A DNA stretch of 64,000 nt, from NCBI RefSeq assembly GCF_031453675.1, contig NZ_JAVIZX010000001.1, positions 4,114,001 to 4,178,000 on the forward strand. The letters are read 5' to 3'. The DNA is from Paracidovorax wautersii (GTDB lineage: Bacteria; Pseudomonadota; Gammaproteobacteria; Burkholderiales; Burkholderiaceae_C). The translations under genes and the position numbers were made by a program. Below are positions 1 to 64,000 of the stretch, piece by piece (position 1 is the stretch's first letter; each line of letters starts with the position of its first letter). The notes beneath the pieces were generated by a model. That model did no database searches, had not been told where the DNA came from, and saw only the letters and a list, made by a program, of their open reading frames with translations.

Positions 1-357
1 CTTGAGAGTGTCCTTGTCGAATTCCTTGGTGCCGGCGAAGTCCACGTCGGCGATGGTGGGCCGCTCTTCCACAACCACCACTAGCACGTTGCCGGTGGCT
101 TCCAAGCGGACGTCCTTGAACAGGCCCAGTGCGAACAGCGCACGGATGGCGGCGGAGCCCTTTTCATCGTTGTACTCGTCGCCCACGCGCAGCGGCAGCG
201 ATGCGAAGATGGTGCCGGGCTCCACCCGTTGCAAGCCTTCCACCCGGATGTCCTGCACCCTGAAGGGCTCCAGTGCCCAGGCGGCGTTGGCGGCAAAGAC
301 CATTGCGGCAACGGCTGCCGCGGTGCGCACGCCCATGCGATTGATGTGTTTTTTCAT
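1..357 (-). CDS. bamA: Outer membrane assembly factor BamA, N-terminal part (runs off the left edge)
   Basis: First 119 codons of BamA, the outer-membrane protein that folds and inserts beta-barrel proteins. A signal peptide (about residues 1-28, basic start then an Ala-rich core ending AANAAWA) is followed by the start of POTRA domain 1, with the typical opening FRVQDIRVEGLQRVEPGTIF and the turn GDEYNDEKG. The rest of the POTRA domains and the barrel lie outside the window. It is the last gene seen in the minus-strand run that starts at rpsB and lies 48 bp after rseP, the usual betaproteobacterial order. The ATG at 357 is the only sensible start because it opens the signal peptide. Confidence 0.95.
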   Translation of the reverse strand, partial: MKKHINRMGVRTAAAVAAMVFAANAAWALEPFRVQDIRVEGLQRVEPGTIFASLPLRVGDEYNDEKGSAAIRALFALGLFKDVRLEATGNVLVVVVEERPTIADVDFAGTKEFDKDTLK

Positions 358-405
358 GAATGAAGCAGGAGGAACCGACCTTGCGACTGGCAGGCGGCGA
401 ACAGG

Positions 406-1770
406 TTAGCCAAAGAGCCGGGTGACATCGTTGAACAGGGCGATGGACATCATCAGGAGAAGCACCACGACACCGCCGCGCTGCAGCCGCTCCATCCAGG
501 CTTCAGACACGCCCTTGCCGGTCACACCTTCCCAAAGATAATACATCAGGTGCCCCCCATCGAGGACGGGCAGCGGCAGCAGGTTGAGCACCCCCAGACT
601 GACGCTGATCAGCGCCAGAAACACGAGGTACTGGGTGAGGCCCAGGCTGGCCGAACGGCCGGCGTAATCGGCAATGGTCAGGGGACCGCTGAGGTTCTTC
701 AGCGAGGCTTCGCCGATGACCATGCGGCCCATCATGCGCAGCGTGAGCACCGACACCTCCCAGGTGCGGACCACACCGTTCCACAGGCCTTCGACCGGGC
801 CGTGGCGCACGGTGACGAATTCGGGCTGCGCACCCACGTAGGCGCCCAGGCGGCCCACGGCCGCGCCCGAAGCGTCGCGCTGCAGTTCCGGTGTCACCGG
901 CAGCGTGAGTTCCTGCCCATCGCGCAGCACGCGCCAGGGCTGCTGCAGCGGCTGTCCATCGCGCACGGAGGTGCGGATCAGCTCGCGCAGTTGCTGGCCG
1001 TCCACCACGTCCGTGGCACCGACGCGCTGCACCACGTCTCCCTGGCGCAGCCCAGCCCGTTCGCCGGCGCTGCCTTCCATGATCTCGCCCAGCACCGGGC
1101 GCGTCCACGGGCCCAGGATGCCGATCTTGCGGAACAGCTGGGCGTCCGCCTCACGGGTCTCGATCGCGGCCAGATCCAGCACGATCTGCCGATGGACGGC
1201 GCCCGGCGCGGGCTCGACGTCCAGCCGCACGTTCACGCCATCCAGCGCGCCGCGGGTCAGCGTCCAGCGCAGGTCCTCAAAGGAGCGGACGGCCTCCGGC
1301 TCTTCGCCGCCCAGGGCCGCGGACACCACCAGCTCGCCGCCGCGCAGGCCCGCCTGCTGGGCGACCGATCCGGCCACCGGGCTGGCCAGAAACGCCTTGG
1401 GCTCGTCCACACCAGCCCAGTTGACCACCGCATACAGGACGATCGCCAGCAGCAGGTTGGCCGCCGGACCCGCAGCCACGATGGCCGCACGGGAGCGCAG
1501 CGGCTGGGTGTTGAAGGCCAGATGGCGCTCGTGCGACGCGACGGGCGCCTCGCGCTCGTCGAGCATGCGCACATAGCCACCTAGCGGAACGGCGCCGATG
1601 ACAAATTCGGTCGGCGAACCCTTGGGCTGCCAGCGCAATAGCGGGCGCCCGAAGCCGACCGAGAAGCGCAGCACCTTGACGCCGCAGGCCACGGCCACGC
1701 GGTAGTGGCCGTACTCGTGGACGGCGATGAGCAGCCCGAGCGCGACGATGAAAGCAACGACGGTCAGCAA
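406..1770 (-). CDS. rseP: Site-2 zinc metalloprotease RseP
   Basis: Inner-membrane intramembrane protease that cuts anti-sigma factors (RseA type) and cleared signal peptides. The 454 residues match the family. The zinc motif HEYGH is at residues 18-22 in the first membrane helix, two PDZ-like regions occupy the middle (roughly 120-310), and the third zinc ligand motif LDGG is at about 403-406 in a late membrane helix, followed by a final C-terminal helix. The start is TTG at 1770, preceded by AAGGA seven bases upstream; no ATG fits because the first helix begins at once. It lies between dxr and bamA, as in many proteobacteria. Confidence 0.96.
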   Translation of the reverse strand: MLTVVAFIVALGLLIAVHEYGHYRVAVACGVKVLRFSVGFGRPLLRWQPKGSPTEFVIGAVPLGGYVRMLDEREAPVASHERHLAFNTQPLRSRAAIVAAGPAANLLLAIVLYAVVNWAGVDEPKAFLASPVAGSVAQQAGLRGGELVVSAALGGEEPEAVRSFEDLRWTLTRGALDGVNVRLDVEPAPGAVHRQIVLDLAAIETREADAQLFRKIGILGPWTRPVLGEIMEGSAGERAGLRQGDVVQRVGATDVVDGQQLRELIRTSVRDGQPLQQPWRVLRDGQELTLPVTPELQRDASGAAVGRLGAYVGAQPEFVTVRHGPVEGLWNGVVRTWEVSVLTLRMMGRMVIGEASLKNLSGPLTIADYAGRSASLGLTQYLVFLALISVSLGVLNLLPLPVLDGGHLMYYLWEGVTGKGVSEAWMERLQRGGVVVLLLMMSIALFNDVTRLFG

Positions 1771-1802
1771 GATGAATCCTTCAACGGGGTCGGCCTATAA
1801 CT

Positions 1803-1902
1803 TCTGAATTCATAGCACACAGCGCTTGTCCAGCTTGCACTTCAAAGCCATTTGATATGCAAATGCCCGACACATAAGCGCATGCAGCTTCGGATTTCAT
1901 AG
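1803..1902 (-). repeat. Dispersed Comamonadaceae-type intergenic repeat, copy G (compound)
   Basis: The 147-bp gap between dxr and rseP holds a degenerate copy of the window-wide repeat. On the minus strand it reads GAAGCTGCATGCGCTTATG, then a spacer with GGCTTTGAAG, then ACAAGCGCTGTGTGCTATG. The GCGCTT and AAGCGC blocks are in inverted orientation, so the RNA could fold. No promoter or gene is evident in the gap. Confidence 0.6.
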
Positions 1903-1917
1903 CACTCCGAGGCCTGC

Positions 1918-3096
1918 TCAGTCCGCCAGCCGGCCGATGCACTGCCGCGCAACGGCACGGGCCTCGGCGTCCAGCGCCAGCAGGGCCGCCAGCGAATCCG
2001 GCTTGGAGGGTGCCAGGGCCTGCAAAGTTGCAAGATTGAGCTGGTGGATCTGGTCGAAGCGGATGCGCCGCCCGAGAAAGGCGTCCACCGCCACCTCGTT
2101 GGCCGCATTCAGCACGGCAGTCGTGCCGGGCGCGGCGCGCAGGGCCTGCCACGACAGGTGCAGGCCGGGAAAGCGGCGGGCGTCCGCCTCTTCGAAGGTC
2201 AGGGCCGCGAGCGTAGTGAAGTCCAGCCGCCCCGCCCCGCTCTCGATGCGCTCCGGCCAGGCCAGTCCGCAGGCGATGGGCACGCGCATGTCCGGCGTGC
2301 CCAGCTGGGCGATGACAGAAGCGTCCACGAACTGCACCATCGAATGGATGATCTGCTGCGGATGGATCACCACCTTGATCTGCTCGGGCGCCAGGTCGAA
2401 GAGCCAGCGCGCCTCGATGACCTCCAGCGCCTTGTTCATCATGGTGGCGGAGTCCACCGAGATCTTGCGGCCCATCGCGAAGTTGGGATGCGCGCAGGCC
2501 TGCTCGGGCGTGACGTCGCGCAGCGTGGCCGGATCGCGCGAACGGAACGGCCCCCCAGAGGCGGTGAGCAGGACATGGTCCACGCGCCGGGCCCAAGTGG
2601 ACGGGTCTTCGGGCAGGCTCTGGAAGATGGCCGAATGCTCACTGTCGATGGGCAGCAGGGTCGCGCCGCCGTCGCGCACGGCGGCCATGAATACCTCGCC
2701 GCCGACGACCAGGGCCTCCTTGTTGGCCAGCAGCAGCCGCTTGCCGGCGCGGGCCGCCGCGAGGCAGGGCGCCAGGCCGGCTGCACCGACGATGGCGGCC
2801 ATCACGGCATCCACCTCGGGATGCGACGCGATCTGCTCCAGCGCGTCCGGCGCCTCCAGCACCTCGGTGGGCAGGCCCCGGTCGCGGATACTGCGGGCCA
2901 ACTCCCGCGCATGCTCGGCACTGGCCATGACGGCGAAGCGTGGGCGCAGACGCGCGCACTGGGCCAGCAGCAGGTCCACCTGCGTGGCCGCGCTCAGGGC
3001 GAAGACTTCGTAGCGATCGGGGTGGCGCTCCACCACATCGAGCGTGCTGGTGCCGATCGAACCCGTCGACCCCAGAACCGTGAGACGTTGTTTCAT
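1918..3096 (-). CDS. dxr: 1-deoxy-D-xylulose 5-phosphate reductoisomerase
   Basis: NADPH-dependent reductoisomerase (IspC) that converts DXP to 2-C-methyl-D-erythritol 4-phosphate in the MEP isoprenoid pathway. The 392 residues match the family. The N-terminal dinucleotide-binding loop [13 protein letters not shown] is at residues 9-21, [13 protein letters not shown] and [11 protein letters not shown] form the substrate and metal site in the middle, and [20 protein letters not shown] is the conserved active-site stretch. The ATG at 3096 overlaps the cdsA stop by four bases (ATGA), so the two are probably translationally coupled. It supplies precursor for the undecaprenyl synthase encoded in the same run. 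Confidence 0.97.
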
Positions 3097-3947
3097 GCGG
3101 CAGCGAAAAGAGAAAGCATCATGGCCAGCGGCAGCGTCGGCAGCAGCGCATCCACCCGGTCCAGCACGCCGCCGTGGCCCGGCAGCAGGCCGCTGCTGTC
3201 CTTCACGCCGGCGCTGCGCTTGATGAGCGATTCGACCAGGTCACCCACCACGCTCATGGTGGCCATGAAGACGGCGCCGAGCAGCAGCAGCCACCAGCCC
3301 TTGGCGGCCAGACGGCTGTAGAAGCTGGGCACCGCGGCCTGCGTGGCGGCATCCACGGCAACCCAGGCGATGGCCAGGACCACCACCCCGGCCATGCCGC
3401 CCCACACGCCCTCCCAGCTCTTGCCGGGGCTGATCGCCGGGGCGAGCTTGTTCTTGGTGAAACGCAGGCCGAAGGTGCGGCCGGCGAAATAGGCAAAAAT
3501 ATCGGCCACCCACACGAGCACCAGCACCGACAGCAGGAAGTTGATGCCGACCATGCGGGCCTGGACCACGGCCAGCCACGCCATCCACAGCGCCAGGACG
3601 CCGGCGACCAGCCGCAGCCCGGCGGGCACGCGCGGCCAGCCCGGGACGCCCGCGCGCAGCAGCCAGGCGCCCGCCAGCACCCACAGGCCGCCGCCGATGG
3701 ACCACAGCCACGGCCAGCCACGCTCCAGCCCGCCCAGCACCCAGGTCGCTCCGCACAGCGCCACGCAGGCCGCACCCACCAGCACCGCCGCGGCACCGCC
3801 GAGACCATTGAGACGTGCCCATTCCCAGGCCGCCGCGCCCATCAGGACCAGGACGACCAGCGTGAACGGCAGCGGCGAGGGATAGAACAAGGCCGGCAGC
3901 AGAATAGCCAGCAGAACCAGGGCCGTGATGACACGCTGTTTGAGCAT
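3093..3947 (-). CDS. cdsA: Phosphatidate cytidylyltransferase
   Basis: Integral membrane enzyme that makes CDP-diacylglycerol from phosphatidic acid and CTP, the branch point of phospholipid synthesis. It has 284 residues with about eight hydrophobic segments. The C-terminal family signature is clear: [20 protein letters not shown] followed directly by [13 protein letters not shown]. It lies between uppS (27 bp upstream) and dxr (4-bp overlap). PgsA, encoded at 51100-51669, uses its product. Confidence 0.96.
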
Positions 3948-3974
3948 GGAAGCCCTTTCGTTGGGAGGGAAGGA

Positions 3975-4712
3975 TCAGGCGCGCAGCGGGCCTTGGGCCG
4001 CGGGTTGCGCCACCTGGGCCGACGTCTTGCCGAACCGGCGCTCGCGCGCGACGTACGCCGCAATGGCTTCGTCCAGGGCGGCCTCGTCGAATTCGGGCCA
4101 CAGGCGCTCGCTGAAGTACAGCTCGGAATACGCAGCCTGCCACAGCAGGAAGTTGCTGATGCGCATCTCACCGCCGGTGCGGATGAGCAGATCCGGGTCT
4201 GGCACGTGCGCCAGCCCCATGACCGTGTGAAGGCTTGCTTCGGTGATCACCTCGCCGCGCGCGGCCAGCGTGGCAGCGGCCTGCGTGATGTCCCAACGGC
4301 CACCGTAGTTGAAGCAGATATTGAGGACCATCCGCTGGTTGGCGGCCGTCATCTCTTCCGCCTGCCGCAAGCCCGCGCGCACAGGCTCCGACAGGCCATC
4401 CTTGTCGCCCACGAAATGCAGGCGCACACCGTCACGCAGCAAATCGGGCACCTCTCGCGACAGCGCCTTGACCATCAGTTCCATGAGGCCGGAGACCTCG
4501 TCTGCGGGACGGCTCCAGTTCTCCGACGAGAAGGCGAAGACGGTGAGCACGCCGACGCCACGTGCCGCACAAGCCCTCACGCAGCGGCGCAGGGCATCCA
4601 CTCCGCGCTTGTGGCCTGCCAGCCGGGGCAGGAAGCGGCGCGTGGCCCAGCGTCCATTGCCATCCATGACGATGGCGATGTGATGGGGCATGGCGCCCGG
4701 GATTGACGGCAT
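3975..4712 (-). CDS. uppS: Undecaprenyl diphosphate synthase
   Basis: Cis-prenyltransferase that condenses isopentenyl diphosphates onto farnesyl diphosphate to make the C55 carrier for cell-wall synthesis. The catalytic motif HIAIVMDGNGRWA lies near the N-terminus, GHKRGVDALRRC follows, the middle contains VFAFSSENWSRP, and the C-terminal region has DLLIRTGGEMRISNFLLWQ and the YSELYFSE stretch, all family hallmarks. I place the start at ATG 4712 (245 residues); a TTG at 4721 and an ATG at 4691 are also in frame, and none has a strong Shine-Dalgarno sequence. It follows frr by 32 bp. Confidence 0.95.
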   Translation of the reverse strand: MPSIPGAMPHHIAIVMDGNGRWATRRFLPRLAGHKRGVDALRRCVRACAARGVGVLTVFAFSSENWSRPADEVSGLMELMVKALSREVPDLLRDGVRLHFVGDKDGLSEPVRAGLRQAEEMTAANQRMVLNICFNYGGRWDITQAAATLAARGEVITEASLHTVMGLAHVPDPDLLIRTGGEMRISNFLLWQAAYSELYFSERLWPEFDEAALDEAIAAYVARERRFGKTSAQVAQPAAQGPLRA

Positions 4713-4744
4713 GGAGGGCAAACGATCGGCTCCGGCGATGCGGA

Positions 4745-5305
4745 TCAGACCGCCATGATTTCCTGTTCCTTGGACGCGACCAGGGCATCGATCTCGGCGA
4801 TGTGCCGGTCGGTGACCTTCTGGACATCGGCTTCGGAACGCTTCTGGTCGTCCTCGGAGGCCAGCTTGTCCTTGACCAGCTTCTTGACGCCTTCGTTGGC
4901 GTCGCGGCGCAGATTGCGGATGGCCACCTTGGCGCCCTCGCCTTCGTTGCGCACGAGCTTGGTCATTTCCTTGCGACGCTCTTCGCTCATGGGCGGCATC
5001 GGCACGCGGATCAGGTCACCCATCGACGCGGGGTTCAAGCCCAGATCGCTCTCGCGGATGGCCTTCTCGATCTTGGCGCCCATGCCCTTTTCCCAGGGCT
5101 GCACGCTGATGGTGCGCGAGTCGATCAGGGACACGTTGGCCACCTGCGACAGCGGGACGAAGGAGCCGTAGTACTCGACCTGCACGGCATCGAGGAGCGC
5201 GGGGTTGGCGCGGCCGGTGCGGATCTTGGTCAGGTTGTTCTTGAATGCCGCGATGGACTGGTCCATCTTGGTTTCGGCGGTCTTCTTGATATCGGCAATG
5301 GTCAT
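4745..5305 (-). CDS. frr: Ribosome recycling factor
   Basis: RRF separates the post-termination ribosome together with EF-G. The length, 186 residues, is standard. Recognisable stretches are [52 protein letters not shown] and the helical tail [20 protein letters not shown]. The start ATG at 5305 is preceded by GAGGAA at a good distance. It lies 49 bp downstream of pyrH and is part of the rpsB-tsf-pyrH-frr translation cluster. Confidence 0.98.
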
Positions 5306-5354
5306 GTTGTTTCCTCAGCAGGAGCGGCGGTGGCGCAGCAGCGGCACCGAACCG

Positions 5355-6077
5355 TCAAGCGTACACCAGCGTGCCTTCGTCTTCGCCCATCACCACGCGC
5401 TGAAGAGCGCCGTGCTTGATGATGGAAAACACGCGGATGGGCAGTTTCTGGTCGCGGCACAGCGCAAAGGCCGTGGCATCCAGGATGCCCAGGTTGCGGG
5501 ACATGGCCTCGTCGAACGACAGCTTGGTGTACCGCGTGGCCGACGGATCCTTCTTGGGGTCGGCCGTGTACACGCCGTCCACCTTCGTGGCCTTGAGCAC
5601 GACCTCGGCACCGATCTCGGCGCCCCGCAGCGCGGCGGCGGTATCGGTCGTGAAGAACGGGTTGCCCGTGCCGGCGGCGAAGACCACCACCTTGCCTTCT
5701 TCGAGGTACTGCAGGGCCTTGGGGCGCACATAGGGCTCCACGACCTGCTCGATGCCGATGGCGGACATCACGCGCGCCGTCAGGCCCTGCTTGTCCATGG
5801 CGTCGGCCAGGGCCAGGGCGTTCATCACCGTGGCCAGCATGCCCATGTAGTCGGCCGTGGCGCGATCCATGCCAACCGAGCCGCCGGCCACGCCGCGGAA
5901 GATGTTTCCACCACCGATCACCACCGCCACCTGCACGCCCAGGCGCGTGACCTCGGCAATCTCCTCCACCATGCGGACGATGGTGGCGCGGTTGATGCCG
6001 AACGCGTCGTCCCCCATCAACGCCTCACCAGACAACTTGAGCAGAATGCGCTTGTGGGCTGGCTTGGCGAGGGTCAT
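5355..6077 (-). CDS. pyrH: UMP kinase
   Basis: Phosphorylates UMP to UDP; the bacterial enzyme is a hexamer of the amino-acid-kinase fold. It has 240 residues from the ATG at 6077. Motifs: [13 protein letters not shown] at the N-terminus (phosphate loop), [33 protein letters not shown] (as [13 protein letters not shown] here), and [20 protein letters not shown]. The ATG at 6077 has GGAG eight bases upstream; an in-frame TTG at 6098 would add seven residues but lacks a ribosome site. It lies between tsf (58 bp upstream) and frr. Confidence 0.97.
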
Positions 6078-6135
6078 GGGGCGTTCTCCGTGAGGCAATG
6101 CAGTGGGGTTCAGGGTGGAAATACCAGTCAGCCGA

Positions 6136-7062
6136 TCAAGCGGCAGACTTGGCAGCGGCGACCTGGGCAGCCACTTCGGCAGCGAAGTCGTCGACCTTCT
6201 TCTCGATGCCTTCGCCGACCACGTACAGCGTGAAGCCCTTGATGGTCGTGTTGGCAGCCTTGAGCATCTGGCCCACAGTCTGCTTGCCGTCGGCGGCCTT
6301 CACGAAGACCTGGTCGAACAGGGACACTTCCTTCAGGTACTTCTGCACGCCGCCTTCGATGCGCTTGGCAACGATTTCGTCGGACTGCACGGGTTTGCCT
6401 TCGGCTTCGGCCTTGGCCTTGTCTTCCGCAGCCTTGGCAGCGGCGACCGAACGCTCCTTCTCGATCAGCTCAGCAGGCACGTCAGCGCTGGTCAGGGCCA
6501 CGGGCTTCATGGCGGCGATGTGCATCGCAACGTCCTTGGCGGCCACTTCGTCGCCTTCGAACTCGACGACCACGCCGATGCGCGTGCCGTGCAGGTAGGA
6601 AGCCAGCTTGGTGCCGGAGAAGTGCTTGAAGCGGCGGAACGACATGTTCTCGCCGATCTTGCCGATCAGGCCCTTGCGCACTTCTTCCAGCGTGGGGCCG
6701 AAGCCGTCCTGGCTGTAGGGCAGTGCACCCAGGGCTTCGACGTTGGCGGGATTGTGCTTGGCGACCAGTTCGGCAGCGGCCTTGGCCAGACCGATGAAGC
6801 TGTCGTTCTTGGACACGAAGTCGGTTTCGCTGTTCACTTCGATCAGGCCACCGTTGGAGCCGTCGATGAAGCTGGCGACCACGCCTTCAGCGGTGATGCG
6901 GGCAGCGGCCTTGCCAGCCTTGGTGCCCAGCTTCACGCGCAGCAGTTCTTCGGCCTTGGCCAGGTCGCCGTCGGCTTCCGTCAGGGCCTTCTTGCATTCC
7001 ATCATGGGCGCGTCGGTCTTAGCGCGCAGTTCAGCCACCATGCTTGCGGTAATTGCAGCCAT
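6136..7062 (-). CDS. tsf: Elongation factor Ts
   Basis: Guanine-nucleotide exchange factor for EF-Tu. It has 308 residues. The N-terminal UBA-like domain shows [20 protein letters not shown], followed by the core signatures [20 protein letters not shown] and FVSKNDSF. The stretch [10 protein letters not shown] and the repeated core subdomains follow, and the C-terminus is Ala/Lys rich. The ATG at 7062 is used; an in-frame ATG at 7041 is less likely because the family starts with a few residues before the UBA helix. It is separated from rpsB by a likely attenuating terminator. Confidence 0.97.
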
Positions 7063-7107
7063 CTGTATTTCTCCAGTCTCTAATCAGTTCGTTACACGAC
7101 AAAGGGT

Positions 7108-7141
7108 AAAAAAAAGGGGGCTCACCAGGGGCCCCGCTTTT
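7108..7141 (-). terminator. Hairpin plus T-tract between rpsB and tsf (attenuator)
   Basis: On the minus strand a GGGGC arm, a 9-nt loop and a GCCCC arm are followed by C and eight T residues, flanked on the 5' side by AAAAGC. This is an intrinsic-terminator shape inside the rpsB-tsf transcription unit, where partial termination between S2 and EF-Ts is known in other proteobacteria. Confidence 0.6.
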
Positions 7142-7169
7142 CTTCGCGACGAATCGCGCGGCCGGGACT

Positions 7170-7919
7170 TCAGGCAGCGGTTTCTTCCACTTCCACGAAT
7201 TCGTCCGAACCTTCCTTCACAGCCTTGACCACGTCGGTCACGGCGTTGGCGCGGCCTTCGATGATGGCGTCGGCGATGCCGCGGGCGTACAGCGTCACGG
7301 CCTTGGCCGAGTCGTCGTTACCGGGGATCACGTAGTCGATGCCTTCGGGCGAGTGGTTGGAGTCCACCACACCGATCAGCGGAATGCCCAGCTTCTTGGC
7401 TTCGGCCACGGCGATCTTGTGGAAGCCCACGTCGATGATGAAGATGGCGTCGGGCAGAGCGGTCATGTCCTGGATGCCGCCGATGTCGCGTTCGAGCTTG
7501 GCGATTTCGCGGGTGAACGTCAGCTGTTCCTTCTTGCTCAGGCTGTCCAGGCCGGTTTCCAGCTGGGCCTTCATGTCCTTCAGGCGCTTGATGGAGGTCT
7601 TGACCGTCTTGAAGTTGGTCAGCATGCCGCCGAGCCAGCGTTGGTCGACATAGGGCACGCCGGCGCGCTGCGCTTCGGTGGCCAGGATTTCGCGGGCCTG
7701 GCGCTTCGTGCCGACCATCAGGATCGTGCCGCGGTTGGCAGCCAGCTGCTTGGCGAACTTCTGGGCGTCCTGGAACAGCGGCAGCGTCTTTTCCAGGTTG
7801 ATGATGTGGATCTTGTTGCGATGGCCGAAGATGTACGGGGCCATCTTGGGGTTCCAGAAGCGGGTTTGGTGGCCGAAGTGGACACCGGCTTCCAGCATTT
7901 CGCGCATGGTGACGGACAT
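7170..7919 (-). CDS. rpsB: 30S ribosomal protein S2
   Basis: Structural protein of the small ribosomal subunit. It has 249 residues. Signatures: [20 protein letters not shown] at the start, [20 protein letters not shown], the [17 protein letters not shown] stretch, and [20 protein letters not shown] near the C-terminal third. The C-terminal tail is acidic ([14 protein letters not shown]). It is the first gene of the minus-strand translation cluster, with a 150-nt leader and a -10-like hexamer upstream. Confidence 0.98.
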
Positions 7920-8073
7920 AGAAATCTCTCCGAAGGTTGGGTCTAAAATCCGGCCCCAATACTTGCGACCTGCAGCAATGCACAGGCCGCAACACCTTGA
8001 CAGGGCCGGTTTGCGATTGGTTTTGCCTTCAGGTTACCCACACGCGGCGGACAGCCATCAGCAAAACCCAAAG

Positions 8074-8079
8074 ATTCTA
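8074..8079 (-). promoter_or_regulatory. Candidate -10 element of the rpsB promoter
   Basis: The minus strand reads GCTAGAATC, a good extended -10 (TAGAAT), about 155 nt before the rpsB start. No clear -35 is seen at 17 bp. The element lies 10-15 bp before the start codon of the divergent amidase, so transcription of rpsB would begin from the edge of that gene. The intervening leader is long enough for the S2 autoregulation known in other bacteria, but I did not identify the element. Confidence 0.45.
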
Positions 8080-8088
8080 GCACACGCC

Positions 8089-9459
8089 ATGCACCCCACC
8101 CTTGAGACGCTCCGCCGCCGGATCGCGGCCGGGCAAGCCCGTGCCGACGAGGAAATGGAGCGGTCGATCGCCGCTGCGCAGTCGCCCGTCTGTGCCGCGG
8201 TGTTCCGGCAGACGCTGTTCGGCAGCGCTCGCCAGGAGGCCTCGCAACCCGGCGTGCAGCAGTTGCCGCTGGCCGGCCTGGCGGTGTCCGTCAAGGACCT
8301 CTTCGACATGCAGGGCCTGGCGACCGGGGCCGGCTCCACGATCCGCGCAGCGGAGCCGCCCGCCGCGGCGGACAGCCCGGCCGTCGCCCGGCTGCGGCAG
8401 GCCGGCGCCGCCTTCATCGGCCGCACGCACATGGTGGAGTTCGCCTTTTCCGGCGTGGGCGTGAATCCGCACTTCGGCACGCCCGCGGCCCACGATGGAC
8501 GCCACGGCGCCCTGCCCGGCCCGGCCCGCGTGCCGGGCGGCTCGTCGTCGGGCGCTGCGGTGTCGGTGGCCACCGGCGCTGCGCACATCGCACTGGGTTC
8601 CGACACGGGCGGCTCCATCCGCATTCCGGCGGCGCTCAACGGCATCGTCGGCTTCAAGAACACGGCGCGGCGGGTGCCGACCGAGGGCGCGGTGCCGCTG
8701 TCCACCACGCTCGACACGGCCTGCGCACTGACCCGCTCGGTGGGCGATGCCATCGTGGCGCACGAGATCCTGTCCGCGCGGCGCGTGGTGCGCAGTCCCG
8801 CCGCGTTGCCGGCCTGGCGCCTGGCCGTGCCGACGCACACCTTTCTCGACGGTCTGGAGCCCGCCGTCGCCACCGCGTTCGAGCGGACCATCGGCACGCT
8901 GCGGCGCTCCGGCGCCCAGATCACCGAGGTCCCCCTGCACGCCACGGAGCAGCTGGCCGAAGTGAACGCCACCGGCGGCTTCTCGGCCGCCGAGAGCTAT
9001 GCCTGGCACCGCCATTTGCTGGCGCGCCACCGCGACCGGTACGACCCACGGGTGCGCGCCCGCATCGAGCGTGGGGCACAGATGACGGCCGCCGATTACA
9101 TCGACCTGCTGCACGCGCGGCGGGGCTGGATCGCCCGCATGGAGGCCGACATGCAGGGCTTCGACGCCTTCCTGTCGCCGACCGTCCCCCTCACCGCTCC
9201 GCCCCTTGCGGACGTGGCACCGGCCGACGGCGCCGACCCCGCGGCCGACGCCCGGCGCGACGCTGAGTTCGCTCGCGTCAACGGCCTGCTGCTGCGCAAC
9301 ACCAGCGTGGTCAACGTCCTCGACGGCTGCGCACTGTCCCTGCCCTGCCACCTGCCCGGCGAACTGCCGGTGGGCCTGATGGTCTGGCAGGGTGCCATGC
9401 GGGACGATGCCGTGCTCGCCGTTGGCCTGCTGATCGAGAAGGTACTACAAAAACAATAG
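8089..9459 (+). CDS. Amidase-signature-family amidohydrolase
   Basis: A 456-residue enzyme of the amidase signature family (GatA, 6-aminohexanoate and acyl-amide hydrolases), probably cytoplasmic. The Ser-Ser-Lys triad is visible: Lys69 in VSVKDLFDMQG, the serine run in PGGSSSGAAVSV (about 152-154), and the nucleophile Ser176 in SDTGGSIRIPAALNG. The substrate cannot be read from sequence. It is not the GatA of a GatCAB operon, since no gatB or gatC is adjacent. The start ATG at 8089 is the first that gives a normal N-terminal helix. The last codons and the stop lie in repeat copy A, so the C-terminus (VLQKQ) is repeat-derived. Confidence 0.9.
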   Translation: MHPTLETLRRRIAAGQARADEEMERSIAAAQSPVCAAVFRQTLFGSARQEASQPGVQQLPLAGLAVSVKDLFDMQGLATGAGSTIRAAEPPAAADSPAVARLRQAGAAFIGRTHMVEFAFSGVGVNPHFGTPAAHDGRHGALPGPARVPGGSSSGAAVSVATGAAHIALGSDTGGSIRIPAALNGIVGFKNTARRVPTEGAVPLSTTLDTACALTRSVGDAIVAHEILSARRVVRSPAALPAWRLAVPTHTFLDGLEPAVATAFERTIGTLRRSGAQITEVPLHATEQLAEVNATGGFSAAESYAWHRHLLARHRDRYDPRVRARIERGAQMTAADYIDLLHARRGWIARMEADMQGFDAFLSPTVPLTAPPLADVAPADGADPAADARRDAEFARVNGLLLRNTSVVNVLDGCALSLPCHLPGELPVGLMVWQGAMRDDAVLAVGLLIEKVLQKQ

Positions 9460-9500
9460 CTGCCTGCGCTTATTCCGCAAGCGCCAGGACCCTGAAAGCC
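9444..9500 (+). repeat. Dispersed Comamonadaceae-type repeat, copy A
   Basis: Reads ACTACAAAAACAATAGCTG, then CCTGCGCTTATTCCGCAAG, then CGCCAGG. The GCGCTT and AAGCGC blocks are inverted, giving a short hairpin. It matches copy B at 22134 exactly over AAACAATAGCTGCCTGCGCT plus one T, and again over GCAAGCGCCA. It supplies the stop codon (TAG in ACAATAGC) of the preceding amidase and fills the whole 41-bp gap before the oxidoreductase. Confidence 0.85.
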
Positions 9501-10758
9501 TTGAAACCCATGCACATCGCCATTGTGGGCGCCGGTATCGTCGGTGTCGCCACTGCCTATGAACTGGCCTGTGACGGCCACGCCGTCACCGTCTTCGAAC
9601 AACGCAGCGCTGCGGCGGAGGAGGCCAGCTTCGCCAACGCCGGCGCCTTGGCGCCCTCCCTGCTGATTCCCTGGGCCGCGCCCGGCATCGGCGGCCCGCT
9701 GCGCCGCCAGCTCTTCGGCGCGCAGGCGACCCTGCGCTTCGCCGGCGGCGTCCGGCGCTCCGAGTGGGCCTGGCTGTGGCGCTGGCGCCAGGCGGGGCGG
9801 CGCCCCGCGGCTGCGGCGACTCTGGCGGCCCTGGCACGCCTGGGGAGCTACAGCCTGGACCTCACCCGCCGCATCGCCGCCGATCTGGAGCTGGACCCCG
9901 AGACCAGCCGCGGCGCGCTGGTGGTGCTGCGCACCGCCCAGGACGTGGCCCTGGTGCAACCGGCCCTGCAGGTGCTGCGGGATGCGGGCGCCCAGGTGGC
10001 CGAGGTGGACGCCGATACGGCGCGGTTGATCGAACCGGGCCTCTCCCCCGACACCCCGCTGGCAGGCGCCCTGCACATCGCGGACGGGGAAGCCGCCAAC
10101 TGCCGGCTCTTCGCCCAGATGCTGCGCTATGCGGCGCAGGAACGTGGCGCGCAGTTCGTCTTCCAGTCGCGCGTCGAGTCACTGCGCACCGCTCCGGCAG
10201 GCGTGCGCCTGGCGGGCGAGGCCGATGCACGGCGCTTCGACGCGGTGATCGTCTGCGCCGGGCTCGCTTCGCCCGCGCTGCTGCGGCCGCTCGGCCTGCC
10301 GCTGCCGGTGACGGCGCTGCATGGCTATTCGATCAGCGCGCCGTTGCGCGAGGACTCCCACGCGCCGCAGGGCACCGTCATCGACCCGCTGCACCGCTTG
10401 ACCATCACGCGGCAGGGCCAGCGGGTGCGCGTGTCGGGCGGCGCCGAGATCGGCCAGGGCGACGGCAGCCACCACGCCCCCCACCCTGCAGACCCTGTAC
10501 CACGCGCTGTCCGGCTGGTTCCCCGGCGGGGCGCAGCTGTCGTCCACGCAGGTGCAGGTGTGGCGCGGCGCACGGCCCATGCTGCCCGACGGCGCCCCGG
10601 TGGTGGGCGCTAGCGGCCTGCCCGGCCTGTGGATCAACACGGGCCATGGCGCGGCGGGCTGGGCGCAGGCCTGCGGCAGCGCCCGTGCCGTGGCCGACTT
10701 GGTGGCCGGCCGGTCGCCAGAGATCGACCTGCAGGCCCTGGGCATGCGCCGGTTCTGA
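9501..10758 (+). pseudogene. FAD-dependent D-amino-acid dehydrogenase-like oxidoreductase, frameshifted
   Basis: DadA-type flavoprotein. The first reading frame starts at ATG 9501 with the FAD-binding GAGIVGVATAYELACDGHAV and continues through VTVFEQRSAAAEEASFANAG to GGAEIGQGDGSHHAP. The family match then jumps to the next frame (TLQTLYHALSGWFPG, QVQVWRGARPMLPDG, GLWINTGHGAAGWAQ) and ends at 10758. The switch point is a run of six C at 10477-10482; removing one C restores a protein of 418 residues, the usual DadA length. Both halves are well conserved, so the lesion is recent or a sequencing error. If real, the product is truncated and lacks the C-terminal FAD-contact motif. The substrate is probably a D-amino acid or sarcosine-like amine. 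Confidence 0.75.
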
Positions 10759-10822
10759 GAACCGGTTCACAGCACGGCGCCGCACGCCGGCCGCGCCGGC
10801 GCAGGGGCGCGACAATCCGGCC

Positions 10823-12343
10823 ATGCGCCGCATCACCGCCGACCAGCCCCATCCCCTGCATGACACGGCCGCCACCCGGCGCCTGGAATCCACTGCCGCT
10901 GCGCAGTTGCCGCCCGGCACGCTGATGCAGCGCGCCGGCACGGCCGTGGGCCGACTCGCTTTGGCGCTCGCGCCCCATGCCCGCACGGTCTGGCTGGCCT
11001 GCGGGCCCGGCAACAACGGCGGAGACGGACTGGAAGCGGCCAGGCATCTGCGTCTGGCGGGCCGCCAGGTCGCCGTGACGTGGCTGGGCACGCCCGACGC
11101 CGCCCCCGCCGACGCCCGCCGGGCCTGGGAGCGTGCCCGGCAAGCGGGCGTCGTCTTCACCGACGGGCCGCCGGCCTCCCTCGGCCCGCAGGACCTCTGT
11201 GTGGACGCGCTGCTCGGCATCGGCCTGTCCGCGGCTGCCCGGCGGGGCGGCACGGGCGCGCGCCTGCAGCACCTGCTGGCAGCGCTGCACGCCAGCCCCG
11301 CGCCCGTGCTGTGCGTGGACCTGCCCTCCGGGCTGCTGGCGGACACGGGACGGTTCGCCGAAGGATGGGCTCCCGCCACTCCCGCACGCCACGCGCCGCG
11401 GCGCACGCTGAGCCTGTTGACCCTGCACCCTGGCCTGTTCACGGCCGCTGGGCGGGACGCGGCGGGCGAGGTGTGGTTCGACGACCTGCAGGTCGATGCC
11501 GCGGCCGAAGCCCCATGCGCCCTGCTTTCCGCTCCGCCCCGGCCGGCCGGGCGGGCGCACGACAGCCACAAGGGCAGCTATGGCGACTTGGCCGTGGTGG
11601 GCGGCGAAGGCCTGCCGGCCCGCGGCATGGGCATGACCGGCGCCGCGCTGCTGGCCGCCAGTGCCGCGCTGCACGCGGGTGCCGGCCGGGTGATGCTGTC
11701 TCTCTTGGACGGCGGCCTGATGACCCACGACGCGCAGCAGCCCGAATGCATGCTCCGCCGCTTCGATGCCCTGGCGCTGGAAGACCTCACCGTCGTCTGC
11801 GGATGCGGTGGCGGCCTGGCCGTGCGCCCCGTGCTGCCCGCCGTGCTCCAGCATGCGGCGCGCCTGGTGCTGGATGCCGACGCCCTTAACGCCGTGGCCG
11901 AGGAGCCCGCGTTGCAAGCCCTGCTGCACGACCGGTCAGCGCGCGGCCAACCCACCGTGCTGACCCCGCATCCGCTGGAAGCCGCGCGCCTGCTGGGCTG
12001 CAGCACGGCGGACATCCAGGCCGACCGGCTGGCAGCAGCGCACGCGCTGGCGCAGCGCTACCAAAGCACGGTGGTCCTCAAGGGCTCGGGCAGCGTGGTG
12101 GCCGCGCCGGGCGAAACGCCCCGCATCAACCCCACGGGCAACGCCCGGCTCGCCGCGGGAGGAACCGGCGACGTGCTGGCGGGACTGACCGGCGCGCGCC
12201 TGGCGGCCGCACCGCCGGGAACCCAGGGAGCGTTCGACGCCGCAGTGCATGCCTGCTGGGAGCATGGCCATGCAGCGGATGCCTGGCCTGAGGATCGGGC
12301 ACTGACCGCCTCGGCCCTGGCGCGTGCGCTCCTGCCTGCCTGA
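10823..12343 (+). CDS. nnr: Bifunctional NAD(P)HX epimerase / dehydratase
   Basis: Repairs hydrated NADH and NADPH. It has 506 residues in two domains. The N-terminal YjeF epimerase domain (about 1-215) has the phosphate-binding ACGPGNNGGDGLEAARHL and VDLPSGLLADTG. The C-terminal ribokinase-like dehydratase domain (about 245-500) has KGSYGDLAVVGG, LDADALNAV, TVLTPHPLEAARLLG, VVLKGSGSVVAAP and the catalytic NPTGNARLAAGGTGDVLAGL. The start ATG at 10823 lies 65 bp after the oxidoreductase and gives the usual short lead before the first helix. Several longer upstream frames exist but are antisense or frame shadows of that gene. Confidence 0.95.
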   Translation: MRRITADQPHPLHDTAATRRLESTAAAQLPPGTLMQRAGTAVGRLALALAPHARTVWLACGPGNNGGDGLEAARHLRLAGRQVAVTWLGTPDAAPADARRAWERARQAGVVFTDGPPASLGPQDLCVDALLGIGLSAAARRGGTGARLQHLLAALHASPAPVLCVDLPSGLLADTGRFAEGWAPATPARHAPRRTLSLLTLHPGLFTAAGRDAAGEVWFDDLQVDAAAEAPCALLSAPPRPAGRAHDSHKGSYGDLAVVGGEGLPARGMGMTGAALLAASAALHAGAGRVMLSLLDGGLMTHDAQQPECMLRRFDALALEDLTVVCGCGGGLAVRPVLPAVLQHAARLVLDADALNAVAEEPALQALLHDRSARGQPTVLTPHPLEAARLLGCSTADIQADRLAAAHALAQRYQSTVVLKGSGSVVAAPGETPRINPTGNARLAAGGTGDVLAGLTGARLAAAPPGTQGAFDAAVHACWEHGHAADAWPEDRALTASALARALLPA

Positions 12344-12417
12344 TGTGAAATCCGCGCCCGGCAGGCAAACGCAACCAACGGTAAATCACGTCACAACACC
12401 GCTGTTTCAGTCAATGT

Positions 12418-12434
12418 CTGACAGTTTCTGTCAG
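12418..12434. promoter_or_regulatory. Perfect 7-bp inverted repeat upstream of the small membrane protein
   Basis: CTGACAG-TTT-CTGTCAG, 75 bp before the start of the 59-residue protein. It is followed by GGTTGTAATC, a fair -10 (TGTAAT). There is no T-tract, so an operator is more likely than a terminator. The binding protein is unknown. Confidence 0.5.
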
Positions 12435-12508
12435 GTGGAGTGGTTGTAATCGAGGCATCCACTCACCGGGCTCACGCCCTTACCATCACCGCCGCCGAAG
12501 GACCTGCC

Positions 12509-12688
12509 ATGAAACGCCATCTCCGCCCCGGAACCCGCGCGTTTGCAGCGTTTACCGTCACCGTCCTGCTGGCGGTCGCGGCCACGGCCATGACGTTGGT
12601 GCCCGACGAGGCCGTCCAGGCGGCCGATTCTCTCGTCAATCTTCCGGACCACCTGGACCAGATCCTGCCCGTTGCCTCGTTCGAGTGA
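12509..12688 (+). CDS. Small single-span membrane or exported protein of unknown function
   Basis: 59 residues from ATG 12509, with AAGGA nine bases upstream. A basic N-terminus (MKRHLRPGTR) is followed by one hydrophobic stretch (about residues 11-31, FAAFTVTVLLAVAATAMTLV) and an acidic, soluble tail of about 28 residues ending in SFE. I do not recognise a family. The ribosome-binding site, an upstream inverted repeat and a strong terminator 46 bp after the stop argue that it is a real, separately transcribed gene. Confidence 0.6.
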   Translation: MKRHLRPGTRAFAAFTVTVLLAVAATAMTLVPDEAVQAADSLVNLPDHLDQILPVASFE

Positions 12689-12733
12689 CGGCATAGGTTC
12701 TGGCCGACCACCCTCCGCGCCTCGCCAGTCGTG

Positions 12734-12755
12734 AGCCGCCTTCGGGCGGCTTTTT
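12734..12755 (+). terminator. Intrinsic terminator after the 59-residue protein
   Basis: AGCCGCC, loop TTCG, GGCGGCT, then a run of T. A perfect 7-bp stem with a UUCG tetraloop. On the other strand it may also end the minus-strand lipoprotein gene at 12779, although no T-tract is seen on that side. Confidence 0.85.
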
Positions 12756-12778
12756 CATGAGCGTGCGCCTGCCCCGAG

Positions 12779-13465
12779 TCAGCGAGGCGCGCCCTGCCGC
12801 TCGACCAGATCGATGCGGCGGCGCAGCGTTGCCGCCTCGGCAGCATCCCCGGTCTGCTCCGCGCGCTGCGCGCGCAGCAGCAGCCACGCCAGCAGGGGCC
12901 GGCGCCAGCCCCGGTCCGACGCGGTGTCGGTCGCGGTGGCGGCCAGTGCCGACGTGGCGCGCCCGGCCTGCGCGGCGACCCCCAACGCCACCAAGCGAGA
13001 CAGCGGATCGGCCAGCCCGGCGATCGCCGCAGCATCCAGCGCCGCGGCCCGCTGCGGCGCGGGCAGCAGATCGGCACGGGCCGGCTCCAGGCGGCCGGCC
13101 AGGTAGTCGGCATACGCCTGGTCCTGCGGCGTGGCATCGCTGCGCAGCGCCTCGAACGCCGTGCAGGGTTGCAGATCGAGGCTGGCGACCTGGGCGGCGC
13201 AGCGCATCAACTCCAGGCGGGCCAGATGGTCGGGCCGGCCGGTCCGGGCCAGTTCGGCGCGGGCGCGGTTCCATTCCAGATCGGCCACGCGCGTGTCGCC
13301 GGACAGATAGGCCTCGGTGGCCTTCTCGGCCGCGCTGTGGGCGCTCATCTGCCACTCGGGGGCCTGGGGTTTGCTGCTCCCGCAGCCGGCCAGTACCGCC
13401 GCCATGCCCACGGCGAGCAGTGATGCACGCAGGCCTGTGCACGGCGAGAAGAAGGACGGGTTCAT
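12779..13465 (-). CDS. Lipoprotein of an Mla-like lipid transport cluster
   Basis: 228 residues from the ATG at 13465, which overlaps the stop of the MCE gene by ATGA. A lipoprotein signal peptide ends in the lipobox VLAGC (Cys about residue 29). The rest is Ala/Arg/Leu-rich and helical, with a tetratricopeptide-like feel (EKATEAYLSGDTRVADLEWN, RARAELARTGRPDHLARLE). I do not recognise a named family. Its place as the third gene after a permease and an MCE protein suggests it is a periplasmic partner of that transporter, possibly anchored in the outer membrane. The longer in-frame start at 13501 would destroy the signal peptide. Confidence 0.75.
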   Translation of the reverse strand: MNPSFFSPCTGLRASLLAVGMAAVLAGCGSSKPQAPEWQMSAHSAAEKATEAYLSGDTRVADLEWNRARAELARTGRPDHLARLELMRCAAQVASLDLQPCTAFEALRSDATPQDQAYADYLAGRLEPARADLLPAPQRAAALDAAAIAGLADPLSRLVALGVAAQAGRATSALAATATDTASDRGWRRPLLAWLLLRAQRAEQTGDAAEAATLRRRIDLVERQGAPR

Positions 13466-14463
13466 GGCAGCTTCAGCTCCGTGTCGCGCGCAAAGGGCCA
13501 TTTGCGCTGGATGTCGTTCACCAGACCGTCCACCTTGCGCAGGCTGGACTCGACCTCGGCCCGCAGCGTGCCCAGGTCGGTGGTGGCCTCGCGGGCATTG
13601 GCGCCAATGGCCTGGGCCTCGGCCAGCACGGCGTCCACCTTGGCCAGGCTTTGCCGCGTGTCCGCCAGCACGCCGTTGAGCTGGACCACGGTGGCGCGCA
13701 CGTCGGCCATCAGCCCCGCATCGGCGCCTGCGCCGAACACCTGGCGGTCCGCCTTGGCGGCCATGCCGTCGATGCGCGCCAGCAACTGGTTGGTGCGATC
13801 GAGCGTGGCGACGATCTTCTTGGCATCGGTCTCGCTGCCCATCAGCACATTCAAAGCGCCGCCGGGGCCGTTGAGCCGCTCGGTCAGGGTGCGCACCTGG
13901 GCCATGGTGCCCCCCAGGGGGGAGTCCTGCGACGTCATCGCGTTCAGGTTGCCCAGCAGCTCGCGGGCCGCGGCCATGAGCTGCGGGATCTCGGCGGTGG
14001 CGTCGCCGCGCAGCACCGGTCGCTCGGCCCCCTCGGCCAGAGGCGGGTCGGTCAGGATGCCGCTGTAGGCCTTGATGGTCGTGCCGCCGACGATGCCGCG
14101 CACCAGCGTGAACACGCTGGACTCGCGCAGCCAGTGCGCATCCTTGCGCGGCACGTCGATCAGGATGCGCACATTGCCGTCGGGCGCGAGTTCGATACGG
14201 CGCACCCGGCCGATGGGAAAGCCGGAAAAGGTCATGTCCATGCCCACCGACACGCCTTCGGAATCGTCCGCAGTCAGCACCAGGCTTTGGGTGGCCTCGA
14301 AGGCGCCGCGGGCATAGAGCAAATACAGCGCAGAGCCCAGCACCAGCGCCAGCGTGAACAGCAGCAGCGCCCCCGCCTTGGCATGCAGATGTGCCACGGG
14401 GCGCAGCAGGTCCTCGGGCGGCGGCGGCTGGGGGGGCGCGGGGTCTCGGGTGGCGTCGTTCAT
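13462..14463 (-). CDS. MCE/MlaD-family periplasmic lipid-binding protein
   Basis: 333 residues. A Pro-rich cytoplasmic start is followed by one membrane helix (about 31-52), then a single MCE domain (about 55-140: SLVLTADDSEGVSVGMDMTF, GFPIGRVRRIELAPDGNVRI, VRGIVGGTTIKAYSG) and a long helical C-terminal part. MCE proteins form hexameric rings that pass phospholipids between the inner and outer membranes. It lies 20 bp after the permease gene and overlaps the lipoprotein gene, so the three form one operon. The arrangement is like the Mla/Pqi type, but no ATPase gene is adjacent. Confidence 0.88.
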   Translation of the reverse strand: MNDATRDPAPPQPPPPEDLLRPVAHLHAKAGALLLFTLALVLGSALYLLYARGAFEATQSLVLTADDSEGVSVGMDMTFSGFPIGRVRRIELAPDGNVRILIDVPRKDAHWLRESSVFTLVRGIVGGTTIKAYSGILTDPPLAEGAERPVLRGDATAEIPQLMAAARELLGNLNAMTSQDSPLGGTMAQVRTLTERLNGPGGALNVLMGSETDAKKIVATLDRTNQLLARIDGMAAKADRQVFGAGADAGLMADVRATVVQLNGVLADTRQSLAKVDAVLAEAQAIGANAREATTDLGTLRAEVESSLRKVDGLVNDIQRKWPFARDTELKLP

Positions 14464-14483
14464 CGTGGGGTCGGTCGGCGGAT

Positions 14484-15293
14484 TCAGTAGTAGTTGCCCA
14501 TCAGCGAGGCGATCTCGATCAGCAGCAGCACGGCGAACATGCGGGCCAGGCCGCCGAGTTCGGAATCGGGCTGCATCGCACGCGCCGGCCGGTCGGTCTC
14601 GTACCAGCCGGCGGCCATGGGGATGAGCGCCACGGCCAGGCTGAAGAAAAGCGTCTTGAGCGCGAACAGCAGCGTGATCTGCGGCGTGAATACCTGGCCG
14701 AACATGCGGGTATAGCCGGGCAGCTCAGCCGTGTTGAAACCGTACACGCCCAGGTAGGCCATCACCAGCGCCACCACGCACGACAGCGCGGCGAGGGTGA
14801 TGCTGGCGTAGATGCCGGCCACGACGCGGGGCAGCAGCTCGATGCGGATCGGGTCGGCGCCCTGGTCGCGCAGCGCCTGCAGCCGGCCGGCCTGCCGCAT
14901 CAGCGCCAGCTGCGTGCCGTTGGGGATGGTGGCGCGCATGGCCACGAAGAGCGCCGCCGTCAGCGGGATCAGCTCCAGCACCAGCACGCGGATGACCATT
15001 TCGAGCGCGTAGCGCGACAGGCCGTAGCTCAGCGCCGTCACCACCACGATGCGCGTGATCACCAGGCTGATGAGCGCCGCCAGCACCGTGAAGCCCAGCA
15101 GGATGGGCGCCGTGTCGCGGTACATGTGGCGCGCCAGGCGCCAGCGCGTGGCATGGCCGTAGCTGGACGGCGACAGCATCAGCACCAGCACGACGGCCCC
15201 CAGATACAGGATGCGCCACCACGCCACCGCCCAGCGCCGGGCGGTGCGCCAGAGGCGGTCGGTCAGCGGGGCGGGACTCAGGCCGGCAATCAT
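14484..15293 (-). CDS. MlaE-type ABC transporter permease
   Basis: 269 residues with five or six hydrophobic helices. Conserved MlaE features include APILLGFTVLAALISLVITR, LVLELIPLTAALFVAMRATI and the stretch ILPRVVAGIYASITLAALSC (here LLPRVVAGIY). It would form the membrane part of a phospholipid ABC transporter together with the downstream MCE protein. The ATP-binding subunit (MlaF type) normally neighbours it; none is present in the surrounding 5 kb. The start ATG at 15293 is the first in frame. Confidence 0.87.
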   Translation of the reverse strand: MIAGLSPAPLTDRLWRTARRWAVAWWRILYLGAVVLVLMLSPSSYGHATRWRLARHMYRDTAPILLGFTVLAALISLVITRIVVVTALSYGLSRYALEMVIRVLVLELIPLTAALFVAMRATIPNGTQLALMRQAGRLQALRDQGADPIRIELLPRVVAGIYASITLAALSCVVALVMAYLGVYGFNTAELPGYTRMFGQVFTPQITLLFALKTLFFSLAVALIPMAAGWYETDRPARAMQPDSELGGLARMFAVLLLIEIASLMGNYY

Positions 15294-15319
15294 GCGGCGA
15301 TCATAGTGGACGAGGCGCT

Positions 15320-15390
15320 GAATTCAGTAACAAATAGGCTGGCAGCGCAGTGGATACAAGCGCCTTTAGCTATTAATTACATAGCAACCG
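15320..15390 (-). repeat. Dispersed Comamonadaceae-type repeat, copy F
   Basis: On the minus strand it reads GTAATTAATAGCTAAAGGCG, then CTTGTATCCACTGCGCTGCC, then AGCCTATTTGTTAC. The ATAGCT and GCGCTT blocks and their inverted partner are kept, but it is diverged from copies A and B. It occupies most of the gap between the MerR gene and the permease gene. Confidence 0.55.
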
Positions 15391-15430
15391 CATGGCAGGT
15401 GCCACTGCACCCGGCGGGATGCACGGCGCA

Positions 15431-15889
15431 CTAGACGTGTCGCTTGGCGGCAGGCGCCGGGGACGAGACAGGCTGCGCGTCTGCGCGCTGGTGCAGCGCC
15501 TCGATCACGAGGCAGTGCGCGCCGGCACCGCTGCAGCGCCCGCGCAGCGACAGCAGTTCCTGCTCCAGCGTCTGCAACTCCATCAGGCGGGTGCGCACGT
15601 GCTGCAGGTGTTCGTCCAGCGTGTCGCAGGCGGCGTGGTCGGCCTCGGCGCTGGTCGCATCCAGCGCCAGCAGCGTACGCACCTCGTCCAGCGACATGTC
15701 CATGGCCCGGCACAGGCGGATGAAGCGCAGCCGGTGCACCTCTTCGTCGTTGTACAGCCGGTACTGGTTGCCGGCCCGCGCCTGCGCCGGCAGCAGGCCT
15801 TCCTTCTCGTAGTAGCGGATGTTGGCGGCGGACACGCCGGACAGGCGGGCGGCATCTCCGATACGGTGTTGGGGGCTTTGGACGGACAC
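15431..15889 (-). CDS. MerR-family heavy-metal-responsive regulator (CadR/PbrR type)
   Basis: 152 residues from a GTG at 15889. N-terminal winged helix: HRIGDAARLSGVSAANIRYY and EKEGLLPAQ, then a long dimerisation helix. The metal site fits the Zn/Cd/Pb subgroup: one Cys at the start of the helix (DHAACDTLDEH) and a C-terminal pair CSGAGAHC. It would activate the divergent P-type ATPase gene by untwisting the 19-bp-spaced promoter between them. A longer form from ATG 15922 is possible, but that codon lies inside the operator/-10 of the target promoter, and the added 11 residues are unlike the family, so I prefer GTG 15889. Confidence 0.88.
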   Translation of the reverse strand: MSVQSPQHRIGDAARLSGVSAANIRYYEKEGLLPAQARAGNQYRLYNDEEVHRLRFIRLCRAMDMSLDEVRTLLALDATSAEADHAACDTLDEHLQHVRTRLMELQTLEQELLSLRGRCSGAGAHCLVIEALHQRADAQPVSSPAPAAKRHV

Positions 15890-15892
15890 GGC

Positions 15893-15923
15893 TTGACCTT
15901 CGAGCGACTTCAAGGTTTCCAAT
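15893..15923 (+). promoter_or_regulatory. MerR-type promoter/operator of the P-type ATPase gene
   Basis: -35 TTGACC (15893-15898), a 19-bp spacer, then -10-like TCCAAT (15918-15923). The spacer holds an imperfect dyad with outer arms ACCTT and AAGGT. The over-long spacer with a centred dyad is the hallmark of promoters activated by MerR proteins. The -10 is weak, which would keep basal expression low. Confidence 0.75.
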
Positions 15924-15974
15924 CATGGCACAGCAGCGCACCGACTGCGCTCACCACCAAAAACAGGGAACACC

Positions 15975-18179
15975 ATGACGGACCACAGCCACCGCCACGC
16001 GCACGCCGGCCACCCGCACCCCGCCCCCGCGGGCAGCGCCGACACGCCGATCACCGCCGCCTCTCTGCCTGCCGCCATCCCAGCGCGCAGCGGCAAGCCG
16101 CGCATCGAGGTGTCGTGCTGCGGCGGCGGGGGCTGCGCGGCGCCCGCCCCGTCTGCCCCAAAGACAGCCCACGCCCCGGCAGAGCATGGGCATGCCCACG
16201 ACCACGGAGCAGCGGGTGCCCCGGCGGCCCATGACGACCACGACGGCCACGACCACGGCGCCCTGCCCGGCTGGGGTCGCATCGGCGCCGCGCTGGTGGC
16301 GGCCCTCGGGGCCGAACTGCTGCACCTGGCCGCGCCGGACACCGCCGTCTGGCACTACGGCGGCATGGCCCTGGCCGCGGCGGCCATCCTGCTGGCCGGG
16401 TTGGGCATCTACCGCAGCGGCTGGAAGTCGCTGCTGCGCGGGCAACTGGGCATCAGCGCGCTGATGGCCGTGGCCGTCACCGGCGCCTTCCTGATCGGCC
16501 AGTGGCCCGAGGCCGCCATGGTGATGGCGCTTTACGCGCTGGCCGAGCGCATCGAGGAACGCGCCGTGGGCCGCGCCCGCGACGCCATCGGCGCCCTGCT
16601 GGCCCTGAGCCCCGACGAGGCCGACATGCAGCAACCGGACGGCCAATGGCGCACCGTGGCCGCGGCCGAGGTGCCCGTGGACGCCATCGTGCGCGTGCGC
16701 CCCGGCGGCCGCGTCCCGCTGGACGGCGTGGTCACCGCCGGCCGCAGCGCCGTCGACGAATCCAGCGTGACCGGCGAGAGCCTGGCCGTGGACAAGGCGC
16801 CCGGCGACAAGCTGTACGCCGGCACGCTCAACGCCCAATCCGAGCTGGAACTGCGCGTGACCGCCGCCACCGGCCACACCACGCTGGACCGCATCATCCG
16901 CGCCGTGGAAGAGGCCCAGGGCGCCCGCGCGCCCACGCAGCGCTTCGTGGACCGCTTCGCGGCCGTCTACACGCCGGCCGTGTTCGTGCTGGCGCTCGGC
17001 GTGGCCGTGGGCGCGCCGTTGCTGCTGGGCTGGACATGGCTGGACGCCATCTACCGCGCACTGGTGCTGCTGGTCATCGCCTGCCCCTGCGCGCTGGTGC
17101 TGGCCACGCCCGTCACCGTGGTGAGCGGCCTGGCCGCGGCCGCGCGGCGCGGCATCCTCATCAAGGGCGGCAACTGGCTGGAGCTGGCCCGCGGCGTACG
17201 CGCCGTGGCCTTCGACAAGACCGGCACCGTCACGGCCGGCCGGCCCGTGCTGGTGGGGCAGCAAACGCTCGGCGACGACAGCGCCCGCGACGTGGCCGCC
17301 GCCCTGGCGGGCCGCTCGGACCACCCCGTGTCCCTGGCCATCGCCGCCGGCCTGGCCGCTCAGGACGCGGCCGCGCACGAGCCGCTCGCGGTGCAGGATT
17401 TCACCGCCCTGCCCGGCCGCGGCGTGCAGGCGCACGTCGGCGGCGGCCTCTGGTGGCTGGGCAACCGCCGCCTGATGCAGGAGCGCGGCCTGTGGAACGA
17501 CACCGTGGAAGCGGCCGCCGCCCGGCACGAATCGCAGGGCCGCAGCGTGACCCTGCTGGCCGACACCACCGCCGTGCGCGCGCTTTACGCCGTGTCCGAC
17601 ACCCTGCGCCCGCAGGCCAGGGATGCCGTGGCCGACCTGCGCGCTTTAGGCATCGTGCCCGTCATGCTCACGGGCGACCACGCCGCCGCCGCCCAGGCCG
17701 CCGCGCGCGAGGCCGGCATCGACGAAGTGCAGGCCAGTCTGCTGCCCGAACAGAAGCTCGCCGCCATCGCCGCGCTGCAGCAAAAGCACGGCATGACCGC
17801 CATGGCCGGCGACGGCATCAACGACGCGCCCGCCCTGGCCAAGGCCGACATCGGCTTTGCCATGGGCGGCGCAGGCACTGACGTCGCCATGGAAACGGCC
17901 GACGTGGTCATCATGAACGACGACCTGCGCCGCGTGGCCGAGACGGTGCGCCTGTCGCGCCGCACGCATGCGGTGCTGATGCAGAACATCGCCCTGGCCC
18001 TGGGCATCAAGCTGGTGTTCTTCGGCCTGGCCCTGGCCGGGCAGGCCACCATGTGGATGGCCGTGTTCGCCGACATGGGCGCCAGCCTGCTGGTGGTGGG
18101 CAACGGGCTGCGCATGCTGCGGGCTGAGCGCCCGGAGGCGACGCTCTCAAAACAAGAGCATGCTGCGCCGGCCGCATAA
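15975..18179 (+). CDS. cadA: Zn2+/Cd2+/Pb2+-exporting P-type ATPase
   Basis: 734-residue P1B-type pump that exports soft divalent metals. Motifs in order: TGES (in VTGESLAVDK), the membrane CPC (VIACPCALVLATPV), the phosphorylation site DKTGTVTAGRP, the HP locus (SDHPVSLA), MLTGDHAAAA, and GDGINDAPALAKADIGFAMG. The last helices carry the conserved Lys (LGIKLVFFG) and Asp (FADMGASLLVVGNG) of the P1B-2 subgroup. The N-terminus lacks the usual HMA fold with CxxC. Instead it has about 95 residues rich in His, with the cysteine cluster VSCCGGGGC. It is divergent from its MerR regulator. Confidence 0.93.
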   Translation: MTDHSHRHAHAGHPHPAPAGSADTPITAASLPAAIPARSGKPRIEVSCCGGGGCAAPAPSAPKTAHAPAEHGHAHDHGAAGAPAAHDDHDGHDHGALPGWGRIGAALVAALGAELLHLAAPDTAVWHYGGMALAAAAILLAGLGIYRSGWKSLLRGQLGISALMAVAVTGAFLIGQWPEAAMVMALYALAERIEERAVGRARDAIGALLALSPDEADMQQPDGQWRTVAAAEVPVDAIVRVRPGGRVPLDGVVTAGRSAVDESSVTGESLAVDKAPGDKLYAGTLNAQSELELRVTAATGHTTLDRIIRAVEEAQGARAPTQRFVDRFAAVYTPAVFVLALGVAVGAPLLLGWTWLDAIYRALVLLVIACPCALVLATPVTVVSGLAAAARRGILIKGGNWLELARGVRAVAFDKTGTVTAGRPVLVGQQTLGDDSARDVAAALAGRSDHPVSLAIAAGLAAQDAAAHEPLAVQDFTALPGRGVQAHVGGGLWWLGNRRLMQERGLWNDTVEAAAARHESQGRSVTLLADTTAVRALYAVSDTLRPQARDAVADLRALGIVPVMLTGDHAAAAQAAAREAGIDEVQASLLPEQKLAAIAALQQKHGMTAMAGDGINDAPALAKADIGFAMGGAGTDVAMETADVVIMNDDLRRVAETVRLSRRTHAVLMQNIALALGIKLVFFGLALAGQATMWMAVFADMGASLLVVGNGLRMLRAERPEATLSKQEHAAPAA

Positions 18180-18244
18180 GCCCCAGAGCCATTTTTTTGC
18201 CATGACCGACTTGGTGCATTTCCGGCCCGCGGCGTCGCGGCCCC

Positions 18245-20386
18245 TCAGAACCGGACGGTGGCGCTGAGGTTGAAGCTGCGCGGGTCGCCCGCCTTGACGT
18301 AGTTGCCGTACTGGTAGAGCCAGTACCGCTTGTCAGCCGCGTTGTTGAGGGCGAAGCGGAAGGTGGTGTCGTGGCCGCCCACCACCGTGTCGTAGGTGGC
18401 GCCCAGGTTCAGCAGGGTGAAACCATCGGTGCGCAGGTCATTGGCGGGGCGCAGCATGGTCGGGCCGGTGTGCTTGACGCCGGCCGTCAGCTGCAGCCCC
18501 GGCAGCTGGGGCACGCGGTAGGCCACCTGCGCCGTGGCCACCACCTTGGGCGCGCCCACGACGCGGTTGCCGGCATAGGCATTGCCCCGGCCATATTCGG
18601 GATCCAGCAGCATCAGGCTGCCGCCCACGCGCCACGGACGGCCCAGGCGGGCCGTCGCGCCCAGCTCCACCCCCTGTAAGGTGGACTCGCCGTCCTGCAC
18701 CAGCGTGTTGCTGGCATTGACGTACTCCGCCTTCTTCTCGATGCGGAACACGGCGGCCGTGGCGGACCAGGCAGCGCGTTCGGTCTTCACCCCCAGTTCG
18801 TACTGCCGGCTCTTGAGCGGGTCGAGCACGGCGCCGTAGTTGGTGTACGCAAGGTTGGTGACGGCAGTGCCCGGTTCCAGCGCCTCCACATAGCTGGCGT
18901 ACGCCATCGTCTGCGGCGCAAACCGGTACATCAAGGCCAGGGACGGCGTCAGCACCCCCGACTGGCTGTAGCGCGAGGACTCTGCCCCGCTGGTGCTGAA
19001 GCTGCGCTGCACGTAGTTGGTGTAGCGCAGGCCGGCCAGCACGGACCATTGTTCGTTGAGCGCCACGGTGTCGCTGGCATACACCGTCTTCTGGGTGGTC
19101 TCGGCGGCGCGGTACAGACCCAGGCTGCCGAAGTCGCCCACGCTGTAGTACGGCAGGTTGTTCTGCGTGCCCAGGTTGCCGGTGCCGACCGGGCCATAGA
19201 AACCCGCGGACGAATAGTCATTGCCCTGCTGCTGCCAGCTGGCGCCTGCGACGATCTGGTGGCTGATGCCGCCAGTGCGCAAGCGGCCCTGCACCTGGGC
19301 ATCGAGCTGGTTGAACTGGTAGGACTCGCCGTAGTCGGACCGGTCGTTGCTGTAGTTGCCGGCGGCGTCCAGCAGATTTAGCACCGATTCGTTGCGGCGC
19401 GTGCGCGTGCTGCTGTGGCTATAGGCCGTGCGCACCTGCCAGTCGGGGGCGATCTGGTATTTGAGGCCCGTCGAGACGTACTTGAACGTGTTGTCGGCGT
19501 AGGCGCCGGGCCCGACCATGCGGCCGTTGTCGTTGTCCACGGGCGAGGGCAGGCGGCCGCCCGTGATGCCGAAGGTGGTGATGGTGGGCTCGGCGTCCTT
19601 GGACAGCCTGTCCTGGTACAGCGCCTGAAAGTCCCAGGTCAGATCGCGGCTCAGGCGCGCGTCCAGTGCGAGCGACAACGCATTGCGGCGCAAATGGCCC
19701 TCGTTGAAGGTATCGCCCTCCTCGCGGGTGGCGTTCAGGCGGTAGCCGATCTGGCCGTCCTGGCCCAGGCGCCCGCCCAGGTCGGCATGGCCGCGCCACA
19801 GCCGCTGGGACATGACACCCAGGGTCACGCTGCGCACCGGCTCGGCGGTGGGCTTCTTGGTGACGTAATTCACCAGCCCGCCCGGCGCACCGAACCCGTA
19901 CATGAAGCCGGTGGCGCCCTTGAGCAGTTCGACCTGTTCCATGTGCTCGTACGGCAGCACCGTCACGTAGCTGATGAAGGGATGGCCGTCGATGCGGTAG
20001 CCGTTCTGCCAATCCAGCTCCAGGCCGCGCACCGTGAGGTAGCTCGCCCAGGCGCCCACGCTGGCGCTGTTGTCGGACACCGAAGCATCGGTGAAGAAAA
20101 CGTCGCCCAGCTTGTTGGGTGTGGTCTGCTCGATGGTCTCGGCCGTCACCACCCGGCTGGAATACGGGGTATCAAGCGCGCTGCGGTCGCCCAGCGCACC
20201 GTTGGCGACCGGGCGGCGCAGTTGCAGGTCGGTGGCATCCTCCAGCGCGGCACGCACGGTGACATCGGTCAGCCGGGCTTCCGATGCAGCGCCCTCCTGT
20301 GCGTGTGCGGCAGCGCAGGCCAGCACACTGGCCAGGAAGAGGGGCGAAAGGGTCGCGGAGGGACGGGCAGAGCGGGAACGGCGCAT
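18245..20386 (-). CDS. TonB-dependent siderophore receptor
   Basis: Outer-membrane beta-barrel receptor for ferric siderophores, 713 residues from ATG 20386. A signal peptide (LFLASVLACAAAHAQ) is followed by the plug domain, with a TonB-box-like region and the conserved stretches YLTVRGLELDWQNGYRIDG and ELLKGATGFMYGFGAPGGLV then NYVTKKP, and a C-terminal barrel ending in the typical aromatic residue (SATVRF). An in-frame TTG at 20404 would precede the signal peptide and is unlikely. A good Fur box lies just upstream, so expression should rise under iron starvation. The ligand cannot be told from sequence; siderophore synthesis genes are not in the window. Confidence 0.93.
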   Translation of the reverse strand: MRRSRSARPSATLSPLFLASVLACAAAHAQEGAASEARLTDVTVRAALEDATDLQLRRPVANGALGDRSALDTPYSSRVVTAETIEQTTPNKLGDVFFTDASVSDNSASVGAWASYLTVRGLELDWQNGYRIDGHPFISYVTVLPYEHMEQVELLKGATGFMYGFGAPGGLVNYVTKKPTAEPVRSVTLGVMSQRLWRGHADLGGRLGQDGQIGYRLNATREEGDTFNEGHLRRNALSLALDARLSRDLTWDFQALYQDRLSKDAEPTITTFGITGGRLPSPVDNDNGRMVGPGAYADNTFKYVSTGLKYQIAPDWQVRTAYSHSSTRTRRNESVLNLLDAAGNYSNDRSDYGESYQFNQLDAQVQGRLRTGGISHQIVAGASWQQQGNDYSSAGFYGPVGTGNLGTQNNLPYYSVGDFGSLGLYRAAETTQKTVYASDTVALNEQWSVLAGLRYTNYVQRSFSTSGAESSRYSQSGVLTPSLALMYRFAPQTMAYASYVEALEPGTAVTNLAYTNYGAVLDPLKSRQYELGVKTERAAWSATAAVFRIEKKAEYVNASNTLVQDGESTLQGVELGATARLGRPWRVGGSLMLLDPEYGRGNAYAGNRVVGAPKVVATAQVAYRVPQLPGLQLTAGVKHTGPTMLRPANDLRTDGFTLLNLGATYDTVVGGHDTTFRFALNNAADKRYWLYQYGNYVKAGDPRSFNLSATVRF

Positions 20387-20403
20387 GGCTTGTGATGATT
20401 GCA

Positions 20404-20422
20404 AATGAGAATGATTATTATC
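20404..20422 (-). promoter_or_regulatory. Fur box upstream of the siderophore receptor
   Basis: On the minus strand GATAATAATCATTCTCATT, close to the 19-bp Fur consensus GATAATGATAATCATTATC as three ATAAT/ATTCT-type hexamers. It lies 17 bp before the ATG at 20386, where bound Fur would cover the promoter or start region. Confidence 0.85.
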
Positions 20423-20811
20423 AAATAAATCTTCTGAAGATCGAACGCCGTGCCGACGCCGATCCGCGCTGTTGCACGCAGATCACACCCCCGACGCGTG
20501 CCAGCCCTTCCTGCGGGCAGGCAGAGCATCAACCACCCGCCATGGCGGAGGGGTGACAGCGCTGGCGCATGTCTTGCTCAAGACACACACAGAGCGTGCC
20601 GTACGCCCCTTCCGGCCCTTCACCGATCTAATGGTTTTCCCTAGAATCTCGTCCATCGTTCAGCACAGCAAGGTCCGGCGCTCTTGTTTCGGGAGCGCCC
20701 GGCCGATCCCGCGCCAGCGCTTGACGCAGCACAAGCGCGGCGCCGCACCAGCGTGGTGCAATCCGCGCCCGCGCGCCTGACTGCCACCGCACCCGTTCAA
20801 AGACCGCCACC
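20423..20811. other. Intergenic region between the TonB receptor and yitT genes
   Basis: 389 bp with no supported gene. It contains the upstream side of the receptor promoter and, near 20642-20647, a TAGAAT hexamer with a TTCACC 17 bp before it, a plausible promoter for the downstream membrane protein. Short open frames here have no ribosome sites or recognisable products. Confidence 0.5.
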
Positions 20812-21435
20812 ATGAGCACATCCACCTCTGCCCTGCCCCCCGCGGTTCCGCACAGCACCGTCGAAGACACGCTCGCCCTGTTCACCGGCGTGCTGCTGAT
20901 CTCCGTCGGCGTGGCGTTCTTCACCAGCGCTGGCCTGCTCACGGGCGGCACGGCGGGCCTGGCCTTCCTGCTGCACTACGCCACGGGCATCAGCTTCGGC
21001 AAGCTGTTTTTCGTGCTCAACCTGCCGTTCTACTGGCTGGCCTGGCGCAAGATGGGGCGCGCCTTCACGTTCAAGACCTTCCTGGCGATCCTGCTGCTGT
21101 CGGTGCTGACCGAGCTGCAGAGCCGCTTCCTGCAGATCAACAACCTGCAGCCGCTGTACGCCGCCATCGCGGGCGGGCTGATCACCGGCACCGGCTTCCT
21201 GGTGCTGTTCCGCCACCGCTGCAGCCTCGGCGGCGTGGGCATCCTTGCGCTGTACCTGCAGGACCGCTACGGCTGGCGCGCCGGCAAGGTGCAGATGGGC
21301 GTGGATTGCTGCATCGTGGCGCTGGCCCTGTTCACCGTGCAGCCCATGCAGGTGCTGTGGTCCATCGTGGGCGCCGTGGCGCTCAACCTGGTGCTGGCCA
21401 TGAACCACCGGCCGGGGCGCTACACAGCCGTCTGA
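20812..21435 (+). CDS. YitT-family membrane protein
   Basis: 207 residues with about five or six hydrophobic helices. The N-terminal part shows the YitT/DUF161 pattern: LFTGVLLISVGVAFFTSAGL, LLTGGTAGLAFLLHYATGIS and FGKLFFVLNLPFYWLAW. Further on are GGLITGTGFLVLFRHRCSLG and GGVGILALYLQDRYGW. The family's function is not settled; members are predicted inner-membrane transport-like proteins. It stands alone, 377 bp from the start of the upstream gene, with a candidate promoter near 20642. Confidence 0.85.
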   Translation: MSTSTSALPPAVPHSTVEDTLALFTGVLLISVGVAFFTSAGLLTGGTAGLAFLLHYATGISFGKLFFVLNLPFYWLAWRKMGRAFTFKTFLAILLLSVLTELQSRFLQINNLQPLYAAIAGGLITGTGFLVLFRHRCSLGGVGILALYLQDRYGWRAGKVQMGVDCCIVALALFTVQPMQVLWSIVGAVALNLVLAMNHRPGRYTAV

Positions 21436-21484
21436 CCGCAGCCCGCGCCAGGAACTCCCGGCGCGGCGCCGTATCATCCCTTCC

Positions 21485-21940
21485 ATGCGCCGTGGCCTGT
21501 TTCTGCTGCTGATCGTGCTGACCGCCTTGCGGGGCCTGGCCGGCCCGGCCATGGCCGCTTCGCACGCTGGCCCTGGCGCCATCGAGTCCGCAGCATCGGT
21601 GGCGCATGCCGTCCATGCCGCAGCCGGTAGTGCGGCCCCGTCTGCGGCCCACCACAGCGCCGCAGCGCCGAAGACGGACGCATCCGCGCCCGGATGCCAC
21701 GGCGCCTCGGCGCAGCACGGCGACGCCACCGGCACCGCGAACTGCGCGGCGCACGATGCCGGCGGCGCAGCGCATCCGCATGCGGCCTGCTCCGACTGCG
21801 AGATCTGCCACACGGCGGTGGCTGCTCCACCTGCCGGCCCCGGCGCAGTGCTGGCGGCCGCCGGCCCCGCCCCTGACCGGCACTCCACCCGCTTTGCCAG
21901 CGCTCCCGCGGCGCAGGCCATCAAGCCGCCCATCGCCTGA
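21485..21940 (+). CDS. Exported His/Cys-rich protein, probably metal-binding
   Basis: 151 residues. A signal peptide (MRRGLFLLLIVLTALRGLAG, cleaved near PAMAA) is followed by a low-complexity Ala/His-rich stretch with scattered Cys (APGCHGAS, GTANCAAHDAG), then HAACSDCEICHTAVAAP, a CxxCxxC metal-binding-like cluster. Its shape resembles the small copper-linked CopL/DUF2946 proteins, but I cannot assign a family firmly. It precedes a cupredoxin gene and a DUF411 gene on the same strand, supporting a role in periplasmic copper or other metal handling. The gap to the next gene is 187 bp, so it may be separately transcribed. Confidence 0.65.
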   Translation: MRRGLFLLLIVLTALRGLAGPAMAASHAGPGAIESAASVAHAVHAAAGSAAPSAAHHSAAAPKTDASAPGCHGASAQHGDATGTANCAAHDAGGAAHPHAACSDCEICHTAVAAPPAGPGAVLAAAGPAPDRHSTRFASAPAAQAIKPPIA

Positions 21941-22127
21941 GGCGGGCGGCGCACGCGCCCTCGCTACCACCGCAGCGCCCCGGCGCCGCGCCAGCCACCC
22001 TGCAGGCGCAAGCCGGCGCGCTCCGCCCTCCTCCGAACAACGTCCTGCTTCCCGCACCGGACGGTCTGGCCTGACCAGGCCTCTCCGTGACGCGCCGAGG
22101 CCGTGACCCCTGATGACTTGATCGACC

Positions 22128-22715
22128 ATGAAAACTATCAAAACAATAGCTGCCTGCGCTTTACTGGCAAGCGCCATGGGCGCTTTTGCCCATGAGCCCG
22201 GCGCACATCCCCCGGCCGGCACGCACGGTGCGGCCCACGCCGCGCCGGCACAGCAGGCCTGGGGCATTGCCGCCCCGCAAGGTGCCAAGGCCCGCACCAT
22301 CGATGTGACCATGACCGATGCCATGCGCTTCGAGCCTGCGCACATCGACGTGCGCCAAGGCGAGACCGTGCGCCTGCGCGTGCACAACCGCGGCCAGGCC
22401 ATGCACGAGCTGGTGCTGGGCACCGACCCGTCGCTGGCCGAGCACGCGCAGATGATGCGCAGCCACCCCGGCATGCCGCACGATGCGCCCTACATGGCCC
22501 ATGTCCCGCCGGGCCGGTCCGGCACCATCCTTTGGACCTTCAACCGCCCGGGGCAGTTCGCCTTCGCCTGCCTGGTGGCGGGACATTTCGAGGCCGGCAT
22601 GGTGGGTACGCTCACCGTCCGCCCCGCCGGCAGCGATCGACCCGGCCGTGCGCCCGCCCACGCCCATCCCGCCCCCGCCACGCCCTCCACATCTCAGGAA
22701 AGGACCCACCCATGA
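22128..22715 (+). CDS. Periplasmic cupredoxin-like copper protein with repeat-derived signal peptide
   Basis: 195 residues. Type-I copper ligands are visible: His in QAMHELVLG, then Cys, His and Met in FACLVAGHFEAGM. The cupredoxin fold spans about residues 55-165 (IDVTMTDAMRFEPAHIDVRQ), and a Pro/His-rich tail follows. The signal peptide MKTIKTIAACALLASAMGAF (cleaved after FA, before HEPG) is encoded almost entirely by a copy of the dispersed repeat. The stop overlaps the start of the DUF411 gene (ATGA), so the two are coupled. Similar proteins next to DUF411 are found in copper-resistance loci. Confidence 0.88.
   Translation: MKTIKTIAACALLASAMGAFAHEPGAHPPAGTHGAAHAAPAQQAWGIAAPQGAKARTIDVTMTDAMRFEPAHIDVRQGETVRLRVHNRGQAMHELVLGTDPSLAEHAQMMRSHPGMPHDAPYMAHVPPGRSGTILWTFNRPGQFAFACLVAGHFEAGMVGTLTVRPAGSDRPGRAPAHAHPAPATPSTSQERTHP
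22134..22192 (+). repeat. Dispersed Comamonadaceae-type repeat, copy B (inside a coding region)
   Basis: Reads ACTATCAAAACAATAGCTG, then CCTGCGCTTTACTGGCAAG, then CGCCATGGGCGCTTTTGCC. It is nearly identical to copy A at 9444, with the same inverted GCGCTT/AAGCGC blocks. Unlike the other copies it lies within a gene, where it is read in frame as the hydrophobic core of the cupredoxin signal peptide. Confidence 0.85.
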
Positions 22716-23227
22716 CTGCACGCCTTCACACCTCCACGCGCCGCCGCTGGATCGGCCAGACGCTGCCCCTCTTGGCGCTGGCGAGCCTCCCCGGCCTGCT
22801 GCGCGCCGCACCGCCCGCATCGCCGGCGGCCACGGCCGTCGAGGTCTGGAAAGACCCGAACTGCGGCTGCTGCAAGGACTGGATCGACCACATGCAGGCC
22901 CACGGCTTCCAGATGACCGTGCACGAAAGCGGCAATGCCGCCGTGCGCAGCCGCCTGGGGCTGCCGGCCAAGCTCGGCTCCTGCCACACGGCCCTGGTCG
23001 GCGGCTATCTGCTGGAAGGCCACGTGCCCGCTGCTGACGTGCAGCGCCTGCTGCGCGACAAGCCCCGCGCCCTGGGCCTGGCCGTACCCGGCATGCCCGT
23101 GGGTTCGCCCGGCATGGACGGCGCCATCTACGGCGGGCGCAAGGACCCGTACGAGGTGTTGCTCGTCGCCCGCGACGGCAGCACCACCGTGTTCAGCCGC
23201 TACCACCAGGGCAAGGCGCCGGCCTGA
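22712..23227 (+). CDS. DUF411 family periplasmic metal-binding protein
   Basis: 171 residues from ATG 22712. A twin-Arg-like signal (TRRRWIGQTLPLLALASLPG) is followed by the DUF411 core: VEVWKDPNCGCCKDWIDHMQ, with CxCC as the likely metal or thiol site, then VRSRLGLPAKLGSCHTALVG, GYLLEGHVPA and PGMPVGSPGMDGA. The family is linked to copper and silver resistance loci. The three-arginine signal hints at Tat export, though it lacks the full SRRxFLK pattern. It is translationally coupled to the cupredoxin. A longer frame upstream is only a shadow of that gene. Confidence 0.88.
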   Translation: MTARLHTSTRRRWIGQTLPLLALASLPGLLRAAPPASPAATAVEVWKDPNCGCCKDWIDHMQAHGFQMTVHESGNAAVRSRLGLPAKLGSCHTALVGGYLLEGHVPAADVQRLLRDKPRALGLAVPGMPVGSPGMDGAIYGGRKDPYEVLLVARDGSTTVFSRYHQGKAPA

Positions 23228-23341
23228 GCTTGGCGGCTCCAAGCCGTGCAGCACGGTGCGGCGGTGCGGCCATGCACCGGGCAGAGCGGGCCGCATCGGG
23301 TGCCCGGTTGGCCGGCCATGCACCGCGGCCGCCACCGCTCC

Positions 23342-23400
23342 TTTTTCGATAGCTGTTAGCGCTTTCCTACAAAGCTCTGGCGGCATTTTTGACCTGAAAC
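23342..23400 (+). repeat. Dispersed Comamonadaceae-type repeat, copy C
   Basis: Reads TTTTTCGATAGCTGTTAGCG, then CTTTCCTACAAAGCTCTGGC, then GGCATTTTTGACCTGAAAC. It keeps ATAGCTG and the GCGCTT block and shows the full-length tail GGCATTTTTGACC of the family. It sits in the 244-bp gap after the DUF411 gene; nothing else is evident there. Confidence 0.75.
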
Positions 23401-23471
23401 TTCGTCGCCCCCGCGGCAGGGCCGTCGTCTTCGGCTATGGTGGCGCCTTCCCCGCTGCAGCCCGCCCCGCC

Positions 23472-24476
23472 ATGCCTGACCGCTCCGACACCGATCCCGG
23501 CTCCATCACCCGCGTGGCGGGTATCGAGGTCGGCCATTTCACCGACCCGCGCCGCCCCACGGGCTGCAGCGTGGTCATCGCCCGGGCCGGCGCCGTGGGC
23601 GGCGTGGACGTGCGCGGCGCCGCGCCCGGCACGCGCGAGACCGATCTGCTGGAGCCCACCCACCTTGTCGACCAGGTACATGCCATCGTGCTCGCCGGCG
23701 GCAGCGCCTGGGGGCTGGAGGCCGCGACCGGCGCCGTGCGTTGGCTGGAGGAGCGCGGCGTGGGCCTGGACGTGGGCTACGGCCGCCTGCCCCTGGTGCC
23801 GGCTGCCGTGCTGTTCGACCTGCCCGCGGGCGATGCGCGCATCCGCCCGGACGCCGCGGCCGGCTACGCCGCCTGCGCCGCCGCCACGCGCGGCGATCCG
23901 GCCGAAGGCAACGTGGGCGCCGGCGCGGGCGCTGTGGTGGGCAAGGTGTTCGGGCTGGACCGGGCCATGAAGGGCGGCATCGGCACGGCCAGCATCACCG
24001 TGGACGGCATCACGGTAGGCGCCCTCATCGCCTGCAACGCCTTGGGCGATGTGATCGACCCCGACACCGCGCAGCCCGTGGCCGGCGCACGCACGCCGGA
24101 CGGCCTGCGGCTGGCCGACACGCGCCGCGCCCTGCTGCGCGGCGAGGGACCCTGCCCCGTGCTGGCCGGCAGCAACACCACCATCGGCGTGATCGCCACC
24201 GACGCCACCCTCACCAAAGCCCAGGCCCGCCGCCTGGCCGTGGCCGCGCACGACGGCCTGGCGCGCAGCATCAACCCGGTCCACACCATGTCGGACGGCG
24301 ACACGCTCTTCACCCTGGGCACCGGTGCCGCCGGACGCACGCTGGGCATGATGACCCTGTCGGCCATGGCCGCCGAGGTCACGGCCCGTGCCACGCTGCG
24401 GGCCGTGCGCGCCGCACGGTCGCTCACCACCGACAGCGGCCTGTGGCTGCCCTGCGCGGCGGAACTGGCGCCATGA
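23472..24476 (+). CDS. P1-family (DmpA/S58-like) aminopeptidase
   Basis: 334 residues. It belongs to the self-processing N-terminal-nucleophile family that includes DmpA and BapA. Signatures: GIEVGHFTDPRRPTGCSVVI, VHAIVLAGGSAWGLEAATGA, EGNVGAGAGAVVGKVFGLDR, GSNTTIGVIATDATLTKAQ and the C-terminal HTMSDGDTLFTLGTG. Some members cleave beta-peptides; the substrate here is unknown. No signal peptide is seen, so it is probably cytoplasmic. Its stop overlaps the start of the TAXI receptor gene (ATGA). The start ATG at 23472 gives the standard N-terminus; an ATG at 23437 is in another frame. Confidence 0.88.
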   Translation: MPDRSDTDPGSITRVAGIEVGHFTDPRRPTGCSVVIARAGAVGGVDVRGAAPGTRETDLLEPTHLVDQVHAIVLAGGSAWGLEAATGAVRWLEERGVGLDVGYGRLPLVPAAVLFDLPAGDARIRPDAAAGYAACAAATRGDPAEGNVGAGAGAVVGKVFGLDRAMKGGIGTASITVDGITVGALIACNALGDVIDPDTAQPVAGARTPDGLRLADTRRALLRGEGPCPVLAGSNTTIGVIATDATLTKAQARRLAVAAHDGLARSINPVHTMSDGDTLFTLGTGAAGRTLGMMTLSAMAAEVTARATLRAVRAARSLTTDSGLWLPCAAELAP

Positions 24477-25831
24477 GCGCATTCGGCACCCGTTCGCGCA
24501 GCGCCGGCCGGCGGCTGCGCACCGCCCTGCTCAACGTGCGCGATCTGTTGCTGTCGGCCGGGCCGCTGGCCTTTTTGGCCGTGGCGCTGGTCGTGCTGGC
24601 GTACTGGTGGCTGCAGCCCAATCCGCCGCGCCGCGTCACCCTGGCCACGGGCCCTGCGCAGAGCGCGTACGCCGAATTCGGCCAGCGCTACCAGAAGGCC
24701 CTGGCGGCCGAAGGCATCGAGGTGGTGCTGCGCGAGAGCGACGGCTCATCGGCCAACCTGCAGCTGCTGCGCAGCGGAGAAGCCGACCTGGCCTTCGTAC
24801 AGGGCGGCACCGGGGAACTGCAGCCCGAGGACAGCGACACGCTCGAATCGCTGGGTAGCCTGTTCGTCGAACCCGTGTGGCTGTTCTACCGCGAGGACGC
24901 CGCACGCCGCGTCGACCGCAGCGGCCGTCTCACCCGCCTGGCCCAGCTGCGCGGCCTGCGCGTGAACGTGGGCACGACCGGCAGCGGCGTGCCCACGCTG
25001 ATGGACAAGCTGCTGGAGGCCAACCGCGTGGAGCCACAGGCGCTGAAGCTGTCGCAGCTGGCGCAGACTCCTGCCACCGTAGACTTTCTAGCCGGCCGGC
25101 TCGACGCGCTGGTGTTCGCCTCGGCGCCCGAATCCCTGATGGTGCAGATGCTGCTGCAGACACCCGGCGTGCGGTTGATGGACTTTCCGCAGCACGAGGC
25201 CTATGGCCGGCGCTTTCCTTTCCTCACGCCCGTCACGCTGCCGCGCGGCGTGGTGGACCTGGCGGCCAACGTGCCGCCCAGCGACGTACGGCTGGTGGCC
25301 TCCACCACGTCGCTGCTGGCGCGCGAAGGCACCCATCCGGCGCTGCTGCAACTGTTCGCCCAGGCCGCGCAGACGCTGCACGGCAATGCCGGCTGGTTCA
25401 ACCGGGCGCGCGAGTTTCCCAACACCCGCAACAGCGAACTGCCCATCGCCGCCGAAGGCGACCGCGCCATCAACGAGCCCGCGCCGCTGCTGCAGCGCTA
25501 CCTGCCGTTCTGGCTGGCCAACCTGGTCGAACGCATGTGGCTGGTGCTGGGCATCCTGCTGGCTGCCATGCTGCCGCTGTCGCGCATCGTCCCGCCGCTC
25601 TACCAGTTCCGGGTGCGGTCCCGGGTGTTTCGCGGGTACGGCCGGCTGCGCGAAATCGAGGACGAGATGGAGCTGGGCAACGCCGCGCCCGACGCGCTGC
25701 GCGAACAGCTCGACCGCCTGGAGCACCAGGTGGAAAAGGTGAGCGTGCCCCTGTCGTACGCCGACGAGCTGTATGCGCTGCGCAACCACATCCAGCTGGT
25801 GCGCCGCAAGCTGCCCCGCCCTGCGGCCTGA
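24473..25831 (+). CDS. TAXI-family TRAP-type solute receptor, membrane-anchored
   Basis: 452 residues. An N-terminal helix (about 25-45) anchors a periplasmic TAXI domain: RVTLATGPAQSAYAEFGQRY, SGEADLAFVQGGTG, LRGLRVNVGTTGSGVPTLMD. A second hydrophobic segment (about 345-365, MWLVLGILLAAMLPLSR) and a coiled C-terminal tail (about 385-452) follow. Classical TAXI receptors are free periplasmic proteins that serve a TRAP permease; this one is anchored at both ends and no permease gene is adjacent, so it may sense or present a ligand instead. It is coupled to the upstream peptidase. Confidence 0.85.
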   Translation: MSAFGTRSRSAGRRLRTALLNVRDLLLSAGPLAFLAVALVVLAYWWLQPNPPRRVTLATGPAQSAYAEFGQRYQKALAAEGIEVVLRESDGSSANLQLLRSGEADLAFVQGGTGELQPEDSDTLESLGSLFVEPVWLFYREDAARRVDRSGRLTRLAQLRGLRVNVGTTGSGVPTLMDKLLEANRVEPQALKLSQLAQTPATVDFLAGRLDALVFASAPESLMVQMLLQTPGVRLMDFPQHEAYGRRFPFLTPVTLPRGVVDLAANVPPSDVRLVASTTSLLAREGTHPALLQLFAQAAQTLHGNAGWFNRAREFPNTRNSELPIAAEGDRAINEPAPLLQRYLPFWLANLVERMWLVLGILLAAMLPLSRIVPPLYQFRVRSRVFRGYGRLREIEDEMELGNAAPDALREQLDRLEHQVEKVSVPLSYADELYALRNHIQLVRRKLPRPAA

Positions 25832-25869
25832 CCGCTGATGGCTGGCCGTTGCCGCTGCCGGCGCCGGCC

Positions 25870-28017
25870 TCAGGCGGGGCGGCCCGACCCGCTCGCGCTG
25901 CCGTCGCCGATCACCTCCAGCTGCCCTTGCGCTGCCAGGCGGGACAGCATGCGCAGCGTCATGGATTGCGTGCTGCCATCGGCCGCAGTGAACAGGAACA
26001 GGGTGCGCTGCGGGCTGGACCAGGTGAGCTGGGTGCGCACTGTCTGCTGGTGCCGTCGCAGCGCGATCCACTGCCCGATCTGCAGTGGCAGCGGCACCGG
26101 CGTGTCTGCCGCGTCGGGTGCGCCCGCCAGGCGGGTGCCTGCGGAGGGGGCCATCGCCGGGGCCGTCTGAACCGGCTCGCTGCCTGCCGCGTCATGCATG
26201 TGCCGTGCGGGCCGGCCGGCCTCGTCGTCCGCCAACGCGCTGCCGGGCAACGCGCCGGCCGGGGGCGGCACTCCGCGTTCCAGCGCATCCAGTGCGGCGT
26301 GGTGCCACGCCACGATGCGCTCCAGCACCGCATCGGTCTGGGTACCCGGATCGTGGAGGCGCTGCAGGCCCTCGCGAACGGTGCCCAGCAAACCTGCCAC
26401 GGCAGCGCCCCTGCGGTCCGGCGCAGCGCGCAGCCGGTCGGGTTGGACGCAATCGAACAGCAGAGGCACCACGGCGCGGTAGCCGCCAGCATCTTCGTCG
26501 CGGCCTGGCGCATCGCCCTGCGCGGCGGCCACCACCCGTGCCCACGGCCCGGTGGCAAAGGCCAGCACGTCCGCCGGCACCAGGGCCGCGTCGGGCAGCA
26601 GGCGGAAGGCCGCCGCGGCCTCTTCCGCCTGCAGCCGCTGCCCCTCGGTCTGCATCAGCGCCCGCGCCTGTCCGTCGCGGCGCTCCCGCAGCCGGTCATC
26701 GAGGACGTCCCAGGCGGACTGCAGCACGCCCAGCGCGCGCTCGAACGGCTCGGCATCGCGGATCTCGGCCGACGCCAGGTAGGTGACCGCATCGTCCAGG
26801 AGCCGCAGAAAGCGTGGAAACCCCGGACCGTCGCCGGCAAAGTCCAGACTGCGCAGGGTGAGCGCATTCAGCAGGCGCCGCGCCGGGTGTTGTTCATCGG
26901 TGAAGAAGCGTGCATCGTGCCGCACCAGGCGGCGGATGGGCGCCTTGAGGTGGCGCAGCGCTTGCTGCACCGCGGGATCCAGCCGCGCATCCTGCGCCAG
27001 CGCTTCCAGCATGCGGTGCACGACCTCGGTGGCCCGCCGGGAGGCGTTGCCTGCGGCGGCAGTGGCTGCCTCTGCGGCGCCCGGCTCTCCGGTCAGGTGG
27101 CCGAGCCGCGCCTGCAGCGCCGACCATTCCGCAGCGGCCGTGTCCTGGGCGTCACCCAGCCCCTCCGTGAAGCCGCCACTGGACAGAGCCCCCTCGCCGC
27201 CGGCCATTTCTGAGACGGGCTGCGCACCTGCACGGCCCCGGAGCGCCCATGGCGCGTGCAGCAGGGACGGCACGCTGTCGCCGTCAGCCAGCATCGGCAC
27301 ACGCTGCTCCCCCTTGCGGATGTCCACCCCATCGCCCGCCGTCGCCGTATCCAGGCGGCCAGCCACGGCATGGCCGACCGGCGCCACGCCTTGCTCGCGG
27401 AGGTTCCGCGCCGCACGTTCGTACGCGGGAGCGAGCAGGTGCGACATTGCATCGCCCAAATGCGGCATCCAGGCTTGACGAACCGCGGCCGGCACGCCGG
27501 TATCGGCCACCACCTGCTGCAGGGCGCGGAGGTAGTTCTCAGGGCGCAAGGGGTTGCTGCCGGGCCGCACACTGGGCATCGCCAGTGCCGCGCAGACCAG
27601 GGCATCAAGCTCCGAGAGGGCCGGCTGTGCCGCATGCAGCACGCCCTGCCGGAGGCGGGCCCATTGCAGCTGGGCGGTGATCTCGGCGTCGTCCATCAGG
27701 GCCAGCTCGCCGAAGCCGGGCTCAGCACCAGGGTCCCGGCGCAAGGGCTCCGCATGCAGCGGGGCCGTGTCGGCAAAGCAAGCCGCCAGGGCCGGGCCCC
27801 ATGCCGCCGCCAGACCGGCGGCTTGCTGGCGCAACTGCTGCAGCGCCTCGTCGGCCTGCTGGCGCTGCAGCGGTGACTGCGCAGCCCTCTGGGCGCGGCC
27901 CAGGGCGTGCTGCGCGGCATCGGTCATTTCCCGCATGAGCGCCTCACCCTCCTGCGCGGCGCGGGCCACGCAGGCATGGAGCGCCGCAGAGGCACCGGGT
28001 ACGGACGCAACAGCCAT
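25870..28017 (-). CDS. DUF1631 family protein
   Basis: 715 residues from ATG 28017. It is mostly helical and Ala/Arg/Leu-rich, with no membrane segment or signal peptide. The match is to the long betaproteobacterial DUF1631 family: the N-terminal part has ELALMDDAEITAQLQWARLR, a region FRRLDDAVTYL-like (FLRLLDDAVTYLASAEIRDA) is in the middle, and the C-terminal end has the PilZ-like RTQLTWSSPQRTLFLFTAAD and STQSMTLRMLSRLAAQGQLE. The C-terminal PilZ-like stretch suggests possible cyclic-di-GMP-linked regulation, but the function is unknown. It is convergent with the TAXI gene and lies 64 bp after the end of ettA. Confidence 0.8.
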   Translation of the reverse strand: MAVASVPGASAALHACVARAAQEGEALMREMTDAAQHALGRAQRAAQSPLQRQQADEALQQLRQQAAGLAAAWGPALAACFADTAPLHAEPLRRDPGAEPGFGELALMDDAEITAQLQWARLRQGVLHAAQPALSELDALVCAALAMPSVRPGSNPLRPENYLRALQQVVADTGVPAAVRQAWMPHLGDAMSHLLAPAYERAARNLREQGVAPVGHAVAGRLDTATAGDGVDIRKGEQRVPMLADGDSVPSLLHAPWALRGRAGAQPVSEMAGGEGALSSGGFTEGLGDAQDTAAAEWSALQARLGHLTGEPGAAEAATAAAGNASRRATEVVHRMLEALAQDARLDPAVQQALRHLKAPIRRLVRHDARFFTDEQHPARRLLNALTLRSLDFAGDGPGFPRFLRLLDDAVTYLASAEIRDAEPFERALGVLQSAWDVLDDRLRERRDGQARALMQTEGQRLQAEEAAAAFRLLPDAALVPADVLAFATGPWARVVAAAQGDAPGRDEDAGGYRAVVPLLFDCVQPDRLRAAPDRRGAAVAGLLGTVREGLQRLHDPGTQTDAVLERIVAWHHAALDALERGVPPPAGALPGSALADDEAGRPARHMHDAAGSEPVQTAPAMAPSAGTRLAGAPDAADTPVPLPLQIGQWIALRRHQQTVRTQLTWSSPQRTLFLFTAADGSTQSMTLRMLSRLAAQGQLEVIGDGSASGSGRPA

Positions 28018-28081
28018 ACGGCGGAAGATGGGGCAGCAGCGTGGCCAGCGCAACGCCGGCCGCGAAGACGCCCGCGGCTGC

Positions 28082-29743
28082 TTACTTCAGCGCCTTGTAG
28101 CGCATCCGCTTGGGCTTGGCGCCCTCTTCGCCCAGGCGCTTCTTCTTGTCGGCTTCGTACTCCTGGTAGTTACCGTCGAAGAACACCCACTGGCTATCGC
28201 CTTCGGCCGCCAGGATGTGCGTGGCGATGCGATCGAGGAACCAGCGGTCATGGCTGATGACCATCACGGTGCCCGCGTACTCCAGCAGCGCGTCTTCCAG
28301 GGCCCGCAGGGTTTCCACGTCCAGGTCGTTCGAAGGCTCGTCGAGCATCAGCACGTTGCCGCCCTGGATCAGGGTCTTGGCCAAATGCAGGCGGCCTCGT
28401 TCACCGCCGGACAGGTTGCCGACCTTCTTCTGCTGGTCCTGGCCGTTGAAGTTGAAGCGGCCCGCGTAGGCCCGCGAAGCCATCTGGAACTTGCCCACGG
28501 TGATGATGTCCAGGCCGCCCGAGATGTCTTCCCAGACGGTCTTCTCGTCCGCGAGCGCATCGCGGTGCTGGTCCACGAAGGCCATCTTCACGGTCTGGCC
28601 GATCTCCACTTCGCCCGAATCGGGCTGCTCCTTGCCGGCGATCAGCTTGAACAGCGTGGACTTGCCGGCGCCGTTCGGGCCGATGATCCCGACGATGGCG
28701 CCGGCCGGGATGTTCATCGACAGGTTGTCGATCAGCACGCGGTCGCCGAACGACTTGGAGACGTTCTTGAACTCGATCACCTTGCTGCCCAGGCGCTCGG
28801 CCACAGGAATGAAGATTTCCTGCGTTTCATTGCGCTGCTGGTATTCGTAATCGCTCAGTTCCTCGAAGCGCGCGATACGGGCCTTGGACTTGGCCTGGCG
28901 CCCCTTGGCGTTCTGGCGCACCCATTCCAGTTCCTTCTTCAGGGCCTTGGCGCGGGCTTCCTCGCCCTTCTGTTCGGCTTCCAGGCGGTTGCCCTTCTGC
29001 ACCAGCCAGTCGGAGTAATTGCCCTTGTAGGGAATGCCGTGGCCCCGGTCCAGTTCCAGAATCCACTCGGCCGCGTTGTCCAGGAAGTAGCGATCGTGGG
29101 TGATGGCCACCACGGTGCCTGTGAAGCGGTGCAGGAACTGCTCCAGCCAGTCGACGGACTCGGCGTCCAAGTGGTTGGTGGGTTCGTCCAGCAGCAGCAT
29201 GTCGGGCTTTGAGAGCAGCAGCTTGCACAGCGCCACGCGGCGCTTTTCGCCCCCAGACAGCAGGCCGACCTTCGCGTCCCAGGGCGGCAGGCGCAACGCG
29301 TCGGCTGCGATTTCCAGCTGGTGTTCCGAGTCGGTGCCGGCGGCGGCGATCACGGCCTCCAGCTGGCCTTGCTCTGCGGCCAGGGCATCGAAATCGGCGT
29401 CGGGTTCGGCGTAGGCGGCGTACACCTCTTCCAGGCGGGCGCGGGCGTTGTTGACCTCGGCCATGGCTTCTTCCACCGCCTGGCGCACGGTGTGCTCAGG
29501 ATCGAGCTGCGGTTCCTGCGGCAGGTAACCGATGGACAGGCCCGCCATCGGGATGGCTTCACCCTCGATTTCCTTGTCCACGCCGGCCATGATCTTCAGC
29601 AGCGACGACTTGCCCGAGCCGTTGAGGCCCAGCACGCCGATCTTGGCACCAGGGAAGAACGACAAGGAGATGTCCTTCAAGATCTGCCGCTTGGGCGGCA
29701 CGGTCTTGGTGACGTGATTCATTGAAAAAACGTATTGCGCCAT
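28082..29743 (-). CDS. ettA: Energy-dependent translational throttle protein EttA (ABC-F)
   Basis: 553 residues, two ABC ATPase domains in one chain and no membrane domain. Domain 1: Walker A GLNGSGKSSLLKI (about 39-51), signature LSGGEKRRVALCKLLLSKPD, Walker B LLLDEPTNHLDAESVDWLEQ. An ABC-F linker (about 240-305) precedes domain 2: GPNGAGKSTLFKLIAG, NLSGGERGRLHLAKTLIQGG and VLMLDEPSNDLDVETLRALE. The EttA subgroup is set by the P-site tRNA-interaction motif in the linker and the C-terminal FFDGNYQEYEADKKKRLGEE. It gates ribosome entry into elongation in response to ADP/ATP ratio. The gene follows the orphan epsilon gene across a terminator. Confidence 0.96.
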   Translation of the reverse strand: MAQYVFSMNHVTKTVPPKRQILKDISLSFFPGAKIGVLGLNGSGKSSLLKIMAGVDKEIEGEAIPMAGLSIGYLPQEPQLDPEHTVRQAVEEAMAEVNNARARLEEVYAAYAEPDADFDALAAEQGQLEAVIAAAGTDSEHQLEIAADALRLPPWDAKVGLLSGGEKRRVALCKLLLSKPDMLLLDEPTNHLDAESVDWLEQFLHRFTGTVVAITHDRYFLDNAAEWILELDRGHGIPYKGNYSDWLVQKGNRLEAEQKGEEARAKALKKELEWVRQNAKGRQAKSKARIARFEELSDYEYQQRNETQEIFIPVAERLGSKVIEFKNVSKSFGDRVLIDNLSMNIPAGAIVGIIGPNGAGKSTLFKLIAGKEQPDSGEVEIGQTVKMAFVDQHRDALADEKTVWEDISGGLDIITVGKFQMASRAYAGRFNFNGQDQQKKVGNLSGGERGRLHLAKTLIQGGNVLMLDEPSNDLDVETLRALEDALLEYAGTVMVISHDRWFLDRIATHILAAEGDSQWVFFDGNYQEYEADKKKRLGEEGAKPKRMRYKALK

Positions 29744-29784
29744 TGGCTCTCTTTCCTAAAGGGGGTTGCGTGTCCGGCAGAACG

Positions 29785-29811
29785 AAAAAAAGCGGCCTGC
29801 AGCGAGGCCGC
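29785..29811 (-). terminator. Intrinsic terminator after the epsilon-like gene
   Basis: Minus strand: GCGGCCT, 6-nt loop, AGGCCGC, then seven T. A perfect 7-bp stem between the epsilon-like gene and ettA, so ettA probably has its own promoter in the remaining 40 bp. Confidence 0.85.
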
Positions 29812-29882
29812 GCCGGAAGACGCGTTGGTCGCATTATCGGATGCTTTGGCCGGCGAGCCCTTCCGCCCGGGGAAGCGGCCCT

Positions 29883-30323
29883 TCAGGAGCGCTTGCTGCG
29901 GCGGATTTCCTGGCTCCACTGGGCTGCAGCCTGCACGAGCTCGGCCTGCAGCTGCGCATGGTCGATGCCGGCCAGTTCGGAATGCAGCAGGCTGGACGCT
30001 TCCTGCCGCGCGGCATCGGCGCGGGCCGCATCGAGGTCGGCGCTGCGCACGGCCGTGTCCGCCAGCACCGTGACCCCCTGCGGCTGAGACTCGACGAAGC
30101 CGCCGGACACATAGACGGAAATGCGCTCGTCCTGTGGCGTCACCACGTGCACGAAACCCTCGCGCAGGCGGGTGAGCAAGGGGGTATGGCCGCGCAGAAT
30201 GCCGAAGGCACCCTCTGCGCCCGGCAGCGTGACAACCCGCACGGCGCCGGACCAGACGACGCCCTCCATATTGACGATTTCCAGCCGCAGGTCGCTCCCC
30301 GCGTTCGATTCAGCAGATGACAT
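29883..30323 (-). CDS. Orphan F1-ATPase epsilon-subunit-like protein
   Basis: 146 residues from ATG 30323. It matches the epsilon subunit N-terminal beta-sandwich: LRLEIVNMEGVVWSGAVRVV, TLPGAEGAFGILRGHTPLLT, YVSGGFVESQPQGVTVLADT and the two-helix C-terminal end DLDAARADAARQEASSLLHS. In the F-ATPase operon this gene follows atpD; here there is no other ATP synthase gene within 30 kb. It may be a second, stand-alone copy, for example an extra inhibitor-type epsilon, or a member of an ATPase found elsewhere. A strong terminator follows, so it is a single-gene transcript. The upstream in-frame extension to 30443 lacks any family similarity. Confidence 0.75.
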   Translation of the reverse strand: MSSAESNAGSDLRLEIVNMEGVVWSGAVRVVTLPGAEGAFGILRGHTPLLTRLREGFVHVVTPQDERISVYVSGGFVESQPQGVTVLADTAVRSADLDAARADAARQEASSLLHSELAGIDHAQLQAELVQAAAQWSQEIRRSKRS

Positions 30324-30618
30324 GCCGCCCACTCTACTCCTGCAGTCCGCCGCGGCGGGTGATCCACCGCAGCCCTGGAGACGAAAATCAGTGTATCGGT
30401 GCGCCGGGTGCCGAACCACGCTCCGGCGCAAGTCGTGACACAATAGGGCCTCAGCCGCCGGCTCCAGTTACCGGCGGCCTCAGCGATCCGCTGGGGACAT
30501 GGACGCAGCCTTGCGCTCCGGCTCCCACTTCTGAACCCATCTGCCTTTGACTGGCTGCAGCCCCACGGGCTTGCAACAGGCCGATGCCCCAGGCGCCCTG
30601 GACAGGGTGCTTCCTTGA
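30324..30618. other. Divergent leader region between the epsilon-like and rhlE genes
   Basis: 295 bp with no supported gene. It holds the promoters of both divergent genes and, on the plus strand, a perfect 8-bp hairpin (see 30454-30478) that would lie in a long 5' leader of rhlE. A CACAAT -10-like hexamer lies near 30438, just before the hairpin. Confidence 0.5.
30454..30478 (+). promoter_or_regulatory. Stable hairpin in the rhlE 5' leader
   Basis: GCCGCCGG, 9-nt loop, CCGGCGGC, flanked on both sides by CCTCAG (30449 and 30479). It lies 140 nt before the start of the RNA helicase gene. There is no T-tract, so it is not a standard terminator; it may stabilise or autoregulate the helicase mRNA. 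Confidence 0.5.
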
Positions 30619-32397
30619 ATGAACTTTGACGAACTGAACCTGGCCCCCGCCATTCTGCAGGCTGTGCGCGAACAGGGCTACGAGACTCCCACGCCCATCC
30701 AGGCGCAGGCCATTCCCGCTGTGCTCGACGGCCACGACCTGCTGGCCGGCGCACAGACGGGCACCGGCAAGACCGCTGCCTTCACCTTGCCCATGCTGAC
30801 CCGCCTGTCGCAGGGCACGGCTCCCAAGAGCAAGTTCGGCGGCAAGGGTATCCGTGCCCTGGTGCTGACCCCCACCCGCGAACTCGCCGCGCAGGTCGAA
30901 GAGTCCGTGCGCGACTACGGCAAGTACCTCGATATCAATTCCACCGTCGTCTTCGGCGGCGTGGGCATGAACCCGCAGATCGACCGCATCAAGCGCGGTG
31001 TCGACGTGCTGGTCGCCACGCCCGGCCGCCTGCTGGACCTGCAGCAGCAGGGCTTCCTGGACCTGTCCACCGTCGAGATCCTGGTGCTGGACGAAGCCGA
31101 CCGCATGCTCGACATGGGCTTCATCCATGACGTGAAGAAGGTCCTGGCCCTGGTGCCCAAGGACAAGCAGAGCCTGCTGTTCTCCGCCACCTTCAGCGAC
31201 GAGATCCGCGAGTTGGCCAACACGCTGCTCAAGAACCCCCAGAGCATCCAGGTCACGCCCCGCAACACGACGGTGCAGCGCATCACGCAGGTGATCCACC
31301 CCGTGGGCCGCGGCAAGAAGAAGCAGGTGCTGCTGCACATCATCCAGCAGCACAACTGGAGCCAGGTGCTGGTGTTCACGCGCACCAAGTTCGGCGCCAA
31401 CAACGTGGCTGAATTCCTCACCAAGAACGGCGTGCAGGCCATGGCGCTGCACGGCAACAAGAGCCAAAGCGCCCGCACGCAGGCACTGGCCGGCTTCAAG
31501 AGCGGCGATATCCGCGCACTGGTCGCCACCGACATCGCGGCCCGCGGCATCGACATCGACGAGCTGCCGCACGTCGTCAACTACGAAATCCCCAACGTTC
31601 CTGAAGACTACGTGCACCGCATCGGCCGCACGGGCCGCGCCGGCGCCACCGGCGAGGCCGTGAGCCTGGTCTGCATGGACGAAGAGGGCTTCATGATGGA
31701 GATCGAACGCTTCACCAAACAGGAGATCCCTGTGCAGGTGCTCGAAGGCTTCGGTCCCGACGCCGATGAAAAGGCCGAGCCCATCGCCATGGGCCGCCAG
31801 ACCATCTGGGGCGGCGCGGGCAAGCCGCCCAGCCGCGAGGTCATGCAGGCGGCCGCCAAGGCTGCACGCAGCGAAATGATGGACCGCATCCGCGCCAACA
31901 AGGCCGGCCAGGGCGAGTCGCGCGGCGCCGGCAAGCCCTCGGGCGGTGGCGGCAACGGCGGTGGACAGCGCGCCAATGGCGGCGGCCGCGGCAACGGCCC
32001 GCGTGCCGGCGGCCCCAATGGTCCTGCCGGTGCTCCGCGCGGCCAGGGTCAAGGCCAGGGCCAGGGCGGCAATGCCGCTGGCCGGGGCCGCAATCGCCCC
32101 CGCTCCGGTGGCGGTGACGGCGAGCGCTTCGACGACAGCCAACCGCGCCGCGAGAACGCCCACCTGGGCACGCAGCTGGGCACGCATCTCGGCGCGGGCC
32201 GCGGCGGCTCCGGCGGCGGCCAGCCCGATCCGATGCGCACCAGTGTGGACAGCATGGCCGGCGGCCGTGGTCGCCATGGCGGCGGCTTCCGGGGCGGCAA
32301 CGGCGGTGGGTTCGGCGGCGGTGGCCGCAGCGGCGGCGGCGGTGGTGGTGGGAACCGGGGCCCCCGCGGCGGCGGTGGCGGCGGCTACGGCCGTTGA
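30619..32397 (+). CDS. rhlE: DEAD-box RNA helicase RhlE
   Basis: 592 residues. Helicase domain 1: Q motif [13 protein letters not shown], Walker [25 protein letters not shown] ([13 protein letters not shown]), SAT (LLFSATF). Domain 2: [24 protein letters not shown] and [12 protein letters not shown]. The C-terminal 180 residues are a Gly/Arg/Asn-rich low-complexity tail (many GGG, RGN and QGQGQ runs) that probably binds RNA and could drive phase separation. The start ATG at 30619 is the family start ([16 protein letters not shown]). It ends 33 bp before a strong terminator. Confidence 0.96.
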
Positions 32398-32430
32398 GCG
32401 ATTACGCGAGCGAGCACGCTCGCACGCAAG

Positions 32431-32456
32431 AGCGGCCTTCGGGCCGCTTTTTTTTT
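32431..32456 (+). terminator. Intrinsic terminator after rhlE
   Basis: AGCGGCC, loop TTCG, GGCCGCT, then nine T. The same UUCG-loop design as at 12734. Confidence 0.9.
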
Positions 32457-32591
32457 GGTGCATCCGCTAGCGACTTCCTATTCACCGGCGCAACAATCCC
32501 CGCCACCGGGTAAGCCAGCCTACAGACCCATCTTTTGCGGCGGGTAACATTCGTCACAAGAGCAGCTTGCGCCTCACCAAGGCACCATCCC

Positions 32592-34433
32592 ATGTACCAG
32601 CCTGACGCCCCCAGCGCATCGACCCGCGCGTTCCACCGTAACCGCATCGCTGCGGTATGCCCCCCGCGCCTTGGCGTCTTGGCGGTCGCAGCCCTGCTGG
32701 CCGCCTGCAGCAGCACGCCGCTGCCACCCTGGCCCACCCAGGGCGGGAGCCCATCGCCGACGGCACCTGCGCAGTCCACCCGCCCCGTCCCGCCGCCACT
32801 GGGCAGTTCCGCTCCGACGCGTGCGGAGGTCGTGACCTCTCCGGTCACCTCGTCCCCGCTGGCGACGGGATCCGCAGAGCCTCCGGCCACCGCGCTGCCC
32901 TACTCGGCCGCCGTGGCCGCGCGGTTTCCCGACCCGTCCGTGCGCTACGACACCCCCGGCCTGGCCGACGGCCGCCGCAGCTTCACCACCAACGCCGAAG
33001 CGGCGCAGTGGCTGCGCAATATCGCCGCCGCACCGGGCCGTGCCACGCGCGCGGCCGTGCTGGACATCGGCACGTCCCAGCGCGGCACGCCGCTGCAGGC
33101 ACTGGTGGTGACCCGCGCCGCAGGCACCGACGTGGCCGCGCTCGACGCCAGCGGGCGGCCCACGGTGTTGCTGATCGGCCAGCAACACGGCGATGAGCCG
33201 GCTGGCGGCGAGGCGTTGCTGGTCGTGGCGCGGGAACTCTCCCAAGGCCTGCTGGAACCGCTGCTGGACCGCATCAACGTGATCGTGGTGCCGCGGGCGA
33301 ACCCCGACGGCACGGAAGCCGGCCAGCGGGTCACCTCCAACGGCGTGGACATGAACCGCGACCATCTGCTGCTGAACACGCCCGAGGCGCAGGCGCTGGC
33401 CATTCTGGCGCGCAACTACCGTCCCATCGCTGTGATCGACGCGCACGAGTACACCGTCACCGGCCGCTTCCTGGAGAAGTTCAACGGCATCCAGAAGTAC
33501 GACGCGCTGCTGCAGTACGCCACCACGGCCAATGTGCCCGAGTTCATGACCAAGGCGGCGAACGAGTGGTACCACCCCCCGATGGTGAGCGCCCTTGGCG
33601 CCCAGGGACTGACCCACGAGTGGTACTACACCACCTCCACCGATCCCAACGACCGCAGGATCTCCATGGGCGGCACGCAGCCGGACACGGGACGCAACGT
33701 GAATGGGCTGAAGAACGCGGTCAGCCTGCTGATCGAGACGCGCGGCGTGGGCATCGGCCGCACCCATATCCAGCGCCGGGTGCACACCCAGGTCACCGCC
33801 ATTTCGAGCGCGCTGCGCAGCACCTCCGAACGCGCGGCCAACCTGGAGCAGGTGCGCTCCTTCGTGGCGCGCGATACGGCATCGCAGGCCTGCCGCGGCG
33901 ACACGGTGGTCGAAGCCGGCCCGACGCAGACCCAGCGCGATCTGCTGATGCTCGACCCCGAAACAGGGGTCGACCGCAGCGTGCGCGTGGAGTGGAACTC
34001 TGCACTTCAGCTGCGCACCGTGAAGTCTCGCCCGCGCCCCTGCGGCTACTGGCTGGCTACCAGCGCCGCCCTGGCCGTGGATCGCCTGAAGATGCTGGGC
34101 CTGCAGGTGATGCGGGTCGCCGAGCCCGGTTCGGTGCTGGCCGACACGTACCAGGAGGTGCGCCGCGAGACCTCTGCGCGCCCTGACGTGCGAGGCACGG
34201 TTGCAGGCAGCGGCGAGATCATCCGCGTGCAGACGCAGCTGTCGCGCACGGCCATCGATGCGCCCGCCGGCAGCTTCTATGTGCCGCTGAACCAGCCCCT
34301 GGCCAACCTGGCCATCGCCGCGCTGGAGCCCGACACCCAGAACAGCTACTTCGCCAACCGCCTGATCGGCGGACTGGGCGACACGGCACGGGTGATGGCC
34401 ACGCCGTCACTGGTCTTCGAGGAAACGGACTGA
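32592..34433 (+). CDS. M14-family zinc carboxypeptidase lipoprotein
   Basis: 613 residues from ATG 32592. The signal ends in the lipobox LLAACSS (Cys about residue 40), then a Pro/Ser/Thr-rich linker. The M14 domain (about 120-430) shows the first zinc ligands in IGQQHGDEPAGGEAL, the substrate-binding DMNRDH, the third zinc ligand in VIDAHEYTVTG, and the catalytic Glu in LLIETRGVGIG. The last 180 residues are of unknown fold. It may trim peptides in the periplasm or at the cell surface; the substrate is not known. It follows the rhlE terminator and is probably transcribed alone. Confidence 0.88.
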   Translation: MYQPDAPSASTRAFHRNRIAAVCPPRLGVLAVAALLAACSSTPLPPWPTQGGSPSPTAPAQSTRPVPPPLGSSAPTRAEVVTSPVTSSPLATGSAEPPATALPYSAAVAARFPDPSVRYDTPGLADGRRSFTTNAEAAQWLRNIAAAPGRATRAAVLDIGTSQRGTPLQALVVTRAAGTDVAALDASGRPTVLLIGQQHGDEPAGGEALLVVARELSQGLLEPLLDRINVIVVPRANPDGTEAGQRVTSNGVDMNRDHLLLNTPEAQALAILARNYRPIAVIDAHEYTVTGRFLEKFNGIQKYDALLQYATTANVPEFMTKAANEWYHPPMVSALGAQGLTHEWYYTTSTDPNDRRISMGGTQPDTGRNVNGLKNAVSLLIETRGVGIGRTHIQRRVHTQVTAISSALRSTSERAANLEQVRSFVARDTASQACRGDTVVEAGPTQTQRDLLMLDPETGVDRSVRVEWNSALQLRTVKSRPRPCGYWLATSAALAVDRLKMLGLQVMRVAEPGSVLADTYQEVRRETSARPDVRGTVAGSGEIIRVQTQLSRTAIDAPAGSFYVPLNQPLANLAIAALEPDTQNSYFANRLIGGLGDTARVMATPSLVFEETD

Positions 34434-34744
34434 GTACGCCCCTGCGGGGCGCTGTCTCGACAGGCATGCTGGTCAGCGACCGCCAGCATGGCCTGCCTGA
34501 CAGGGCGTTCCCGGGCGTCTCGACGGGCAGACAGCTTTGGACATCTGCGGGCAACCAGCAGCGGCGCACGACCGGCTGATTACTATCAATTCGATAGCTA
34601 CATGCGCTTGATACACGGGCGCTTGTGGCGGATTTGACCTAAAAACGCAGCACAACCAGAGCACGGGCGATTCGCGCGGATCTGAGGACAACGCGGTCGA
34701 ATGGAGGGCATTGCGCCCACGGCCGTCGTCAGCCGCTCAGCCGC
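34434..34744. other. Intergenic region with hairpin and repeat copy D
   Basis: 311 bp between convergent genes, with no gene. An imperfect hairpin lies at 34461-34494 (CAGGCATGCTGG and CCAGCATGGCCTG), and repeat copy D is at 34580-34640. The hairpin lacks a T-tract, so its role as a terminator is doubtful. Confidence 0.6.
34580..34640 (+). repeat. Dispersed Comamonadaceae-type repeat, copy D
   Basis: Reads TTACTATCAATTCGATAGCT, then ACATGCGCTTGATACACGGG, then CGCTTGTGGCGGATTTGACC. It has the full family layout: ACTAT.A start, ATAGCT, GCGCTT, spacer, and GGCGGATTTGACC tail. Confidence 0.8.
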
Positions 34745-36484
34745 TCAAGCGTGGTGGTGCTGATGGAGCGCACCCGGCACGGTGTGCGGCACATTGCGCT
34801 CGCGCGCCCGCTCCAGCACGTGCTCGGTCATCGCCACCGCAAGCGTCTCCTCGCCCAGGAACACCTTGCCGCCGCTCTCCTGTTCCAGCAGGCCAGCCTC
34901 TTCCTCATTGTGGCTGCGCACCACGGTTTCTATGTCAGGGTTGAGCGTACGTGCCGTGTGGATGATCTGCCGCACGTCCAGCGTGTTGGGCGTGGCGATC
35001 ACCAGCATGTAGGCCCGCGCGATGTGGGCCTGGATCAGCACGGAAGGATCGACCGCATCGCCATACACCGCCGCCATGTCGGCCTTGCGCAAGGCCTCCA
35101 CCAGGTCCCGGTTCTGCTCGGCCACAACGAAAGGAATGTCGTGGGCCGTCAACGCAGCCGCAATGCGGCGCCCCACCCGTCCATAGCCCACCAGCACCAC
35201 CTGGCGTGCCAGGTACTTGTGGTCCGTGCTCATGGGCAACTCGGCCAGGGGGTCGTCGCGCTGCTCCAGCTTTCGAGCCAGCGCCGACCGCGCCCGCAAC
35301 CAGTCCTGCAAGGGCGCGATGGCCCGGAACAGCAGCGGGTTCAACGCGATGGAGATGAGCGCGCCGGCCAGCACGAGGCTGGCGCCCTCCGGCGGCAACA
35401 GACCGAGCGACGCGCCGAGGCCGACGAGAATGAACGAGAACTCGCCGATCTGCGCCAGACTGGCAGACACCGTCAGCGCCGTGTTGAGCGGATAGCGGAA
35501 CGCCAGCACCAGGGCCGCGGCCGCCAGTGTCTTGCCGAAGATGATGATGGCCACCACGGCCAGCACCTGCAGGGGCCGCTCGACCAGCACCCAGGGATTG
35601 AAGAGCATGCCCACGGACACGAAGAACAGCACGGCGAAGGCATCCCGCAACGGCAAGGACTCCTGCGCAGCCCGGTGGCTGAACTCCGACTCGCGCATCA
35701 CCATGCCGGCAAAGAACGCGCCCAGCGCGAACGACACGCCGAAGAGCGCAGCCGATCCGAAGGCAATGCTCACGGCGGCCGCCACCACGCACAGCGTGAA
35801 CAGCTCGCGGGAGCCGGTGCGGGCCACCTGCCACAGCACCCAGGGAAACACCCGGCGCCCCACTACCAGCATCAGCGCCACGAAGCCGCCCACCTGCAAC
35901 AGCGTCCACCCGAGGGTGCGCCAGAGATGCGTGGGCGCCTCGCTGCTGCCCGTGCCGCCCAGCCAGCCGCCCAACGGCGGCAGCAGCACCAGCACCAGCA
36001 CCATGGCCAGATCCTCGACCACCAACCAGCCCACGGCGATGCGACCGGTATACGAGTCGAGAATGCCCAGGGTCTCCAGCGCCCGCAGCAGCACCACGGT
36101 GCTGGCCACTGACAACGACAGCCCGAACACCAGCGCACCACCCCACCCCCAGCCCCACCAGCGGGCGACGCCCATGCCGAGCAAGGTAGCCACGGCCATC
36201 TGCACGACTGCGCCCGGCACCGCGATCTTGCGCACCGCCAGCAGATCGCCGAACGAGAAGTGCAAGCCCACGCCAAACATGAGCAGCATCACCCCGATCT
36301 CGGCCAGTTGGCTGGCCATTTCCGCATCCGCCACGAAGCCGGGAGTGAAAGGCCCGATGAAAACCCCCGCCAGCAGATAACCGACCAAGGCAGGCAGCTT
36401 CACCCGCGTGGCCGCAAAACCCAGGATCAGCGCCAGACCCAGGCCGGCCGCGATCGTATTGATGAGAGAGATGCTGTGCGGCAT
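34745..36484 (-). CDS. ybaL: YbaL-type cation:proton antiporter (CPA2) with RCK domain
   Basis: 579 residues from ATG 36484. About 12 membrane helices form the Na+/H+ exchanger domain (LPALVGYLLAGVFIGPFTPG, GVMLLMFGVGLHFSFGDLLA), followed by a cytoplasmic Rossmann RCK/TrkA-N domain (VVLVGYGRVGRRIAAALTAH, DIPFVVAEQNRDLVEALRKA). The sequence tracks E. coli YbaL rather than KefB/C: the family-typical GFVADAEMASQLAEIGV is present. It probably exchanges K+ or Na+ for H+ under nucleotide control. The in-frame extension upstream to 36652 carries no membrane segment and overlaps the tRNA promoter region. Confidence 0.9.
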   Translation of the reverse strand: MPHSISLINTIAAGLGLALILGFAATRVKLPALVGYLLAGVFIGPFTPGFVADAEMASQLAEIGVMLLMFGVGLHFSFGDLLAVRKIAVPGAVVQMAVATLLGMGVARWWGWGWGGALVFGLSLSVASTVVLLRALETLGILDSYTGRIAVGWLVVEDLAMVLVLVLLPPLGGWLGGTGSSEAPTHLWRTLGWTLLQVGGFVALMLVVGRRVFPWVLWQVARTGSRELFTLCVVAAAVSIAFGSAALFGVSFALGAFFAGMVMRESEFSHRAAQESLPLRDAFAVLFFVSVGMLFNPWVLVERPLQVLAVVAIIIFGKTLAAAALVLAFRYPLNTALTVSASLAQIGEFSFILVGLGASLGLLPPEGASLVLAGALISIALNPLLFRAIAPLQDWLRARSALARKLEQRDDPLAELPMSTDHKYLARQVVLVGYGRVGRRIAAALTAHDIPFVVAEQNRDLVEALRKADMAAVYGDAVDPSVLIQAHIARAYMLVIATPNTLDVRQIIHTARTLNPDIETVVRSHNEEEAGLLEQESGGKVFLGEETLAVAMTEHVLERARERNVPHTVPGALHQHHHA

Positions 36485-36691
36485 GGCGGGAGGATGCGAA
36501 AGGGTGTGGATGGGAAAGGCCGTGCCGCAGGGATCGGCGGAAGTGGTTACCGTTATAACCGGAACACCCGCAGCCCAGCAAAAGTCGCGCCCGCCCGCAG
36601 TGGAGGGCTGCCGGACGGTTATGATCCGCACCCTAGGCACGGCCGGCCGCACATCCTGCGTGCCCCGCTGCCTGCGGCATCACGCCCGCAT

Positions 36692-36768
36692 CTGCCCGTA
36701 GCTCAACCGGATAGAGCAATTGCCTTCTAAGCAATAGGTCGGGGGTTCGAGTCCCTCCGGGCAGGCCA
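36692..36768 (+). tRNA. tRNA-Arg (anticodon TCT)
   Basis: 77 nt with the CCA encoded. The acceptor stem CTGCCCG pairs perfectly with CGGGCAG; the D-arm is GCTC..GAGC. The anticodon arm is ATTGC-CTTCTAA-GCAAT, giving TCT, and the T-arm is GGGGG-TTCGAGT-CCCTC. It reads AGA codons, rare in this high-GC genome. A TATGAT -10-like hexamer lies about 70 bp upstream. Unlike many tRNA genes here it has a C1-G72 pair. Confidence 0.95.
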
Positions 36769-36857
36769 TTGCCCCCATCCGTTCATAATGGGGCTTCCAC
36801 CGGGCGCGCCGAAACCGCGGAGCCTTCCGGAAACGCCACCGCCCTCTGCCCCACTCC

Positions 36858-37280
36858 ATGCGCTCCACACTCGCCTGCGTTCTGCTGGCCTGCCTTCCCC
36901 TCGCCGCCCTCGCGGACGGCGAGTGGTTCACCGTGTATGGAGAGCCTGCACAGGTCGACCGTGATCTGATCCAGATCCGTCCCACGTCCATCACCTACCT
37001 GGAGCCTGACCTTCTCAGCGTGCAGGTGCGGGTGTCGCGCTCGGCGGCGCGCGAGGCCTATGGCGGCGGCCACTACCGGGGCCACCAGAGCACGGCCACG
37101 GTGGACTGTGCCGGGCGCAACGCGTGGTACACCCGCATGCGTTTCTATGGGCAGCCCGGCTGGAGCGGGCCGGTCATCATGGACCGTTCGTTCAGGCAGG
37201 GAGAGGCGCCCTTGGTGTTCAAGGAGATTCCGGACCAGGCGGACCGCCTGATCCGGGCAGCGTGCCGACTGCGGCGCTGA
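36858..37280 (+). CDS. Exported surface-adhesin-E-like protein
   Basis: 140 residues. A clear signal peptide (MRSTLACVLLACLPLAALAD) is followed by a small beta-rich domain with one Cys in STATVDCAGRNAW and one near the end (RAACRLRR), probably forming a disulphide. The layout (signal, short beta-barrel-like domain, late Cys pair) resembles the surface-adhesin protein E group common in betaproteobacteria. The function is unknown. It lies 90 bp after tRNA-Arg and 320 bp before the integrated element. Confidence 0.7.
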   Translation: MRSTLACVLLACLPLAALADGEWFTVYGEPAQVDRDLIQIRPTSITYLEPDLLSVQVRVSRSAAREAYGGGHYRGHQSTATVDCAGRNAWYTRMRFYGQPGWSGPVIMDRSFRQGEAPLVFKEIPDQADRLIRAACRLRR

Positions 37281-37560
37281 CTCGCGGGCCAATCAAAGAC
37301 ACGGCCTTCCCCGGCAAGGCACGGGCGCGTGCCCGAGCGGCCTTCCATCGATCTGTCGTCTGGCAATGCATCCGGTTCGATGAACGAGGTGAGCGAAGCC
37401 TCGACCGTCCCGGAGTCCGCATCACCCAGCACACAAGGCGCAGCCCGCTTCATTGCCCTTGACGAGCGATCACAACGGATGGTGCGGACGCTCGGCACAA
37501 GCCTATTTCGGATCCCCGTTAGGGCTCTGCTCTTCCGTACCCGCCCGGCCCATGCAAGGC

Positions 37561-37593
37561 AAAAAAAAGCGCCGCAACAAGTGCGGCGCTTTT
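37561..37593 (-). terminator. Intrinsic terminator, probably the original tRNA-His terminator
   Basis: Minus strand: AAAAGCGCCGC, 7-nt loop, GCGGCGC, then eight T. Stem GCGCCGC/GCGGCGC. It lies 8 bp beyond the left attachment repeat on the host side and is oriented to end minus-strand transcription, the direction of tRNA-His. In the uninterrupted chromosome it would directly follow that tRNA. Confidence 0.85.
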
Positions 37594-37600
37594 CATTTCT

Positions 37601-37617
37601 TGGGGTGGCTGATGGGG
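37601..37617. repeat. Left attachment site (direct repeat of the tRNA-His 3' end)
   Basis: TGGGGTGGCTGATGGGG, identical to 48317-48333, which is the last 17 nt (with CCA) of tRNA-His on the minus strand. Exact repeats of a tRNA 3' end at the far end of an integrase-bearing segment mark the integration site. Confidence 0.9.
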
Positions 37618-37810
37618 GACCATTGGCCACCTGCGAACCCCAGTGTTTTCGCGGCTTTCCGGCCGGTGCGACACGGGTCTGGGATACAGATTGTGTGACA
37701 ACATGAATCCGCCGACAACCCCGGGCAAGCCGACGCGGCATCGACTGGTTGCACGGTGACAGCTGCTCCTAGGCGCGACTGGGATGGGTCGCACGCAATT
37801 CAGACAATGG

Positions 37811-37836
37811 TACTCATAGCCCGTGGACTCATTGTC
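37811..37836 (+). promoter_or_regulatory. Tandem C-box operator of the restriction-modification controller
   Basis: Two 11-bp half-operators, TACTCATAGCC (37811-37821) and GACTCATTGTC (37826-37836), separated by CGTG. The 11-4-11 layout with ACT..AGTC-like arms and the CGTG spacer closely follows the tandem operator I recall for C.Esp1396I (GACTTATAGTC, CGTG, TGATTATAGTC). It ends 19 bp before the C-gene ATG. The two sites allow activation at low and repression at high C-protein level. Confidence 0.8.
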
Positions 37837-37855
37837 ATCAATCAGAGCCAATTGG

Positions 37856-38080
37856 ATGATGCAGTCGCCCGACCATCACGCCGATTTAGTTCAGTTCGGA
37901 CAACGCTTGCGAGCCCTTCGCGCAGCGAAAGGCTTCTCTCAGGAAGCACTCGCCCTGTCGTCTGGGCTTGACCGAAGTTATGTAGGCGGAGTTGAACGAG
38001 GCCAGCGAAACGTGAGCCTTGTGAACATACTCAAGCTCGCGACTGCTCTCAAGGTTGAACCACGGGAGCTATTCAGTTGA
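37856..38080 (+). CDS. Controller (C) protein of a restriction-modification system, XRE-type HTH
   Basis: 74 residues from ATG 37856 (a second ATG follows at once). A single helix-turn-helix: FGQRLRALRAAKGFSQEALA, LSSGLDRSYVGGVERGQRNV, SLVNILKLATALKVEPRELF. The SYVGGVERGQRN stretch is the recognition helix of C proteins such as C.AhdI and C.Esp1396I. It would time expression of the nuclease so that methylation comes first after entry. The operator lies directly upstream and the nuclease start overlaps its stop. A GTG at 37823 would add 11 residues but lies in the operator. Confidence 0.88.
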   Translation: MMQSPDHHADLVQFGQRLRALRAAKGFSQEALALSSGLDRSYVGGVERGQRNVSLVNILKLATALKVEPRELFS

Positions 38081-39021
38081 CAGTAACGCCAGCCACCGCC
38101 GAACGCATTCTACAAGCTGATGCGCAGCGAGTTATCGACGAGATAAACGCATTCACCTCCGAAACGTTTAAGACCAGAGGGGGGCGCCTTGGAAGCGGCA
38201 TGGGCAGCCTAATCGAAGCGATGTGGGTCTACTACATGAATAGGGTGCTCCAGAACGAAGGCGGCGAAGCTCAACAATGCGAAATTGCGTGGTTACAAGA
38301 CCATGAGCCGGCCGATTTCGCCTGCCTGACTCGCGGCGCCACTTGGGACCCTGCAGCACGACTCGGCGAGTTATTCCGCATTGAAGCAAAGTCGATGAAC
38401 ATCGGCGTAGATGAAGCCAAGGGACACTTCACCAACTTGCGCAGCGAAACTCGAGCCAATGACCAACTCTTAGTCTTAGTCTGGTCCTGGACTTCAATTG
38501 CCAATCAGTACTTCTGGCCTCGCATCCACGATTACTTTTTGGGACCTGCTCAGCCGATAATAGAACTTCGGGATGCACTACACCGTCAACGGGGCGGAAC
38601 TTTCGTTGACCCCCAAAATTGCCCGGATGGTTGCGTTCCCGGCGCATGCACTCACGTAGGCGAACCATTAAACGCTGCTGGAAAGCGGGAGCGCCGGTCA
38701 GGGCCGAAAACGTGTAAGCCAGCCAACGTTGAATATGCGGCCAATTTTGGCGGCCTTATTCGAATGCTAAAAACAGACAACGACTCGGCCCGCGAGCGCT
38801 TCCGAGAGCTTAGACGGGTTAATCCGGTGGCGCACCGTTATATTTCATTTATTCACAGACACTACCCCACAGAAGAAGTAAATCAGTATCGCAAAGCAGA
38901 GTGGCAAACAGCGCTAAGACGTGCAGGTCTGCCTGCAAATGGCCAAAGTGCCATTGATGCGAATTTGGCACTTCGCCAACACTGCCCGACCTATCAGGAC
39001 CTGCTAAAGGATACTTTCTAG
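38077..39021 (+). CDS. Probable type II restriction endonuclease, PD-(D/E)XK-like
   Basis: 314 residues from a TTG at 38077 that overlaps the C-gene stop (TTGA); no ATG occurs until residue 45. I do not recognise a named family. An active site of PD-(D/E)XK type is visible: a helix with Glu (GSLIEAMWVYYMNRVL), an Asp in EPADFACLTRG, and the core FRIEAKSM (E-x-K, about residue 108). A Cys-rich stretch follows (NCPDGCVPGACTH, KTCKP), possibly structural zinc. Its position, a C-protein overlap plus a facing methyltransferase and specificity subunit, makes the restriction role likely. It is transcribed with the C gene and ends face to face with the specificity gene. Confidence 0.75.
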   Translation: MTVTPATAERILQADAQRVIDEINAFTSETFKTRGGRLGSGMGSLIEAMWVYYMNRVLQNEGGEAQQCEIAWLQDHEPADFACLTRGATWDPAARLGELFRIEAKSMNIGVDEAKGHFTNLRSETRANDQLLVLVWSWTSIANQYFWPRIHDYFLGPAQPIIELRDALHRQRGGTFVDPQNCPDGCVPGACTHVGEPLNAAGKRERRSGPKTCKPANVEYAANFGGLIRMLKTDNDSARERFRELRRVNPVAHRYISFIHRHYPTEEVNQYRKAEWQTALRRAGLPANGQSAIDANLALRQHCPTYQDLLKDTF

Positions 39022-39040
39022 TACGCATTAGCATCGTACT
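39020..39040. terminator. Short hairpin between convergent nuclease and specificity genes
   Basis: AGTACG, 9-nt loop, CGTACT, starting inside the nuclease stop codon. The 6-bp stem lacks a clear T-tract on either strand, so it would be a weak bidirectional terminator at best. Confidence 0.4.
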
Positions 39041-39072
39041 TAGGGATTTAAGGGCCGTCTTAGCCTGTGGAC

Positions 39073-39756
39073 TCAGTTGGGCGTATCGTCGAGACCGCCA
39101 ATAGCTTTCATCAGCGCGTCGAGTTGTTGCTCAGGAAGTTCCTCTAGCCTTTGACGAAGGCCCCTCAATTCTTGGTCCGTAGCCTCTAGTTGTCGTGCGA
39201 TTTGCTGCTGTATTGACAATGGCGGCAACGGAACTTTGATGCTGAGCAGGTCATCAGTTGCCATGCGCGGCAACGAGGCACCTACACGAAACTTTTCCAC
39301 CAAGCGCGACACGAAGGGCGAAGCAATGATATGCCGAACATATCGTGCGTTCACCCGAGACGCTATTGGAACAAGCACAATAAATTCACCTGAGCAAATC
39401 CCATCGGCAGGCTCTCCATCTACCAAATAGACCTTATTCAACTCTGGCCTAAGACGGCCGAAGAGAACATCGCCGGTTCTAAAAATTTTGGAGCGAGACT
39501 TAATACTCTTGGCCGCTCTGGGTTCGAAATCCACCAACTCCCCCGTCCGGGCACGAACGTTTTCAAGTCCAAGATAAGAAATTTGTAGCTCGCCGAGCGT
39601 CTGAGGGTCAACTGCACCCTTTCTTTCCGACACAAGTTGCCGAAGTTCGACCATTTCATGGACCGAACTCGGGGAGTCCTCCGCTCCGAAGAAAAATGAA
39701 GGTGTCCATCGTCCTGACCTGACAAGATTTGAATGGTCGATAGTAATACAACGCAT
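39073..39756 (-). CDS. HsdS-like DNA specificity subunit with one target-recognition domain
   Basis: 227 residues, half the size of a type I HsdS. One target-recognition domain: SYLGLENVRARTGELVDFEP, FRTGDVLFGRLRPELNKVYL, GICSGEFIVLVP and the end GASLPRMATDDLLSIKVPLP. A conserved helical spacer follows (PLSIQQQIARQLEATDQELR). Two copies would pair head to tail and read a symmetric, gapped target, as in AhdI-type methyltransferases. The start ATG overlaps the methyltransferase stop by one base (TAATG). It is the second gene of a minus-strand pair. Confidence 0.88.
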   Translation of the reverse strand: MRCITIDHSNLVRSGRWTPSFFFGAEDSPSSVHEMVELRQLVSERKGAVDPQTLGELQISYLGLENVRARTGELVDFEPRAAKSIKSRSKIFRTGDVLFGRLRPELNKVYLVDGEPADGICSGEFIVLVPIASRVNARYVRHIIASPFVSRLVEKFRVGASLPRMATDDLLSIKVPLPPLSIQQQIARQLEATDQELRGLRQRLEELPEQQLDALMKAIGGLDDTPN

Positions 39757-41354
39757 TACCAGCCCTCCTCAGCAATGAAATCTTGGAATTGATTTAACAG
39801 CTCACCCAAGTCAGAGCGGGAACTCCTACGTCCACTAGCATCGTATCCAACGTCTGAAACTTCACTCAAGAATACCTTCCTGCCCGGGTCAGGCTCTTCG
39901 CCAGGCCGAAGTTTCGTTAGTATCAACACGCTTGTCTTGATATTTGCCCCGAATGGCGAGAATGTATCGGATGGCAAACTGACGATGGCGCGAATCACAG
40001 CACGCTCGACCAACCAATCTCGAACGTACTGGGTGCTTTTATTGCTGAGCACGCCATCCGGAATCACAATGGCAAGCCGGCCACCTGGCTTTAAGAGCTG
40101 GAGGCACCTTTCTATAGCAACAATTTCGAGAGAAATGGTGCTTTTGCGGTCCAACGCTAATTCAAATGGACCAAATTGATGCAGCGCATCCGCCGGCAAG
40201 TCGACTCCAAACGGAGGATTGGTAGTCACCAAGTCAAAGGTTTCCCGATACAAGTCCGGATAGTTTTCAAATGGCAACAGTGCATCCGTGCAGCGGATAT
40301 TGCTATGCCCATCACCATGGAGCCGCATGTCCGTCATTGCAATCCGCACCATGCGGTCGCTCTTTTCGATTCCGTGCAGGCGGGTGAATGCGAACTCATG
40401 AAACAGCTTGTCGGCTTTTCCGTGTGACTTGCGCACACAGTCCAATGCCGAAGTAAGAAAGTGCCCCGAGCCGCAGAATGGGTCAATCACCAGCTCGCGG
40501 ACATTTGGACTCATCATTCGAACAATCAGGTCAATGACCTCCTTCGGAGTGAAATACTGTCCCATACCGGAGCGCACGGCGGGCTGCAAAACGTTTTGAA
40601 ACGCACGTCCTTTTATGTCGATTGGCGAAGAGGATATGTCGTAGTGCTGCAGAAGCTCTGTCGCTCTAACAATAGCCGCACTCGACAACTGGAGAGTCTC
40701 TTTAAATACTCCTCGAGAACGGTCGTACGACGGAATTTTGTTCGAGAAAATCGCTTTATCGTCGCTTATTGCTGCATCATAGAGCCGACGAATTTCAGCC
40801 GCACATTCCTCAACGCTGCATCGCCCCGACCGCTGAAAGACGACCTCCCCCGAACGGTTGGAATTTTCTTCATCGAACAGCTTCGCATACACCAGTTTGC
40901 ATATTTCCTCAAGCGCTTCCGGGGCATGTAATCCATCAATGTCACGAAAGGCGCTGTGAATTTCAAATAAAAGATTTTCGACGCGCTGGGTGAGCGGCCT
41001 TAGAGATGATTTAGCAATCTTTTCAGAAGGCAAAAGAACGCTGGAGCTGTCCAAATTTGCAACCAGGTCAAAATCACCTGTTCTAAAACTCTTTCTTAGA
41101 ACTCTTACTATTTTATAGTCTTCACTCACCAAGGCGCCAACGCTCATGGTAGACGACGTCCGAAGGGTATCTTTCAGATAGTCCTCGGCTTCCTTGTAGG
41201 AAGCATTTGCAAAGGCAAACGCGAGATACTTTGTGGCCCGCTCGTTCTGGACGGTGAAGATTTCGAAGGCCTCTCTTTGTGCCTCCTTGAAGACAAGGTG
41301 AGTCGGAGGAACACTGAGTACCTCTGAAAGTTGCACTGCAATCTTATTGCTCAT
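39756..41354 (-). CDS. HsdM-like N6-adenine DNA methyltransferase
   Basis: 532 residues. The N-terminal 230 residues are helical and unlike the nuclease domain of fused enzymes. The gamma-class methyltransferase core then has GQYFTPKEVIDLIVRMMSP, the SAM loop VIDPFCGSGHFLTSALDC (motif I), the catalytic TNPPFG (motif IV, NPPF), and GGRLAIVIPDGVLSNKST. This is the modification subunit of a type I-like methyltransferase that needs the HsdS partner encoded immediately downstream. It should protect the host from the linked nuclease. An 11-bp palindrome 28 bp upstream of its start may be a C-protein repressor site. Confidence 0.9.
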   Translation of the reverse strand: MSNKIAVQLSEVLSVPPTHLVFKEAQREAFEIFTVQNERATKYLAFAFANASYKEAEDYLKDTLRTSSTMSVGALVSEDYKIVRVLRKSFRTGDFDLVANLDSSSVLLPSEKIAKSSLRPLTQRVENLLFEIHSAFRDIDGLHAPEALEEICKLVYAKLFDEENSNRSGEVVFQRSGRCSVEECAAEIRRLYDAAISDDKAIFSNKIPSYDRSRGVFKETLQLSSAAIVRATELLQHYDISSSPIDIKGRAFQNVLQPAVRSGMGQYFTPKEVIDLIVRMMSPNVRELVIDPFCGSGHFLTSALDCVRKSHGKADKLFHEFAFTRLHGIEKSDRMVRIAMTDMRLHGDGHSNIRCTDALLPFENYPDLYRETFDLVTTNPPFGVDLPADALHQFGPFELALDRKSTISLEIVAIERCLQLLKPGGRLAIVIPDGVLSNKSTQYVRDWLVERAVIRAIVSLPSDTFSPFGANIKTSVLILTKLRPGEEPDPGRKVFLSEVSDVGYDASGRRSSRSDLGELLNQFQDFIAEEGW

Positions 41355-41381
41355 TTAAGACGTTCAGTCGTTCTCAATGAA

Positions 41382-41392
41382 GACAGTCTGTC
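41382..41392. promoter_or_regulatory. Palindrome upstream of the methyltransferase gene, candidate C-protein site
   Basis: GACAG-T-CTGTC, a perfect 5-bp dyad. It has the same GAC..GTC ends and 11-bp length as the right half of the C-box operator. In C-protein systems a single site near the methyltransferase start mediates its repression. Confidence 0.55.
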
Positions 41393-41514
41393 ATAAAAGT
41401 TCGGGCTTGTCTACGAGGCTGGGCCCCGCCAGCTCTAGGTGCTTGGCGCGCCATCGCGATTGAAGCGCTCCACTGGCTGGGGGTTGCCAGTTATTGCTTC
41501 CTCAATTTGGTCTG

Positions 41515-41535
41515 CGAGCCCAGTTTTTGGGCTCG
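41515..41535. repeat. Perfect 8-bp inverted repeat in the element's central gap
   Basis: CGAGCCCA, loop GTTTT, TGGGCTCG. It lies in the 500-bp gap between the restriction cargo and the mobilization genes. It could be a terminator for one side (no T-tract) or part of the transfer origin. Confidence 0.45.
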
Positions 41536-41855
41536 ATGAGGTGACCCACGCGTTCGACACCGCCACTGGTGCACGGTGGTCTCATCTTGAACCTCGTCAG
41601 TCACTCATACCTGGTGCCTACACGGCTTGTCCATCAACTTTTTGGAGAAGCCGAAATGAAGCCTTCTATCCTGCCCAGGCAGGCCCTGAGAACGATACAC
41701 ACCCCTGCAATCTTTGATAGCGGGTGTCAAACGCCGGGGAACCGCGCCAATGCTGGCTTTGCGCGGTCCACGGCTCCGAATGAAGCGGTCCACGTTTGTG
41801 GCCCTCTGGCCAGCTTGCCCAGTGTTGGCGCGGCGTCGGGCCTGGGGAGCCCGCG

Positions 41856-42209
41856 ATGAGCGAGCGCAGCCGGTTCATCAAGGTGCGCGTGAGCGAGAAC
41901 GAGCACAAGGCGCTACGCCAGCGAGCCGACGCACAAGGCGTGACCATCTCCGAGCATGTGCGCGCCACCGTGACGGCGGTGCACCAATCGCTGGACGTGG
42001 CCGCCGAGCTGGCGGCGCTGCGCAGCCAGGTGCGGCAGACGCCAGCGCCAGCGGCGACGCAGGGCGACAACGCCGGCACTGACCAGCGCGAGATGCTGCT
42101 GTTGCTGCGCGAGCTGGCAGCGGCGCGTGACGCGCAGATTCTGGCGCGCGTCCGAGCGCAGCTGGCCCCGCGCGTCGGCAACCCTCAGCAGCGCGGAGGT
42201 GTGGCATGA
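41856..42209 (+). CDS. Ribbon-helix-helix relaxosome accessory protein (TraJ/MobC/TrwA-like)
   Basis: 117 residues from ATG 41856. The N-terminal ribbon-helix-helix (RFIKVRVSENEHKALRQRAD, GVTISEHVRATV) matches DNA-binding accessory proteins of conjugation that bind oriT and help the relaxase. A helical C-terminal half with a coiled-coil pattern follows. It is the first gene of a tight cluster (4-bp overlap with the next gene) that ends with the relaxase, and the repeated 10-mer upstream would be a natural binding site. Confidence 0.8.
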   Translation: MSERSRFIKVRVSENEHKALRQRADAQGVTISEHVRATVTAVHQSLDVAAELAALRSQVRQTPAPAATQGDNAGTDQREMLLLLRELAAARDAQILARVRAQLAPRVGNPQQRGGVA

Positions 42210-42541
42210 AGACGCACGACGCATTCCTTCGCCACCTGTTCGGCGCAGTCGACCGCGCGGTGGTCTGGACGGTGCTCTCCGTGGTGCTGTCCGCCGTAAC
42301 GTGGACCGCCGTCTGGGAGCGCGGCCTGGGCTTGCCGGTCCTGGACGGCTGGCGTGTGCTCGGCCTCGCGCTGCTCGGGCGGGAGACCGACCGCACGGCG
42401 CTGACGCTGCTTGTGCTGTGCGCCCTCGTCGGCGTCATGGGCGCCGCCGTGGTGGGCGGCTGGCTGTTCCGCCGCTGGCAGCGCCGGGCAGAACTCGATG
42501 TGATGCGCCTGCGCGGCGCCCGGTGGGAGGGCGACCGATGA
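42206..42541 (+). CDS. Small two-helix membrane protein of the mobilization module
   Basis: 111 residues with two hydrophobic segments (about 16-36 and 62-90, LTLLVLCALVGVMGAAVVGG) and a basic cytoplasmic end (RRWQRRAELDVMRLRGARWE). I do not recognise a family. It overlaps its neighbours on both sides by a few bases. Its place before the coupling protein gene, whose product lacks the N-terminal membrane helices normal for VirD4/TraD, suggests that it supplies the membrane anchor as a separate polypeptide. Confidence 0.7.
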   Translation: MKTHDAFLRHLFGAVDRAVVWTVLSVVLSAVTWTAVWERGLGLPVLDGWRVLGLALLGRETDRTALTLLVLCALVGVMGAAVVGGWLFRRWQRRAELDVMRLRGARWEGDR

Positions 42542-43812
42542 TGCAAGCGGCCTGGGAGCGCTTCTGCTCGTGGCGAGCGCAAGCGCGCAACCCCGAGCCC
42601 ATGTCCGGCGGACATCGGCTCCTGACGCTCGGCGGCCTGCCCTGGCCCGTCGAGCTGGAGACCCTGCACCTGCTATTGGCCGGCACCACGGGTGCGGGGA
42701 AGAGCACGCTCGTCGAAGAGCTGCTGGACGGCATCGGGGAGCGTGGTGAGAGAACCGTCGTGTGCGACCCGAACGGTAGCTTCGTGCGCCGGTTCGCCAA
42801 AGAAGGTGACCGACTGCTGAACCCCTTTGACGCTCGCACGGAAGGCTGGACCGTATTCAACGAGCTGCGCGCGGACTTCGACGCCGACCGCCTCGCCGCC
42901 AGCATCGTGCCGGCCGGGCATGGCGAGTCTGCGCCCTGGCATCACTACGCCCAGGTACTGCTGGCGGAAGTGCTGCGCGCCTTGGTGCGCAGCGGAGAGA
43001 CGACGACCGAGCGCCTGCTTCACTGGTGCACCAGTGCGCCGGCCCGCGAGCTGGGCGCGATGCTGGCGGGCACGCCGGCGGCGGGCTTGTTCGACGAGGG
43101 GGCGGACAAAGCGCTGGCCAGCACGCGGTTCGTCTTGACCGCCCATCTGTCACCGCACCGCTTCATCAAACCCGGCAGCTTCAGCCTTCGGACTTGGCTG
43201 GAGCACGAAAGCGGAAGTCTGTTCATGACATGGCGCGCCGATATGCAAGCGGCGCTGGCACCGCTGCTGGCGACTTGGGCGGACATCACCACCAATGCGG
43301 TGCTGACGTTGCCGCCCGACCCCGCTCGGCGCGTGTGGCTCGTGCTCGACGAGTTGGCCGCGCTCGGCAAGTTGAATGGTCTGGAGATGGGTCTGACGCT
43401 CGGCCGCAAACATGGCTTGTGCGTGGTGGCAGGCTTGCAAAGCACGGCCCAGCTGGACCGGCTGTATGGCCGCGAGTCGGCCGTCGTGCTGAGGGCGTGC
43501 TTTCGCAACTTGGCGGTGCTGGCGATTGCGAAGAGCGACCCGGCCACGGCGGATGAACTCTCCCGCGCCCTCGGCGAGCGCGAGGTGTTGCGCCACGAGC
43601 TGAGCCGCAGCAACGGCGCCAGCGGCCTGGGCGAATCACAAAGCCTACGGCATGCCCAGGAGCGCTTGGTGATGGCCAGCGAAATCGCTGGCCTGCCGAA
43701 CCTCGCCGGCTATCTGGCGATGGCCGGTGATGAGCCGGTGCGCCGGCTGCGCCTGACGCCGCAGGCCCGCGAGGACGTGACCGAGGCCTTCGTGCCGGAG
43801 GCCGCATGCTGA
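42538..43812 (+). CDS. Type IV coupling protein (TraD/TrwB/VirD4-like ATPase), soluble form
   Basis: 424 residues from ATG 42538. Walker A AGTTGAGKSTLVEELLDG (about 44-54), DPNGSFVRRF, Walker B VWLVLDELAALGKL, and the C-terminal RecA-like ending GLGESQSLRHAQERLVMASE. It would feed relaxase-bound DNA to a secretion channel. The usual N-terminal transmembrane pair is absent here, and the preceding gene encodes a two-helix protein. It overlaps that gene by 4 bp and the relaxase gene by 7 bp. No channel genes are in the element. Confidence 0.85.
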   Translation: MMQAAWERFCSWRAQARNPEPMSGGHRLLTLGGLPWPVELETLHLLLAGTTGAGKSTLVEELLDGIGERGERTVVCDPNGSFVRRFAKEGDRLLNPFDARTEGWTVFNELRADFDADRLAASIVPAGHGESAPWHHYAQVLLAEVLRALVRSGETTTERLLHWCTSAPARELGAMLAGTPAAGLFDEGADKALASTRFVLTAHLSPHRFIKPGSFSLRTWLEHESGSLFMTWRADMQAALAPLLATWADITTNAVLTLPPDPARRVWLVLDELAALGKLNGLEMGLTLGRKHGLCVVAGLQSTAQLDRLYGRESAVVLRACFRNLAVLAIAKSDPATADELSRALGEREVLRHELSRSNGASGLGESQSLRHAQERLVMASEIAGLPNLAGYLAMAGDEPVRRLRLTPQAREDVTEAFVPEAAC

Positions 43813-46436
43813 CGCTTGCCAAAGTTGTTTCCGCTGCGTCGGCCGCGAGCTACTACGAGGGCGGCGACGACTATTACAGCGAGGACGGGCGCGCGCCCTC
43901 GGCCTGGTGGGGCACTGGCGCCGACGCGCTGGGCCTGCATGGTGAGGTGGACAGCGGTGACTTCCGTGCGCTGCTGGAGGGTCGGCTACAGGATGGGACG
44001 GAGATGCATCGCGGCGGCGAAGGCCGCACCGCCGGCCTGGACCTGACATTCAGCGCACCCAAGTCCCTGAGCATGCAAGCCCTTATCGGCGGCTCGACAG
44101 AACTGCTCGACGCGCATCAGCAGGCCGTCACCCACGCGCTGCGGTATGTGCAGGCCGAACTGGCCGCGTACCGCAGCACGCAGAATGGCGAGACGGTCTC
44201 GGTGCGCAGTCAGAACGTGGTCGCCGCCCGGTTCGACCACGACTTGAGCCGCGAGCTGGACCCGCAAGTTCACACGCACTGCGTCCTGTTGAACGTGACG
44301 CAGCGGCCGGACGGCCAATGGCGAGCACTCGATGCACACGCGCTGTACGAGCAGCAGAAGCTGCTTGGCATCTTGTATCGAGCCGAGCTGGCCAAGCGCG
44401 TACAGGAGCTGGGCTACGGCATCCGTCGCACACACCAGGACGGCCGGTTCGAGCTGGCGCACATTACCCGCGAGCAGGTCGAGGCGTTCAGCACGCGCAG
44501 TCGCGCCATCGACTTGGCCTTGGCGGCGAAGGGCGAGAGCCGCGCGACCGCCTCGGCCGAGATGCGCGAAATCGCCGGCTTGAGCACGCGGCGGGCCAAG
44601 GACGCCAGCGTACGGCGCGACGAATTGCGCGAGACATGGAACGCCAAGGCGGCAGCGCTTGGTGTGAACTGGATGCCCGAACTGCGCATGGCGGCGCTCG
44701 AACGCGCGGAAGTCGAGACGCGCACCCGCGAGTCGGTGGATTTCGCCGTGGCGCACCTGACCGAGCGCAGCGCAATCGTCAGCAGGCTGGCCATCGCGCA
44801 GGAGGCGCTGGCGCACGGCACCGGCCATTTGGGCCTCGCCGACGTGCAGGTCGACATCGACCGCCGGTTGGCCGGCGGTGAGATGCTGGCGTCGGCCGAT
44901 GGGCGGCGACTCACGACACCAGGCGCGCAGGCGATGGAGCAGGAGCTGCTGGACATCGAGCGGCGCGGCAAGGAGGCGTTGACGACGGCCATCTGGGAGC
45001 CGCAGCAAGGGCGGCTCTTCGAGGCCTCCGCCCCTGCGCCGGCTCCAGCACCAGCGATTGCCGTGCACCTGACAGCCGGCCAGCGCAAGGCGGCGGAGTT
45101 GGTGCTGTCCACCCGCAATCGCGTCGTGGGCGTGCAGGGGCTCGCAGGCACCGGCAAGACGGCGATGCTGCGCACGGTGTCCGCGAACCTGGGCGACGGG
45201 TTCAAGGCCGTTGGACTGGCACCTTCGGCTGCGGCTGCTCGCGAGCTGTCGGCTGCTGGCTTCGAGGCAATGACCATCGCGGGCTTCCTTGCCAGTGGCC
45301 GTGCACTGGACGAGCGGACCCTGGTGGTCGTGGATGAAGCCGGCATGGTGAGCTTGCGCGACATGCACGCGCTGATGGCGGCCGTGGAGGAAGTCGGCGC
45401 TCGCGCAGTGCTGGTCGGCGACACCGGTCAGCTCAAAGCCGTGGAAGCCGGGGCGCCGTTCCGCCAGCTTCAAGAGCAAGGCATGGCGGTAGTTCGGATG
45501 GCCGACATCTTGCGCCAGCAGAACGACAAGTTGCGGGCCGCCGTGGTGGATGCGGCAGAAGGCAAGGTCAAGGACTCGCTGGAGAAGCTGGAGGCGACGG
45601 TTGCCGAGGTGCCGCACTCGACCGAACGCTACGAGCGCATCGCCAGGGACTACGCATCGCGCCTGCCCGAAGAACGGCTGCAGACTTTGGCGGTGGCGGG
45701 CACGAACCGCGCCAGGCAGGCCATCAACCAGCGCATTCGCCAGCGGCTCGGTCTGGCAGGCTCCGGCGTCGCCGTCGATGTGCTGGAGGGTCGCGACCTG
45801 ACAAGGGCGCAGGTGCAAAGCTCGCTGAGCTACGCGGCCGGCGACATCGTCGAGGCGCTGCGGCACTACGACAGCATTGGACTGCGGCGTGGCGACACGG
45901 CGGAAGTCGTCGAGACCGCGCCCGGCTGCATCACGCTGCGCCGGCAAGATGGTCAGACAGTGCAGTGGCGGCCGACCGCGATGCCGCATGTGGCCGTGCA
46001 TCGTGCAGAGCAACGCGAGGTCGCGGCCGGCGACCGCATCCGGTTCACGGCGAACGACTACGGGCTTGGCGTCGTCAACGGCCAGGTCGGCACGGTCGAG
46101 TCCATCGACCTCGCCGCCCGTGAGCTGACGGTCAACGTCGGGCTGGAGCGCTCGCTGACGCTGGACATGAAGCGACCGCTGCGGGTGGACCATGCCTACT
46201 GCACGACGGTGCATGCCGCGCAAGGCCAGACCTGCGACCGGGTGTTGGTGGACGCCGACGTGAGCGGGGCGATGGCCAATCAAAGTCTCTACTACGTCGC
46301 AATCAGCCGTGCCCGCCACGGCGTGACGCTCTACACCGACGACAAAGAACTGCTGCCTAGGGCGATGTCGCGGCTGGACATCAAGCAGGCGGCGCTTGAC
46401 CTGCATCGACCATCGAGCCGTGGGATGTCGATGTGA
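43806..46436 (+). CDS. MobF-family relaxase-helicase (TrwC/TraI-like)
   Basis: 876 residues. The N-terminal relaxase (about 1-300) has the two-tyrosine start typical of MobF (AASYYEGGDDYYSEDG), the metal site HUH motif in LDPQVHTHCVLLNVTQ, and the conserved FSAPKSLSMQ. The helicase half (about 425-860) has Walker A GLAGTGKTAMLRT, VVVDEAGMVSLRDM, VLVGDTGQLKAVEAG and the RecD2-like end YCTTVHAAQGQTCDRV then YVAISRARHG. It nicks oriT, stays bound to the 5' end and unwinds the strand to be moved. It is the last gene of the cluster, followed by a terminator. Confidence 0.93.
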   Translation: MLTLAKVVSAASAASYYEGGDDYYSEDGRAPSAWWGTGADALGLHGEVDSGDFRALLEGRLQDGTEMHRGGEGRTAGLDLTFSAPKSLSMQALIGGSTELLDAHQQAVTHALRYVQAELAAYRSTQNGETVSVRSQNVVAARFDHDLSRELDPQVHTHCVLLNVTQRPDGQWRALDAHALYEQQKLLGILYRAELAKRVQELGYGIRRTHQDGRFELAHITREQVEAFSTRSRAIDLALAAKGESRATASAEMREIAGLSTRRAKDASVRRDELRETWNAKAAALGVNWMPELRMAALERAEVETRTRESVDFAVAHLTERSAIVSRLAIAQEALAHGTGHLGLADVQVDIDRRLAGGEMLASADGRRLTTPGAQAMEQELLDIERRGKEALTTAIWEPQQGRLFEASAPAPAPAPAIAVHLTAGQRKAAELVLSTRNRVVGVQGLAGTGKTAMLRTVSANLGDGFKAVGLAPSAAAARELSAAGFEAMTIAGFLASGRALDERTLVVVDEAGMVSLRDMHALMAAVEEVGARAVLVGDTGQLKAVEAGAPFRQLQEQGMAVVRMADILRQQNDKLRAAVVDAAEGKVKDSLEKLEATVAEVPHSTERYERIARDYASRLPEERLQTLAVAGTNRARQAINQRIRQRLGLAGSGVAVDVLEGRDLTRAQVQSSLSYAAGDIVEALRHYDSIGLRRGDTAEVVETAPGCITLRRQDGQTVQWRPTAMPHVAVHRAEQREVAAGDRIRFTANDYGLGVVNGQVGTVESIDLAARELTVNVGLERSLTLDMKRPLRVDHAYCTTVHAAQGQTCDRVLVDADVSGAMANQSLYYVAISRARHGVTLYTDDKELLPRAMSRLDIKQAALDLHRPSSRGMSM

Positions 46437-46439
46437 AGC

Positions 46440-46466
46440 GGGGCGCCTTCGCGCGCCCCGTTCTCT
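46440..46466 (+). terminator. Terminator between the relaxase and integrase genes
   Basis: GGGGCGC, 6-nt loop, GCGCCCC, then GTTCTCTTT. A perfect 7-bp stem in the 37-bp gap between convergent genes; the T-tract is imperfect. Confidence 0.7.
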
Positions 46467-46473
46467 TTCTATG

Positions 46474-48211
46474 TCAGTCGTCGCCCTTCAAGCTCACAGA
46501 GCCGCGCCCCGGCTCCCAGGGCCGCGCGGGGATGGCAGCGAACTTCACGCGCGAGAAGTGCCTGGCCAGGCGATTGAATGGCAGGTCGGAGCCGTAGCCG
46601 TCCGTCACGTTGCCATCGCCCGTGGTGTGGCCCAGCATTCGCTGCAGGTACTTCGACGGGACGCCAGCCGCTTCGAGCATGTCTTTCATGCAGTGGCGGA
46701 ACGAGTAAAGCACCTTGCGCTTGTCGATGATGCCGAGAGCGCGCTTGTAGCGACCGAAGAACTTCGAGAACGACCCGGACAGCTTGCCGTGGAAGTCCTT
46801 CTTCAACGTCGGGAAGAGCACGGTAGCCTTGCGAGCGCGCAGCCATTCGACGTAGCGCAGCAGGCCGAGGTCGATGAGTTCCTGGGCAATCGGCACGCGC
46901 CGGATGGACACCGCGTTCTTGAGGGTACGGCGGTGGGACTCGGGCACCTCGTCGTCGTCGAACAAGTCGAGGTCGTCGTCGCAGGGGCGGTCGATGATGT
47001 TCAGGTACCAGCCCAGCTTCGGGTCATTCACGAGGTCGCTCAGCGCCAGGCCCGCCAGTTCTTCGGGCCGGGCGCCGGTGTAGTACATCAGCACCGGAAT
47101 CCAGTAGCTGGCCTCGCCGGACTGCCCTCTGGAGCGCTTATGCTGCGTGAAGACCTCGGAGCCGAAAATCGTCTGCAGGTCGGTTGCGTCGAAGGGCAAC
47201 CGGCGCTTCTTGCGCTTCTTGGCGCCGCTCTCCTTGACGCCGAGCGTGCCGGTCGCGGGGTTCACGCGCAGGACGTGCTTGCCGACCGCAATCTTGTAGA
47301 TGCCCCGGATTTTGGTCAGGCGCTCGTTGAGCGTGGGCACCCCGAGGCGGGGCCGCATGTCCTCCACGAAAGCGGTCATCAGCTCAGGCGTCACGTCACC
47401 CGGCATATCGACGCCCTGGGTCGCGGCGAAGCGCCGAAGGTCGCGCCAAGCTGTCTGCGAGGCGATGGTCGTCGGCTTCGGGGCGGTTCTCGACGTAATC
47501 GCGCCACTTCTCAAACACCTTGTCCCAGGTGGGCAGGTCCGGGTCCACCGCCACGCGCTCCGGTGCGATGACCTGCAGCGGATGCACCGCCGGTGGCGCG
47601 ACCTTGTCCGTATCGACGATGTCGCCGCGTTGCCGAGTGAGTTGGTGGTCGAGCGTTTCGACGACAGTGCGCAGGAAGGCGTAGCTGGCGCGCTTGGCCT
47701 CATCCTCGTCGGGATTGAAGTCGAGCCCGCAGAGGAATAGGAAGCCGTGCAGCGCCGGGAAGATGTTCAGGCTCTTGCCCTGCGCCAGCATGCGCCCGAG
47801 TTCGGCGCGCTGTGTGGTGAGCTGTTCGCCGAGTTCGTCGAACTCTGCATCGTCAAGGCCAGCCTCACGTCGGCTGTCGTCGTTCTGCAGCACCTGACGC
47901 ACCCAGAACTTGGCGACCGCCTGCAGTTGCTCGTCGTCGAGCCTGGAGATGCGCTTCGCGGCCAGCGAGGCCCGGCTCAGCTCCAGTTCCTGGCGCTTCT
48001 GCTGGAACTCGGCGTCGATGCGCGTGTTCTCGGCCCGTGCCAGTTCCTTGAACGCGCGACGGTCCGACGTGCCCAGGCTACGGGTGATGTGCTCTTGATG
48101 AGCGGGATATGCCGCGCGGATGGCGGCAGGGATGCGGCGACGCACGTACAGGTTGCCGTGCTTGCCGCGTGCATAAACGTTTTCGGAAACTACTCTCAAG
48201 GTCTGCTCCAC
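46474..48211 (-). pseudogene. Tyrosine recombinase (integrase), frameshifted
   Basis: N-terminal half starts at GTG 48211 (VSENVYARGKHGNLYVRRRI, an Arm-binding start) and reads to WDKVFEKWRDYVENRP. The catalytic half continues in the next frame from KPTTIASQTAWRDLRRFAAT to 46474. The catalytic residues are all present: Arg in TGARPEELAGLALSD, RH in YSFRHCMKDML, HxxR-like end LGHTTGDGNVTDGYG with the Tyr. The switch lies at a run of four G (C on the coding strand) at 47480-47483; one base fewer restores a protein of 578 residues. If real, the enzyme is inactive. It lies next to tRNA-His, as an integrase should. Confidence 0.8.
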
Positions 48212-48316
48212 AAAGGGTTGTGTGACAGACCGTGTAGCAACCGGCTGTTTAGCCTAAAGCGACAAGGCCTTGATTCCTAAGGAAATCAAGGCCTTGCGCG
48301 TACAACTAGAGTTCTT

Positions 48317-48393
48317 TGGGGTGGCTGATGGGGCTCGAACCCACGACAACAGGAATCACAATCCTGGACTCTACCAACTGAGCTACAGCCACC
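48317..48393 (-). tRNA. tRNA-His (anticodon GTG), right attachment site of the element
   Basis: 77 nt including the encoded extra G(-1) and CCA. Acceptor stem GTGGCTG/CAGCCAC, D-arm GCTC..GAGT, anticodon arm CAGGA-TTGTGAT-TCCTG (GTG), T-arm GTGGG-TTCGAGC-CCCAT. The last 17 nt (48317-48333) are repeated at 37601, the left end of the inserted element, so the tRNA gene was rebuilt by the element's own copy of the 3' end. Its terminator now lies 10.7 kb away. Confidence 0.97.
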
Positions 48394-48403
48394 GTAGCCT
48401 CGA

Positions 48404-48409
48404 ATTATA
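48404..48409 (-). promoter_or_regulatory. -10 element of tRNA-His
   Basis: TATAAT on the minus strand, 11 bp before the tRNA. No good -35 is seen; instead the upstream spacer lies between inverted arms CCAGAT and ATCTGG (48411-48432). Confidence 0.6.
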
Positions 48410-48447
48410 TCCAGATTTCAGCGCCCATCTGGAAATCGCTGCATTTT

Positions 48448-50361
48448 TTACTGCGATTCCTGCGCAGGGCGAGGCGCCTTGATCTGGACCTTGAAGCGCT
48501 TCTTGAGCGTTTCGTAGTAGGCGAGGGCCTCGGCATTGCCCCAGGTCTGCAGATATTGCTGGTGCTGCTGGCTCTCGGTCGCAGCGTCCACAGCATCGCG
48601 CGGCAGCACCCGGTTGACCTTCAGTACTGCATACCCTTGCGCGCCCAGGTCCACGCCGGACCAAGCTGGCAGCGCGTCCACCGGGGCGTGCAGGGCGGCT
48701 TCGAGCACCTGGCGGGGTTGGTTGCGCGGCTGGTCACGCGACACCACGGCAGGCGCTGACAGAGCCGCGACCGGACCCGAAGCCGATTTCCACTCTGCCA
48801 GCTTGGCCTCGCCTTCCTTGCGCGCCAGTTCGGCAGCCTTGTCCGCCACGTACATCTGGCGCACCTGGGCCTGCACGGCTTCATAGGGCAGGGTTTGGGC
48901 AGGCGCGTACTTCACCACCCGGCCGGCAGCCATCGTGTTGGCAGCGATTTCGACGGCTTCCGTGTTGCGCTTGCTTTCGAGCGATTCGGGCTGGAACAAC
49001 GCCTCCAGGAAACGCGCATTCGCCAGAGGACCCGCGGCTCCAGGCGCCGCCGTACGGGCCACGCCTTCAGCCGTCTGCACCTTCAGCTTGAGCTTGTCGG
49101 CAACGGGTTGCAGGCTGTCCGGCTGCTCATACACGCCGTTGGCAAACGCCTCGGCCACCTCGGCGAACTTGCGCAGGGCCTGCTGCTGCTTGAGCTCGTT
49201 CTCCAGAGAGGCACGCACCATGTCGAAGGAGGGCTGCGGCGGGCGCTTGATTTCCGTCACCGTGATGATGTGGTAGCCGAAATTGGTTTCCACCACATCG
49301 CTGATGTCGCCCTTCTTCAAGGCGAAGACCGCGTCTTCGAATGGCTTGACCATCGCGCCGCGACCGATGAAGCCCAGATCGCCGCCGGCGGCGCTGGAAC
49401 CAGGGTCCTGCGAGTTCTTGCGCGCCACGTCGGCAAAGCTGCCCGGCGCCTTGCGTACCTGCTCCAGCAGTTCCGTAGCGCGCGCCTTGGCCTTTTCGCG
49501 GTCGGCGCTGGAAGCCCCTTGGGGCGCATTGATCAGGATATGGCTCGCACGGCGTTCCTCGGCACCCGACAGGCGCTCGAGGTTTTCCTTGTAGTACGTG
49601 CGCAGGTCATCCTCGCTCAGCGTGATACCCGCCTGGACGGCAGCCAGGTCGAGCACGACGTATTCCACGCTCGCCTGTTCGGCACGCTGGAACTTGGCAG
49701 ACTGGGCTTGGTAGTAGGCCTGCAGGTCCGAATCCGACGCAGCCACCTTAGCGGCATAGTCGGCGGGGTTGAAACTCGCTACCTGGATTTCGCGGCGCTG
49801 GTAAAGCGCATCCACGGCGAGCTTGGATTGCGCCGTGCCGGCGATGGCCGATTCCATCACGCTGCCCATCACCTGGTTGGTGGCGATCTCCCGCCGAATG
49901 GCGGCCTCGAAGCCTTCCGGCGTCAGCCCCTGTGCGCCGACCAGCGCCCGGTAGGCATCGCCATCGAGCGTGCCGTCGGGGCGCTTGAGGTTGGCGATGG
50001 CGGGCATAGCCTGCAGTTCGCGAGCCAGGCGTGCATCGCTGGTCAGCAGGTGCATATCGCTCGCAGCGGCCTGCAGCACCCGGTCGCGCACCATGCGCTC
50101 CAGCGTTGCATAGCGTGCTTCGGGCGAGTCCAGCAGGCGGCCATCGATGGAGGGTGACTGCGCGCGGATGCGGTCCACTTCAGCACGATGCGCGTTGTCC
50201 CAGTCGGCCTGCGTGATGTCGTGGCCGTCAACGCGGGCCACCGCAGCGCTTTTCTCGGAGAAGTAGTTGTGGTCGATACCGACGAGGACGAACGACGGAA
50301 TGATCAGCAAGAACAGCAACACCATCGCGATCTTGGAGTGCTTGCGGATGGACTCGAACAT
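48448..50361 (-). CDS. ppiD: Periplasmic folding chaperone PpiD (parvulin-like peptidyl-prolyl isomerase)
   Basis: 637 residues. One N-terminal membrane anchor (MFESIRKHSKIAMVLLFLLI and IPSFVLVGI) is followed by the periplasmic SurA-like N-terminal domain (VDGHDITQADWDNAHRAEVD), a parvulin domain at about 265-365 (RRASHILINAPQGASSADRE, FADVARKNSQDPGSSAAGGD, GDISDVVETNFGYHIITVTE) and a C-terminal SurA-like part. It assists folding of exported proteins as they leave the Sec channel. It lies between tRNA-Val and tRNA-His; all run on the minus strand, but each has its own signals. Confidence 0.95.
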   Translation of the reverse strand: MFESIRKHSKIAMVLLFLLIIPSFVLVGIDHNYFSEKSAAVARVDGHDITQADWDNAHRAEVDRIRAQSPSIDGRLLDSPEARYATLERMVRDRVLQAAASDMHLLTSDARLARELQAMPAIANLKRPDGTLDGDAYRALVGAQGLTPEGFEAAIRREIATNQVMGSVMESAIAGTAQSKLAVDALYQRREIQVASFNPADYAAKVAASDSDLQAYYQAQSAKFQRAEQASVEYVVLDLAAVQAGITLSEDDLRTYYKENLERLSGAEERRASHILINAPQGASSADREKAKARATELLEQVRKAPGSFADVARKNSQDPGSSAAGGDLGFIGRGAMVKPFEDAVFALKKGDISDVVETNFGYHIITVTEIKRPPQPSFDMVRASLENELKQQQALRKFAEVAEAFANGVYEQPDSLQPVADKLKLKVQTAEGVARTAAPGAAGPLANARFLEALFQPESLESKRNTEAVEIAANTMAAGRVVKYAPAQTLPYEAVQAQVRQMYVADKAAELARKEGEAKLAEWKSASGPVAALSAPAVVSRDQPRNQPRQVLEAALHAPVDALPAWSGVDLGAQGYAVLKVNRVLPRDAVDAATESQQHQQYLQTWGNAEALAYYETLKKRFKVQIKAPRPAQESQ

Positions 50362-50392
50362 GGTCAGGCTTTCAAAAACTGCAATTCACAGC

Positions 50393-50425
50393 GGCAAAAG
50401 AAAAGGCGAACTCTCGTTCGCCTTT
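50393..50425 (-). terminator. Intrinsic terminator of the hupB/tRNA-Val transcript
   Basis: Minus strand: AAAGGCGAA, 6-nt loop, TTCGCCTTT followed by TCTTTT. A perfect 9-bp stem directly downstream of tRNA-Val. Confidence 0.85.
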
Positions 50426-50435
50426 GCTCGGGTGG

Positions 50436-50511
50436 TGGTGGGTGCTGACGGGGTCGAACCGCCGACCTACGCCTTGTAAGGGCGCCGCTCTACCAACTGA
50501 GCTAAGCACCC
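50436..50511 (-). tRNA. tRNA-Val (anticodon TAC)
   Basis: 76 nt with encoded CCA. Acceptor GGGTGCT/AGCACCC, D-arm GCTC..GAGC, anticodon arm GCGCC-CTTACAA-GGCGT (TAC), T-arm CGGCGG-TTCGAC-CCCG type. It begins 15 bp after the hupB stop with no promoter or terminator between, so it is probably cut from the hupB transcript. Confidence 0.97.
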
Positions 50512-50526
50512 CACCTTAACTAAACA

Positions 50527-50799
50527 TCAATTCAGGGCATCTTTCAACGCCTTGCCCGGACGGAACTTCGGAACTTTAGCAGCCTTGATTTTAATCGTAG
50601 CGCCAGTACGGGGATTACGGCCGGTGCGGGCAGCGCGCTTGCCCACGGCGAAAGTACCGAAACCGACCAGAGACACCGTACCACCCTTCTTCAGGGTCTT
50701 CTTCACCGCATCGATCGTGGACTCCAATGCGCGCGCAGCGGCTGCCTTGGAAATATCGGCGTTGTTAGCAATGTGCTCAATCAGTTCGGTTTTATTCAC
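50527..50799 (-). CDS. hupB: DNA-binding protein HU
   Basis: 90-residue nucleoid protein. The start is a GTG at 50799 with GAGAGG seven bases upstream, giving the family N-terminus [20 protein letters not shown]. The dimer helix [14 protein letters not shown]-like region ([20 protein letters not shown]) is followed by [20 protein letters not shown] and the DNA-binding arm [20 protein letters not shown]. An in-frame extension to 50856 is not supported. It is driven by the strong promoter at 50929-50957, with a 120-nt leader. Confidence 0.97.
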
Positions 50800-51099
50800 A
50801 AGAAGCCTCTCGGGAAAAGAGTGGATGGAATTGTCTTTTGCAAATCTGATCCTCATGCCCTGAATGGCGGCGCGGCCGGATCAGTGGATGAAGAGGCGTT
50901 GGAACAACGGCAGATCATGCTGCGTCAGATTAAAGCCATCGGCTTTCCGGGTGTCAATACGACACTTGGTCTGCGGCAGTCCAGCGGCGGATTCTAGTCG
51001 CATTTGCACCGCAGTCCGGGCGCAAAAGCCGGTTTTCAAGCCCGAAAGGCGCGTCTAGGCACATTCAGGGATTGACATGCTGCTCATGCAAGCGCACCG
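50800..51099. other. Intergenic region upstream of hupB
   Basis: 300 bp. It holds the hupB promoter and leader and the 3' side of pgsA. A second, weaker TAGAAT -10-like hexamer lies near 50991-50996 on the minus strand. No gene is supported here. Confidence 0.6.
50929..50957 (-). promoter_or_regulatory. Sigma-70 promoter of hupB
   Basis: Minus strand: -35 TTGACA (perfect, 50957-50952), 17-bp spacer, -10 TTTAAT (50934-50929, one mismatch). Transcription should start near 50922, about 120 nt before the GTG, leaving a long leader. Confidence 0.85.
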
Positions 51100-51669
51100 C
51101 TATTTGGTCACGCGTGCGCGGATCTCCGGGAGTGCCTTCTGCAGGTAATACACCATGGACCACACGGTGAGCACCGCGGCAATCCAGATCAGCCAAGTGC
51201 CCCACACGCCGGTGTCGATCACGCCCAACAGGCGTCCGTCGTAGAGCAGAAAGGGGATCGCCACCATCTGCACCGTGGTCTTCACCTTGCCCAGCATGTG
51301 AACGGCCACGCTCTTGCTGGCGCCGATCTGCGCCATCCACTCGCGCAGGGCCGAGATGGCGATTTCGCGTCCGATGATGATGAGGGCCACGAACACATCG
51401 GCCCGTTGCAGATGCACCAGTACCAGCAACGAGGCGCAGACGAGGAACTTGTCGGCCACCGGGTCCAGGAACGCGCCGAAGGAAGAGGTCTGGTTGAGCT
51501 TGCGGGCCAGATAGCCGTCGAGCCAGTCGGTCGCGGCGAAAACGACGAACATCACCGTGGCGATGAGGTTGCGGGTGGCCGGGTCCAAGGGCGAATAGAA
51601 CACCCCCACGATCAAAGGTATCGCGACGATGCGCGTCCAGGTCATGATGGTGGGGATGGTGAAGAACAT
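51100..51669 (-). CDS. pgsA: CDP-diacylglycerol-glycerol-3-phosphate 3-phosphatidyltransferase
   Basis: 189 residues with four or more membrane helices. Makes phosphatidylglycerol phosphate from CDP-diacylglycerol. The CDP-alcohol phosphotransferase motif is complete: DWLDGYLARKLNQTSSFGAF followed by LDPVADK (DGxxAR-x8-G-x3-D-x3-D). The start ATG at 51669 gives the usual FTIPTIMTWTRIVAIPLIVG opening. It follows uvrC by 63 bp, a common arrangement, and consumes the product of CdsA (3093-3947). Confidence 0.96.
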   Translation of the reverse strand: MFFTIPTIMTWTRIVAIPLIVGVFYSPLDPATRNLIATVMFVVFAATDWLDGYLARKLNQTSSFGAFLDPVADKFLVCASLLVLVHLQRADVFVALIIIGREIAISALREWMAQIGASKSVAVHMLGKVKTTVQMVAIPFLLYDGRLLGVIDTGVWGTWLIWIAAVLTVWSMVYYLQKALPEIRARVTK

Positions 51670-51732
51670 GGTGCGATTGTGTCATGCGCCAGCCCGCCCG
51701 GGTGGCTGGTGTCGCAGCCTTGTCCGGCTGCG

Positions 51733-53691
51733 TCAGCGCAGCGCGCGGTAGATCTCCTCCGCCAGGTCGCGCGAGATGCCATCGACCGTGACCAGGTCCT
51801 CCACACTGGCCGCAGCCACGCCGCGCACGCCGCCGAAGCGCTGCAGCAGGCGCGCCCGCTTCTTGGGTCCGACGCCGGGAATGTCCTCCAACTGGCTGCC
51901 ACCCACACGCACCTTCGCGCGCGCTGCACGCATGCCCGTGATGGCGAAGCGGTGGGCCTCGTCACGGATTTGGGCCACCAGCATCAGTGCGGCCGAATCG
52001 CGGCCCAGGTAGACCTTCGGGCGCCCGTCGGCAAACACCAGTTCCTCCAGCCCGACCTTGCGGCCTTCGCCCTTCTCCACGCCGACGATGCGGGAGAGGT
52101 CCAGGCCCAGCTCCGTGAAGACCTCGCGCGCCATGCTCACCTGGCCCTTGCCGCCATCCACCAGTACGAGATCAGGCAGGCGCGCCTGGCCGGCACCAGG
52201 CTCCGCTCCACCCGCCTCGCGCAGCGCCTCGGCCACCTTGCTGTAGCGGCGCGTCAGCACCTGGCGCATGGCGGCATAGTCGTCACCGCCGGTGATGCCT
52301 TCGATCTTGAAGCGGCGGTACTCGCTGCTCTGCAACTTGTGGTGATGAAAGACCACGCACGACGCCTGCGTGGACTCGCCCGCCGTGTGCGAGATGTCGA
52401 AGCACTCGATGGTGAGCGCTTCCAGGTCCTCCAGTTCCAAGTCGAGCGCCTCGGCCAGCGCGCGCGTGCGCGCCTGCTGGGAACCCTCTTCGGCCAGCAG
52501 CCGCGCCAGCTGGATATCGGCATTCTTCTGCGCCATGTCCAGCCACGCGCGGCGCTGCTCCCGCGGCTGGTGCACCGCACTCACCCGGACGCCGCCCTGC
52601 AGGGACAGCGCATCGACAAGCGCGCGCTCGATGGGCTCGCTGGTGATCAGCGTGGGCGGAACCTGGATGCCGATGTAGTGCTGCGCGATGAACGCTTCCA
52701 GCACCTGGATCTCCACCGGCCGCGGGACTGCCGCGGCGCCCCCATCCTCTGCCGTGTCCTCTGCCAGGAACACGGCAGCTGCATCCTCGACATGCACGGG
52801 GAAGTAGGCGCGGTCGCCCAGGTGGCGGCCGCCGCGCACCATGGCCAGGTTCACGCAGGCGCGCCCGCCCTGCACCCGCACGGCCAGGATGTCCACATCC
52901 TTGTCCAACAGGGTTTCGATGGCCTGCTGGTGCAGAACGCGCGAGAGCGCGGTGATCTGGTTGCGCACATCTGCTGCCTGCTCGAATTCCAGCCGCGTGG
53001 AATGCTCCAGCATGCGGCCTTCCAGCGCGCGCAGCAGCTCCTGCGTTTCGCCGCGCAGCATGGCCTCCGCATGGGCCACGTCCGCCGCATACGATTGCGG
53101 CGAGATCAGATCCACGCATGGCCCGCTGCAGCGCTTGATCTGGTACAGCAGGCAGGGCCGCGTGCGGTTCGCGAACACGGTGTCTTCGCAGGTGCGCAGG
53201 CGGAACACCTTCTGCAGCAACTGGATGGTTTCCTTGACCGCCCAGGCGCCCGGGTAGGGACCGAAATAGCGGTGGCGCTTGTCCACTGCGCCCCGGTAGT
53301 AAGCCATGCGCGGAAAGCGCTGGCCAGGCGCCTCGCCCTCCCCATCCTTCGCGGCCACACCGGTGATCTTGAGGTACGGGTAGCTCTTGTCGTCGCGGAA
53401 CAGGATGTTGTACTTGGGGTTCAGCGACTTGATGAGGTTGTTTTCCAGCAGCAGCGCCTCGGCCTCGGAGCGCACCACCGTGGTCTCCAGCCGCGCGATC
53501 CGCCCCACCATGTGGCCGATGCGCGTGCCGCCATGGGTCTTGGTGAAATAGCTGGAGACGCGCTTCTTCAGGTTGCGGGCCTTGCCCACATAGAGCAAGC
53601 CATCCTGCGCGTCGAAATAGCGGTAGACGCCCGGCAGGGGCGGCAGCGCGGCCACCTGCGCGAGCAGTTCGGGAGAATGCACATCGGACAT
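51733..53691 (-). CDS. uvrC: Excinuclease ABC subunit C
   Basis: 652 residues from ATG 53691. Makes both incisions in nucleotide-excision repair. The GIY-YIG domain (about 15-95) begins [20 protein letters not shown] and [14 protein letters not shown]. The UVR motif lies at about 205-235, the central C-terminal nuclease domain has [20 protein letters not shown], and the C-terminal helix-hairpin-helix pair includes [20 protein letters not shown] then [20 protein letters not shown]. The in-frame stretch upstream to 53739 is not family sequence. It is the first gene of uvrC-pgsA. Confidence 0.96.
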
Positions 53692-53799
53692 GGCGCTATT
53701 GTGGCCAGTGTCCGGCCCGGGTTGGCGCAGCCGGGTCATTCACCCGTCGCACTCCGCAGGCAGCGGGGCAGGAGCCCCTCCCCCGCCGACCCCGGTGCT

Positions 53800-54777
53800 T
53801 CACTCCGCTTCGATGCGCGAAGCCTTCACCACCTGTGCCCAGTTGGCCAGATCGGCCTTCACGCGCTCGCCCAACTGCTGCGGGCCCAGGTAATCCGCCG
53901 TGGCGCCCTGCTCCTGCGCCTTCTGCTGGAAGGCCGGGTTCTGCACGACAGTGCGCACGTCCGCCACCAACTTGTCGACGACGGGCTTGGGGGTCTGGGC
54001 CGGGGCGAACAAAGCGAACCAGGAGGTCGCATTCACCTGCGGGTAGCCGGCCTCTGCCGTGGTGGGCACATTGGGCAGACTGGGCAGGCGCTCCTTGCCG
54101 GTCACGGCCAGCACGCGCAGTTTGCCCGCTTGGATGTGGGGCATGAAGGGCGGTGCCGTGCCGAACGTCAGATCCACCTGGCCGCCCAGCAGATCCTGCA
54201 ACGCGGGGCCGGTGCCCTTGTACGGCACGTGCACCATCTTGATGCCGCCCTGCTGCTCCAGCATGGCGCCCGTCACGTGCTGCAGCGAGCCATTGCCCGA
54301 CGAGGCGTAGTTGAGCTTGCCGGGATTTGCCTTGGCGTAGCTGACCAGCTCGCCCAGCGTCTTCACAGGCAGCCCATCCCGCACGACGATGATCTGCGGC
54401 GCCGAGATGACGTTGGCCACAGGCTGGAAGTCGCTCTGCTCCCAAGCCTTCTGCTTGGTGAGCAGCGGCGAAATCACGTGGTAGCCCGAGTACTGCATGA
54501 GCAGCGTGTACCCATCCGGTTCCGCACGCTTCGCAGCGGCCGCGGCGATGTTGCCGTTGCCGCCGCCCTTGTTGTCCACCACCACCGATTGCCCCAGCAC
54601 GGGGCCCAGCGCCTGGGCCAGCATGCGGGCCGAGAGGTCGGTCGTGCCGCCGGCCGCCGTGGGCACTACCAGGGTCACTGGCTTGGCGGGATAGCTGGCC
54701 TGGGCATGGGCCAGCCAAGGCGTGCAGGCAGCCAGCAAGGCCACAGCCCACTGTCGTCGCGTCGAAATCGTTGTCAT
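53800..54777 (-). CDS. Bug-family tripartite tricarboxylate transporter receptor (second in operon)
   Basis: 325 residues. A signal peptide (RRQWAVALLAACTPWLAHAQ) precedes a two-lobe binding protein: SYPAKPVTLVVPTAAGGTTD, QSVVVDNKGGGNGNIAAAAA, ANPGKLNYASSGNGSLQHVT and MVHVPYKGTGPALQDLLGGQ. Bug receptors bind carboxylates with the same water-mediated loop and serve TctAB permeases or act as sensors. No tctAB gene is adjacent. It is the last gene of the catabolic operon that starts with the CoA-transferase, 79 bp after another Bug gene. Confidence 0.9.
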   Translation of the reverse strand: MTTISTRRQWAVALLAACTPWLAHAQASYPAKPVTLVVPTAAGGTTDLSARMLAQALGPVLGQSVVVDNKGGGNGNIAAAAAKRAEPDGYTLLMQYSGYHVISPLLTKQKAWEQSDFQPVANVISAPQIIVVRDGLPVKTLGELVSYAKANPGKLNYASSGNGSLQHVTGAMLEQQGGIKMVHVPYKGTGPALQDLLGGQVDLTFGTAPPFMPHIQAGKLRVLAVTGKERLPSLPNVPTTAEAGYPQVNATSWFALFAPAQTPKPVVDKLVADVRTVVQNPAFQQKAQEQGATADYLGPQQLGERVKADLANWAQVVKASRIEAE

Positions 54778-54856
54778 GCATGTCTCCGTTGTTGTGATGA
54801 GGGAAAGCGCAAAGCCCAGTCAGGGCGAGTGGGAGGCGGGACAGGCCGACAGCCCG

Positions 54857-55843
54857 TCAGTCGACCGTGGCGCCGGTGTCCTTGACCACCCGGGCCCACT
54901 TGGGCAAATCGGTCTGTACCAGCGTCTTGAGCTGCGCAGACGTGCCGCCGAACGGCTCGCAGCCGACGCTCGCCAGCTTGTCGACCACGTCCTTTTGCTC
55001 AAGTGCCCGCGCCACCTCGGCCTGCAGCCGTGCGACGACGGGCGCAGGGGTGCCCGCCGGGGCGAACATCGCGTACCACGGCGCCTCGCCAAAACCTTGG
55101 AGCGTTTCGCCGATGGTGGGCACGTCCGGCAGCACGGCCACACGCCGAGGGTTCACCACACCCAGCACCTTGAGCTTGCCGGCCTTGATGAAGGCGATCG
55201 ACGAGGGCAGGCTCTGCACCGACAGCGGCACCTGCCCGCCCACCACGTCCGTGGCCGCGGCGGCAGAGCCCTTGTAGGGAATGTGCAGAAGGCGGATGCC
55301 CGCCGCCTTCTGCAGCATCTCGCCGATGAGGTGGTTGAGCGTGCCGTTGCCTGCGGAAGCGATGGTGTAGTGCCCCGGCTGCGCCTTGGCCAGCGCCACG
55401 AGCTCGGCGACGCTGCGGGCAGGGAAGGACGGATGGGCCACCAGCACATAGCCGGCCGTGGCGATGGGCGCCACAGGCTCGAAGTCCTTGAGCGGATCGA
55501 AGCCGGGATTCTTGTACAGCGCAGGGCCGACCACGTGGGCACTGTCGGAAGTCACCAGCAGCGTGTAGCCGTCGTTTCTGGCGCGCGCCGTGGCGGCGGT
55601 GGCCAGCATGCCGCCGGCGCCGGGGCGGTTGTCCACCACCACGCTCTGGCCCATCTGCTCCGTCAGGCGCTGCGCCAGCACACGGGCGATGGCATCGTTG
55701 GCACCGCCAGCCGCCTGCGGCACCACCAGCGTGATGGGCTTGGTGGGGTAAGCATCCTGCGGGCCGGCGCCCCAAGCGCTGGCGCACAGGCCTGCAGCGA
55801 CGGCGACGACGGCTTGGCGCCGGTTGAATGGCAAGGGGTGCAT
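54857..55843 (-). CDS. Bug-family tripartite tricarboxylate transporter receptor (first in operon)
   Basis: 328 residues from ATG 55843. A signal peptide (NRRQAVVAVAAGLCASAWGA) is followed by the Bug fold: AYPTKPITLVVPQAAGGAND, QSVVVDNRPGAGGMLATAAT, AQPGHYTIASAGNGTLNHLI and LLHIPYKGSAAAATDVVGGQ. It is related to, but clearly different from, the next gene's product, so the two may bind different acids. It lies 56 bp after the HMG-CoA-lyase-like gene. Longer in-frame openings upstream are shadows of that gene. Confidence 0.9.
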   Translation of the reverse strand: MHPLPFNRRQAVVAVAAGLCASAWGAGPQDAYPTKPITLVVPQAAGGANDAIARVLAQRLTEQMGQSVVVDNRPGAGGMLATAATARARNDGYTLLVTSDSAHVVGPALYKNPGFDPLKDFEPVAPIATAGYVLVAHPSFPARSVAELVALAKAQPGHYTIASAGNGTLNHLIGEMLQKAAGIRLLHIPYKGSAAAATDVVGGQVPLSVQSLPSSIAFIKAGKLKVLGVVNPRRVAVLPDVPTIGETLQGFGEAPWYAMFAPAGTPAPVVARLQAEVARALEQKDVVDKLASVGCEPFGGTSAQLKTLVQTDLPKWARVVKDTGATVD

Positions 55844-55899
55844 GGTCGTTGTCTCCTGGTTGTAATAGGGCTGGATAAGGGACCGCGGCGGTGGGCCGG

Positions 55900-56880
55900 T
55901 TAGCGTGCCATCGCCCGCGCACGGATGGCCTCGAAGTCCGCAGGCACCGGGTGCAGCGCCCAGCGCGGCCCCGCCTTGGCGATCTGGCTGGGTATGTCGT
56001 GGCCGATGAGCGCGGGCAGCCGCCCGGCTGCCGCCACCAGCGCGGACAGATCGACGCCGGTGTCGTAGCCCATGCACTGCAGCGCGTGCACGATCTCTTC
56101 GCTGCAGACGTTGCCCGAAGCGCCCGGTGCATACGGGCAGCCGCCCAGGCCGCCCAGCGAAGCGTCGAACCGGTCCGCCCCCGCGTCGATGGAGGCCAGC
56201 ACGTTCGCCAGTCCCATGCCGCGGGTATTGTGGAAATGCAATGTGGTCTGCAATGCCGACCAGCGCAGGCGCACCGCCGACACGATGCCGGCCACCTGCG
56301 CCGGATGCGCCATGCCCGTCGTATCGCACAGCGTGACGCCGCCCACGCCCAGTTGCGCAAATCGCTGCACGTAATCGAAGACCTCCGCCTCGGCCACGTC
56401 GCCCTCCATCGGGCAGCCGAACACGCACGACAGCGATACGTTCACGGCCACCTGCGCGGACTGCGCCAGCGCGATGACCTGCGCTAGTGCCGCGAAGGAT
56501 TGTTCGCGTGTCATGCGCAGGTTGGCGAGGTTGTGGGTCTCGCTGACGGACATCACCAGGTTCAGTTCGTCCGTTCGGGCCTCAATGGCACGCTCGGCGC
56601 CGCGCAGGTTGGGTACCAGCGCCGTGTAGACCACGCCCGGCCGCCGCTCGATCTCGCGCATCACGATCTCGGCATCCTTCAACGCGGGGATCGCCGTGGG
56701 CGAGGTGAAAGACGTGACCTCGATCTTCGCCAGCCCGGTGGCGGACAGCGCGTTCACCAGCGCGATCTTGTCGTCCGTCGGCACGAATGCCGACTCCATC
56801 TGCAGCCCGTCGCGCGTGCCCACCTCCTGCATGTGGATGCGGCGTCCTCCCCCCTTCCAAACCGATGCGACCTGGCTCAT
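55900..56880 (-). CDS. HMG-CoA-lyase-like enzyme (DRE-TIM metallolyase)
   Basis: 326 residues. The family splits 3-hydroxy-3-methylglutaryl-CoA or similar acyl-CoAs into acetyl-CoA and a keto acid. It has the start QEVGTRDGLQMESAFVPTDD, the catalytic CysxxGlyCys-like region VNVSLSCVFGCPMEGDVAEA, the metal-binding HFHNTRGMGLANVLASIDAG and the signature GLGGCPYAPGASGNVCSEEI. The gene overlaps the CoA-transferase gene by ATGA and is probably co-translated. The pair would activate a dicarboxylate with CoA and cleave it. The exact substrate (HMG, citramalate or similar) is not shown. Confidence 0.9.
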   Translation of the reverse strand: MSQVASVWKGGGRRIHMQEVGTRDGLQMESAFVPTDDKIALVNALSATGLAKIEVTSFTSPTAIPALKDAEIVMREIERRPGVVYTALVPNLRGAERAIEARTDELNLVMSVSETHNLANLRMTREQSFAALAQVIALAQSAQVAVNVSLSCVFGCPMEGDVAEAEVFDYVQRFAQLGVGGVTLCDTTGMAHPAQVAGIVSAVRLRWSALQTTLHFHNTRGMGLANVLASIDAGADRFDASLGGLGGCPYAPGASGNVCSEEIVHALQCMGYDTGVDLSALVAAAGRLPALIGHDIPSQIAKAGPRWALHPVPADFEAIRARAMAR

Positions 56881-58079
56881 TGCACCACCCCCTTTTCACG
56901 CAGCACGGCGATCTGCGCTGCGCTGAGGCCGGCCTCGCGCAGCACGGCGTCGGTGTCGTCGCCCAGGTGCGGTGCACTGGAGCGGATGGTGCCCGGCGTG
57001 GCCGACAGCTTGGGCACGATGCCCGGCACCTGCACGTCGTAGCCGTCGCGCGTGGTCTGCGTGAGCAGCATGTCGCGTGCGGCGTAATGCGGATCCTGTG
57101 CGATGTCCTGGGCCGTGTAGACCTTGCCGGCCGGAACGCGCGCGCCGCCCAGCACCTGCATCACTTCGGCCACCGAACGGGAGGCCGTCCAGGCGCCGAT
57201 GGCGGCATCGATCTCGCCCACGCGCGCCACGCGGCCGGCGTTGCTGGCCAGGTCGGGGGCATCGGCCAGATCCTGCCGGCCGATGGCGGCCATCAGGCGC
57301 TTGAAGATGCTGTCGCCGTTGCCGGCCACCAGCACCCAGCCGTCTTGGCAGGGGTAGGCGTTGGAGGGTGCGATGCCGGGCAGCGCGCTGCCGGCCGCCT
57401 CACGCACGGCGCCGAACGCGCTGTATTCGGGGATCAGGCTTTCCATCACGTTGAAGACCGCCTCGTGCAGCGCCACGTCGATGACCTGGCCCTGCCCTCC
57501 ATTCACCTTGCGGTGGTAGAGCGCCGTCAGCACGCCGATGGCGCCATGCAGCGCCGCCAGCGTGTCGCCGATGGACACCCCCACACGCACCGGCACGCGG
57601 CCAGGCTCCGCCGTCAGGTGGCGCAGCCCGCCCATGGCCTCGCCGATCACACCGAAGCCGGGCAGGTCTCGGTACGGTCCCGTCTGGCCGTAGCCCGAAA
57701 TGCGCAGGATGACCAGCCCCGGGTTGAGTGCGTGCAGCTCTTCGGGCGACATGCCCCAGCCTTCCAGCGTGCCGGGGCGGAAATTCTCGATCAGGACGTC
57801 GGCCTCTGCGATGAGCTGGCGGGCGATGTCCTGCGCCTCGCTCTGGCGCAGATCGAGCGCCACCGAACGCTTGTTGCGCGACTGCACCTGCCACCATACC
57901 GAGGTGCCGTTCTTGATCATGCGCCAGTTGCGCAGCGGGTCGCCCGCGCCCGTGGCCTCGATCTTGATGACCTCGGCGCCGAACTCGCCCAACGTCTTGC
58001 CGCAGAAGGGGCCGGCGATCAGCTGGCCCATCTCGATCACACGCACGCCTGCGAGGGCGGCCGGGGTAGCGACTTGCAT
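56877..58079 (-). CDS. CaiB/BaiF family class III CoA-transferase
   Basis: 400 residues. Moves CoA between carboxylic acids. It shows GVRVIEMGQLIAGPFCGKTL, EFGAEVIKIEATGAGDPLRN, NKRSVALDLRQSEAQDIARQ, the catalytic Asp region of the family and NFRPGTLEGWGMSPEELHAL. The central GQGQVIDVALHEAVFNVMES is also typical. I choose ATG 58079, which has AGGA at a good distance; an ATG at 58088 has almost no spacing. It is the first gene of a minus-strand operon and faces the LysR regulator. Confidence 0.9.
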   Translation of the reverse strand: MQVATPAALAGVRVIEMGQLIAGPFCGKTLGEFGAEVIKIEATGAGDPLRNWRMIKNGTSVWWQVQSRNKRSVALDLRQSEAQDIARQLIAEADVLIENFRPGTLEGWGMSPEELHALNPGLVILRISGYGQTGPYRDLPGFGVIGEAMGGLRHLTAEPGRVPVRVGVSIGDTLAALHGAIGVLTALYHRKVNGGQGQVIDVALHEAVFNVMESLIPEYSAFGAVREAAGSALPGIAPSNAYPCQDGWVLVAGNGDSIFKRLMAAIGRQDLADAPDLASNAGRVARVGEIDAAIGAWTASRSVAEVMQVLGGARVPAGKVYTAQDIAQDPHYAARDMLLTQTTRDGYDVQVPGIVPKLSATPGTIRSSAPHLGDDTDAVLREAGLSAAQIAVLREKGVVQ

Positions 58080-58206
58080 TCCATCCATCCTGCTTGTCTC
58101 CTTGCAGCCGCATGATGCCCCCGGCCACGGCCAGCACAAAACGCTGAAAGGCGAAGCCGCCATCGCAAACCGGCATAGCCGATCGCCGGCCGGTACCATC
58201 GGCCCC

Positions 58207-59106
58207 ATGAAACTCGACCCCGTGTCCCTGCGCCTGTTCGTGGCAGTGATGGAAGAAAACGCCATCGCCCGCGCCGCCGCGCGCGAGCACATCGCCGCCT
58301 CGGCCGCCAGCCGCCGGCTCGCCGAGCTGGAGGATGCGCTGGGCGTGGCTCTCTTCGCGCGCAGCAACCGCGGCAGCGAGCCCACGGCCGCGGCGTACGC
58401 CCTGCTGAACATGGCGCGCGGCGTGCTGCACGACCTGGACGGCATCGCCGTGCAGATGCGCGACTACCAGGCCGGCGTGCGCGGCCATGTGCGCCTGGTG
58501 GCCAATGTCTCGGCCATCACGCAGTTCCTGCCGGACGATCTGCAGCGCTTCATGGCATCGCACACGCAGGTGCAGGTACAGCTGCAGGAGCAGATCAGCA
58601 CCGCGGTGGCCCGTTCGGTGGCCGAGAATGCGGCCGACCTGGGCATCCTCAACGAAGGCAACTACGGCGACCGTGTGGCCCTGGAGCCCTACCGCACGGA
58701 CGAACTCGTGCTGGTGGTGCCCGCCGGCCATGCCCTGGCGCGACGGCGCCAGCTGCGCCTGGCCGATGCGCTGGTGCACGACTTCGTGGGCATGCACCCG
58801 GGCAGCGCCATCAACAACCAGCTCACGCGCGCCGCAGCCGCGCTGGAGATGCCGCTCAAGCTGCGCATCCAGGTCACCGGCTACGACGCGCTGTGCCTGA
58901 TGGTGGCGGCCGGCCTGGGCGTGGGCGTGATGCCGCGCGGCAGCGCCCGCCTGTACGGCAGCGCGCTGGCCGTCCGCACCATCACCCTGGACGAACCCTG
59001 GGCCCGGCGCCAGCTGATGCTGTGCCGGCGTTCGCACGAATCCCTCTCGCCCGCCGCGCGCCTGCTGGCGGACCACCTGCGCGCTACCACGGCGCCGATG
59101 CCATGA
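58207..59106 (+). CDS. LysR-family transcriptional regulator of the divergent catabolic operon
   Basis: 299 residues. N-terminal winged helix (VSLRLFVAVMEENAIARAAA, EHIAASAASRRLAELEDALG, VALFARSNRGSEPT), then the periplasmic-binding-like effector domain. It is transcribed away from the CoA-transferase gene, with 127 bp between the two starts, the classic LysR layout, and probably regulates that operon in response to a carboxylate or CoA ester. Its stop overlaps the start of earP (ATGA), so the regulator and earP genes are probably co-transcribed, though they are functionally unrelated. Confidence 0.9.
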   Translation: MKLDPVSLRLFVAVMEENAIARAAAREHIAASAASRRLAELEDALGVALFARSNRGSEPTAAAYALLNMARGVLHDLDGIAVQMRDYQAGVRGHVRLVANVSAITQFLPDDLQRFMASHTQVQVQLQEQISTAVARSVAENAADLGILNEGNYGDRVALEPYRTDELVLVVPAGHALARRRQLRLADALVHDFVGMHPGSAINNQLTRAAAALEMPLKLRIQVTGYDALCLMVAAGLGVGVMPRGSARLYGSALAVRTITLDEPWARRQLMLCRRSHESLSPAARLLADHLRATTAPMP

Positions 59107-60233
59107 CGACGTCCCGCCTCCCCCCGAGCCCCCTCACCTGGGATGTGTTCTGCCAGGTCATCGACAACTTCGGCGACATCGGCGTGTGCTGGCGCCTCAG
59201 CGCCGACCTGGCGGCCCGGGGCCACGCGGTGCGGCTGTGGACGGACGATGCCAGCGCGCTGGCCTGGATGGCGCCGCAGGGCGCGGCCGGCGTGCAGGTG
59301 CTGCCCTGGCCGCGGCAGCCGCCCCCCAGCGGTCCGGGCGACGTGGTCGTGGAGGCCTTCGGCTGCGAGATCCCGCCGGCCTTCCAGGCCGCCATCGGCG
59401 CCGCAACGCGTGCGGCGGCGAACGGTGCAAGCCGGGCGCCGCTGTGGATCAACCTCGAATACCTGTCCGCAGAACCTTACGTGGAGCGCAGCCACCGGCT
59501 GGCCTCGCCGATCTTCAGCGGCCCGGCGGCCGGCTGCACCCGCTGGTTCTACTACCCCGGCTTCACGGCGGGCACGGGCGGCCTGCTGCGCGAGCCGGCG
59601 CTGGCGCAGCGGCAGGCGGGCTTTGACCGCGCCGCCTGGCGGGCGCGGCATGCCATCGCGCCGGGCGACTGCGCCATCTCGCTGTTCTGCTATGAGCCCC
59701 CGGCCCTGCCCGCCCTGCTCGACCAGTGGCACAGCGGCCCGGCCACGCGTTTGCTGGTCACGCCCGGCCGCGCTGCGGCGGCAGTCCGGGCCTGGCAGGC
59801 GGGCCACAACGACGAAACGCCGCAGCGCCCGCAGCGGCCCGGCCATCCGCTATCCATAACCTACCTCGAACCCTGCCCGCAGCCCGCCTTCGACGAGATG
59901 CTGTGGGCCTGCGACCTCAACTGCGTGCGCGGGGAAGACTCGCTGGTGCGGGCCCTGTGGGCCGGCCAGCCGTTCGTGTGGCACATCTACCCCCAGGAAG
60001 ACAACGCGCACCACGCCAAGCTGCAGGCGTTTCTCGACTGGCTGCAGGCCCCGGCCTCGCTGCGCGCGATGCATGCGGCATGGAATGGCCTGGAGCCCGG
60101 CGCGACGCTGCCCCTCGTGGACGCATCCACGCTGCAGACGTGGCGCGCGTGCGTGCTGGCCGCGCGCCAGCGGCTGCTGGCACAGGAGGATTTGTTGACT
60201 CAGCTGCTGGGGTTCGTGGCCGAAAAAAGCTAA
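59103..60233 (+). CDS. earP: EF-P arginine-32 rhamnosyltransferase EarP
   Basis: 376 residues. Transfers rhamnose from dTDP-rhamnose to Arg32 of elongation factor P. It has the GT-B fold pattern: [20 protein letters not shown] at the start, [36 protein letters not shown], and the donor-site stretch [20 protein letters not shown] followed by [20 protein letters not shown]. The efp gene lies directly downstream and has Arg at position 32, confirming the pair. It overlaps the LysR gene by ATGA. Confidence 0.96.
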
Positions 60234-60236
60234 AAT
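60231..60236 (+). promoter_or_regulatory. Candidate -10 element of the efp promoter
   Basis: TAAAAT, overlapping the earP stop codon (TAA). It leaves a leader of about 155 nt before efp. No clear -35 at 17 bp. Confidence 0.4.
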
Positions 60237-60394
60237 CCGTGGTTTTGCGCCATCACCAGGCCGCACTTCTTGAATGCAATGAGTGCCCAGCCGGCGCACC
60301 CCGCCGCGGAACATGCGCTGGCGCGGGGCCTGCCGCCACGGCAGCGCCTTCCGCGAACCGGCACGTAGAGCGGCTCCAACCCAAGCAATCTGCT

Positions 60395-60949
60395 ATGAAA
60401 ATCGCTCAAGAAATCCGCGCCGGCAACGTCATCATGCACGGCAAGGACCCGATGGTCGTCCTGAAGACCGAGTACGCCCGCGGCGGCCGCGGTGCAGCCA
60501 CCGTGCGCATGAAGCTCAAGAGCCTGATCGGCAACTTCGGCACCGAAAACGTGTTCAAGGCCGACGACAAGATCGACAACGTGATCCTGGACAAGAAGGA
60601 GTGCACCTACTCCTACTTCGCCGATCCGATGTACGTCTGCATGGACACCGAATACAACCAGTACGAAGTCGAAGCCGAGAACATGGGCGACGCGCTGAAC
60701 TACCTGGAAGACGGCATGGCCGTCGAAGTGGTGTTCTACGACGGCAAGGCCATCTCGGTCGAACTGCCCACCGCCGTCGAGCGTGAAATCACCTGGACGG
60801 AACCCGCCGTCAAGGGCGACACGTCCGGCAAGGTGCTCAAGCCCGCCAAGATCGCCACCGGCTTCGAAGTGGCCGTTCCGCTGTTCGTGGCCCAGGGCGA
60901 CAAGATCGAAATCGACACGCGCACGGGCGAGTACCGCAAGCGCGTCTAA
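60395..60949 (+). CDS. efp: Elongation factor P (Arg32, rhamnosylated type)
   Basis: 184 residues, three beta-domains. It rescues ribosomes stalled at polyproline. The tip loop of domain 1 reads [15 protein letters not shown] with Arg at position 32, the residue that EarP rhamnosylates; bacteria that use EpmA have Lys there. Domain 2 and 3 signatures: [40 protein letters not shown] and [20 protein letters not shown], ending in the typical [16 protein letters not shown]. It lies 161 bp after earP, with a candidate promoter at the earP stop. A strong terminator follows. Confidence 0.98.
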
Positions 60950-60996
60950 GCGCACGGCGCTCCGCGGGGCGACGCGCAGCCGCCGTCCCGCCCATG

Positions 60997-61028
60997 AAAA
61001 AGGCTTCTCATCGAGAAGCCTTTTTTTT
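60997..61028 (+). terminator. Intrinsic terminator after efp
   Basis: AAAAAGGCTTCTC, 3-nt loop, GAGAAGCCTTTTTTTT. A perfect stem of ten or more pairs, with T-tracts on both strands, so it could end transcription both ways. Confidence 0.9.
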
Positions 61029-61080
61029 ATGCCTGCCGGTCTGGTACGTGGCGCCTGCACGACGCCGGCCGTCCAAAGCC

Positions 61081-61140
61081 ATATAAAAAATATAGCAGCT
61101 GGCGCTTGACCTGCCTCGATTTCAAAGCGACTTCAGATCG
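61081..61140 (+). repeat. Dispersed Comamonadaceae-type repeat, copy E
   Basis: Reads ATATAAAAAATATAGCAGCT, then GGCGCTTGACCTGCCTCGAT, then TTCAAAGCGACTTCAGATCG. It keeps ATAGCAGCT, the GGCGCTTGA block and a diverged tail. A second set of related blocks (AAGCGCAAGCAGCT, TTCATAGCG) follows at 61155-61185, so this may be a compound copy like G. Confidence 0.7.
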
Positions 61141-61216
61141 AATCGCTTTACAGCCAAGCGCAAGCAGCTCACTATTTCATAGCGAAAGACTTCGCCACTC
61201 CAAGCGATCGCGCAGG

Positions 61217-62629
61217 TCAGATCGGCCGCGCCACCAGATCGTGGCCCTGCACGCCGACGATGCGCGCGCGGGTGAACTCGCCCACCTTCAGCGTCTTGCT
61301 GATCTTCTCGGGCGGCAGCAGGTGCACCACGCCGTCGATCTCCGGCGCATCGCCGTAGCTGCGGCCCGTGCCGCCCTTGCGGCCCAGCGCCGGCGCATGG
61401 TCCACCAGCACCTGCATGGTCGCGCCCACCCAGCTGTGCAGCCGCGCGATCGACACCTCTTCGGCCACGGCCATGAAGCGCGCGCGGCGCTCCTCGCGCA
61501 CTTCCATGGGCAGCATGCCGGGCAGCTCGTTGGCGGCGGCGCCGTTCACATCGCTGTAGGCAAAGCAGCCGGCGCGGTCGATCTGCGCCTCGCGCACGAA
61601 GTCCAGCAGGTGCTGGAACTCTTCCTCCGTCTCGCCGGGAAAGCCGGCGATGAAGGTGCTGCGGATCACCAGCTCGGGGCAGATCTCGCGCCAGCGCTGG
61701 ATGCGCTCCAGGTTGCGCTCGCCGCTGGCGGGGCGCTTCATGCGCTTGAGCACGTCCGGATGGCTGTGCTGGAACGGCACGTCCAGGTAAGGCAGCACCT
61801 TGCCCGTCGCCATGAACGGAATGATCTCGTCCACGCTCGGGTACGGGTATACGTAATGCAGGCGCACCCAGGCGCCGTAGGGCTCGGCGATCTCGCCCAG
61901 CGTCTGCACCAGCTCCAGCAGCCGCGTCTTGACGGGCTTGCCGTCCCAGAAACCCGTGCGGTACTTCACGTCCACGCCGTAGGCCGACGTGTCCTGGCTG
62001 ATCACCAGCAGCTCCTTCACGCCGCCCTCGAACAAGGCCTTGGCCTCGCTCAGCACGTCGCCGATGGGGCGCGACACCAGGTCGCCGCGCATCGACGGGA
62101 TGATGCAGAACGTGCAGCGGTGGTTGCAGCCTTCGCTGATCTTCAGATAGGCATAGTGCTTGGGCGTGAGCTTGACGCCCGCCACGCCGAAGCTGCCGGG
62201 CACCAGGTCGATGAAGGGATCGTGCGGCTTGGGCAGGTTCAGGTGGATAGCATCCATCACCTCCTGCGTCGCGTGCGGGCCCGTCACGGCCAGCACGCTG
62301 GGGTGCATCTCGCGCACCATGTTGCCACCGCTCTCGGACGCGCGCGCGCCCAGGCAGCCCGTCACGATGACCTTGCCGTTCTCGGCCAGGGCCTCGCCGA
62401 TCGTGTCCAGGCTCTCGCGCACGGCGTCATCGATGAAGCCGCAGGTGTTCACGATGACCAGGTCAGCGCCCTGGAAGGTCTTGGAAGTCTCGTAGCCCTC
62501 CGCGCTGAGCTGCGTGAGGATCAGCTCCGAATCGGTCAGGGCCTTGGGGCACCCAAGACTTACCATACCAATGCTGGGCGCGCGCTTCTTCGGTGCCGCC
62601 AGGGCGGCGTCTTCGGTGATCGCATTCAT
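61217..62629 (-). CDS. rimO: Ribosomal protein S12 methylthiotransferase RimO
   Basis: 470 residues. Radical-SAM enzyme that methylthiolates the conserved Asp of ribosomal protein S12. N-terminal UPF0004 domain with three cysteines for the second iron-sulphur cluster: [49 protein letters not shown]. The radical-SAM CX3CX2C is in [19 protein letters not shown], and a C-terminal TRAM domain follows (about 395-470). The start ATG at 62629 gives the usual short lead; an in-frame opening to 62713 is not supported. Confidence 0.95.
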
Positions 62630-62934
62630 CGTGTTGTACCTGTGGAAATTGGAGAGGGCCTGCGCCCTGCTGCGGGCGATTCTGAGCGCCCTGCTGCCTG
62701 CCCGCCGCGCCATTCATTCGTTCACTCGAGCGGCAACGGTACCGCCGGCGGGTTCTGTTCAAGGGCCGTTACTGCTGCCGCGCAGCGAAAGGCCCGGCAT
62801 CGAAGGAGAGCGGGCAGCGCTCCGGTGAGTCAGGGCTGTCCTGCAGTGGGGCCCCACGCGACTGCGGAGAGCGCCATCAAGGAGCCGCGGAGCTGCCGTG
62901 CGGAAGGCCGCGGATTATACCCGGCGCCCTGTTT
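62630..62934. other. Intergenic region between rimO and the HxlR gene
   Basis: 305 bp with no supported gene or clear repeat. Open frames here are shadows of the neighbours. I see no firm promoter or terminator. Confidence 0.5.
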
Positions 62935-63342
62935 TCAGGCTGCGGCGGCGCTGCGCGCAGCGAACACGCCCGAAAGATTGGTCTCGATCCAGTCGGTCAG
63001 GCCCTGCACCAACTGGCTGATTTCTTCGCCCATGGGCGTGAGCGAGTACTCGACATGGGGCGGCACCACCGGCATGGACACACGGCGCACGAAACCATCG
63101 GCCTCCAGCGACTGCAGCGTCTGGGCCAGCATCTTCTCGCTCACCCCGCCGATCTTGCGGCGAATCTGGCTGTAGCGCAGCGTTCCGCCGCGCAGCGCGA
63201 TCAGCACCAGCACGCCCCAGCGGCTGGTGACATTGGTCAGGATGGCGCGGGCAGGACAACCCACCGCGAAGACATTGCCGCGTGACAGCTTGTCCTCCAG
63301 GGTGCCTTCGCCGGCCGGGGCGACAGAGGGATTTGAATGCAT
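62935..63342 (-). CDS. HxlR-family transcriptional regulator
   Basis: 135 residues from ATG 63342 (a GTG at 63345 is one codon earlier). Winged helix of the HxlR type: CPARAILTNVTSRWGVLVLI, ALRGGTLRYSQIRRKIGGVS, EKMLAQTLQSLEADGFVRRV, PPHVEYSLTPMGEE. The early Cys (FAVGCPARAI) is at the place used for thiol redox sensing in some HxlR proteins (QorR, HypR). A dyad lies in the divergent region to the exported SnoaL-like gene, which it may regulate. Confidence 0.9.
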   Translation of the reverse strand: MHSNPSVAPAGEGTLEDKLSRGNVFAVGCPARAILTNVTSRWGVLVLIALRGGTLRYSQIRRKIGGVSEKMLAQTLQSLEADGFVRRVSMPVVPPHVEYSLTPMGEEISQLVQGLTDWIETNLSGVFAARSAAAA

Positions 63343-63366
63343 CACTAACCTTTTCGTGCGTACTTG

Positions 63367-63377
63367 CTAATAGTTAG
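63367..63377. promoter_or_regulatory. Dyad in the HxlR upstream region, candidate operator
   Basis: CTAA-TAG-TTAG, within a wider imperfect dyad ACTT..AAGT (63363-63384). It lies 25 bp upstream of the HxlR start. HxlR proteins often autoregulate from such AT-rich dyads. Confidence 0.5.
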
Positions 63378-63636
63378 TTTAAGTGAAAGCATCCGGCCCG
63401 TGACACCGAGCAAGGGACACCGCATGAATTTTCACGAACGCACCAGGCACGCCGGCAAACGGCCTGACCCCGGGACGCCCAGCGCCATGGCGGTGACGCG
63501 CCTAGGCGCGCAAACGGGGCGCGGTGCGATGAGCGAGCAGCCAGCGGGCTCGCGGTGTGCCGCAACCTCTTCCATCCCGCTGCTGCGCCCGGGTGCCGCA
63601 GCGCTTCCCCTCTTCCTCTAACCCTCCCACCACACC

Positions 63637-64000
63637 ATGCGACGCCTGACTGCCTTCACCCTCACCCTCTCCCTCTCCCTGTGCGGCCTACTCGGGTCGG
63701 CCCACGCCCAGGAAGCCGTGACCGCGGCGCCGGACGCCGAGGCGCTGTTCACCAGCCCCGACCCCCAGCTGCATGCCAACAAACAGGTGGCCTACGCCAT
63801 CATCCGCGAACTGCTGGAGGCGGGCCAATGGGACCGCGCCGACCGCTACCTGTCCGAGCGCTATGTGCAGCACAACCCCAACGCCCAGTCCGGACGCGCG
63901 GCCGTGGTGCGCTACTTCGTCGATGTGCTCAAGGTCATCCCGCGGCCCCTTCCCGAGCGCATCGCCACGCCCATCGTCGCAGTCATGGCCGAGGGCGACC
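63637..64000 (+). CDS. Exported SnoaL-like/NTF2-fold protein, 5' part (runs off the right edge)
   Basis: First 121 codons. A signal peptide (MRRLTAFTLTLSLSLCGLLG then SAHAQ) is encoded by a CCCTCT-rich repeat stretch. The mature part has ANKQVAYAIIRELLEAGQWD and RYLSERYVQHNPNAQSGRAA, the latter the SnoaL-like pattern (YVQHNP) seen in secreted members of this fold. The gene is cut by the window end, so the full domain and function cannot be seen. It is divergent from the HxlR gene, which may regulate it. Confidence 0.75.
   Translation, partial: MRRLTAFTLTLSLSLCGLLGSAHAQEAVTAAPDAEALFTSPDPQLHANKQVAYAIIRELLEAGQWDRADRYLSERYVQHNPNAQSGRAAVVRYFVDVLKVIPRPLPERIATPIVAVMAEGD

Follow-up and report, generated by a model that had tools for sequence, protein, structure and literature searches.

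Gene content of the locus

The window analysed here is a stretch of 64,000 nucleotides of Paracidovorax wautersii. Its positions 37811-41392 hold two convergent gene pairs, C-R on the forward strand and M-S on the reverse strand, which are accompanied by a tandem operator of the C-R operon and by two GACN5GTC sites in front of M (Table 1).

Table 1. Features of the restriction–modification (R-M) locus and its carrier element, in window coordinates
Feature	Position	Strand	Evidence
Left-end direct repeat of the element, 18 bp	37600..37617		
Tandem C operator of the C-R operon, 11-4-11	37811..37836	+	C-box pair pattern match
C, controller protein, 74 aa	37856..38080	+	HTH_3, PADLOC and C.AhdI matches
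R, restriction endonuclease, 314 aa	38077..39021	+	PADLOC REase_II match
S, specificity subunit of half length with one domain, 227 aa, 25.4 kDa	39073..39756	-	Methylase_S, PADLOC
M, adenine methyltransferase subunit of the gamma class, 532 aa, 59.6 kDa	39756..41354	-	N6_Mtase, PADLOC
GACN5GTC site of the M promoter, nearer M	41359..41369		No mismatch in L001 and one in L002
M-promoter GACN5GTC site, more distant from M	41382..41392		Without mismatch at the corresponding place of L001 and of L002
NikA-like mobilization protein, ORF as listed (true start may be downstream)	41796..42209	+	PF21983 1.9e-7
TrwB-like coupling protein	42538..43812	+	PF10412 8.3e-101
TrwC-like relaxase-helicase	43806..46436	+	PF08751 1.5e-82
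Tyrosine integrase of the element	46474..48211	-	DUF6538 + Phage_integrase
Right-end direct repeat of the element, 18 bp, at the tRNA-His 3' end	48316..48333		
tRNA-His	48317-48392	-	

The operator reads TACTCATAGCC-CGTG-GACTCATTGTC, with the distal box at 37811-37821 and the proximal box at 37826-37836, and it is the sole C-box pair match in the window (3 mismatches, while shuffles expect 0.01). The proximal box doubles as a GACN5GTC site. C starts at ATG 37856, a second ATG follows at 37859, and GTG 37823 falls inside the operator. The profile search placed HTH_3 in C at 2.3e-14, and the PADLOC model Control_protein PDLC03664 was matched at 137 bits. The best solved relative of C is C.AhdI (1y7y, 116 bits), to which 58 of 71 residues are identical, including an unchanged stretch of 22 residues that presumably spans the recognition-helix region. 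It may be observed that the C-box consensus given in PMC4824078, GACT-tat-AGTC, itself contains GACN5GTC, a circumstance that counts against the argument from sites presented below.

The TTG start of R overlaps the stop of C. Residues E103-A-K105, D80 and E47 are invariant in all four aligned proteins, one of which is just 35% identical to R, and D80, E103 and K105 probably represent the PD-(D/E)xK centre. No match to R was found in Pfam, NCBIfam or PHROGs, and the PDB gave no meaningful one (best values: 0.041 with R by itself, 0.053 with the alignment), so a solved relative was not found. The PADLOC type II endonuclease model REase_II PDLC03408 covers residues 4-312 at 643 bits, and on this match the idea of R as an unknown family was rejected; the names of PADLOC models do not state which enzymes each model contains.

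The start of S overlaps the stop of M. M carries N6_Mtase at 7.5e-36, with the motifs DPFCGSG at 291 and NPPF at 379, and it matches the PADLOC model MTase_II PDLC03218 over residues 1-532 (1032 bits). S matches Specificity_II PDLC03590 over residues 1-226 (401 bits) and has one Methylase_S stretch (7.3e-8); its two best solved relatives are S chains of 398 and 412 aa with two matching stretches each. The masses of M and S agree with the subunits of 60 and 25 kDa reported for M.AhdI (PMC2878638).

A 10.7 kb element of mobilizable type in tRNA-His carries the four R-M genes as cargo that is richer in A+T: the stretch from C to M has a G+C content of 51.3%, as against 69.0% for the mobilization genes and 65.6-68.2% for the flanking chromosome. 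The integrase domains lie in different reading frames (ORFs 47396-48211 and 46474-47703), with DUF6538 in one and Phage_integrase in the other.

An earlier note, made from the letters of this DNA, had described a type II-like system under a controller, its split methyltransferase resembling type I, and the operator, C, R, M and the one-domain S were all located. It was right about the C protein with its tandem 11-4-11 operator, the overlapping nuclease gene with an E-x-K site, the facing HsdM-like and half-length HsdS-like genes and a cargo richer in A+T than both the host and the mobilization module; AhdI, which it named as the nearest known system, agrees with the closeness of C and the masses of M and S. 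Its suggestion that the nuclease family may be new is not supported, given the nearly end-to-end PADLOC match.

Relatives of the R-S-M set

Two further lineages carry the set in the same R-S-M order: L001 from Vulcaniibacterium gelatinicum and L002 from Tahibacter harae, in which R is 69%, S 52-54% and M 63-64% identical to the present proteins. Both share the paired sites upstream of M with our locus, but C is intact in neither. The L001 type is present in viral contigs as well.

Searching genome_contigs with peptide patterns, which catch close relatives only, yielded R relatives at two loci. Four were detected in viral contigs, and the same four were returned when the alignment served as the query; a Synechococcus phage protein as the query added one further viral contig. 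The phage records contained three relatives, all from Synechococcus phages and 32.5% identical. None was found among 72,556 plasmid records, and the searches among 21 and among 398 genomes hit the own genome alone, as did the search for M at E <= 1e-60 among 150 genomes. This rare set is carried by a mobilizable-type element here and is present in viral contigs too.

Predicted target and rival readings

The two GACN5GTC sites upstream of M are 23 bp apart (gap 12 bp). Such a pair occurs a single time in the 4.57 Mb genome, while the pair of the reversed control pattern occurs twice. It recurs upstream of M in the two further lineages, so that the site argument rests on three independent lineages with five of the six sites exact and one mismatched. 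All 12 half-site bases agree in one comparison and 11 of the 12 in the other, compared with 7 of 22 for the remaining bases (Fisher p 9e-5 and 1e-3), and those lying between the half-sites show no conservation. Aligning the DNA upstream of M as a whole was uninformative, and the sites were compared separately. When 832 gapped palindromes were scanned in the three lineages, GACN5GTC alone passed, and 0 of 2000 shuffled sets passed, by a criterion fixed after the pattern had been seen. The shuffles remove shared ancestry, and the identity of the other bases (7 of 22) speaks to that point. L006-L009, which nearly duplicate L001 (99.8-100% along the aligned stretches), did not enter the scan.

Avoidance of GACN5GTC by the host was not seen, its ratio to GACN8GTC ranking 11th among 17 genomes of the genus, a point against the AhdI-type reading. 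The host genome contains 586 GACN5GTC sites and 2484 copies of the reversed pattern, which is a poor null. The records holding L006, L008, L009 and L001 have 10, 16, 4 and 357 sites, against 14, 31, 10 and 811 for the same poor null. Consensus promoters were as frequent in 37500-41800 as expected (3 found, 2.8 expected), and none was assigned.

The target of AhdI is given as GACN5GTC (PMC4081073), and its M is described as repressing its own promoter by methylating sites within it (PMC5333194; PMC12707154). In our literature search no paper had both AhdI and GACNNNNNGTC, which the way of writing the site may explain. The paired promoter sites suggest that GACN5GTC is the sequence recognised here too. 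Because a methyltransferase of this kind would methylate the region that controls it, the specificity of such systems may be predictable from their own promoter.

The same sites could instead bind C, which would repress M and leave the specificity of the enzymes unsettled. The consensus C box holds GACN5GTC (PMC4824078), and a C dimer represses the M promoter in Esp1396I (PMC11736437). We regard this as improbable, because the gap between the M-promoter sites is 12 bp and not the 4 bp of the C operator, because the sites are present in L001 and L002 although C is not intact there, and because the published control of AhdI M is by M itself (PMC12707154, PMC5333194, PMC11736437).

It is very improbable, in our opinion, that the system resembles AhdI but recognises another sequence and perhaps cleaves in a new way. 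S is just 52-54% identical to the S proteins of the two relatives, recognition domains can change specificity, and R has no solved relative; however, a GACN5GTC pair that is unique in the genome stands upstream of M in all three lineages. The new specificity envisaged in the earlier note is thus not upheld.

Hardly any credence is due to the reading that HsdM and HsdS form a partial type I system lacking HsdR, with a nuclease gene next to it by chance. M and S match many type I models too, but at clearly lower scores than type II ones (M 180 vs 1032 bits, S 90 vs 401), and L001 and L002 likewise have R with M-S converging on it. Of the type I hallmarks, an HsdR motor and a two-domain HsdS, neither is found: S is one-domain, and R, at 314 aa, gave no motor-domain match.

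Type II reading and proposed regulation

We conclude, with a probability of about 90%, that the locus is a type II (subtype IIH) R-M system of the AhdI kind, because C is close to C.AhdI, the PADLOC matches are of type II, and the masses of M and S, the gene order and the paired sites all agree. The hybrid of two classic R-M kinds is already known, and the locus adds a member to it; an annotator may enter it as an ordinary type II system and add the predicted target.

By analogy, two M and two S would form a tetramer that recognises the symmetric GAC-N5-GTC through its two identical recognition domains, and the adenine would be methylated in both strands. R, as a separate endonuclease, would cut the same site if unmethylated, most likely as GACNNN|NNGTC. 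Methylation of the two sites in the M promoter may limit M-S expression. C, acting on its tandem operator, would first activate and later repress the C-R operon, and this switch would make restriction appear after methylation.

Perhaps methylation of the proximal C box directly tunes C binding and couples methyltransferase activity to restriction expression, with the M-promoter loop as the more durable control in the family; we consider this unlikely rather than likely and offer it tentatively, the second part because the M-promoter sites have persisted in both other lineages, where C has decayed. If the first part is true, a single sequence would be operator box, target of methylation and site of cleavage at once.

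Comparison with known systems

Esp1396I is likewise a C-controlled convergent type II system (PMC5333194, PMC11736437), but its M promoter is repressed by C, whereas that of AhdI is repressed by M (PMC11736437). A table in PMC3874165 gives M.PshAI and M.BsaBI, like M.AhdI, two M and two one-domain S; compared by description, they differ in half-sites or spacing (GAC N4 GTC and GAT N4 ATC). The AhdI system of Aeromonas hydrophila is type IIH and cuts GACNNN|NNGTC. The present locus differs from it in lying on a tRNA-His element in an unrelated genus. Direct sequence comparison with AhdI covers the C protein only; M and S are set beside it by mass, the genes by their order and the M promoter by its sites. 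The two systems share the convergent C-R and M-S order (PMC5333194), and GACN5GTC at the M promoter here matches the published methylation control of AhdI M.

Gene Layout and Predicted Specificity

The locus contains the whole gene inventory described in the earlier note: an operator, a controller gene (C) overlapping a nuclease gene (R), and facing genes for HsdM-like (M) and one-domain HsdS-like (S) subunits. The C-box pair pattern has a single match in the window, against 0.01 expected. C (74 aa) and R (314 aa) overlap, the C stop codon with the R start codon TTG. M (532 aa) precedes S (227 aa), whose start overlaps the M stop, and this pair converges on C-R. M carries an N6_Mtase domain (7.5e-36) with DPFCGSG and NPPF motifs; S consists of a single Methylase_S stretch.

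Coordinates of features in the window and in related records
Record	Feature	Position	Remark
Window	R-M locus	37811-41392	
Window	Tandem C-box operator	37811-37836	Upstream of C; C-box pair pattern, 3 mismatches
Window	Cys/His cluster of R	38620-38720	Residues 182-213
Window	GACN5GTC site	41359-41369	Directly upstream of M; GACGTTCAGTC
Window	GACN5GTC site	41382-41392	Directly upstream of M; GACAGTCTGTC
Window	Left 18-bp repeat	37600-37617	
Window	Right 18-bp repeat	48316-48333	3' end of tRNA-His
Window	Integrase	46474-48211	
L001	C remnant	7780-7995	
L002	C match	7700-7995	
L004	Stand-alone viral R relative	3968-4669	
L026	Stand-alone viral R relative	2968-3669	
L011	Stand-alone viral R relative	3358-4110	

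A new specificity had been considered possible. The sequence upstream of M argues instead that the locus very probably recognises GACN5GTC, the published AhdI target. The 4.57 Mb genome has a single instance of the pair GACN5GTC-N12-GACN5GTC, against two of the reversed control pattern, and the pair recurs in the R-S-M loci of Vulcaniibacterium gelatinicum (L001) and Tahibacter harae (L002). The 16.9 kb of L001 hold two GACN5GTC sites in all, both directly 5' of its M and 23 bp apart as in the window; L002 has one exact site at the corresponding place and a second with one mismatch. Half-site bases are identical to the window at 12/12 positions in L001 and 11/12 in L002, versus 7/22 of the other bases in both (Fisher p = 9e-5 and 1e-3, respectively).

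We also scanned 832 gapped palindromes (64 half-sites x 13 spacers) across 100 bp on the 5' side of M in each of the three lineages. GAC-N5-GTC was the sole motif that occurred in every lineage, with two copies in at least two of them, a criterion chosen after the pattern was seen; 0 of 2000 shuffled sets passed. Shuffling removes shared ancestry, an objection answered by how few of the other bases are identical. The host ratio of GACN5GTC to GACN8GTC ranks 11th among 17 genus genomes, so there is no unusual shortage; this rank leaves activity neither supported nor excluded.

The Nuclease and Its Relatives

The view of R as an unrecognised family is not supported: Pfam, NCBIfam and PHROGs gave no match and the PDB search no meaningful one, but the PADLOC type II model REase_II matches R nearly over its full length (643 bits), as do Specificity_II for S (401 bits) and MTase_II for M (1032 bits). 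Type I models score lower, at best 180 bits for M and 90 for S. In an alignment of R with its Vulcaniibacterium and Tahibacter relatives (69% each) and a relative on a viral contig (35%), E47, D80, E103 and K105 are invariant in all four proteins, a layout typical of PD-(D/E)xK nucleases. The three bacterial proteins also have a Cys/His cluster (C182, C186, C191, H193, C213), possibly a metal site, which is missing from the one aligned viral protein.

R is rare within the collections searched. In a 398-genome sample of the phylum it was found in its own genome only, a peptide-pattern search of genome_contigs yielded two further loci, and plasmid records gave no match. Four IMG/VR viral contigs (L006-L009) carry R-S-M with paired sites upstream of M as in L001; their 99.8-100% identity to L001 across the stretches aligned means that they are not independent lineages. 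L001 itself is surrounded by phage-like genes (ORFs judged by eye).

Stand-alone relatives of R occur in three phage records, all Synechococcus phages (32.5% identity), and in one further viral contig. Two of the three phage genes sit between the photosystem II D2 gene and the next gene. One stand-alone relative matches R's PADLOC model at 95 bits, and that of L011 keeps the catalytic residues. A homing-type role would be a guess.

The Carrier Element

Two 18-bp repeats bound a 10.7 kb element with NikA-like, TrwB-like and TrwC-like genes and an integrase. Its joined flanks, with the repeat at query 300-317, were compared with 17 genus genomes including its own. The best flank match begins left of the repeat in 10 of the 16 congeners (G001, G004-G009, G012, G416, G417) and at query 300-301 in six, where the left side is not shown. 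In G001, G005, G006 and G417 it begins at least 18 bases left of the repeat and extends to 518-623, which suggests an empty site there. The DUF6538 and Phage_integrase parts of the integrase lie in two overlapping reading frames. Unless a sequencing error accounts for the split, the element may be grounded.

The R-M cargo has 51.3% G+C versus 69.0% in the mobilization genes, in agreement with the proposal that an A+T-richer cargo was acquired separately. Among 150 family genomes, a relaxase match at E <= 1e-200 was found in one other genome, G558, twice: two 14-kb stretches (modules 11.6 kb apart) match at 56% for the coupling protein and 47% for the relaxase. Since neither has a C, R, S, M or integrase match at 1e-3, this related module fits separate acquisition.

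The Controller and Comparison with AhdI

C is not intact in L001 and L002; R, S and M there are open frames, and the M-promoter sites are kept in both. In L001, C was not found by tblastn at 1e-3, and by eye all that is left is a 3' remnant stopping where R begins. In L002, C residues 16-73 match at 65.5%, and the start is out of frame with them, perhaps through a sequencing error.

Among solved proteins, C is closest to C.AhdI (116 bits, 58/71 residues identical), with one unchanged 22-residue stretch that presumably covers the recognition-helix region. The computed masses of M (59.6 kDa) and S (25.4 kDa) compare with 60 and 25 kDa for the M.AhdI subunits, which assemble as M2S2 in the account of PMC2878638. 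PMC4081073 describes AhdI, formerly named type IIH, as the combination of a type IIP-like endonuclease, with cleavage at GACNNN|NNGTC, and a 2M+2S methyltransferase. The likeness to AhdI drawn in the earlier note is borne out, and the locus is a further member of this kind.

According to PMC5333194, the AhdI controller acts in two ways: with one dimer at the distal box it recruits polymerase, and with a second at the proximal box it blocks the enzyme. Both boxes are present in the window too. There the proximal box also reads as a GACN5GTC site, an overlap that may be incidental, because the C-box consensus quoted in PMC4824078, GACT-tat-AGTC, contains GACN5GTC. AhdI M, according to PMC12707154, represses its own promoter through methylation of sites there. 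By analogy, the economical reading is that AhdI specificity and AhdI methylation feedback on M would both apply here.
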